This document shows positions 1-37,029 of a DNA stretch of 37,029 nt, piece after piece. Location: positions 1 through 37,029 of the forward strand of contig JANYCF010000186.1 of NCBI GenBank assembly GCA_025360455.1, given 5' to 3'. How positions within the stretch are numbered: the stretch's first letter is position 1; each line of letters opens with the position of its first letter. A program made the translations under genes and the position numbers. The notes below the pieces were generated by a model, which saw only the letters and a program-made list of their open reading frames with translations, was not told the origin of the DNA and searched no databases. This stretch comes from Opitutaceae bacterium (GTDB lineage: Bacteria; Verrucomicrobiota; Verrucomicrobiia; Opitutales; Opitutaceae).

Positions 1-2
1 CC

Positions 3-1580
3 AATAACGCCCTCGTCGGCTACGGTGTGTCGATAGTCACACTCAGTTATTTGCGGCGAATGGTGGTCCATCTCCAACGCGAGCTTCTCCCCGCGCTCGG
101 TGAATCCCCGGTGGCGATCTCCCGTCCCGTGGCGACTCTGCTCCACCGCCTGCAATCCGCCTATGATGCCCAGCGCGCGATGCTCGCTGTGCCCACGATC
201 AACGCGACCGCACGACGTACCTTGCTCGATGCCGTTGCTTCGGCCGGCACGGACTACCGCGCGGAAATCTACACCAATGGTCTCGGTGTCGTCACCGATC
301 TCACCCCCGTCGAAATCAAACACCTCTTGGAAACCGCTCTCGCCTTTGTCGATCATACGTTGCACGCCAACCGCCGGGACGACGGTCTCTTCCACGCGTA
401 TAATTTGCTCGAGTTCACCGAGGAACCCGCCGGCCTAAAACTCCACCACCTCGGCCCCATGCTGGAGGGCCAAGTCGCCGTGCTCAGCTCCGGCCTGCTC
501 AACTCCACCGAAGTCATCTTGCTACTCACCGCCTTGCGCCGCAGTGCACTCTACCGCGCCGATCAAAACAGTTACCTCCTGTATCCCGACCGCCAGCTCC
601 CCGGCTTCCTCGATAGAAATATTATTCCCGCCGACGCCGTCACAGCCTGCCCGCTCTTCCTCGCGCTGCTCGCGGCCGGTGATACACGCGTGATTCTGCG
701 CGACGCCGATGGCCGCCACCGTTTCGCCCCTGACCTGGTCAACCACTCCGCGCTCAACGAAACCCTGACCGCGCTCTCCGCCGATCCCCGTTGGGCCACG
801 ACAGTTTCGCCGCACACCGAGCAGATTCGAGCGATCTACGAAAGTGTTTTCCACCACCGCGCCTTCACCGGACGCAGCGGTTCGATGTTCGGCTATGAAG
901 GACTCGGCTGCATTTATTGGCACATGGTGGCCAAGCTTCTGCTCGCCGTGCAGGAAAATCTCTTCGCTGCGGAGGCCGCCGTCGACCCGCAAGCCGGCCA
1001 TCTCGCCGCACTCTACTACGACGTGCGAGCCGGACTCGGCTTCAACAAAACGCCCGCCATCTACGGCGCATTCCCTACTGATCCATATTCGCACACGCCC
1101 GGTCATTCCGGCGCGCAACAACCCGGCATGACCGGTCAGGTGAAAGAAGAAATTCTCACCCGTCTCGGCGAGCTCGGAGTGAAAATCGCTCACGGCTGCG
1201 TCAACTTCGTCCCGACTTTGTTGACGGCCAGTGAATTTCTCACGGCCCCCGGACAGCTCCCCTCCTTTGCCGCCGGGCAAGAAATCTATTTGGAACTGCC
1301 CGCAGGCTCACTCGGATTTTCCTTCTGCGGCACACCCGTGATCTATCGGCTAAGCCATGGGCCGGCCACGATCCAGCTCCATCAAAGTGACGGCATCAGC
1401 CAACATCTCGTCGGACGACAACTCGATGCCGCCACCAGTGCGCGCCTCTTCGCCCGCGACGGCAGCATTCACCATCTTACAGTACAACTCGGCGCCGAAT
1501 TCCGCGCCTATGAAGTCACTCCAGAGCAAACCGCACCACATCAATTGGGATCCGTTACTGGATTCATTAGGGGTAGCTAG
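3..1580 (+). CDS. Conserved uncharacterised protein, 3' part (5' end outside window)
   Basis: I do not recognise a named family. The frame is open back to base 3, before the GTG at 27 that the ORF track uses, and the upstream codons read like normal protein, so this is the C-terminal part of a longer protein and 27 is probably not the real start. About 525 residues are visible. It has no signal peptide or clear membrane helix in view and is rich in aromatic residues, with conspicuous stretches such as YRADQNSYLLYPDRQ, GSMFGYEGLGCIYWHM and a Gly/Pro-rich segment GHSGAQQPGMTGQVKEE near visible residue 365. The aromatic, loop-rich composition would suit a carbohydrate-active or phosphorylase-like enzyme, but that is only an impression. 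The gene ends seven bases before a strong hairpin terminator and is convergent with the epimerase-like gene. Confidence 0.75.
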   Translation, partial: NNALVGYGVSIVTLSYLRRMVVHLQRELLPALGESPVAISRPVATLLHRLQSAYDAQRAMLAVPTINATARRTLLDAVASAGTDYRAEIYTNGLGVVTDLTPVEIKHLLETALAFVDHTLHANRRDDGLFHAYNLLEFTEEPAGLKLHHLGPMLEGQVAVLSSGLLNSTEVILLLTALRRSALYRADQNSYLLYPDRQLPGFLDRNIIPADAVTACPLFLALLAAGDTRVILRDADGRHRFAPDLVNHSALNETLTALSADPRWATTVSPHTEQIRAIYESVFHHRAFTGRSGSMFGYEGLGCIYWHMVAKLLLAVQENLFAAEAAVDPQAGHLAALYYDVRAGLGFNKTPAIYGAFPTDPYSHTPGHSGAQQPGMTGQVKEEILTRLGELGVKIAHGCVNFVPTLLTASEFLTAPGQLPSFAAGQEIYLELPAGSLGFSFCGTPVIYRLSHGPATIQLHQSDGISQHLVGRQLDAATSARLFARDGSIHHLTVQLGAEFRAYEVTPEQTAPHQLGSVTGFIRGS

Positions 1581-1586
1581 GGAATA

Positions 1587-1638
1587 GTATGCGCCTCCGG
1601 ACGTGTGTTAGGGCACGTCCGGAGGCCGCATACTTTTT
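1587..1638 (+). terminator. Rho-independent terminator built on a REP-like palindrome
   Basis: GTATGCG-CCTCCGGACGTG (1587-1605) pairs with CACGTCCGGAGGCCGCATAC (1614-1633), about 19 base pairs with one bulged base, followed by TTTTT at 1634-1638. It starts six bases after the stop of the first gene and lies between convergent genes. Both arms contain the CCTCCGGA core of repeat family A seen elsewhere in the window. Confidence 0.8.
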
Positions 1639-1666
1639 CGCACCTGTACTCCGTCACGAAGTCGGC

Positions 1667-2605
1667 TCAACTCACCCGCCATTGCACCGACCAGCGAGCC
1701 GTCTCGCCCGGCTGGATCATAGCGAACTGCCGCCATTGCTCGACCGCATCCTTGAGCGAATCCGGCGCCGCATTCGTCGGCTCCAGCGCCACATGATGAA
1801 AACCCGCGTGCCCGCGATTCAGCCATAAGCCGAGATACGGCACCACTGTCGCATCCCAAGTCAGCTCCAGCCGATCGCCAGTCCCTTCATTGAAGATCGC
1901 CGCGCGCCCCGTCTGCAACGGGCCGGCAAATCCCTTGACGCAGCCCTTGGGCATCCCGGGCGTTTCCATGCGATCCAATCGAAAACCCGCGAACGGCTCG
2001 GGGTAATTCCACGTGTCACCAAAATTAATCGGCCGATCCCCCATCCCGCCATTCAGCCGGAACGAGGTAACCTCCGCTGGCAGTTCCAAACGATCACCGG
2101 CCTCGATGGTGAACAGCGGATGCAAGGACCACATAAATTCTTCCGCCACGGTCCCGCGATTGAACACGCTGTAATCGAAAATAAAATCCCCCGCCGCATC
2201 CGCCCGGATCGTGCGCTGAAAGATAAACGGCGAAATCGCCATCGGCACGGTCGCACTCAATCGCCCGACCGCGAGTTCCGCCGCGTCCAGCATCCATGCC
2301 TCCGCCCAGACTTCGCCATGATCGGGAATTCTCCGGCCGCGCCACATGCAACCTCCGACGGAAGGCACACATTCATCCACGCCGGCTTGTGGACTCAGCC
2401 CAAAATCATCACCGGGCTGATTGGCCCACAGCCAGTCCGGCCGCGGTTGATGCCAACACCATTCTCGACCCGTGCGCCGGCTCCGCAGGCTGATAATGCG
2501 CCCGCCCAAGGCCGGCACCATCGCCAGTTCCGTTGTCGCCGTACGCAGCCCCGTCACGGCAAACCCCTGTTCCCTGCGGGAAAAAATTTCAGTATTCATC
2601 GCCAT
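1667..2605 (-). CDS. Aldose 1-epimerase-like (galactose mutarotase fold) protein
   Basis: A 312-residue protein with the layout of the galactose-mutarotase-like superfamily: an N-terminal beta-rich part with LGGRIISLRSRRTGREW (around residue 35), a central DHGEVWAEAW motif holding a likely catalytic histidine, SLHPLF with a second histidine (around 160), and a C-terminal EPTNAAPDSL segment with a conserved-type glutamate. These are the usual places for the two His and one Glu of this fold. The family interconverts sugar anomers or binds sugars; the substrate cannot be told. No signal peptide, so cytoplasmic. The start may be either of two in-frame ATGs two codons apart (MAM). It lies 65 bases downstream of the DsbA-like gene on the same strand, so the two may be co-transcribed. 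Confidence 0.75.
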   Translation of the reverse strand: MAMNTEIFSRREQGFAVTGLRTATTELAMVPALGGRIISLRSRRTGREWCWHQPRPDWLWANQPGDDFGLSPQAGVDECVPSVGGCMWRGRRIPDHGEVWAEAWMLDAAELAVGRLSATVPMAISPFIFQRTIRADAAGDFIFDYSVFNRGTVAEEFMWSLHPLFTIEAGDRLELPAEVTSFRLNGGMGDRPINFGDTWNYPEPFAGFRLDRMETPGMPKGCVKGFAGPLQTGRAAIFNEGTGDRLELTWDATVVPYLGLWLNRGHAGFHHVALEPTNAAPDSLKDAVEQWRQFAMIQPGETARWSVQWRVS

Positions 2606-2670
2606 AGCAACCAGCCAATACGCCGCAGCCGATCTTGTCGGTCAAAAAAACAGGCGCAACGCGCCTTCGA

Positions 2671-3330
2671 TCACTCTTTCGGCGGCACGCCGTGATGGCT
2701 CTTGTGCGCCGCGTACGCCGCCGTGTCGCTCAGCATCGCCTCGATCGTCGCCACCATTGGCTCCAAGCGCACCAAGCCGGAGAATACCGCCTTATCCCCA
2801 ATCGCATCAGTCAACACAAACGCCGGGCGTTGGTTTATTTGATGCGCGAGAAATTCCGCCGTACTGGCGGCCACCCGATCCTTCACCGCCTTCGATTCCG
2901 CGGCCGCATGCAATTTTTTCGGATTAATCTTTCCGGCCTTCGCCGCCACTTTCACCGCCGTGGCGAGATCGCCGACCTTCACCCCTTCCCGCAGCGCCGC
3001 CTCCGCGATCGCCAACCGGATCTCATCACCGGTGAAACCAAAATCCTTCGCCGCTTCAGCCACAATATTCGGCGCCTCATAATTGCCTTTTCGCTCCGCC
3101 TCGAACCAACCGGAATTAAGCCTGTAGGGCGAATGCATCACCGTGCCGCCACTGCGCCGGTAGAACCACTCGCACTGCGCCTGCGATGCAGGAAAATCCC
3201 CGGGATTCATCAGCGCAATCTTCCAGTCAAATTCCGCCCGGCCCGCATAGCGCGTCTTCAACTCCGCCCAAACCGGCTCAACCCAATGACACCACGAGGA
3301 GAGCACTTCGACGTAATAGGTGATTTTCAT
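2671..3330 (-). CDS. DsbA/FrnE-like thioredoxin-fold protein with a single active-site Cys
   Basis: The ORF track starts at 3447, but the conserved sequence begins at the internal ATG at 3330 (MKITYYVEVLSSWCHWVEPVW), giving 219 residues. Beta strand, then an SWCHW active-site helix start, then a long alpha-helical insertion (roughly residues 70-160) and a C-terminal strand with QRPAFVLTD, where the cis-Pro-type loop would be, match the DsbA-like family that includes FrnE and kappa-class GST. The usual C-x-x-C is C-H-W-V here, so the second cysteine is missing and disulfide exchange would have to be monothiol or glutathione-like. No signal peptide, so cytoplasmic. It is upstream of the epimerase-like gene. 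Fold assignment is fairly sure; function is not. Confidence 0.72.
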   Translation of the reverse strand: MKITYYVEVLSSWCHWVEPVWAELKTRYAGRAEFDWKIALMNPGDFPASQAQCEWFYRRSGGTVMHSPYRLNSGWFEAERKGNYEAPNIVAEAAKDFGFTGDEIRLAIAEAALREGVKVGDLATAVKVAAKAGKINPKKLHAAAESKAVKDRVAASTAEFLAHQINQRPAFVLTDAIGDKAVFSGLVRLEPMVATIEAMLSDTAAYAAHKSHHGVPPKE

Positions 3331-3630
3331 GCCGCAGTTTTCGCCGGCTACGACGACGACGTCAACGCTGGCTAGCACCGGTTCCGATACAGCGCTCCGT
3401 CCTCCCCGTAAGCACAGCCCCGACGGAAAAATGCATGACTCCATCACCTATGCTCAATTCTTGTCGCCCCAAGCGCCAGCGAGTGGTCTGCCTTCCTTGC
3501 TGCTCGCTGGTGTTCGCAGCTATATTAACCAAACCGGAGACGTTCGACCCTGCTCACGATCAACGACAAACTCGGGGACATTAGACCCACAGAGAGTATC
3601 GCGCCCTCCATTGCTGCGTCCGATCCCCCC
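3331..3630. other. Intergenic gap with a degenerate tandem motif
   Basis: No gene is supported in these 300 bases; short ORFs here have no recognisable content. The only structure is two similar 16-mers in direct orientation, CGGAGACGTTCGACCC (3535-3550) and CGGGGACATTAGACCC (3573-3588), with 13 of 16 bases identical and starts 38 bases apart. They may be relics of a small mobile element or a binding-site pair. Confidence 0.5.
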
Positions 3631-4374
3631 TTACTTTTCCTCCTTGAACATCTTCTTGAGCGAATCACCCGCACTCTTGGCGGCCTCCTTGAGCTGATCG
3701 ACGGAGAGTGCGCCCCGCGAAGCATCGAAGATCCCCAAGGTCTTGCTCGCTCCTTCCACAATCGCCGAGAGCACCTTCTTGAGCAAAATACCACTCAGCT
3801 GGTCCGCGGTGATTCCGCCTTCAGCAACGCCCAAGTCATCAAGACTCACCGGGGGAAACTCGACGGAAATCGCCTTCGGGCCCACCCCCACCGTGGCCTT
3901 GCCCTTGGTCAGACGGAATTTCTTCACGATAAACTTCTTTCCCGGACCTGTCCCGACCTGGCTTGCTTTGTCCGCGCCCATGACTTTCTCGATATTGGCG
4001 AGGAGGTCCTTGAGATTACTCGAGATGATCTTCGTCTCGTAGTTGAACTCCGGCTGGTCGATCGTGATTTCGTTGATGACTACCGTATCGCGAAAAACCG
4101 ACAGCGGCTCGACGTCGATGCGGACGTGACCGAGTTGGAAGGCATCGCGCTCACTCCAACCCGCGGGATTGCCCACCACAAATCCAGTCATCTCACCCGA
4201 GCCCGACAGCGGCGAAAGACGGGCTGACTTCAGCACGACCTTGGTCTGCGTAAACTGCGGGCCGTAGGCGTTCACGCCCTTCACGACGAGAGAATCAATA
4301 CATAAGGCCAACACGCCATAGGCGACCAGCCCCAGCACGAGACAGACCAGCACGATGATTTTGATAAATTTCAT
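3631..4374 (-). CDS. Membrane-anchored AsmA-like protein
   Basis: The start is placed at the ATG at 4374 (MKFIKIIVLV), because the 27 residues before it in the ORF track look like untranslated leader and this Met is followed at once by an N-terminal membrane helix (about residues 3-24). The result is 247 residues. The part after the helix, with VVLKSARLSPLSGSGEMTGF, a repeated 'VGNPAGW' turn and INEITIDQPEFNYE, has the beta-strand pattern of AsmA-like or DUF748-like proteins, which sit in the envelope and resemble lipid-transfer or assembly factors. It is shorter than typical AsmA. The C-terminal 60 residues are helical and Lys-rich (SLKKMFKEEK end). Divergent from parE with about 130 bases between. 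Family call moderate; role unknown. Confidence 0.65.
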   Translation of the reverse strand: MKFIKIIVLVCLVLGLVAYGVLALCIDSLVVKGVNAYGPQFTQTKVVLKSARLSPLSGSGEMTGFVVGNPAGWSERDAFQLGHVRIDVEPLSVFRDTVVINEITIDQPEFNYETKIISSNLKDLLANIEKVMGADKASQVGTGPGKKFIVKKFRLTKGKATVGVGPKAISVEFPPVSLDDLGVAEGGITADQLSGILLKKVLSAIVEGASKTLGIFDASRGALSVDQLKEAAKSAGDSLKKMFKEEK

Positions 4375-4504
4375 AAGAAATGAGATACAGGAGAAGCATA
4401 ACTGGTTCCAGCCAATCCGCCAATCCCTGTTTGTGACCTGACGACTCGCGCGCAATCACGCTTGCCAGCCCACTTCACCGCCCCTCAGTTTTCCGCCACA
4501 AACC

Positions 4505-6346
4505 ATGGCGTCCAACTATACTGAAGCCAGCATCAAGACCCTCAGCTCCCTCGAGCATATTCGCCTCCGCCCCGGCATGTACATCGGGCGGCTCGGCAAC
4601 GGCAACCACGCCGAGGACGGCATCTACGTCCTCCTCAAGGAAACCATCGATAACTCCATCGACGAATTCACGATGGGCGTCGGCAAAAAAATCGAGGTCG
4701 AGCTCACCGAGCGCACCCTCCGCGTCCGCGATTACGGCCGCGGCATCCCCCTCGGCAAACTCGTGGACTGCGTCTCCATCATCAACACCGGCGCGAAGTA
4801 CGATTCGGAAACTTTCCAAAAAGCCGTCGGCCTAAACGGCGTCGGCCAGAAAGCCGTCAATGCCCTCGCCCTCGCCTACCGCGCCCAGGCCTTCCGCGAC
4901 GGCGAAACCCGCGTCGCCGAATTCGAGAAGGGCAAACTCAAGAAGGAATCGAAAACCACCAAGACCGACGAACGCAACGGTACGCTCATCGAGTTCACCC
5001 CCGACGAAGCGCTCTTCGGCACCGACTTCAAGTTCCGCACCGAGTTCATCGAAGACATGTTGTGGAACTACGCCTTCCTCAACCGCGGCCTCACCCTCAC
5101 CTTCAACGGCAAGCCCTTCAAATCCGAACACGGCCTCAAGGATCTCCTCACCAAGGAGCTCGCCGGCGAGCCCCTCTACCCGATCATCCATCTGGAAGGT
5201 GAAGACATCGAAGTCGCCCTCACCCACGGCAACCACTACGGCGAAGAATATTGGTCCTTCGTCAACGGCCAGCACACCACCATGGGCGGCACCCACCTCG
5301 CCTCCTTCCGCGAGGCGCTCGTCGAGACCATCCGCAATCATTTCAAAAAAGACTACGAAGCCGCCGACGTCCGCCAATCCATCGACGCCGCCATCGTCGT
5401 CCGCGTGCAGGAACCGGTTTTCGAATCCCAGACCAAGACCAAACTCGGCTCCAGCGACATGGGTCCGAAAGGCCCGTCGATCAAGGAATTCATCGGCAAG
5501 TTCATGCAGCAGTCGCTCGACACCTACCTGCACAAGAACCGCGAGACCGCCGAGATCATCAAAAAGAAAATCGAGGAGAACGAGCACGAGCGCAAGGAAC
5601 TCGCCGGCATCCGCAACATCGCCCGCGAACGCGCCAAGAAAGCGTCCCTCCACAATCGCAAACTCCGCGACTGCCGCCTCCACCTCGGCGATCGCAACCC
5701 GCGCTCCGAGGAAAGCTCCCTCTTCATCGTCGAAGGCGATTCCGCCGCCGGCTCCCTCACCTCCACCCGCGACGTGCAGACCCAAGCCGTCTTCGCCTTG
5801 AAAGGCAAACCGCTCAACACTTACGGCCTCACGAAAAAAGTCATCTACGAGAATGAGGAGTTTCATCTCCTCCAATCCGCGCTGAACATCGAGGACGGAC
5901 TCGACGGCCTCCGCTACAACAAGATCATCATCGCCACCGACGCCGACGTCGACGGCATGCACATCCGCCTGTTGTTGCTCTCGTTCTTCCTGCAATTTTT
6001 TCCCGACGTTATCCGCAACAATCACCTCTTCATTCTCGAAACCCCGCTCTTCCGAGTGCGCAACAAGAAGAAGACGATGTATTGTTACTCCGAGCAGGAG
6101 AAGCAGCAGGCGATGGCCGAGCTCGGCACCACCCACGAGATCACGCGCTTCAAGGGGCTCGGTGAAATCTCCGCCGGAGAATTCAAAGATTTCATCGGTG
6201 AAAACATCCGGCTGGATCCTGTCAGCCTGAACCATCTCGCCAGCAGCGACGAGTTGCTCTCGTTCTTCATGGGCAAGAACACGCCCGAGCGCCAGGACTT
6301 CATCATCGACAACCTCCGCGTCGAGAAAGACCTGATCGAAGCCTGA
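4505..6346 (+). CDS. parE: Type IIA DNA topoisomerase B subunit (ParE/GyrB-type ATPase)
   Basis: A 613-residue ATP-driven strand-passage subunit that alters DNA supercoiling or decatenates chromosomes together with an A subunit. The GHKL ATPase is clear: [11 protein letters not shown] with Glu46 and Asn50, DYGRGIP (77-82), [12 protein letters not shown] (109-120). The TOPRIM domain has EGDSAAGS (about 409) and TDADVDGMH (about 477). The linker text [17 protein letters not shown] and the stretch [20 protein letters not shown] match, from memory, the short Bacteroidetes/Chlamydiae-type ParE rather than classical GyrB, and the length fits ParE (about 630). The C-terminal metal and A-subunit contact region FKGLGEIS is present. 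The partner A subunit (parC/gyrA) is not the next gene. The long opposite-strand ORF at 4832-6412 is a shadow of this gene. Confidence 0.93.
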
Positions 6347-6380
6347 GTCAGTCCGCACTCCGTGCTTTGCCTTAAAGTCC

Positions 6381-6404
6381 GGCGAGGCGTCCCGGCTGAG
6401 CCGC
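6381..6404. repeat. REP-like family B element (GGCGAGGCGTCCC core)
   Basis: GGCGAGGCGTCCCGGCTGAGCCGC lies 35 bases after the parE stop. CGGCTGAGCCG inside it is palindromic. Its GGCGAGGCGTCCC half recurs, inverted, at 35156-35170 and in part at 28825-28836. Confidence 0.55.
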
Positions 6405-6416
6405 AGGGGCATATCA

Positions 6417-6450
6417 AGTTTTTAGTTTTTCAATTACCAGCTGCTCGATT
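6417..6450 (+). repeat. Left copy of imperfect direct repeat around the membrane-protein gene
   Basis: AGTTTTTAGTTTTTCAATTACCAGCTGCTCGATT matches the copy at 7023-7056 at 28 of 34 positions with no gaps. The two copies are in the same orientation and bracket the 6511-6999 gene. Confidence 0.6.
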
Positions 6451-6510
6451 TCATAATCGCAGATCCCGTCCGAGCCAAACCGCACTCTCCCCCACTCGCA
6501 CCACACCACT

Positions 6511-6999
6511 ATGAAATTCTTAATGAAAGGCCTTCCCTGGTTCGCCGCCTTCGGCGCGTTTCTCCATACCGTTTTCGGTACAGCCGAAGTACACACCCCA
6601 TTGCTCCAATCGGCCATCCCTCGTGAAGTCAGTCTTCTGCTCTACGTCTGCTGGCATTTGATCACGGTCGTTCTCATCGGATCGACGATTGTACTCTTCA
6701 AGGCGATGCGGGCTCAGGGACAAAATCCATGGATTTATACCGCGCGATTTATCGGAGCGCTCTGGTTCATGTTTGGACTGGTCTTCATCGGGATCGCGCT
6801 GACGTTCGCCAATGCAGCCATGGTCTTAATCCTGGGCCAATGGATCATTTTAATCCCCATTGGCCTGCTGGCCCTTTTCGGAACCTACCCCGAGAAAGCA
6901 CCGCGAGTTGACCGTCAGTCCATTTTCCACTCTGTCCGGAAACAGCGCGGCGCTGCCGCTTGCAGCATGCCTTCAGACACGAAGGCTCATTCCCGTTGA
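6511..6999 (+). CDS. Small integral membrane protein, function unknown
   Basis: I do not recognise the family. The 162 residues contain four likely transmembrane segments (about residues 8-24, 41-62, 76-99 and 103-124), with a conserved-looking histidine in GAFLHTVFGTAEVH and another in CWHLITV. The last 35 residues (from PEKAPRVDRQS) are hydrophilic and of lower quality, so the natural end could once have been near residue 128. The ATG at 6511 is a good start because the first helix follows directly. The gene stands alone between parE and the convergent STT3-like gene and is flanked by a 34-bp imperfect direct repeat, which could mark it as an inserted or duplicated cassette. Confidence 0.6.
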   Translation: MKFLMKGLPWFAAFGAFLHTVFGTAEVHTPLLQSAIPREVSLLLYVCWHLITVVLIGSTIVLFKAMRAQGQNPWIYTARFIGALWFMFGLVFIGIALTFANAAMVLILGQWIILIPIGLLALFGTYPEKAPRVDRQSIFHSVRKQRGAAACSMPSDTKAHSR

Positions 7000-7022
7000 G
7001 CCATAAGCCACAAGGGGATTTC

Positions 7023-7056
7023 AATTTTTAGTTTTTCGGTTTCAAGCTGCCCGATT
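7023..7056 (+). repeat. Right copy of imperfect direct repeat around the membrane-protein gene
   Basis: AATTTTTAGTTTTTCGGTTTCAAGCTGCCCGATT, same orientation as the copy at 6417-6450, 28 of 34 identical. The distance between the copies is 606 bases. Confidence 0.6.
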
Positions 7057-7305
7057 GCCTGATGTCGCTTTGCTCGGTATCACGATCACCAATCCGCTCG
7101 CGCCAGGAAGATTGTGCCCACCAGAGCATGTTCAACCATACGGCAGCGGCGCTTGAGCCGAAGGCGAAAGTGTGGACCGCGGTCAACAGCGACCCCTGCT
7201 CAATTTTCTCCGCCGAGAATTCTTCCGCCACTGGTCGGCTGACAATGTTTACCCGCGACAGCGCAGGCCGAAGCAACAGCAGGGCTACCGCGGCCAATCA
7301 AACGG

Positions 7306-7326
7306 CAAGCTTCGGAGGCCGGCTAC
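7306..7326 (-). repeat. Decayed REP-like family A element after the STT3-like gene
   Basis: On the minus strand this reads as a GGCCTCCGAAGC version of the family A core, starting immediately after the stop codon of the STT3-like gene. The flanking arms no longer pair well, so it is scored as degenerate. Confidence 0.4.
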
Positions 7327-9756
7327 TTATTTTGCAAGGCGTTCCCGCATCGTTCCGGGCGGCAACAATTCGATGGCCAGCTCTTGGAGTCTCGGATCGG
7401 ATATTTCCAGGCCGAATTTTTTGGCCAGCAATTGCAGACGGAACAACGCCGCCGTAGTGAGCGAGCGTAATCGGATTTCATCCAGTCCGAGCAGACAATA
7501 TTGCACCTGAGTGCGCGCGAGATCGAAACGTTTCCCATGCGCGAGCACGATCGCCAGATTGACGCGACGCTCCCACGGCAGGACGGCAGCAGACTCGGGA
7601 TTGAAATTCGTCAGCAAGATTTTGAAGATGCTGGCAAAATCTCCTTTTTCACCCAACCCCGCCTCGACCAACGCCAAGGCGGTCAGGGCGCCAAGATCGC
7701 CCGTGAAGCGTTGCAATCCGGAGCGTGTCGCGGTGGCCAGATCCATCTGTCCGGTTTCGACAAAATATTCCGCGAGCCGGCTGAAAGCGACGGAAGGCTC
7801 CTGCTCGTCCACCACCTCCAGCACCACCACCGACTGTTTTTCAAATCCCCCGATCGCCGGCAGTGTATACGGCACCGGTCGCAACCAGGACGGCAGTGCC
7901 CAGCGGTGCAGCGCGACCATGAAGGAATTTTCCGCGCGCAGTGACCCTCTCTGCGCATACTGGTCCAGCATCCGATCCCATGAGGGAATCACGAGATAGG
8001 CGATCCCCCGTCGTTGCACCAAGGCCTGCGCTTCCTCGGGAGAGGTCGCGCTGGCGAGCCTCACCGCCGCCGCCAGACCATCGTGATTCTCCCAGGAAAA
8101 CGTCCCCACTCCACGCAGACCGCCATGGTAAGCCAACGTAGCGGTCACATTGGGCGGCGCGTAAACCACCGCACCCGCCGTTCCGGCCCGTTGCGCCAGC
8201 CAAACCGCCAAGTCCCGTTCGACCAATCCCTCCACGTCCACTTCATCGAGTGATTCCTCCGCCTTTTCGCGATGTTCGGGAATAAGTTCAAACACCCCCA
8301 AAGCCACAACTGCGGCAAGGCTGACGGACCACAAGCTGCGATTGCGCCAGTTATTTTCCGACTCCGCTGCCGCACTCGCGGCTACCAGCATTACCAGCAA
8401 CACGCCATCACACATACTCCATCCACTAAGCTGAAAGCACGCCAAGCCCAGCGCCAGCAGTACAGGCCCGAGCGCCACCGCAATCGCGGCACCTAAGCGC
8501 GGAATCGTGCGCCGGCGAAACAATATAATCACTGCTGGCACGATCAACAGCACCGGAAGAGTGGTCGCCGCCACCAATCGCGTGAAACCATCCTGCATAA
8601 CCCACGCCGCTAAATTGGGCGCGGCGAAATCGCTCAGGCAGGTCAAGCGCGTGGCGAGCGGATTCACCGTGAACAGACCGCGGGAATCGAGTCGGACCAT
8701 GGCGAGTGGCACTGCGGCGACAGCCAACAGCGCAAGCCCCACCCTTATTTTATCGCGAATTTTCCAATTCGGTCTGCTCCCGTACAACCAGTCCACCGCC
8801 CGCGCGAGGAGCTCAGTGCCACCGAGCCAGGCGCCCGCATAAAGCGGATGATTCACCTCCAATTGCCACCCGAGGTGCGAAGGAAAATATTCCATCACAT
8901 ACGCCGCGAGGCTCATCGCGGCACCACCCCAACCCCATGCGCGCCACGGCGGCACGCCCAGCGCCGCAACCGTCGGATTCATCTTCGATTCTTTCCGGGC
9001 CAACGCGGCGGAGAGGAGCGCGCCCAACCCAATACCCAGCAAAAGGGGAATCTGGCTGGAGGCATTGATCCAAAAGCCCAATCCGCCCATCTGCCCGGCG
9101 AGAAAAAACCAACGGCGTTGCCGCGAACGGAAATTGTTCGCCACCGCCGTCTTCGCCCCAAAAGCAGCGAGCAGGAGCAGCATGCTTTCGAGCGCACAGA
9201 TCCAAGCGAAGCCATGATGATCCGGTGCCCCGGGCAGAAATCCTCCCGCCAACGGGAAAATCGTCACGAGTCCGACGGCCAGCAGCACAGACGGAAAGAT
9301 CCCGAATTGCCAGGCCGTGAAAACCACCACTGCAACCAAACTCAACAAGTGCAGCAAAGGATCACCATAGAGCGCCGCCTGCTCCACCGAAAGCGCGAGC
9401 GAATGCCCAAAAACCGTTTGAGCGCAGCGCGCCATCAGTCCCAGCCACCACCGGTAAGGGGCCGGAGCATGCGTGACGCGACCCAGTGGCGCATTATCAT
9501 AATCGACTTGGCGCATACGCCACTCACCCCGCTCCAGCATCAGCCGGGTTTGCATGAGCCACTGGTAACTTTCGTTATTATGTTGCGGCACAATCAACCG
9601 CGATCGCCCGCTCGTGACCGCCGTTGACCATCCTGGCAAAGCCGAGACTTCTTCCACCCGGTGCAGCCGGGCAAGGTCCACCCAGATCAAAAATCCCAGC
9701 GCGCAAAGCGGGACAATAACCCAGATCGAAGCCAATCGCTGACGGAAAAATCTCAT
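7327..9756 (-). CDS. STT3-like GT-C family polytopic membrane protein with soluble C-terminal domain
   Basis: An 809-residue multi-pass inner-membrane protein. The first helix (about 11-26) is followed by a large extracytoplasmic loop with QVDYDNAPLGR, where Asp85/Asp87 would correspond to the first acidic motif of STT3/PglB-type oligosaccharyltransferases, then LPGAPDHHGFAW (DHH at 179-181), which resembles the second conserved STT3 motif. About ten further hydrophobic segments extend to near residue 490. The C-terminal 300 residues are soluble, with TFSWENHDGLAAA and a helical-repeat-like tail (from about 660). STT3-type enzymes move a lipid-linked glycan to an acceptor; the diagnostic WWDYG-type motif is not evident, so activity and acceptor are uncertain. 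It is divergent from the FG-GAP gene with about 150 bases between the starts. Confidence 0.7.
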   Translation of the reverse strand: MRFFRQRLASIWVIVPLCALGFLIWVDLARLHRVEEVSALPGWSTAVTSGRSRLIVPQHNNESYQWLMQTRLMLERGEWRMRQVDYDNAPLGRVTHAPAPYRWWLGLMARCAQTVFGHSLALSVEQAALYGDPLLHLLSLVAVVVFTAWQFGIFPSVLLAVGLVTIFPLAGGFLPGAPDHHGFAWICALESMLLLLAAFGAKTAVANNFRSRQRRWFFLAGQMGGLGFWINASSQIPLLLGIGLGALLSAALARKESKMNPTVAALGVPPWRAWGWGGAAMSLAAYVMEYFPSHLGWQLEVNHPLYAGAWLGGTELLARAVDWLYGSRPNWKIRDKIRVGLALLAVAAVPLAMVRLDSRGLFTVNPLATRLTCLSDFAAPNLAAWVMQDGFTRLVAATTLPVLLIVPAVIILFRRRTIPRLGAAIAVALGPVLLALGLACFQLSGWSMCDGVLLVMLVAASAAAESENNWRNRSLWSVSLAAVVALGVFELIPEHREKAEESLDEVDVEGLVERDLAVWLAQRAGTAGAVVYAPPNVTATLAYHGGLRGVGTFSWENHDGLAAAVRLASATSPEEAQALVQRRGIAYLVIPSWDRMLDQYAQRGSLRAENSFMVALHRWALPSWLRPVPYTLPAIGGFEKQSVVVLEVVDEQEPSVAFSRLAEYFVETGQMDLATATRSGLQRFTGDLGALTALALVEAGLGEKGDFASIFKILLTNFNPESAAVLPWERRVNLAIVLAHGKRFDLARTQVQYCLLGLDEIRLRSLTTAALFRLQLLAKKFGLEISDPRLQELAIELLPPGTMRERLAK

Positions 9757-9880
9757 GCAAAACGCAGTGTTGTTTTCATGGCAAACACCGACCGGCGGAT
9801 GCTCACAGGAAAAGGGGGTGCGGCAAGCAAAGTCAGAGGGAAAACACCGTTTTTTGCCCGGCCGAACCTTGACTCCGGAT

Positions 9881-9896
9881 CGGAATATTTATTCCG
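9881..9896. promoter_or_regulatory. Perfect 7-bp-arm palindrome before the FG-GAP gene
   Basis: CGGAATA-TT-TATTCCG is a perfect inverted repeat with a 2-base centre in the short divergent intergenic region, ending 11 bases before the chosen ATG at 9908. It could be a transcription-factor site acting on either divergent gene; no regulator is identified. Confidence 0.4.
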
Positions 9897-9907
9897 TTTT
9901 TTGCTTC

Positions 9908-12900
9908 ATGTTAGCCGCCACCACGACTCCGCGCCCGCTTGCCCAGGGGATCGCTCCGCTCCTCGTTCGCGGCCTGAGGCAAACGGGAATTTTTCTGGCC
10001 GGAATCACGGCCTTGGCCGCAGCCCCGACCGAACTCTTGACCGACGCGCCCCTCGCCCCTCGCTCCGGTCCGCGTGGTGCCACCCTGTTCACCGAACTGC
10101 TGCCGTCGCAAACCGGCGTGATCACGGAAAACAATTACGCCGACCCGGCGATGTGGTGGGAACGTTATCATGAATTTGAAGTCGGCGCGATCGGCACCGG
10201 CATCGCCATCGGGGATTACGACGGCGACAGCCGGCCCGACATTTATGTGGTGAGCAAGACGGAGAACGGCCGTCTGTTTCGCAATCTCGGCAATTGGAAA
10301 TTTGAAGAGGTCACGGCCCAGGCCGGACTGGGCGGAGCCGGCGGCACTTGGCAACAGGGCCTCGCTTGGGCCAAACGGTTGACGAAACAAACGACCGGAA
10401 CGGAAGACGCACCGGGAATTTGGAAACAAGGCGCGACCTGGGTGGATGTGAACAATGACGGCCGGCTTGATCTCTATGTGTGCCGGTTCGGTGCACCGAA
10501 TTTACTTTATATCAACCAAGGCGACGGCAGGTTCAAAGAAGAAGCGGCGGCGCGAGGACTCGCCTTAAACAGCGCGAGCGGCATGGCGGCCTTTTGCGAC
10601 TACGATCGCGACGGCTGGCTCGATGTCTATATCCAGACGAACCTGCTCGATGCGAACACGCATCCGAACGGTGAACGCGACCGCCTCTACCACAACAATC
10701 GCGACGGCACTTTCAGCGAGGTGACCGACCAAGCCGGAATTTCCGGCATGACGCAGGGCCACTCGGCCACCTGGTGGGATTATGATAACGACGGTTGGCC
10801 GGATCTCTATGTGGCCAATGATTTCGCGACGCCGGACCAGCTGTATCACAACAACCGCGACGGCACCTTCACCAACCGGATCGATCAGGTGGTGCCGCAC
10901 ACGCCTTTTTCTTCCATGGGCGCTGATCTCGGAGACGTGGACAACGACGGACGGCTCGATCTGCTCGTCGCCGACATGGCCGCCTCTTCCCACGAAAAAG
11001 ATCAGCGCGGCATGGCCGAATCCCGTTCACGCAACCGCTCCGAGCCGGCTGATTCCACCACGGCACCGCAATATACCCGCAGCGCACTCTACCTGAACAC
11101 CGGCACCGAGCACTGCCTGGAAGCCGCGCACCTCACCGGCCTCGACGCAACCGACTGGACTTGGTCCGTACGTTTCGAGGATCTCGACAACGACGGCCGG
11201 CTCGATCTGCACCTCACCAATGGAATGTTTCGCGAGCCGCACAACGTGGATCTGCTCGACAGTGTGATGAGCGCGGAAACTCCGGCCGAGCGAATCAAAC
11301 TCATCCGCTCCAGTCCGGTTTTTGCCGAAACCCATTTTGCGTTCCGCAATCTCGGCGATCTGCACTTTGAGAACTGCGCCCACGCCTGGGGACTCGATCA
11401 AACCGGCGTCAGCTTTGGCGCCGCCTTCGGCGACTTCGATGGCGACGGTGATCTCGATCTGGTGTATGCCAACTATCAGGGCGGCGTGACGCTATTGCGC
11501 AATGACAGTGATTCCGGCCATCGCATCACTCTCGGTTTACGCGGCACCGTTTCCAACCGCTTCGGAGTCGGGGCCACGATCCGGATAGAAAGCGAGTCGG
11601 GCGTTCAGGTCCGCCAGCTCGTGCTGGCGCGCGGCTATCTTTCCAGCAGCGAACCCATGGTGCACTTCGGGCTGGGCAACGATGCCATCATCCAACGCCT
11701 GACGGTCACCTGGCCCAGCGGTCACGTGCAAGAATTTGCCCACCTGCCCGTCGACCGCCACTTCACCATTACAGAACCATCGGCGGTGATCGCACTCCCG
11801 GCTCAAAGCGCGTCTCCTGCGTTTGGGCAATTTTCAGAAATCAGCCAAAGCTCCGGACTGTCACTCCTCTCCCGCGAAACGGTGGTGGATGAAAACGTGC
11901 AACAACCCTTGCTCCCGATTCGCCACAACCGGAACGGTCCGGGCCTCGCCATCGGGGATTTCAACGGCGATGGCGCCGACGATATTTGGATCGGCGGAAC
12001 CGCCGCCAACCCTGCGCGCATCCAGCTGAACACGGGAATCGGAAAATTCGAATCCATACTTCACCTGCCGCCAACGCTCGCTCCCGCCGTCAACGACGGC
12101 CCCGCCTTGGTTTTGGATTTCAACGGCGACGGGGCCAATGATTTGCTGATCACGAAAGGCGGGGCGAGTCGGCCGGCCAATGATTCCGGTTATCAACCCG
12201 AACTCTTGCTCAACGATGGGCATGGGCTGCTGCAACGGGCACCGGCTGGAAGTCTTCCGGCGCTGACCATGAGTGCCGGCACCCTCACCGCCGCCGATTT
12301 CAATCGCGACGGCCAGCTCGATATTTTCATCGGCGCTCGGCTGATCCCCGGAAAATATCCCGCCGCGCCGCGCAGCGCTTTGCTCGTCAATCACGGCGGA
12401 CGTTTCGAAGACGTGACGGATTCCCTCGCGCCCGGATTGCGCACCGTCGGGCTGGTGACGTCCGCCTTGTGGAGCGACGTCGATACGGACGGCTGGCCCG
12501 ACCTCATGCTCACACTGGAATGGGGCCAAGTGAAATATTTCCACAACAATCTCGGCCGGGGATTTTCCGACTGGACGGAGCAGGCCGGCTTCGCCGCTGC
12601 CGGCACCGGCTGGTGGACGTCTCTCGCGACGGCCGATTTTAATGGCGATGGCCGGCCCGACTTTGTCGCGGGTAACGCCGGCTTGAACACTCCCTATCAC
12701 GCGAGTCCGACGGAGCCGGCGTTGCTCTACGCCGGGGACTTCAAGGATGGCGGCGCACCGCAGCTAATCGAAGCGTATCACGAGGGCGAAAAGATTTTTC
12801 CATGGCGCACCCGGAAGGATCTCAGTCAGGCCGTCGGATCGTTGCGCAAACGCTTTCCCAAAAATAACGATTACGCCAAAGCCACCCTCGGTGAATTAGT

Positions 12901-13603
12901 GGGCGAAGCCCGCCTCGCCGCCGCCCAACGGTTCGCCGCCACGGAATTTCGCAGTGGCGTTTTTCTCAGCCAAGCCGACGGATGCTACCGCTTCGAAGCG
13001 CTCCCGCCGTTGGTGCAAATCGCCCCGATGCAAGGCGTGGTCGCCGGCGATTTCGACGGCGATGGCTATGCCGATATCTATGCTGTGCAAAATTCTTACG
13101 CGCCTATTCCCAGCATCGGCCGGTTTGACGGCGGACTGAGCCAGCTGCTGCGCGGCGATGGGCACGGACATTTCACCCCGGTGCCCCTGACGGAAAGTGG
13201 ACTCCTCGTGCCGGGTGACGCGAAGGCGCTGGGGGTATTCGATTTGAATCAAGACGGCTGGCCCGATTTTTTTGTCACACGCAACAACGACACCACTCTG
13301 GCTTTTCAAAACCGCGGGGTGGCCGGACGGCATTCCCTGCGAGTCCTGTTGCATGGGCCGGCCGGCAATCCGACGGGAGTCGGCGCACAAATCACACTAG
13401 AACTCTCCCACGGCTTATGGCAGACCAGCGAAGTTCAAGCGGGTTCAGGTTTTTCCAGCCAGTCTGCCGCCGCGTGTTTTTTTGGCTGGCCGGAAAATAA
13501 TCCTCCTCGCCACATCAGGGTCCGTTGGCCATCAGGCACCATCACCCAACATGAAGTGTCGCTGACGGCGACCACCTTGGTTTTGTCCTGTCAGGATCAT
13601 TGA
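9908..13603 (+). CDS. Secreted double FG-GAP/ASPIC (UnbV-like) beta-propeller protein
   Basis: The start is moved from the track's 9755 to the ATG at 9908, where a basic stretch and a hydrophobic segment ending GITALAAAP look like an export signal; the 51 upstream residues overlap the divergent promoter region. The mature part is made of two modules. Module 1 has seven DxDxDG-type loops (for example DYDGDSRPD, DYDNDGWPD, DFDGDGDLD) followed by an ASPIC/UnbV domain ending in VTWPSGHVQEF (nt about 11517-11775). Module 2 has seven more loops (DFNGDGADD to DLNQDGWPD) and a second ASPIC domain ending RVRWPSGTITQHEV. Such loops bind calcium in integrin-like propellers. The protein is probably extracellular or outer-membrane attached and may bind or process polymers; the true role is unknown. 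Confidence 0.85.
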   Translation: MLAATTTPRPLAQGIAPLLVRGLRQTGIFLAGITALAAAPTELLTDAPLAPRSGPRGATLFTELLPSQTGVITENNYADPAMWWERYHEFEVGAIGTGIAIGDYDGDSRPDIYVVSKTENGRLFRNLGNWKFEEVTAQAGLGGAGGTWQQGLAWAKRLTKQTTGTEDAPGIWKQGATWVDVNNDGRLDLYVCRFGAPNLLYINQGDGRFKEEAAARGLALNSASGMAAFCDYDRDGWLDVYIQTNLLDANTHPNGERDRLYHNNRDGTFSEVTDQAGISGMTQGHSATWWDYDNDGWPDLYVANDFATPDQLYHNNRDGTFTNRIDQVVPHTPFSSMGADLGDVDNDGRLDLLVADMAASSHEKDQRGMAESRSRNRSEPADSTTAPQYTRSALYLNTGTEHCLEAAHLTGLDATDWTWSVRFEDLDNDGRLDLHLTNGMFREPHNVDLLDSVMSAETPAERIKLIRSSPVFAETHFAFRNLGDLHFENCAHAWGLDQTGVSFGAAFGDFDGDGDLDLVYANYQGGVTLLRNDSDSGHRITLGLRGTVSNRFGVGATIRIESESGVQVRQLVLARGYLSSSEPMVHFGLGNDAIIQRLTVTWPSGHVQEFAHLPVDRHFTITEPSAVIALPAQSASPAFGQFSEISQSSGLSLLSRETVVDENVQQPLLPIRHNRNGPGLAIGDFNGDGADDIWIGGTAANPARIQLNTGIGKFESILHLPPTLAPAVNDGPALVLDFNGDGANDLLITKGGASRPANDSGYQPELLLNDGHGLLQRAPAGSLPALTMSAGTLTAADFNRDGQLDIFIGARLIPGKYPAAPRSALLVNHGGRFEDVTDSLAPGLRTVGLVTSALWSDVDTDGWPDLMLTLEWGQVKYFHNNLGRGFSDWTEQAGFAAAGTGWWTSLATADFNGDGRPDFVAGNAGLNTPYHASPTEPALLYAGDFKDGGAPQLIEAYHEGEKIFPWRTRKDLSQAVGSLRKRFPKNNDYAKATLGELVGEARLAAAQRFAATEFRSGVFLSQADGCYRFEALPPLVQIAPMQGVVAGDFDGDGYADIYAVQNSYAPIPSIGRFDGGLSQLLRGDGHGHFTPVPLTESGLLVPGDAKALGVFDLNQDGWPDFFVTRNNDTTLAFQNRGVAGRHSLRVLLHGPAGNPTGVGAQITLELSHGLWQTSEVQAGSGFSSQSAAACFFGWPENNPPRHIRVRWPSGTITQHEVSLTATTLVLSCQDH

Positions 13604-13644
13604 ACTGAAGTTGGACAGCAATGATCGAGAGTTACCCCGATAAA

Positions 13645-13667
13645 GAACGCGTCCGGAGGCCGCGTTC
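13645..13667. repeat. REP-like family A element
   Basis: GAACGCG and CGCGTTC arms (7 bp, perfect) enclose TCCGGAGGC, the family A loop in inverse orientation. It is 42 bases after the FG-GAP gene stop in a convergent gap. Confidence 0.6.
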
Positions 13668-13733
13668 CACCGTGATCGTGAAAGGGCGTCACTTGCCGTT
13701 CGCTCGGTCAGAGCATCGTCAAAATTTGGGCGC

Positions 13734-13770
13734 AAAAAAAGCCCGGCGACTTTTAGTCACCGGGCTTTTT
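13734..13770. terminator. Bidirectional rho-independent terminator
   Basis: AAAAAAA, then GCCCGGCGAC (13741-13750), loop TTTTA, GTCACCGGGC (13756-13765), then TTTTT. The stem is ten positions with one C-A mismatch. It has a T-tract on either strand and lies between the convergent FG-GAP and TonB-receptor genes, so it can serve both. Confidence 0.85.
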
Positions 13771-13812
13771 CCCCTAGCAGGCCCTCGTCAACCAAAACGA
13801 GGAACCCTACAG

Positions 13813-16800
13813 TTAGAATTCAAACGTATTGCTGAGCGACCAACCCATGCCGTCTTGGATACGGTAGTGGGCAATGGCGCCGTTCGGTTGAATCGCGATA
13901 GGAACCAGCTTGTTCTTCGCAAAGGCGTTGTTCACGTTAAGCTGGATCCGCCAGTTAACATTTTGATACGATAGTTTGCGGCTATAACCGATCCAAAGAT
14001 CGATTTGCTGGCTGCCTGGCCCGGTGATGGGCTTGGTCACATCGTATTCCACCAAATCCTTGGGCAGTACGCCCGGAATTTGCTTCAACTGGTAACCAAG
14101 GACCGACTTGTCTTCCCAGCGGTAGCTGCCGCCAATGAAGGAACCTTTCAAGATCCCCTGATCAAAGGAGTAGGTATTCACGACATTGAAGCGCCAAGGA
14201 CGAAGCTCGGGAGCCGAGGTGTTTTCCTGGGCTTTCAACAAGGTGTACTTGGAATAGAATTCATTCCAGACATCATGGACCGTGTAGTTGGAACCTGCCC
14301 ACCAGAGCCGGATGTCGCCCGCCGGACCGGTATAGACCGGATTGCGCAGCTCCACCCATTTGGCAAGAGCACCGCCGACATTGAAGCGGGTTCCCGTCAC
14401 CTTCGCGGCATTGGCCGTGATACGCCAATTTTTGGTGGGCTGAGCGGTCAGTTCGAATTCGTAACCTTCCGACATCGTGTCACCGGTGGCGGTTAATCCG
14501 ACAGGAGCGCTGGCGCCCAATCCATTCCGGTAGGCCGTCGGGCTGGTGTTGGCGATACTCCACGCATTGTAGAATTTATCACCCGCGTAATTAGCATACC
14601 ACGCAGTCAAAGCGGCCTGCTTGGAAGCTTCACGAGCGGCGTTACCCGCCGCATCGGTGCCGAAGTTGTCTTTGCCGTTGCCCTGGCCATTATTCCAATT
14701 CCACTGCCAGTCGGCACCATAGCCGTCGCGGTAGTAACCCGCGAATTGCGTTCCCCAAGCCTCGACGTTACCGAGCTTATAGATATCATCAATGCCAACG
14801 GTGGCGTCTTTCGAAACGGTTTTAAACTTAGTGATCTTGAAGGATAATTTGTCGTTCAACGTTTCAATCAGAATACCAAAATCCTTGGTTTTGCCGGTAG
14901 GCGGGGCCAAAGCATCGCCGAGAACATCTACCCGTTGGGTATCTGGTTCGAAATTCTGGGACTGGCTGTAAAATACCGAGATACCGGTATTGCCCGGCAT
15001 ACGCCGGCGCAGTTCCGGGGGAGTATGCACCACCAAGCTGTACGTTCTGCTGATACCTTTAAAAACAACCGGCGTAGTCGGCAGCACATACAAGGGATCA
15101 CGAACATTGATCACATCGCTGAGATTATTCTTCGCCCCTTGTTTGGTGTACTGTTTCTGGGTGTCTTCGCGCCAGCCGAACATCGGCACGATATTGCCAT
15201 CCCACAGGAAGGACTGGAGGACCATGGCCTTGGTCGAGATCTTGTTCTTCTGTTTGTAGCCGGCCTTGGTGAGCTGATCCTTGTCGCCATTATCGACGCT
15301 CAACACTTTCGCATCATAAGTCGTCCAGCCGACATAGTTGGCCGGATTTTCTGCCTGGAAGGAATAATCCGTGCTCGTGCTGCCGACTTTCCAATTGCCG
15401 GCCCAGGGCGCATCGGGTGCCGGAGCCGTACCCCATTTATAATGGGAATCGAAGTACAAAATCTTCCCGTCCTGCGGCATCATGACCACGGAAGGAGCCT
15501 GAATATTCAAGCCGACCGCTGAAGCGCGGCCGCTGAGATCCCCGGTGAGATAGACCACGTTGTTCGGCTGACGGGCATTGTCGGTGACTTTGGTCACGCC
15601 GATCTGATTGGCATAACCCTGATCATAGATATAGCGGATGTACTCACGGTGATCGATCTTGGATTCATCGCTCGCGAGTACGCCCGTGAAGGTGTGCCGG
15701 CCGAGAATCCGCGCGAGGGTGGATTTACCCAGCACATCTTCAAATCTGAATTCACCAAACATGGTGAGACGCAAATTATCCCGCTCAATCCAGTTTTCAT
15801 TATTCCCCCAGTTCGGATCACTTTGGATATACGCCCGACCGATATTGGGATTGGCTTGGTAGACATTTACGCCACCCGCGGTGGTGCCCTCGTCGCTGAT
15901 ATAGCCGCCGCGGTCATTCAGATTCAGGTCGACGCCGATGCCTTGATTGGCCCAGATGAGCTGGCCTTCATTGTACTTCTGGTGATTTTGCACCAACTCA
16001 AATCCGAGACGGTTGTCGAAAAACGTCTGGCTGAGGTTGATATTGAAAGTATCCCAATTCTGCCATTCGTGTTTATTCGGACCATCGAGACTTTGTTTAT
16101 AGTAATTAAAGATCGAGGTATCGGTGATGGAGTTATCCTTGTAATCACCCGTTTTATAACCGGGCAGCTGATTGGAATAGGCCCAGCCATTGTAACCGGA
16201 GACGCCCATGGGACGGGCAAAGCCCAGAGCTTCGATGCCGCCATCGGTCGCACCCACATTGCCGGCTTTGCCCGAGATGCCGAAATTCGTCTTCCGCTCG
16301 GGAATGCGCGAAATCGCATCGGGCACCGAATCAGTACTGCCGTTGAAAATCACGAAAGGCCCGCCGAGCGCATTGCCGAAGCCGCCCAACCAAGAGTTAA
16401 ACGCCGCTCCGCTCGAAGTCTGCGCCTGCCCGATGTAATTATCCAAGTAGTACTGCCGGTTAGGATAACCGACCGGCAACGTAGCCGAAGCGCTGGTGAG
16501 CGTATTCCACGCTCCTTCGCTATCGACCTTAAGCTTGTTCAGCTGGCTCGGATTGAACCAAGGAGTGATCTTGTCATCCGGGGGCAGCACGTGTGGGCGG
16601 TTGGCCTTGATCTTGCCGTGCTCATAGTTGAACTTCAACTCGGTGCGATTGCCATTTTTTGCCAGAAATTTTGGCGCATAACGGAAAGCACCGAAGTAGC
16701 GCCGATCATCCTGGAACGTGGGCTTCTGCTGCCAATGTTTGTTTTCGTTCATGAAGTCGAAACGAACGGAGAGTTCACCCTTCAACAACACGCGGTTGAT

Positions 16801-17442
16801 GTTCAACTGTTCCCGCTTGCTGTTATACTTGCTGATCGTCAGCTCGACCTTGGTCGAATCCTTAAACGAGGCGATATTGGTGGTGACGTTCACAATGCCG
16901 GCCGGCTTGCCGAGACCGAACAAAATGGAATTCGGCCCGCGCTGAAGGTCCACGCGATCCACATTATAACTGTCCCAAGGAATTTCCGTGACGAAAAAGT
17001 CACGGGTATTGGCGGCGGCACCGAGACCGCGCACGCGCGTCGAGCTGTCCGGGCGCAGGAGCGAACCGGTGTCATCCAAACCGCCGCCGTATCCGGTGCC
17101 GGCAAAATTTCCGTTTACGCCGCCGACTTCCGTACCGACGGTGTATTTCAGCAGGTCCTGATTATTCTTCGCACCCGTATCCTGCAGGAATTGGGAGGTG
17201 ATAACCGAGAGCGCTGTACCGACGTCGCGCAGATTTGTTTTAATACGCGTACCGGCCAGCGTATTGGTGGCCGAGTAGCCGGAATCTTCCGTGGGATCGA
17301 CCAGAAAAGGCGACAAGACGAGAACGTCGTCCTGCTCATTTTTCGGGGTAGCGGGTTTGGCAACTTCCTGGCCGTGTGATAACGGACCGGAAGCCAGTGC
17401 GGTCGCAAGCAATGCGCCCGCCAATAGATATCTGTTCTTCAT
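13813..17442 (-). CDS. TonB-dependent outer-membrane receptor
   Basis: A 1209-residue outer-membrane active transporter that would import a ligand too large for porins using TonB energy. It has a signal peptide (about residues 1-24, ending SHGQE), a plug domain from about 45 to 200 (LAGTRIKTNLRDVGTALSVIT, then VDRVDLQRGPNSILFGLGKPAGIVN, a typical plug end), then a beta-barrel of about 1000 residues ending SLSNTFEF with the terminal Phe expected for Bam-dependent insertion. No CarboxypepD-like or STN domain precedes the plug, unlike many SusC proteins, and no SusD partner is adjacent. The substrate is not encoded in the sequence; the downstream XylR-type and LacI-type regulators and GH97 suggest a sugar. 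The 576-residue plus-strand ORF inside it is a shadow. Confidence 0.92.
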   Translation of the reverse strand: MKNRYLLAGALLATALASGPLSHGQEVAKPATPKNEQDDVLVLSPFLVDPTEDSGYSATNTLAGTRIKTNLRDVGTALSVITSQFLQDTGAKNNQDLLKYTVGTEVGGVNGNFAGTGYGGGLDDTGSLLRPDSSTRVRGLGAAANTRDFFVTEIPWDSYNVDRVDLQRGPNSILFGLGKPAGIVNVTTNIASFKDSTKVELTISKYNSKREQLNINRVLLKGELSVRFDFMNENKHWQQKPTFQDDRRYFGAFRYAPKFLAKNGNRTELKFNYEHGKIKANRPHVLPPDDKITPWFNPSQLNKLKVDSEGAWNTLTSASATLPVGYPNRQYYLDNYIGQAQTSSGAAFNSWLGGFGNALGGPFVIFNGSTDSVPDAISRIPERKTNFGISGKAGNVGATDGGIEALGFARPMGVSGYNGWAYSNQLPGYKTGDYKDNSITDTSIFNYYKQSLDGPNKHEWQNWDTFNINLSQTFFDNRLGFELVQNHQKYNEGQLIWANQGIGVDLNLNDRGGYISDEGTTAGGVNVYQANPNIGRAYIQSDPNWGNNENWIERDNLRLTMFGEFRFEDVLGKSTLARILGRHTFTGVLASDESKIDHREYIRYIYDQGYANQIGVTKVTDNARQPNNVVYLTGDLSGRASAVGLNIQAPSVVMMPQDGKILYFDSHYKWGTAPAPDAPWAGNWKVGSTSTDYSFQAENPANYVGWTTYDAKVLSVDNGDKDQLTKAGYKQKNKISTKAMVLQSFLWDGNIVPMFGWREDTQKQYTKQGAKNNLSDVINVRDPLYVLPTTPVVFKGISRTYSLVVHTPPELRRRMPGNTGISVFYSQSQNFEPDTQRVDVLGDALAPPTGKTKDFGILIETLNDKLSFKITKFKTVSKDATVGIDDIYKLGNVEAWGTQFAGYYRDGYGADWQWNWNNGQGNGKDNFGTDAAGNAAREASKQAALTAWYANYAGDKFYNAWSIANTSPTAYRNGLGASAPVGLTATGDTMSEGYEFELTAQPTKNWRITANAAKVTGTRFNVGGALAKWVELRNPVYTGPAGDIRLWWAGSNYTVHDVWNEFYSKYTLLKAQENTSAPELRPWRFNVVNTYSFDQGILKGSFIGGSYRWEDKSVLGYQLKQIPGVLPKDLVEYDVTKPITGPGSQQIDLWIGYSRKLSYQNVNWRIQLNVNNAFAKNKLVPIAIQPNGAIAHYRIQDGMGWSLSNTFEF

Positions 17443-17578
17443 GGTGTGGTGTGGGGGTTAGGTTCAAACGACTGAAATAAAACAGCCGTGAGCTCTTTTC
17501 TGGGAGCACAGGAGCCACTCTAGTGTAACGCCCCGAACTTGAGTATGTGTTCGCCGGCCAAAAAAATTGAGAATGGTT

Positions 17579-18817
17579 TCAGCTCGCTGAAACCGCGTAC
17601 AACGGCTGCCGCACCACGGGCAGCGACATGCTTTGCTCGCCATCGCAAACTTGCACTGAGCGCAGGCTCTTGCGGAATTTACCCGGCGTCTCCCCCACCA
17701 GCCGCTTGAACAAAACACACATGTACTCCACGTATTCAAAACCCGTGAGATCAGCGATGTCCTTCAGCGGTTTGTCCGTATGCTGCAACAAGCGTTTGAT
17801 TTCCGTCAGCTGCACCCGTCGAATTTCCGCCTGGGGCGACCGGCCGATATATTTCCGAAAGCCTCGCTCCAGATCGTGGCGCGACACGGACACCCGGTGC
17901 ACCACTTCCTCTACCGTGACGCCCCGGCACGCCTGCTCCCGAATAAAACTCAAGGCCGCCACCATCCGCCGATCAGCAATCGCGAGCGTGTCCGTGGATT
18001 GACGGGTGACGACCCCCGACGGCGCCACCAACATTTGTTCAGGCCCCAGCGACTGGCCGGCCATCACCTGCGCCAATCTTTCCGCCGCCAGATAGCCCGC
18101 CGCAGAGGCATCAAGCGCGATGCTGGAGAGCAAGGGTTGGGACATTTCACAACTCGCCCGATCATCATTCACTCCTAGTACCGCCAGGTCTTCCGGCACG
18201 GAAATTTCGCAAAGTCGGGCGGCCGCCAGAACCTGCACGGCCAGTTGATCATGACAGGCCAGCAGGGCGAGAGGCTTCGGCTGTTTTTCCAACCACGCGG
18301 CAATCAGCTGCACTTGGCGCGTATCCCAATCCGGCGAGTAACGCTGCGGACTCACGGTTTCCATCACGGAACAGGTCTGCCTCAGCAAGGCCAACCCCTC
18401 GATAAAACCATCGCGCCGTTCCGTCGACCACAGTTCGTTCGAGAAACCACAATAGGCAAAATGACAATGCCCGCGCTCGGCCAGATCTTCCGCGGCCATG
18501 TGGCCCACTGCCACATTGTCGGGCCGGACTTGCGGTATGCCCGCGAACGCCAAGCCGTCAGTCAGATCCACCAAAGGCACCTTTTGCTCCAAACAGGTTT
18601 TAACCAGACTTGGCGTCGTGTGCGCACAAATGACTCCATCCCATTTCTCTTCCCACAAATTTTCCGAACGACATTCAAAACCAGTGTCATCATCCACAAA
18701 CACGGACCATCGCGCATGCAATCGTTGGTACTTCGCGATCCCTTGCAGCATGGCAGCCGTATCCGCCGAGGGACGGCGAAATACCAGCAGCACACGTAGC
18801 TTTTCGATCAACGACAT
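17579..18817 (-). CDS. XylR-like regulator: LacI-type sugar-sensing domain fused to AraC-type HTH
   Basis: The ATG at 18817 (MSLIEKLRVLLVF) is chosen because the 33 residues upstream in the ORF track are not of protein-like composition; length is then 412. Residues about 1-270 form a periplasmic-binding-protein-like domain: DGVICAHTTP, the VGHMAAEDLAERGHCHFAYCGF segment and LALLACHDQLAVQVL, PEDLAVLGVNDD are standard LacI/XylR effector-domain motifs. Residues about 305-395 carry two AraC-type helix-turn-helix units (VEEVVHRVSVSRHDLERGFRKYIG and LKDIADLTGFEYVEYMCVLFKRLVGETPGKFRK). Such proteins activate sugar-use genes when a monosaccharide binds. It is 136 bases upstream of the TonB receptor on the same strand, and divergent from the LacI pair, so it may control either or both. 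The ligand is unknown. Confidence 0.85.
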   Translation of the reverse strand: MSLIEKLRVLLVFRRPSADTAAMLQGIAKYQRLHARWSVFVDDDTGFECRSENLWEEKWDGVICAHTTPSLVKTCLEQKVPLVDLTDGLAFAGIPQVRPDNVAVGHMAAEDLAERGHCHFAYCGFSNELWSTERRDGFIEGLALLRQTCSVMETVSPQRYSPDWDTRQVQLIAAWLEKQPKPLALLACHDQLAVQVLAAARLCEISVPEDLAVLGVNDDRASCEMSQPLLSSIALDASAAGYLAAERLAQVMAGQSLGPEQMLVAPSGVVTRQSTDTLAIADRRMVAALSFIREQACRGVTVEEVVHRVSVSRHDLERGFRKYIGRSPQAEIRRVQLTEIKRLLQHTDKPLKDIADLTGFEYVEYMCVLFKRLVGETPGKFRKSLRSVQVCDGEQSMSLPVVRQPLYAVSAS

Positions 18818-18957
18818 GGGAATAACAAATAGGCAGATACCGGAATAAAAGCAGACGAAACGGAAATAGGGTGACGGTTGAGGGAACCAACGGACGAAGT
18901 GTAAGGAGGAGAACAAGCCCAGTTAATCCAACCCCCGCGTGCGACGAAAGCATGCCT

Positions 18958-18970
18958 TCATTCACTCGTT
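18958..18970 (-). promoter_or_regulatory. Candidate operator, copy 1
   Basis: Minus-strand AACGAGTGAATGA, between the divergent regulators. Shares ten of thirteen positions or more with the copies at 19064 and 23246. Confidence 0.35.
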
Positions 18971-19063
18971 AGAAAATAACAACCATCCCACGCCGTACTC
19001 CCCGCCCGGACAGTAAAGCCCTAGCTGCTCCGGTCTTCTGCGTGGAAGAGGCCGCCGTCCCCA

Positions 19064-19076
19064 TCATTCACTCAAT
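19064..19076 (-). promoter_or_regulatory. Candidate operator, copy 2
   Basis: Minus-strand ATTGAGTGAATGA, 56 bases before the chosen LacI start. It shares the GAGTGAATGA ten-mer with copy 1. Confidence 0.35.
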
Positions 19077-19131
19077 AGATTTCTTGCCTCCACCCGATAC
19101 GGCTGCTCCGGTGCCGTCTGACGGAATCCGC

Positions 19132-20172
19132 ATGTTCACCCAAGCAACCATCAAAGATGTGGCGCGCGCCGCCGGAGTTCACTTCACCACGGTCTCGATG
19201 GCCCTACGGGGTCATCCGGCGGTCGCAAAGCGTACGCGCCAGCAGATCGAGGCCGTCGCCAAACAAATCGGATACCAGCGCAATGCGATGTTCGCCTCTC
19301 TCAGTCGACAGCGAAAAGACTCCGTGTTCCCGTCTGTGATTCCCAGCCTGCTCTATCTGGGCCGCGCCAGAAATGATCGGCATTTTTTTGCCATGCCGCA
19401 TCACCAGCAAATGGTCGCCGGTGCGACCCGCGAGGCCAAGGCGCTCGGTTACCAACTCACGGTTAAACTGGTCGGCCCCACCGGAATCAAACCCGAAAAC
19501 TTATCCGCCTACCTCGCGCGCTCCCCGGCGGCGGGGGTAGTCATCGGAGCTTGGGATGCCACCTTGGCGGTTCCCGTGGTGGACTGGACCCGCATGCCCA
19601 CCATCAAGATCGATTCCAGTCATGTCCCCGCGAAAGTCCCTTTTGTTTCGAATGATCAGATGAAAGGCGTGCTTCACGCCTTTCGCCAACTGCACGCGCG
19701 CGGTTACCGCCGCATCGGGCTCGCGACCGGAGAAAAAGACGAAGATGCGACCGATGGCATGCATGTCTCCGGCTGGCTCACGGCCCACCACGAATATCCC
19801 CGCCTGCGCAAAATCCCGATTTTGTTTTTTCCGCCCGGAATTAATTTCCCCACCACCACCCGCTTGATCAACGCCTGGCGTGACGCGCATCACCTCGATG
19901 CGATCATAAGCAACTGGGGCTCCATTCCGCTGATCTTGCAGCAGCACCCGCGGCCAGCCAGGCAAGCGACCGGCTTTGTGGGTTTGTGCTGCGACCTGCA
20001 TGAGCCTCAGATCACCGGCATCGTCCCGAATCTAGATCTGGTCGGACAACGGGCGGTCTCACTCCTCGGCAGCATCATCAATGCGCCCACCGATCTGAAT
20101 CCCACCACTCCACTCATCAGTTACGTTGAAGGTACTTGGCATGACGGTTCCTCCATCCAACGCAAAAAATAA
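19132..20172 (+). CDS. LacI-family transcriptional regulator (first of a tandem pair)
   Basis: The ATG at 19132 is preferred over 19042: the DNA-binding domain starts right after it (MFTQATIKDVARAAGVHFTTVSMAL), GACGGA sits a few bases upstream as a possible ribosome site, and the earlier codons would otherwise place a Pro-rich tail before the HTH and run through a candidate operator. The protein is 346 residues. The HTH and hinge region cover residues about 5-55, followed by a diverged effector domain with AGVVIGAWD, the VPFVSNDQMKGVLHAFRQLHARGYRRIGLA core and a VGQRAVSLLGS C-terminal helix. LacI proteins bind palindromic operators and release on sugar binding. The last 32 bases overlap the next gene, so the two are probably translated together. 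Confidence 0.85.
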   Translation: MFTQATIKDVARAAGVHFTTVSMALRGHPAVAKRTRQQIEAVAKQIGYQRNAMFASLSRQRKDSVFPSVIPSLLYLGRARNDRHFFAMPHHQQMVAGATREAKALGYQLTVKLVGPTGIKPENLSAYLARSPAAGVVIGAWDATLAVPVVDWTRMPTIKIDSSHVPAKVPFVSNDQMKGVLHAFRQLHARGYRRIGLATGEKDEDATDGMHVSGWLTAHHEYPRLRKIPILFFPPGINFPTTTRLINAWRDAHHLDAIISNWGSIPLILQQHPRPARQATGFVGLCCDLHEPQITGIVPNLDLVGQRAVSLLGSIINAPTDLNPTTPLISYVEGTWHDGSSIQRKK

Positions 20173-21211
20173 CAGGCAACCGGTTTCCCGTCCAACGATG
20201 CGTGATGTCGCCCGTCTGGCCGGCGCTATCCATCCCTCCACCGTTTCTCTCGCCCTGCGGAACAGCCCGAATATTTCGCCGGCCACGCGGGCGAAAATCC
20301 AGGCGGTGGCGAAACGGATCGGCTACCGCCGCGACCCGCTGCTCGATGCCTTCAATCAGCACCGGCTCAAAAATATTCCCCAGCGCTCCTCCCGTCATAT
20401 CGTCGCCCTCTCGGATTTTTCCTCGGCGGAAGAACTCGCTCGCTCGCCCCATCACGCCGCCGCACACACCGGGGCGATGGAGACCGCCGCGCGCCTGCAT
20501 TGTCAGCTCGATTTCTTTTTTTTCGGGCCGGGCCAGCCCAGTTCCAAGCGGCTCGACGCCGTCCTCCATGCCCGCGGCATTCACGCGCTGCTCCTCTTCG
20601 GCGTTAAAGCCGATTCCAGCGCCTTGGCCTTCACCTGGTCACGCACCTGCACGGTGGCCATTGATTCGCTCCAGCTGACGACTCCGCTCTACCACCTCAC
20701 CCCCGATTACCGCGAGGCTACCCGTCTGCTTTGGCGTCACGCCTGGGCCCAGGGCAGCCGCCGCATCGCCATGATACGAACCAGCACCCAGCCGACTAAT
20801 GCCGAACAACGCGCGCTGGCCGGTTTCATGCTCGAGCAGTTTCGCCAGCCCCAAGCCACGGTCATTCCCTTTTTCCAGCACACCCAGGAACGGGGCAACC
20901 CTGCGCGTTTCAAAACCTGGCTGCACCTGCATCGCCCCGAAGTCATCATCCACCCGGCGTGCCTCGCGCCCTTCCTCACGCCATTACTCGCGAATGGGAA
21001 CCTCCGCTGTTTGGCCTATGATGCGTCACATCCCGATGAACCGGGAATAGTACCCGACTACCGCGAAGTCGGACGCCGCGCCGTCGAGCAACTCATGACG
21101 CTCATGCAAACCAACCAGCTTGGCCTGCCCCCAACCACCACCTGCACCTACGTCGCTGTGAATTTGCCGGTGGAAGAAAAGTCCCAAAAACAACTCACCG
21201 TTTCGGCGTGA
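20141..21211 (+). CDS. LacI-family transcriptional regulator (second of a tandem pair)
   Basis: The track begins at a TTG (20126), but the ATG at 20141 has GAAGG eight bases upstream and is the better start, giving 356 residues. The HTH is at about residues 20-65 (TMRDVARLAGAIHPSTVSLALRN). The effector domain is divergent but keeps GIHALLLFGV, an ARG-type dimer core and the late PDYREVGRRAVEQLMTLM helix typical of the family. It overlaps the preceding LacI gene by 32 bases and is convergent with GH97, overlapping its end by 17 bases. Two distinct LacI proteins in one transcript suggest either paralogous repressors for related sugars or a heteromeric regulator. The HTH regions are similar but the effector halves look clearly different. 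Confidence 0.85.
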   Translation: MTVPPSNAKNNRQPVSRPTMRDVARLAGAIHPSTVSLALRNSPNISPATRAKIQAVAKRIGYRRDPLLDAFNQHRLKNIPQRSSRHIVALSDFSSAEELARSPHHAAAHTGAMETAARLHCQLDFFFFGPGQPSSKRLDAVLHARGIHALLLFGVKADSSALAFTWSRTCTVAIDSLQLTTPLYHLTPDYREATRLLWRHAWAQGSRRIAMIRTSTQPTNAEQRALAGFMLEQFRQPQATVIPFFQHTQERGNPARFKTWLHLHRPEVIIHPACLAPFLTPLLANGNLRCLAYDASHPDEPGIVPDYREVGRRAVEQLMTLMQTNQLGLPPTTTCTYVAVNLPVEEKSQKQLTVSA

Positions 21212-23237
21212 GCCGGGCGCAGAAGCCACCTTTGGCCGCAAGGTCGATCACGGGTTTGTCGCCTGAACCTACGGTCAACCTAGTGGGTGCATCGGGGAAC
21301 TTATGCTGGCTCGGGCCGTCGGTGATAAATTCGGCATCGTAGCTGCCGGTGCCGAGGAAGCCGAGCGGCACCGTGATTTTTTTCGCCGTAGCTTCGCCGT
21401 TAAGACAGGCGAGGTACCAATTGTCGCCTTTGCGGCGGGCGAGGAGCACGAGTTCGCCGGGAGCGCCATCGAGGTAGCGGGTATCATCCCAGGTGACCGG
21501 CACGTGTTTCAGAAAATTCTGCACGTAGTCGGGCTGGCTGCGGTAGGCCGAGACGCTGTCCACGAAGTGCTGCACGCCGCTCTCGAAGGCGACAGAGAGG
21601 GCGAGTTCATGACCGTTGGTGGTCTGATGACGTTCGAGTTCGGGAGCATCGCCAAAAATCACGGGCGTGTAATCCATCGAGCCAACAACATTGCGGGTGT
21701 AGGCGTAGATGGTGTGGTAGGTGTGAGCGTTCGCGGCGAAGACGGGATCCCAATATTGCTCGGCGCCGCGAATGCCTTCCTGCGAGAGCAGATTGGGATA
21801 GGTGCGGGCCCAGCCGCGCGGAGTAGTGGCACCGTGGAAATCCACGAAAAGATGTTCGGCGGCGGCATCACGCAGGATGTCCACATAGAGCTGCATCACG
21901 TACTGTTGGTCGCTCTGCATGAAGTCGACCTTGACGCCCTTGATACCCCATTGGGCGAGCTTGGCGAATTCCTTGCAACGCACGTCGGGTTTATCCATCA
22001 GGTCTCGCAGGCCGAACATGATTTTATTATGCGGACCGCCGGAGTTGTACCAAAGAATCAGGCCAACTTTCTTCTTGGCGGCGTAGGCGAAGAGTTCGGT
22101 GCGGTCGGTTTCGGGGATGTTTTCCCAACCGCCGTCCACGAGCGAGTATTCCCAGCCGTAGTCTGCGGAGAGATCGATAAAGGGAATGATGCGGTTGCGA
22201 TCCGACGGGCTGCCCTTGTCGCTCCACCAGCTCCACGAGACGCGGCCGGCTTTGAGCCAGGAAGTGTCGCCGATGGCGTTCGGGGCGCTGAGGTGAGTGA
22301 CGACGTTGGTCTCAATGATGGTGGCGAGAGTGGGGCCGATCACGATGATGCGCCAAGGCGATTGCCAGGGCGTGGTGATCTTGGCCGCGCGGCCCGCGAC
22401 TCCGTTGGTTTCCCATTCCTCGGGCAGGCGGATGCGATAGAGACCGTCCGTGGCCTGCCCTTCCAGGTGAGCTCCGTAGCAGGTGCCGTCGAGACCGGCT
22501 TCGGTGAGCAAAACCCAGCGGCGCGCGGCGTGAAAAAGCGCCGGAAAGGCCCAGCCGGATTTGCTGTCGGACGTGGTGCCGAGAGCGATTTTATTTTGCC
22601 AAATCGCTTCGTAGGCCGGAGCCCAGATGGCCTGTTCGTCGTAATGCATCATCCAGGCGTCGCCTTTGGCGGGCAGTTTGAAACCCGTCGATTCACCCGA
22701 GACGAGGACCTGACCGGTGGCACCGGAGGGAAATCCGTAGCGAAATGCGACGCTGTCCGGCATGACCTGCACCGTCAGCGTGAACGGCTGACCGGCGGCA
22801 TTTTGAAAAGTGAAGGCTTGCTCGACCGCTTGGTGACGAAGCGCCAGACGTTTGCCGGCGACAAGGGTGTAGCTCTCGTCGATTGAGTGCGGGGCGGCAG
22901 CCGAGATGAATTTCAAGCCGGTGGTGAAATCGCCATCCGAACGGGTGAGACCGAGCGGTGAAGGCCCGATCAGTTCGAAGGCGGGTTGGCCGGGCGCAGC
23001 ATCAATAACCGCATAACTGAGCTGGCCCTCGTCGAGGGTCCAAGTGTAGCGCAGCGGACTAAGGTCGCCAGAGACGGATTGGGTGAGCGGAGCGGCACCT
23101 AAGCCGGCAGTGAACAGCAGAGAAATGATGAGACCAATCAGGTGACGAAGAATTGAACGCGAGTCGTGGGCGAACGGAGTAATCATGGGAATAGCGAGTG
23201 GGTCGCTCATCGATATAAAGGCGTTGTGGGCGTGCAA
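21195..23237 (-). CDS. Exported glycoside hydrolase family 97 enzyme, retaining type predicted
   Basis: A 680-residue GH97 protein acting on alpha-linked sugars. Possible starts are 23237, 23210 and 23186; the last two place the hydrophobic segment HLIGLIISLLFTAGLGAAP nearer the N-terminus as a signal peptide, so periplasmic or surface location is likely. An N-terminal beta-sandwich domain (to about 320) is followed by the TIM barrel: SWSWWSDKGSP (335-343), YSLVDGGWEN, GLILWYNSGG, GIKGVKVDFMQSD (431-443), LLSQEGIRGAEQYW (483-496). Asp438 and Glu493 are 55 residues apart, the same spacing I recall for the nucleophile and acid/base of the retaining BtGH97b alpha-galactosidase; inverting SusB-type enzymes lack the Asp. 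A C-terminal all-beta domain ends the protein. Adjacent regulators suggest sugar-induced expression. Confidence 0.92.
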   Translation of the reverse strand: MHAHNAFISMSDPLAIPMITPFAHDSRSILRHLIGLIISLLFTAGLGAAPLTQSVSGDLSPLRYTWTLDEGQLSYAVIDAAPGQPAFELIGPSPLGLTRSDGDFTTGLKFISAAAPHSIDESYTLVAGKRLALRHQAVEQAFTFQNAAGQPFTLTVQVMPDSVAFRYGFPSGATGQVLVSGESTGFKLPAKGDAWMMHYDEQAIWAPAYEAIWQNKIALGTTSDSKSGWAFPALFHAARRWVLLTEAGLDGTCYGAHLEGQATDGLYRIRLPEEWETNGVAGRAAKITTPWQSPWRIIVIGPTLATIIETNVVTHLSAPNAIGDTSWLKAGRVSWSWWSDKGSPSDRNRIIPFIDLSADYGWEYSLVDGGWENIPETDRTELFAYAAKKKVGLILWYNSGGPHNKIMFGLRDLMDKPDVRCKEFAKLAQWGIKGVKVDFMQSDQQYVMQLYVDILRDAAAEHLFVDFHGATTPRGWARTYPNLLSQEGIRGAEQYWDPVFAANAHTYHTIYAYTRNVVGSMDYTPVIFGDAPELERHQTTNGHELALSVAFESGVQHFVDSVSAYRSQPDYVQNFLKHVPVTWDDTRYLDGAPGELVLLARRKGDNWYLACLNGEATAKKITVPLGFLGTGSYDAEFITDGPSQHKFPDAPTRLTVGSGDKPVIDLAAKGGFCARLTPKR

Positions 23238-23245
23238 TCGCGGCC

Positions 23246-23258
23246 TGATTCACTCGTT
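23246..23258 (-). promoter_or_regulatory. Candidate operator, copy 3, upstream of GH97
   Basis: Minus-strand AACGAGTGAATCA, 9-60 bases before the possible GH97 starts and in the same orientation as that gene. It matches copy 1 at 12 of 13 positions. Confidence 0.4.
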
Positions 23259-23340
23259 TGGGATTAGGCCACTTGCGCGGTGACTCCGACGAAGGCGCGA
23301 CCACCAAGGACAATACGTCCTCCACGTCGCCACACTTAGA

Positions 23341-23368
23341 CTACGGCCCGGCAAGCGCCTGCCGCTAC
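23341..23368. repeat. REP-like hairpin element
   Basis: CTACGGCCCGGCAAGCGCCTGCCGCTAC contains CGGCA/TGCCG arms around AGCGCC (23349-23364). On the minus strand it begins with GTAG and carries CTTGC, loosely like family C. Confidence 0.4.
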
Positions 23369-23832
23369 TCCGAACTGGTCCCACAGAGGTGCAACAAGAG
23401 AGGGGAAGGAATCTTCTTTATCCACTGGAAACAGGGATGCGGTCAATCAAGTGCTAAGCTCCGCGCCACTGAGGGCGGCGGCGGCGAACACGTCCGGATG
23501 CATAGCCAAGCCGATGATTCTTTGGTTCGGTTTTGGTTTCATAGCCTTTTCGGTTTCGAGTTAAGCAAGCGGCGCAGACAGCAGACGGCTACAGGACAAT
23601 CAGGTATGCGGTTTTGCACCATGTGGGTCTGTTCCGTCGGCGCCCAATCAGCGATACGGAGAGTAACTCCAGTGTCGATGCGTGAAAAAGATTCTCGCCG
23701 AAATGCATCGGCTCTCCCGCCAGATCATGCGTCAAAGCTTCCCCGGTACCGAATGCCGCAGGCTCCTTGACAGGAAAATTTTGAGCCATTCAAGCCTGAC
23801 GCCTTTTCATGCATGGAGGAAGACTTGTTTCG

Positions 23833-25752
23833 TTACTGCGCCGTGATCGGAAGGTAATCGAAGACGGCAATGGTGCGCACGGAATTATTGTGCGAAGTCA
23901 CGGCAAAACCCACATAGAGGTTCGTGCTCATGGGCACCGTTTTAGTGCCGGCCAACGTCCAGGTGGAGCCGTTGGACGAAGCATAACTCGTGAACGTATT
24001 GCCTACGCGAACGAGTTTGAGCCAATACGGTGCCATTGATCCGGGGCCGCGAGCCAGATCCGTCATGCCGCCGAGGGTCGTCCGGCATTGCAAATTCACC
24101 CCTTGGCCCGGAGTCACGCACACGAAGGCGTTGCGTGCATTGGCGGCCAGACTTTCCCGAAACATGACGCCGGCCTTGGCCCACGGGTCGGTGTTGTCCA
24201 AGCTCGCCACCCGGGTGATCATCACTCCGTCACCGCTCCATGACTGATAAACAAACCGGAAGGCGTCGCTCCCACCCCAGATATCCGCGCCTGATGCGCT
24301 GAGGGTGGCTGTCGTGGCCCCCACGCTGCCGGAACCGGCCAGACCCACACTGCCCACATCGGCCTGTGTCCAGTTGACCGTCGCCGCCGGTGTGGTCGCG
24401 CTCACGGAATTCGAAAAGCCCGAGACCGTGGTGCCGAGGAAGGCTCGCACCCGGTAAGTGTAGGTCCTCCCATCTGGCAGTCCGGGATCCGTGTAACCCA
24501 GTATATTGGCCCCCACCGTTCCGGCCGTAAGGAAGGTCGTTCCGTCCACCGAATACTGCACTTCGAATCCGGCTTCATTTGTGGAATTATCACTCCACGC
24601 CAGTGTGATTGTTCCGCTGCCGGCTAACGCAGTCAGATTCCCCGGCGCCGCTACGGTTACCGGAGTGTTGACCGTGAGCACGGCCCCACTGCTCGTCGCC
24701 GAGCCCGCCGAATTAGTCACGACCGCGCTATAGGTGCCGGCGCTGGCGCTCGTAACACCCGTAATAGAATATGAGGCGTTCGTTGCTCCACTGATATTCA
24801 CGCCATTCATGCGCCATTGAATGATCGGTACGGGCGTACCGCTCACGACCACTGTAAATGTGACAGTGCTACCCGCCATTACCGTCTGGCTCAACGGCTG
24901 TATCGTGAATGCGGGCGGGCTATTCACCGTGAGTACGGCGCCATTGCTCGTCGCGGCACCTACCGAGTTCGTGGCCACGACGCTGTAGGTGCCGGCGTTG
25001 CCGGTGGCGACACTGGCAACCGTATAGGTCGCGTTGGTCGCGCCGCTCAGATTCACTCCGTCTTTCCGCCACTGATAGGTAGGTGCGGGGATTCCGCTGG
25101 CGGCGACCGTAAAGGACACGCTGCTGCCGGAGTTCACGTTTTGGCTCAGTGGTTGAGTCGTGATGACAGGAGCGATTACCACAGCGTTGACGGTTAAAGT
25201 GGCGGTATTGCTGGTGACAGAGCCAGAGGTGTTCGTGACCACCAAATTATAATTACCGGCATTGGCCACTTGCGCGTTGGCCATGGACAACGCGGACGTG
25301 GTCGCCCCGGCGATACTGATTCCATTGAACTTCCACTGGAAAGTGAGTGCAGGTGAACCACTGGCCGCGCCCGTGAAAGTGACAGCAGCGCCCGCCGTCA
25401 CCGTCTGGCTGATCGGTTGCGTCGTGATCACAGGCGAGGAAGACAGACTGATCGTGGCGTTATCCGAAGTTGTGGAACCAGCCACATTAGAAATCACAGC
25501 AGAGTAAGAGCCCACGTTGCTCGTCTGCATCGCGCTGATCTGATAGGTCGCGCCGGTGGCGCCAGCCATCGTGGCTCCGTCCTTATACCATTGGTAGGAG
25601 AAGGGGGCCGTGCCGGAAACATTCGCGGAAAAGGTAACGGCCTGACCGGGCGCGACGATGGCACTGGCGGCGTGGGCCGTGATTCCTGCGACGCACATTA
25701 GGCCAAAAAGAGAGCGCGCTGCCGCAGAAAAGGAGAATTTTTTAGTGAACAT
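23833..25752 (-). CDS. Exported multi-domain protein: Ig-like repeats, FN3 and a C-terminal lectin-like domain
   Basis: The internal ATG at 25752 is chosen since it starts a signal peptide (MFTKKFSFSAAARSLFGLMCV...AHAAS); the first 44 track residues look like leader. The 639 residues comprise about four Ig-like repeats with the QWYKDG/QWKFNG/QWRKDG/QWRMNG Trp motif and NVGSYSAVISN-type C-terminal strands, an FN3 domain (APGNLTALAGSGTITLAW, about 385-475), and a C-terminal domain of about 175 residues with SWSGDGVMITRVAS, AGVMFRES and YLKL-type strands resembling DUF1349/concanavalin-like sandwiches. The first Ig unit lacks its leading strand. This suggests a secreted surface or polysaccharide-binding protein. 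No PEP-CTERM or sorting signal is visible at the C-terminus (ends DYLPITAQ). Confidence 0.85.
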   Translation of the reverse strand: MFTKKFSFSAAARSLFGLMCVAGITAHAASAIVAPGQAVTFSANVSGTAPFSYQWYKDGATMAGATGATYQISAMQTSNVGSYSAVISNVAGSTTSDNATISLSSSPVITTQPISQTVTAGAAVTFTGAASGSPALTFQWKFNGISIAGATTSALSMANAQVANAGNYNLVVTNTSGSVTSNTATLTVNAVVIAPVITTQPLSQNVNSGSSVSFTVAASGIPAPTYQWRKDGVNLSGATNATYTVASVATGNAGTYSVVATNSVGAATSNGAVLTVNSPPAFTIQPLSQTVMAGSTVTFTVVVSGTPVPIIQWRMNGVNISGATNASYSITGVTSASAGTYSAVVTNSAGSATSSGAVLTVNTPVTVAAPGNLTALAGSGTITLAWSDNSTNEAGFEVQYSVDGTTFLTAGTVGANILGYTDPGLPDGRTYTYRVRAFLGTTVSGFSNSVSATTPAATVNWTQADVGSVGLAGSGSVGATTATLSASGADIWGGSDAFRFVYQSWSGDGVMITRVASLDNTDPWAKAGVMFRESLAANARNAFVCVTPGQGVNLQCRTTLGGMTDLARGPGSMAPYWLKLVRVGNTFTSYASSNGSTWTLAGTKTVPMSTNLYVGFAVTSHNNSVRTIAVFDYLPITAQ

Positions 25753-26060
25753 AGCGAAGAACGATTTGTTCGACTCGTTGACCTGAACTTTAAAACAATA
25801 GCGCGTCCTTGCCCCTAAACTTACACACGCTTTACCAAAAGCGTGGACGGACCAGAAAATCACTTTTCGGAAAATAATTTTCAACTTAACCGGAACAAAG
25901 TTGCGGAAAGAAAACCGGCGCCGATGTGGCGCGGCTCGGTCGAACCCGGTATGCCGGTGTCACTTGACGCGACCTTGACGCATGACCTACCTTGATTTTT
26001 CTCGTGCCCATAATTGCTTAATAACAGAAATCGCGCCCAGACCAAAACGATGGCTAGGAC
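25753..26060. other. Divergent intergenic region with a perfect hairpin
   Basis: Between the Ig-repeat protein (minus) and the S41 peptidase (plus). It holds one strong inverted repeat (25826-25845) and nothing else I can name; promoter boxes are not convincing by eye. Confidence 0.45.
25826..25845. promoter_or_regulatory. Perfect 8-bp inverted repeat in the leader of the Ig-repeat gene
   Basis: CACGCTTT (25826-25833), ACCA, AAAGCGTG (25838-25845). It lies 74-93 bases before the Ig-protein ATG and could be an operator or a leader hairpin. Confidence 0.45.
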
Positions 26061-27281
26061 ATGAAACGACCCTCTTCCCAATGCGTCACCCTGATGGGGC
26101 TCGCGCTCGTCTGCTTCGTTGGCGGTTGCACCTCGACGCCGACGGAGTATCGAGAGCCGCCGCCACTCGCCGCCACCGCGCGCTCGTCCTACAACTTGCG
26201 GGTGTTCGAGCGTACCTGGCAGTTGGTGAATAAAAAATACTTCGACGCCCATTTTCGCGGCGTCGACTGGCCGGCCATGCGCATCAAATATCGGCCGGAA
26301 GCTATCGCCGCACCGAATGAGGAAGCCCTCTACCAGGTGTTGAAGCGTCTGTGCGCGGAATTAAAAGAGTCGCACCTTGCGGCCATCCCGCCCCGCCGGG
26401 CGCACGAATTCAGCACGGAACATCGCGCCAGCGTTGGTTTGCGCTGGCAATTGCTCGAAGGCCAGCGGGTTGTCATCGACGTCCTGCCCGCCAGCCCGGC
26501 GGCGTCCGCGGGCGTTCGCCCGGGTTGGCTCGTGCTCTCACGCAATGACACTCCCCTCCAGGAGAAAGACACCTACATCACCAAGCTCCATCAACCCGTC
26601 ACCTATGGCTTTCTCGATGAGCATGACCAACCTCGATCTCTCACGCTGGAGCCGCAGCTGCTGAATTTTGATCGGCTGGAAGTGCGCGAACTCTCTGACG
26701 GCTATCTCTCCCTTCGCTTTGACGTCTTCAGTCACACCTCGCTCCATTGGCTGAGCGAGCAGCTCAAAGCTCATGCGACCGCTCGCGGAGTGGTGATCGA
26801 TCTGCGCAGCAATCCGGGGGGGAATATTTTGGCGCTGAACGTGGCGTTGGCAGAATTTTTTCCCAAATCGGTTGCCGCGGGACGCATGATTAAACGCAAC
26901 GGCCATGAGAGCGAAAACCATAGTCTGGCTTGGTTGTCGGCCCGCTATGCCGGCCGGGTCGTGATCCTGACCGACCACCCCACCGGCAGTGCAGCGGAAA
27001 TTTTCAGCCATGTACTGCACTATCATCACCGCGCTACAGTGATTGGCCAACCAACCGCAGGCGCGGTGATCGCGTCACGGCTTTACTCGTTGCCCGGTGG
27101 TGGGCGTTTGCAGGTGCCGGTGACAGATTACATCGGACTTGATGGTCATCGTCTCGAAGGTCGCGGCGTCACGCCTGACGTGGTGCGCCCGGCTCGCACG
27201 CTCGCCGAGTTGCGCGCGCAACAGGATCCCGATCTGGTGGCAGCGCTGGAAATATTGCAGCAAGCGCAGCCGGAGAAATGA
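26061..27281 (+). CDS. Lipoprotein S41-family peptidase with tricorn-like catalytic residues
   Basis: A 406-residue protein with a lipobox FVGGC (Cys23), so lipid-anchored in the envelope. An N-terminal helical part is followed by a PDZ-like domain (about 120-200, with PASPAASAGVRPGW) and the S41 core: DLRSNPGGN (247-255), TGSAAEIF (Ser310), GQPTAGAV. In CtpA/Prc the general base Lys lies 25 residues after the Ser; here that position is Ala335. Instead SH at 104-105 and Glu in HRLEGRGVTPD (366) match the Ser-His/Ser/Glu arrangement I recall for tricorn protease. Such enzymes cut C-terminal regions of envelope proteins. Convergent with the phosphofructokinase gene. Activity is inferred, not shown. 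Confidence 0.85.
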   Translation: MKRPSSQCVTLMGLALVCFVGGCTSTPTEYREPPPLAATARSSYNLRVFERTWQLVNKKYFDAHFRGVDWPAMRIKYRPEAIAAPNEEALYQVLKRLCAELKESHLAAIPPRRAHEFSTEHRASVGLRWQLLEGQRVVIDVLPASPAASAGVRPGWLVLSRNDTPLQEKDTYITKLHQPVTYGFLDEHDQPRSLTLEPQLLNFDRLEVRELSDGYLSLRFDVFSHTSLHWLSEQLKAHATARGVVIDLRSNPGGNILALNVALAEFFPKSVAAGRMIKRNGHESENHSLAWLSARYAGRVVILTDHPTGSAAEIFSHVLHYHHRATVIGQPTAGAVIASRLYSLPGGGRLQVPVTDYIGLDGHRLEGRGVTPDVVRPARTLAELRAQQDPDLVAALEILQQAQPEK

Positions 27282-27364
27282 AAATCAATTCGGCAATTCA
27301 TTTGGCCACAAAAAGTGCAAGGATCACAAAAACAAGCAGTGGGAGATTAAATTTCGCCCATGTA

Positions 27365-27397
27365 AGGTGGAACCCGGCCTCCGGACGGGTTCCACCT
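27365..27397. repeat. REP-like family A element
   Basis: AGGTGGAACCCG (27365-27376) and CGGGTTCCACCT (27386-27397) form a perfect 12-bp stem around the loop GCCTCCGGA. It is about 25 bases beyond the end of the convergent phosphofructokinase gene and may act as terminator. Confidence 0.7.
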
Positions 27398-27422
27398 CAA
27401 GCAAACGGAAACCGCTTTGAAC

Positions 27423-28634
27423 TTAGCGGGTTTTCTGACCGGTGCGGACGAGAATATCCTGGAACCAGCTGACGCCCGGATCGAAGTGTTTGCCGCCTTT
27501 GATGCGGGGATATTCGATAGCGCGGAGCTTATTACCCTGCTCTTCATCTTCGCCAATCAGGCCGGACTCGCCGCGCAAGGCGCAAGCGACGGCTTCATCG
27601 ACGCAGCGTTGGATGAGCGCGAGATCAGTGGTATTGGCCGGAGCGGAGCGGGCAAAATAGCCGCTCTTCTGCACGAGGACTTTCTCCGCCTTCACGAGCT
27701 TGGCGAACTGCTTGCCGAACCACGCACCGACGTTTACCTTGTCGAGCGCGACGTGGCCGAACGCATCGCGTTCCACTTTCTCGCCGCGGGATTCGATCTC
27801 GGCAATGATGGCGTCCATGCAGGCGCCTTCACTGACGAAGAGATTGAGATTACCCTGCTGATCCATGACTTTGACCAAACGGTCGGCCTCGGCCTGAAGA
27901 TTGAATTCCACTTCGGGCACATAGACGCCGTGGACGGCCCACTTCTTCGCATCCAAACCTAGTCCGGGGACAAAGGGGCTGCGATCGATCCAGGAAAAAT
28001 AATCCTTCGTGGTGGCGGCGGTGAGCCAACCGGAATGGCGACCCATGATTTCGTGGACGATCAGCATGCGGCCGCTTGCGCCCTGCTCGCTGGCGACATT
28101 CTGGAAGAAGCGCGCGCCTTGCTCGGCAGCGGTCATGGCGCCGAGACTCTGGCGGATCGGCACGATGTCGTTGTCGACCGTCTTGGGGAGACCGATGACG
28201 GAAAGATTATAGCCGTTCCGACCGAGATAAGCGGCGAGGTCGGCGGCAGCAGTGTTGGTGTCGTCACCTCCGATGGTGTGGAGCACGTTGACCTGATCCT
28301 TGACGAGTTGGTCGGCGGCGACTTTTTGCGGTTCCTGACCTTCCTTAACCAAACCGCGCTTCACGCAGTCCTTGATGTTGGTCAGTTTCACGCGGCTGTT
28401 GCCGATGGGGCTGCCACCGTAGCCGAGCAAAATATGAGCCTGTTGGCGCAACTCCGGAGTGACCTTGATCGAATCACCGAGCAAGAGACCCTTGTAACCG
28501 GAACGGTAGCAAATGATCTCGGTCTCGGGGGAGACTTCGGAATATTTTTTGATAAGACCGCCAACAGCCGCGCTCAAGCAAGGAGCGAGACCACCGGCGG
28601 TGAGGAGGGCGACTTTACGAGGATGTGTGCTCAC
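27423..28634 (-). CDS. pfp: Pyrophosphate-dependent 6-phosphofructokinase
   Basis: Converts fructose 6-phosphate and PPi to fructose 1,6-bisphosphate and Pi, reversibly, in glycolysis and gluconeogenesis. The 403-residue cytoplasmic protein has the PFK nucleotide/phosphate region GGDDTNTAAADL (122-133) and PKTVDND (150-156). In ATP-type enzymes the equivalents are GGDG and PGTIDND; Asp125 and Lys151 are the substitutions that specify PPi use. The N-terminal loop TAGGLAPCLSA and MGRHSGWL (about 210) also fit the family. Length is close to the short PPi-PFK group. The gene is monocistronic, convergent with the S41 peptidase and divergent from the propeller-protein gene. Confidence 0.93.
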   Translation of the reverse strand: MSTHPRKVALLTAGGLAPCLSAAVGGLIKKYSEVSPETEIICYRSGYKGLLLGDSIKVTPELRQQAHILLGYGGSPIGNSRVKLTNIKDCVKRGLVKEGQEPQKVAADQLVKDQVNVLHTIGGDDTNTAAADLAAYLGRNGYNLSVIGLPKTVDNDIVPIRQSLGAMTAAEQGARFFQNVASEQGASGRMLIVHEIMGRHSGWLTAATTKDYFSWIDRSPFVPGLGLDAKKWAVHGVYVPEVEFNLQAEADRLVKVMDQQGNLNLFVSEGACMDAIIAEIESRGEKVERDAFGHVALDKVNVGAWFGKQFAKLVKAEKVLVQKSGYFARSAPANTTDLALIQRCVDEAVACALRGESGLIGEDEEQGNKLRAIEYPRIKGGKHFDPGVSWFQDILVRTGQKTR

Positions 28635-29029
28635 GGTAATAGAGGGAAATGAAACCGGACTTTCCCGTTCCCCGCGTCTGAGGTCAAGAACGGGCTTGGG
28701 GGCAACGCCGGGGAGTAGCGCCTATTCTCAACCTCATAACCCCACCGATAAACCTCGATCGACACCGCCCAGGGACAACCGGAGAAGCACGAAAGGTTAT
28801 TCTGGTTGGTTCGAAGCAGCGGCTGGCGTCCCTGCCTGCCGGGTTAGGACGCACCTCCTCCGAACCACAGGCCTCCGGGCCTTTGGCTACGTCAAAACAT
28901 TCTCCATGATCCATCGGAAATAGCGAAGAGCCGTTATTCTTTAGTAATGATCGCGATGCTCTTGCGACGGGCTTTCCGCAGCTTACCAGTAAGAATGTGA
29001 TTTACCCCTCACTTCTCTGCCGCACGGCC
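28635..29029. other. 395-base divergent gap with nested inverted repeats
   Basis: No gene is supported. It contains a nested palindrome (28808-28866) and a small family A-like hairpin (28869-28882). Candidate promoter boxes for the phosphofructokinase or the propeller gene could not be fixed by eye. Confidence 0.45.
28808..28882. repeat. Nested inverted-repeat element with family A and B cores
   Basis: GGTTCG (28808-28813) pairs with CGAACC (28861-28866); inside, GCGTCC (28826-28831) pairs with GGACGC (28847-28852). The GGCGTCCCTGCC piece (28825-28836) matches family B. Next to it AGGCC-TCCG-GGCCT (28869-28882) resembles the family A loop. Confidence 0.5.
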
Positions 29030-30535
29030 ATGGCTTCGCGCCGGCCTTTGATTTGGATTTTAGTATCGCTGTTCATCTTCGCCGGTCTGTCTGCGGCCGT
29101 TACGGAAACGCCAGTCCCCGATCTCGGATTGTTTTCCGGGCACACGGATATCGACACACCCCAGCAAGCCGGCAGCGTCGCGTTCGATGCCGCGTCCGGC
29201 ACCTACACCATCGGAGGCGGTGGGGTGAACATGTGGTTCAAGCGCGATTCGTTTCACTACGTGTGGAAAAAAATCGAAGGCGATATTGCCCTCGCCGCCG
29301 ACATCGCTTTCGCCGGCCAGGGTGGCGATCCGCACCGCAAAGCCTGCCTGATGATTCGTGAAAGTCTCGCAGCTGATTCGGTCTATGCCGATGTCGCATT
29401 TCATGGCGATGGTCTCACCTCACTGCAATTTCGCGAAGTTGGCGGCGATATCACCCGCGAAGTCCAGACTTCGATCAAAGCCCCGCACCGCCTGCGCCTA
29501 GAAAAAGTCGGCGATACCCTTTATATGTCACTCGCCGGAGTCGACGGCGAACTGCAACCCTCGGGTTGCTCGGTACGATTGCCGTTCAAAGGTTCGTTTT
29601 ATATCGGCCTCGGCGTGTGTGCGCATAAGGCCGACGCGTTTGAGTCCGCCGTGTTTTCCCATGTGCAACTCACGCCTCCTTCCCAAGCCGTCACGGCGGT
29701 ACGCAGTTCACTCGAATATATCGTGGTCGCCTCGCGGGACCGACGAAGTGTTTATCATTCGAATGAGGTCATCGAAGCGCCTAACTGGACGCGCGATGGT
29801 TCCGCGCTGATCTTTAACGGCGGCGGGCGCCTCTACCGACTCCCGTTCGCAGGTGGCACGAAGCCAGCCTTGATCGACGCCGGCTTTGCCGTCGACAGCA
29901 ACAACGACCACGGCCTCTCCCCCGATGGACAAACTCTCATCGTCAGTGATCGCAGCCAAGACGGCCAAGCCCATCTCTACACCTTGCCCCTCACGGGTGG
30001 CACGCCCAAGAAAATCACGCCGCATGCACCGTCTTACTGGCTCGCGTGGTCACCCGACGGCCGGACGCTGATCTACTACGCCGAGCGCGGCGGCAAGGCC
30101 GGGCTCTACACGATGCCACTCGCCGGGGGTGAGGAAAAAATTCTCGCCGGCACGGAAGCGCAGGACAACGGCCCCGATTATTCACCCGACGGACAATGGA
30201 TTTATTTCAACTCGGCCCGCTCCGGCCACATGCAGATTTGGCGGATGCATCCGGACAGCTCAGGCTTGGAGCAGATCACCCAAGACGAATACAACAACTG
30301 GTACGCCCACCCTTCGCCCGATGGAAAATGGATCGTCTTCCTCAGTTACGCGCCCGGCATCAAAGGCCACCCGGCCGACCAGGACGTGATCCTGCGCCTC
30401 TGGCCCACTGCGGGCGGCGAGATCACGGTGTTGACCAAACTTTTCGGCGGCCAAGGCACGATCAACGCGCCTTCGTGGTCGCCCGACAGCACGAAGATTG
30501 CCTACATGCGTTATCAGCCCGCGCAGAAAAAATAA
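29030..30535 (+). CDS. Exported protein: DUF1349-like domain plus TolB-type PD40 propeller
   Basis: The ATG at 29030 (MASRRPLIWILVSLFIFAG) is preferred to the GTG at 28997 because a signal peptide follows directly; the mature protein starts near VTETPVPD. Residues about 35-225 form a beta-sandwich like the C-terminal domain of the Ig-repeat protein (MIRESLAADSVYADVAF, YIGLGVCAHK). Residues about 235-500 carry about six WD40-like PD40 blades with the SPDG signature (LSPDGQTLIVSD, SPDGRTLIYY, SPDGQWIYFNS, SPDGKWIVFL, SPDSTKIAYM), as in the TolB propeller. The protein is probably periplasmic or secreted and may bind or sense an envelope polymer. It begins a likely operon; the next gene starts 18 bases after its stop. 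Confidence 0.85.
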   Translation: MASRRPLIWILVSLFIFAGLSAAVTETPVPDLGLFSGHTDIDTPQQAGSVAFDAASGTYTIGGGGVNMWFKRDSFHYVWKKIEGDIALAADIAFAGQGGDPHRKACLMIRESLAADSVYADVAFHGDGLTSLQFREVGGDITREVQTSIKAPHRLRLEKVGDTLYMSLAGVDGELQPSGCSVRLPFKGSFYIGLGVCAHKADAFESAVFSHVQLTPPSQAVTAVRSSLEYIVVASRDRRSVYHSNEVIEAPNWTRDGSALIFNGGGRLYRLPFAGGTKPALIDAGFAVDSNNDHGLSPDGQTLIVSDRSQDGQAHLYTLPLTGGTPKKITPHAPSYWLAWSPDGRTLIYYAERGGKAGLYTMPLAGGEEKILAGTEAQDNGPDYSPDGQWIYFNSARSGHMQIWRMHPDSSGLEQITQDEYNNWYAHPSPDGKWIVFLSYAPGIKGHPADQDVILRLWPTAGGEITVLTKLFGGQGTINAPSWSPDSTKIAYMRYQPAQKK

Positions 30536-30553
30536 TTTTCGCCCGTTTGAATC

Positions 30554-31414
30554 ATGTACGCCTCTCTCAACCCTGGACTAGTCGGGATCAAAGCCAGTCT
30601 CACTGAATCCTTCATGCTCGCGCAACGCCACGGTTTCGGTGGCCTTGATGTCCAAATCAATCAGCTCCACGACGCCGTGAGCCAGAGGAGTGTAGCCGCA
30701 GTACGTGATCTCTTCACCGAACACAAGTTGCGCCCCGGCACATGGAACCTGCCCTTCAAACCCTACACGCTCACCAAAGCCAAATGGCAGGACGCCTTGG
30801 CCAAGCTCCCGCCTTTACTGGCAACGGCCCAAGCCTTGGGTGCCACTCGCGCCGGCATGTGGATTCTGCCGGGCAGTTATGATCGGAGCTATGCGCAAAA
30901 CTTCACCTTTCATGTGGAACGCTTCCAACCAGTCGCGCGCCTGCTGGCCGACTACGGCATCAGGCTTGGACTGGAATTTCTAGGACCGGAAACTTTGTGC
31001 CGGATATTCAAACATCCCTTCATCCGTTCCGTCGCTCAAACTCGCGAGCTCGCCCGGGTGATCGGATCGAATTGCGGCCAGCTGTTCGACAACTATCACT
31101 GGCACTGCGCCGGTGGCACACGGGCCGACTTGGCGGAACTGACTCGAGAGGAAATCGTCAGTGTTCATCTGAGTGATGCTCCAGCCGGAGTGGAATTAGC
31201 CAAACAGTTCACCGGGGTACGCAAACTTCCCGGGACGACCGGCGAAATCGATCTCGCTGGCTTTATGCAGGCCATGGCCGATGCCGGCTATGACGGCCCC
31301 CTCACCGCCCAGCCGTGTGAGGCCGGACTCAGTGCGTTGCCCGCCGATGAATCCGCCGCCCGCACGGCCCACGCCATTCACACCGCCATTGCCACCACGC
31401 AGTGCCCCACTTAA
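30554..31414 (+). CDS. Sugar phosphate isomerase/epimerase-like TIM-barrel protein
   Basis: A 286-residue cytoplasmic protein of the xylose-isomerase-like (AP endonuclease 2) superfamily. Signs are the repeating beta-alpha pattern, FGGLDVQ near residue 30, and metal-ligand type positions GLEFLGPE (Glu about 138), LFDNYHWH (Asp about 177, His about 179-181), VSVHLSD (His about 202) and a C-terminal AQPCEAG strand, where one usual acidic ligand may be present as Gln or as the Glu two residues later. Members isomerise or epimerise sugars and inositols. The start at 30554 is 18 bases after the propeller gene and its stop is 11 bases before the next gene, so the three are probably one transcript. 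Confidence 0.82.
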   Translation: MYASLNPGLVGIKASLTESFMLAQRHGFGGLDVQINQLHDAVSQRSVAAVRDLFTEHKLRPGTWNLPFKPYTLTKAKWQDALAKLPPLLATAQALGATRAGMWILPGSYDRSYAQNFTFHVERFQPVARLLADYGIRLGLEFLGPETLCRIFKHPFIRSVAQTRELARVIGSNCGQLFDNYHWHCAGGTRADLAELTREEIVSVHLSDAPAGVELAKQFTGVRKLPGTTGEIDLAGFMQAMADAGYDGPLTAQPCEAGLSALPADESAARTAHAIHTAIATTQCPT

Positions 31415-31425
31415 CCTTAACTCCC

Positions 31426-32565
31426 ATGCACCGTTTCCTCATCACCATCCTCCTCTCACTTTTAGTTGTCGGACCATCGTTTGCCGCCAAGGAACGTCCT
31501 GTCCTCCCACTTGGTTCACTGCTCCCTGATTTCAAACTGCCCGCAGTGGATGGGCGCGACTACAGCCCGGCCGACTTCGCCACGGCCAAAGTGTTCGTCA
31601 TCGTATTCACCTGCAATCACTGTCCCACCGCTCAGGCCTACGAGGGACGTTTGAAAAAATTGGTGACCGAGTACCAGCCGAAAGGCGTGGCGTTTCTCGC
31701 CATCAACCCCAACCACGCCGATGCCGTACGTCTCGACGAAATGGGCTACACAGATCTCGGCGACACCTTTGCCGAAATGAAAATCCGCGCCGCCCATCAG
31801 GGTTATAATTTCCCGTACGCCGATGATGGCCCGACGCAGGCCATCGCCGAAAAATTCGGCGCAATCGCCACGCCGCACGTTTTTATCTTCGACGCGACCC
31901 ACCGCCTGCGCTTCCAAGGCCGCATCGATGACTCCGAACGCGAAGACCTCATCAAGCACCGCGACACCCAAGATGCCATTGAGGCCCTGCTCGCCGGCCA
32001 TGAACCCGCGGTCACGAGCACAGCCGTGTTCGGCTGCTCGCTCAAGTGGCGCGAGAAAACCGAAGACAACCAGCGCTGGCGCGAGAAGGTCGCGAAAGAA
32101 CCCGTCGCCCTCACCCGCGTCGATGCCGCCGCCCTCCAAGAACTTCGCGCCAATGTCGGCACCGGCAAACTTCGTTTGATCAATGTCTGGGCAACGTGGT
32201 GCGGTCCGTGCGTCTCGGAGTTCGACGAGCTCATCGAGCACAACCTTCGTTTTCGTCACCGCGATTTCGAGCTGGTGACCCTCGCCGCGCAATTCCCCGA
32301 CGAAGAGCCGAAGGTTTTGAAATTTCTCCAGACGCACCAAGCCTCCACACGCAACCTGATCTTTGGTACCACCGACAAATACGCGCTGATGGCCGCGCTC
32401 GATCCCGAGTGGAAAGGCGCGTTGCCGCACACCCTCCTCATTGGCGCGGACGGAAAAATTCTCTACCGCGAAACCGGCAGCATCGATTTCCTCGCCCTGC
32501 GCCGCGTAATCTTTCCCGCCCTCAACGCCCTCGCCCCTTGGCCCGGCCTGAGTCCGACGAAGTGA
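31426..32565 (+). CDS. Exported double-thioredoxin-fold protein (redoxin plus TlpA-like)
   Basis: The ATG at 31426 (MHRFLITILLSLLVVGPSFAA) gives a clean signal peptide; the track's start at 31402 overlaps the preceding gene. The 379 residues hold two thioredoxin-like domains. The first (about 30-185) has CNHCPTA, a CxxC-type site typical of AhpC/TSA-like redoxins of this lineage, with DATHRLRFQGRIDD and a PAVTSTAVFGCSLKW tail. The second (about 235-375) has the TlpA/ResA site NVWATWCGPC (about 252-261) and ALPHTLLIGADGKILY with a cis-Pro-type Pro. It probably handles thiol-disulfide exchange in the periplasm. Last gene of the three-gene set; convergent with the DUF255 gene after only 27 bases. 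Confidence 0.88.
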   Translation: MHRFLITILLSLLVVGPSFAAKERPVLPLGSLLPDFKLPAVDGRDYSPADFATAKVFVIVFTCNHCPTAQAYEGRLKKLVTEYQPKGVAFLAINPNHADAVRLDEMGYTDLGDTFAEMKIRAAHQGYNFPYADDGPTQAIAEKFGAIATPHVFIFDATHRLRFQGRIDDSEREDLIKHRDTQDAIEALLAGHEPAVTSTAVFGCSLKWREKTEDNQRWREKVAKEPVALTRVDAAALQELRANVGTGKLRLINVWATWCGPCVSEFDELIEHNLRFRHRDFELVTLAAQFPDEEPKVLKFLQTHQASTRNLIFGTTDKYALMAALDPEWKGALPHTLLIGADGKILYRETGSIDFLALRRVIFPALNALAPWPGLSPTK

Positions 32566-32592
32566 CCGGCGAAGGCCGGCCCATGGAATGGC

Positions 32593-34848
32593 TTACTTGA
32601 CCGGCTTTGTAGGCGTCAACAATTTTACCAGTGCGGCCGGATCGCTGGTGGGCATCTGACAAACGAAGTTCTCACACACGTACGCGGTGGCACTGGTGAG
32701 ATCCTGCTCTGGGAAATCTGCCACGAGTGGCACGCGGGCGTTGTAGAAGGGCCGGCTCGCCCCATCGATCAACGCGAGCGCACGACGAGGCAGATAGCGG
32801 GGCCACACTTCCGCGAGAAGCCGTTGGGTCGCGGGCGAGGTGCGTTCGCCCTGAATTAAAATTTGTTTCGGCGAGCCATCGAGCCACGCGGCCGAGACGA
32901 GCATCTGGGGCATCGACAGAGGCGCACGCTCCAGTTGCGGACCGAACGCCCGTGCGGTGCGCCGGGCCAGCGCGAGAAATTCTTCCGAGTGCAACAACGC
33001 GCCGAGCCGCGCGAGATTGCGCACCGCGATAGAGTTGGCGGATGGTTCCGCGCCATCGTTTTCCGCTTTCAAGCGGAGCAGCACGCTGGGATCGCCGGCA
33101 GCGTTGGCGAAATATCCTCCCGCAGCAGTATCGTTGAACAATTGATTCTGTTTCTCCTGCAGCTGCACCGCCCACTCTAGCCAGCGCACCTCAAAAGTCG
33201 TCTCATACAGATCGAGCAGCCCTTGGATCAGATACGCGTAATCCTCGGCGAAACCGCGTTCATCGCGGACGCCCGCGCGATAACTGTGGGCGAGGCGACC
33301 CGTAGCGGCATCAAATAACTTGGCCTGCACAAAAGACGCCGCCCGCGTGGCGGATTCAGCCATGGCGGGATCACCGAGCACCTGCGCCGCCCGGGCGAAC
33401 GCGGAAACCGCGAGGCCATTCCAGGCCGTGACAATTTTCTCGTCGCGCATCGGATGCGGACGCTGCTCGCGAGCGACCGTGAGAGCGCGCGCGGCTGAAG
33501 CTAGGCGCGTGTGGACCACCGGTTCTTCCAATTTAAAATGCGTCGCTGTCTCGGTGTCAGTGTGGGCACGATAAAGAACATTCTGGTGGGCGAGCTCGGT
33601 GGCGGATTCGCCGGTGACATTGCCTTCAGCCTTCACGCCGTACGCATAAGCAAAGAGCGGAGCCTCGTCGGCTCCGAGAATTTTTTCGATTTCTGCGGCG
33701 GTCCAAACATAGAAGGCGCCTTCGCCGTGTGTGGAGGGATTGGCCGCAAATGAGCTATCCGCATCTTCCGCGGTGTAGAAGCCGCCGTCTGGATCGGTCA
33801 TTTGGCGATGCAGGTAGCCGAGCGTATCAGTCGCCGCCTCGCGCATCGCTGGCTCGGTGGAGAGTTGCCACGCGGTCAGGTAGACATTGGCGAGCTGCGC
33901 TTGATCATAGAGCGTTTTTTCAAAGTGCGGCACGCGCCAGGCCGCATCGACCGAATAGCGGTGAAACCCGCCACCGAGTTGATCGTGGATGCCACCCGCC
34001 GCCATCGCTCGCAACGTAGCCAGGGCCATACGCAGCGCGTCTTGCCGCTGCTCGGCATGGGTCGAGGTCGCCGCCACATCAAACAGAAACTCGAGGTTGA
34101 CCGGCATCGGGAATTTTGGAGCCGCATCGAAACCGCCGTGCGCCGAGTCGGAGGCACTCTTGAGCTGGTCGAAGGCCGTCTTCCGCAATGCCGCAAGCGG
34201 CAACTCGCCGGCCGGGGCCGTCGCTTGGGGATTTTCCGCCAGCGCGGTGAGCATCTGCTCGGAGCGTTGCAGGACTTGTTCGTGCTGCTTCGTCCAAAGA
34301 TCGGTCAAACGCGTGAGCATCGTCTTGAACCCGGGGCGGCCGTCGTGATCCTCGGGCGCGAAATACGTGCCGCCAAAAAACGGTTTCAAGTCGGGTGTGA
34401 GCCAGACCGACATGGGCCATCCTCCGCTCCCGGTGGACGCTTGCACAAACGCCAAGTAGACGCGGTCGATGTCGGGTCGTTCCTCTCGATCGACCTTGAT
34501 GCAGATGAAGTTTTCGTTGAGCTGCCGCGCGATCGCGGGATCAGAGAATGATTCCCGCGCCATCACGTGACACCAGTGGCAGGTGGAATAACCGATCGAG
34601 AGAAAGATGGGCTTGTTTTCCTTTTTCGCGCGGGCGAAAGCTTCGTCACCCCACGGATACCAATCCACCGGATTATCCGCATGCTGGCGCAAATACGCCG
34701 AGCGCTCATGGCTGAGCCGGTTGGGCTGGTGCACGGCGGGCGAGAATGCCGCCGCTTCCGGATCAGCCCGAAGCGAAGAGGCGTTCGGGAGAGCGAGCGC
34801 ACCGGCGAGCAACAACCAAACGGCGGAGGAGAGAATACGCGGAGGCAT
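32593..34848 (-). CDS. Exported DUF255/YyaL-type thioredoxin-domain protein
   Basis: The ATG at 34848 ([21 protein letters not shown]) is chosen because it starts a signal peptide; the 37 track residues before it are unlikely coding. The 751 residues begin, after the signal, with the DUF255 thioredoxin-like domain: [21 protein letters not shown], then [15 protein letters not shown] with two cysteines, [23 protein letters not shown]. The rest is an alpha/alpha barrel resembling N-acyl-glucosamine epimerases and six-hairpin glycosidases ([43 protein letters not shown]). Homologues include YyaL and human SPATA20, whose function is unsettled. Most relatives are cytoplasmic, so the export signal is a notable variation. 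It neighbours another thioredoxin protein on the opposite strand. Confidence 0.9.
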
Positions 34849-35110
34849 AGGAAGAAGTCCGCTGACCGAACCGTGCATCGCGCAACCGAGCGCGCGACTC
34901 GAGGCAGAAACCGGACAAGTGCGCATGTTGGGCGATTCTCCCGCCGCCGGTCGATGCAAATCCGAATCAGCACCACGTACAAGTAGACGTATTGTTTTAT
35001 TACAGCAGACAAACTGAAGATTACTTTTTTCTCATTCGTTTCTGCCGAGCTGGAGGAGCGGCTTGATGCCCCGATTAATGAAAATTGCTCAAAGAAGAGA
35101 CGCCTCGTTG

Positions 35111-35175
35111 GGTAGGGCGAACCCTCCGGGTGAGCCGCTGGCTCCCTCGGCTCGGCAGGGACGCCTCGCCCTACC
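35111..35175. repeat. REP-like family B long hairpin
   Basis: GGTAGGGCGA (35111-35120) pairs perfectly with TCGCCCTACC (35166-35175). Inner GAGCC/GGCTC arms pair as well, and GGCAGGGACGCC carries the family B core. Confidence 0.65.
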
Positions 35176-35246
35176 TTCCAATCTGTTTTTGTCACTTCAA
35201 CAAGTAATCCTCATTGGTTGTTATGCGGTGCTCGAAAGTTATAAAT

Positions 35247-35270
35247 CGGGGCGTAAAACCCCTCCTACAG
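35247..35270 (-). repeat. REP-like family C element
   Basis: Minus strand TGTAGGAGGGGTTTTACGCCCCGA; GGGG/CCCC arms around TTTTACG. It is about 14 bases after the stop of the small hypothetical gene and shares the TGTAGGAG head with 36034-36056. Confidence 0.55.
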
Positions 35271-35283
35271 TTACCGCAAAAAT

Positions 35284-35700
35284 CTACTCACTCCGCTTCG
35301 AATCTTCAATGGCGAGCGTCTCTGGCTCCAGCGTGATCCCCGCATGCAGCAACTGACGCCGCAACGGACGCATGAACCGGGCCTCGATCGTTTCCAGCCG
35401 GAAAGTCGTAGCCTCGCCGTCTTCTCCCGTGACGAAGAAAAGCAACTCTTCCAGTTCCAGAATATCCTCATCGGTGAAATGCTCCTCGATCACGGATTGG
35501 CTGCACTCCAAGGCGGTGAGCACAGGCCAATAGCGTTCCGTCGAGGGATCGGCGGGCGAGAGGCAAACTTTGCCGCGCAGATTGGCATTCGTGATCCGCT
35601 CGGCATAATCGCCGAAACGGCGGTAAGCGTAAGCGAGGTTGGCGAGGCGCGTCTGCCGGAGCAGCGCTTCGCGTTGATGGAGAAGTTTGGAGAGTTTCAT
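35284..35700 (-). CDS. Small conserved-looking hypothetical protein
   Basis: I do not recognise it. The 138 residues start MKLSKLLHQREALLRQTRLANLAYAYRRF and look mostly helical and charged, with a middle HFTDEDILELEELLFFV segment and a C-terminal RRQLLHAGITLEPE. No signal peptide, membrane helix or metal motif is visible, so it is probably cytoplasmic. The start ATG at 35700 has a plausible context and codon use like its neighbours. It stands alone, with REP-like elements on either side, and is divergent from rsmH. Confidence 0.6.
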   Translation of the reverse strand: MKLSKLLHQREALLRQTRLANLAYAYRRFGDYAERITNANLRGKVCLSPADPSTERYWPVLTALECSQSVIEEHFTDEDILELEELLFFVTGEDGEATTFRLETIEARFMRPLRRQLLHAGITLEPETLAIEDSKRSE

Positions 35701-36033
35701 GGGATTATCCTCTGGGTTGATGGTTGGACTGCTGCCCCACGCGTCCGTTAACCAACGGACACGGGCCCACGGTTGAAACCTGACGGCACTCGGACACAGA
35801 CACTGGAAGACCGGACGATAGCCTTGCTGACCGTATCACTCGATACCCCGGCAACTACCTGAACGCGGTTCGGATATTTCCTGACCTGACACATGCAGAT
35901 ATCACTGACGCTGCAATAAACTGTCGCGCTGTCGGACTCAAATCACGCTTTCAACCGTGCATCTGAAGAACATTAACTAGTCAGTAATATGAATCGGCTC
36001 AATCGACCGATTCTCAAGCAGAATATTTTTATT

Positions 36034-36056
36034 TGTAGGAGCTTGCTTGCAGGCGA
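36034..36056 (+). repeat. REP-like family C element, copy 1 of the rsmH leader
   Basis: TGTAGGAGCTTGCTTGCAGGCGA; shares its head TGTAGG and GCTTGC with the next element. Confidence 0.5.
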
Positions 36057-36084
36057 CTCAGCACGTGGTCCGGCAGATCCCTAT

Positions 36085-36110
36085 TGTAGGTTGCGAGCTT
36101 GCCTCGCAAC
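36085..36110 (+). repeat. REP-like family C element, copy 2 of the rsmH leader
   Basis: TGTAGG followed by an 8-bp perfect stem, GTTGCGAG (36090-36097) and CTCGCAAC (36103-36110), loop CTTGC. Confidence 0.6.
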
Positions 36111-36118
36111 GTGGCGCG

Positions 36119-36133
36119 GCGAGATTTTCTCGC
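36119..36133 (+). repeat. Small hairpin in the rsmH leader
   Basis: GCGAGA-TTT-TCTCGC, perfect 6-bp arms, eight bases after the previous element and 35 bases before the rsmH ATG. Confidence 0.45.
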
Positions 36134-36167
36134 TGCGACCGGATCGCATCCACATAAAATTATTTCA

Positions 36168-37029
36168 ATGTCCGACTCGAATCCAGCCTCGCCCCCTTCA
36201 CCTGACGCCAACACCCCGACACCGCACCGCCGTCGTCCGCGTTACGCCGGGAAAAATCCGCGTCGCTTCGAGGATAAATATAAAGAGCTGAATCCCGCGC
36301 GTTACACCGAAGACGTGGCCAAAGTCATCGCTTCAGGCAAGACACCTGCTGGCAGCCACCGACCAATTATGGTCGCCGAAATTCTGGATGTCCTCGCTCT
36401 CCAGCCCGGCGAGCTCGCCGTCGATTGCACGCTCGGCTACGGCGGTCACGCCCGTGAATTACTGGCCCACGTCGCGCCGGAAAGCAGCAAGACTCGTGGC
36501 CGCTTGATCGGACTTGATGTCGATCCGATAGAGCATCCCAAAACCACCGCCCGCCTCCGCGCCGCTGGTTGGGGCGAAGACGTGTTCACTTCTGTGCGCA
36601 GCAATTTCGCCGGCCTGCCCAAGGTGCTCGCGCAATACGCGCCCGAAGGTGCCGATGCCATTCTCGCTGATCTCGGCGTCTCCTCAATGCAGCTCGACGA
36701 TCCCGCCCGCGGCTTCACTTTCAAAACCGACAGCCCACTCGATCTCCGTTTGAATCCGTCGCGTCCACCCTCCGCCGCCGAATGGTTGGCCAAGGTTTCC
36801 ACGGAGGATTTAGCCACCGCGCTTAAGGATAATGCCGACGAGCCGAACGCCGACCTGATCGCCCACGAACTCACCAACCGCCGGGCGCGCACCCCGATCA
36901 CCCGCACGCTGCAACTCGCCGAAGCGCTGCGGGAAATCTTGCAGACCCATAATCGCAGTCGCGACCGGGAGAAAAACGACACTTGCGTACGCCGGGTTTT
37001 CCAAGCACTGCGCATTGCGGTGAACGATG
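36168..37029 (+). CDS. rsmH: 16S rRNA (cytosine-1402-N4) methyltransferase RsmH, 3' end outside window
   Basis: Missing from the ORF track because no stop occurs before the window ends; I read the frame from the ATG at 36168 and found 287 open codons. RsmH (MraW) methylates N4 of C1402 in the decoding centre of 16S rRNA using SAM. The SAM-binding signature is clear: SHRPIMVAEILDVL, VDCTLGYGGHA (about 90) and GLDVDP (about 118), followed by ADLGVSSMQLDDPARGFTF and DSPLDLRL, then RVFQALRIAVND at the edge. An unusual Pro/Arg-rich N-terminal extension of about 65 residues precedes the conserved start. rsmH usually opens the division and cell-wall (dcw) cluster, so that cluster probably continues to the right. 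Three small hairpins lie just upstream. Confidence 0.93.
   Translation, partial: MSDSNPASPPSPDANTPTPHRRRPRYAGKNPRRFEDKYKELNPARYTEDVAKVIASGKTPAGSHRPIMVAEILDVLALQPGELAVDCTLGYGGHARELLAHVAPESSKTRGRLIGLDVDPIEHPKTTARLRAAGWGEDVFTSVRSNFAGLPKVLAQYAPEGADAILADLGVSSMQLDDPARGFTFKTDSPLDLRLNPSRPPSAAEWLAKVSTEDLATALKDNADEPNADLIAHELTNRRARTPITRTLQLAEALREILQTHNRSRDREKNDTCVRRVFQALRIAVND

Follow-up and report, generated by a model that had tools for sequence, protein, structure and literature searches.

A lipoprotein of peptidase family S41 with the active-site columns of tricorn protease in an Opitutaceae bacterium: a probable lysine-free envelope protease

Introduction

Tricorn protease proper has two N-terminal beta-propellers and forms a hexameric toroid, and in its active site Glu1023 reaches His746 through Ser745. 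Catalysis of this kind, with a histidine and without the lysine of the C-terminal processing peptidases, is already known and common in peptidase family S41. The nisin resistance protein (NSR), a lysine-free S41 peptidase, has a Ser236-His98 dyad that is backed by mutation, and its authors saw no lysine or aspartate nearby (PMC4698656), while the likewise lysine-free CPAF uses a water-mediated triad of His105, Ser499 and Glu558 (PMC8787135). Beyond NSR and CPAF, a literature search for lysine-free S41 peptidases as a class returned little.

Here we describe an S41 peptidase gene from an Opitutaceae bacterium, located in a window (the whole stretch of DNA that was analysed) of 37,029 nucleotides. 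Its product is probably a lipid-anchored serine protease of the cell envelope from the tricorn-type branch of the family, which lacks the catalytic lysine.

Gene and domain organisation

The gene occupies positions 26061 to 27281 of the forward strand as an open frame of 406 codons and has orthologues in Opitutaceae and Opitutales. Two Pfam domains were found above their cut-offs, namely Tricorn_C1 (PF14684, 2.3e-9, 37.4 bits against a cut-off of 24) at residues 48-97 (26202-26351) and, following this domain and a PDZ-like stretch, the catalytic core Peptidase_S41 (PF03572, 8.7e-29) at residues 222-375 (26724-27185). The PF03572 match and an invariant serine, Ser310 in the motif TGSAAE, place the protein in family S41, and all Ctp/Prc NCBIfam models scored far below their own cut-offs on it. 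According to Pfam there is no beta-propeller within the 406 residues.

Codons 1-23 (26061-26129) encode a predicted lipoprotein signal peptide that ends in the lipobox VGG-C23. Gly22-Cys23 follows a hydrophobic helix, modelled by AlphaFold2 at residues 6-21, and is invariant in 13/13 aligned orthologues, and with such a signal peptide and lipobox cysteine the product is predicted to be a bacterial lipoprotein. The envelope anchoring proposed in an initial annotation of this DNA is thus supported by a conserved lipobox. As for its description of the product as a PDZ lipoprotein, the PDZ-like stretch at about residues 137-178 (26469-26594) was detected by profile only, in a comparison of the orthologue profile with DegP-type PDZ chains (E ~3e-6), but not by Pfam at an E-value of 0.001.

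The AlphaFold2 model, built from 37 aligned sequences, is a confident one (pLDDT 94.8, pTM 0.90) and supports a predicted S41 fold. The matches listed by Foldseek for this model are S41 structures, amongst which 4ghn (0.66) and CPAF (0.63) have the highest TM-scores and CtpA, Prc and D1 protease lower ones; when ordered by E-value, the Ser-Lys enzymes D1 protease and CtpA come first, a rank that reflects the overall fold. In the model, His105 is located in a loop after helix 87-99, Ser310 at the start of helix 311-321, and Glu366 in a loop after strand 349-358.

Active-site residues and their counterparts in tricorn protease

Translation of the gene places Ser104-His105 (26370-26375), Ser310 (26988-26990), Ala335 (27063-27065) and Glu366 in LEGRGVTPD (27156-27158) at the residue numbers given initially, and the correspondence to tricorn Ser745, His746, Ser965 and Glu1023 proposed there proved right at all four positions by profile and pairwise alignment. 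A bacterial tricorn homologue aligns with PDB entry 1n6d at 1.6e-31, and by residue counting in this alignment Ser310 shares its column with tricorn Ser965, and Glu366 with Glu1023, the spacing being 56 residues in the present protein and 58 in tricorn (1n6d numbering). A profile made from five bacterial tricorn homologues and the protein studied here matches residues 662-1039 of 1k32 (3e-42), and in this match tricorn Ser745-His746 falls on the Ser-His column. The protein therefore has Ser-His, Ser and Glu, the residues that define the tricorn type, at the tricorn columns.

The GKG lysine that lies 25 residues after the nucleophile in the Ser-Lys C-terminal processing peptidases, and serves as the general base in CtpA and Prc, is replaced by Ala335. 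The absence of this lysine, stressed in the initial annotation, is thus real, but it is not an anomaly: tricorn has a glycine at the same column (Gly990, 25 residues after Ser965), and since tricorn itself does without the lysine, its absence is normal, and indeed the rule, in this branch of S41. As for a lysine elsewhere near Ser310, which would speak against a lysine-free mechanism, none lies within 31 residues in the sequence, the nearest being Lys278, and the 13-member orthologue alignment contains no substitute lysine at an invariant or nearly invariant position. Lys102, three residues before His105, was considered as such a substitute and rejected, as it is not conserved among the orthologues.

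Histidine-type and lysine-type S41 peptidases

For comparison, 93 S41 sequences, mainly from the phylum of the host, were gathered with the sequences of the family itself. The GKG lysine is present in 31 of the 93, with Ser-His in none of these and a glutamate at column 366 in three, whereas 59 sequences that lack GKG and have the nucleophile show Ser-His in 44 and the glutamate in 52 cases; because the sample was drawn from one phylum by the family's own sequences and its rows are related, these counts describe the split and give no probability. Within this sample, Ser-His together with the glutamate at column 366 separates the histidine type from the lysine type. In the tree, the lysine enzymes fall into one clade (SH-aLRT 97), including a few that deviate slightly from the GKG motif, and outside of it are found the tricorn homologues, the clade of the present protein and other Opitutaceae lineages with Ser-His, the deep forks being weakly supported. 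A lysine-free S41 peptidase is nothing odd, as the family has a large histidine-type branch. The three other S41 genes of the host are all of the lysine type.

Seven sampled proteins combine Ser-His and the glutamate with a lysine at position +25, in the form of GKA, GKV or GKC in place of GKG, and these proteins with both candidate bases could be intermediates or a product of chance. Three other S41 homologues have the nucleophile serine replaced by glycine or phenylalanine in the alignment and are possibly inactive.

The orthologue clade and the variable residue 104

In whole-genome searches, which covered some 390 genomes from the host's phylum, the orthologue subfamily was limited to the family and order of the host. 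One named orthologue, the single orthologue given by a contig scan of genomes with this protein alone as query, belongs to Oleiharenicola sp. (Opitutaceae). None of the 17 clade members departs from His105 or Ser310, and 16 of them (12 of 13 in the first alignment) keep Glu366, the exception being a glutamine in a member on a long branch; at position 335 there is Ala, Ser, Val, Asn or Gln but never Lys. Residue 104, in turn, is Ser in ten members, Arg in three, Ala in two, and Glu and Pro in one each, and on the clade tree at least four changes between serine and non-serine are required, and six for the identity of the residue itself.

The residues of the catalytic tetrad suggested initially are all present in this protein but are not a conserved set: with another residue in place of Ser104 in 7/17 clade members, the clade does not work by a strict tetrad, and since His105, Ser310 and Glu366 (16/17) are kept, a His-Ser-Glu set with an optional Ser104 fits better. 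Judged from conservation, the catalytically needed set is probably His-Ser-Glu, with Ser104 as an optional relay.

The variation of Ser104 would also agree with a plain Ser-His dyad, in which Glu366 and Ser104 are structural rather than catalytic, and so would the glutamine at position 366 in one clade member and the precedent of NSR, which works with His98 and Ser236 and has no lysine or aspartate nearby (PMC4698656). However, such a dyad is improbable, given that the glutamate at column 366 goes with the histidine type (52/59) and is rare in the lysine enzymes (3/31), figures that describe the sample, and that Glu366 aligns with tricorn Glu1023.

Conservation likewise bears on whether the protein is active at all. 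Glu313 and the residues D247, R249, N251, G253 and G254 of the DLRxNxGG loop are invariant in the 13-member alignment, and the identity between orthologues falls to about 34%. An S41 homologue without catalytic activity, binding a ligand or a peptide like interphotoreceptor retinoid-binding protein (IRBP), might be suspected from the best PDB match by total score, retinol-binding protein 3, whose four repeats inflate this score; yet histidine, serine, glutamate and the DLRxNxGG loop are kept in spite of this divergence, and some loss would be expected in a dead protein, which makes this reading quite improbable.

With His-Ser-Glu as the preferred set, the conservation of these three residues and the variation at the place of tricorn Ser745 lead us to infer that the clade probably uses both relay styles. 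It may even represent, as a tentative proposal, a natural series leading from a tricorn relay (Glu-Ser-His-Ser) to a CPAF-like relay (Glu-water-His-Ser) and including charged residues beside the base. The varying residue 104 thus provides natural variants for testing the need for the serine of the tricorn tetrad.

Genomic context

The gene has no immediate neighbour on its own strand: a gene for an Ig/fn3 protein upstream and a phosphofructokinase gene downstream are both on the other strand, and neither of these immediate neighbours recurs beside the orthologues. At 11 of the 17 loci examined the orthologue lies near parE on the same strand, with parC also nearby in eight. In the window, parE (4505-6346) has the same orientation as the S41 gene and lies about 20 kb upstream of it; another contig carries parC. 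However, in several relatives without the S41 gene parE and parC are adjacent or a few kb apart, and the nearness of parE and parC therefore looks like an insertion site and not a functional link; the interval between the two genes looks prone to insertion. With immediate neighbours that do not recur and a parE/parC nearness of this kind, the neighbourhood was discarded as a functional clue.

In many Opitutaceae the S41 lipoprotein gene lies between or beside parE and parC, which are topoisomerase IV-like. The interval of about 20 kb between parE and the S41 gene in the window contains genes for a TonB receptor, an ASPIC/UnbV FG-GAP protein, LacI and XylR-like regulators and a GH97 protein; positions 9755-13603 encode a protein of 1282 aa with FG-GAP and ASPIC/UnbV repeats.

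A PD40 beta-propeller protein is encoded at 28997-30535, in the same orientation as the S41 gene and 1.7 kb downstream of it. As tricorn contains beta-propellers, the S41 core and this protein might be imagined to work together as a split tricorn, but the phosphofructokinase gene on the other strand lies between them and a propeller gene is not a recurrent neighbour of the orthologues, so that this idea, lacking a conserved association, was rejected as extremely improbable.

Proposed mechanism

Taken as an active, lipid-anchored, tricorn-type S41 protease, which is the probable reading, the protein would use Ser310 as nucleophile and His105, which adjoins the N-terminal helical (C1) domain, as general base. 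Glu366 would orient and charge His105, in the present protein probably via Ser104 as in tricorn, and in orthologues without Ser104 it might contact the histidine itself or reach it via a water molecule, as in CPAF. The oxyanion region is likely formed by the DLRxNxGG loop; the PDZ-like stretch probably gates or guides the substrate, which we infer to be periplasmic proteins or peptides.

Comparison with known systems

With CtpA, CtpB, Prc and D1 protease the protein shares the overall fold, PDZ, the nucleophile motif and the DLRxNxGG loop; however, these enzymes have a lysine at position +25 where the present protein has Ala335, and Ser-His and Glu366 instead. The putative S41 proteases 4ghn, 4l8k and 8vcb from Bacteroides match by family profile, 4ghn having the highest TM-score listed (0.66), but the identity with 4ghn is about 16%; comparison with these three was by family profile and, for 4ghn, by fold.

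SaNSR (Ser236, His98) is likewise an S41 protein with a histidine as base and no lysine, but its site has been described as a dyad in which no acidic residue takes part in catalysis, and it has a layout of helical bundle and cap, and is specific for nisin. CPAF of Chlamydia is a lysine-free S41 enzyme with His-Ser-Glu, a similar Ser-Glu spacing (59 versus 56) and a TM-score of 0.63, but is larger, has other inserts and shows 12-13% identity in the fold alignment.

Tricorn of Thermoplasma acidophilum (1k32/1n6d), with about 1,071 aa, is cytosolic and has beta-propellers, whereas the present protein has 406 aa, a lipobox and no propeller; moreover, tricorn homologues form a separate clade from it, and the serine of Ser-His is not conserved in its orthologues. 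Nevertheless, tricorn and its bacterial homologues have in common with it the C1 domain, PDZ and the S41 core, together with Ser-His, Ser and Glu at the same columns and the lack of the lysine (Gly990 in tricorn).
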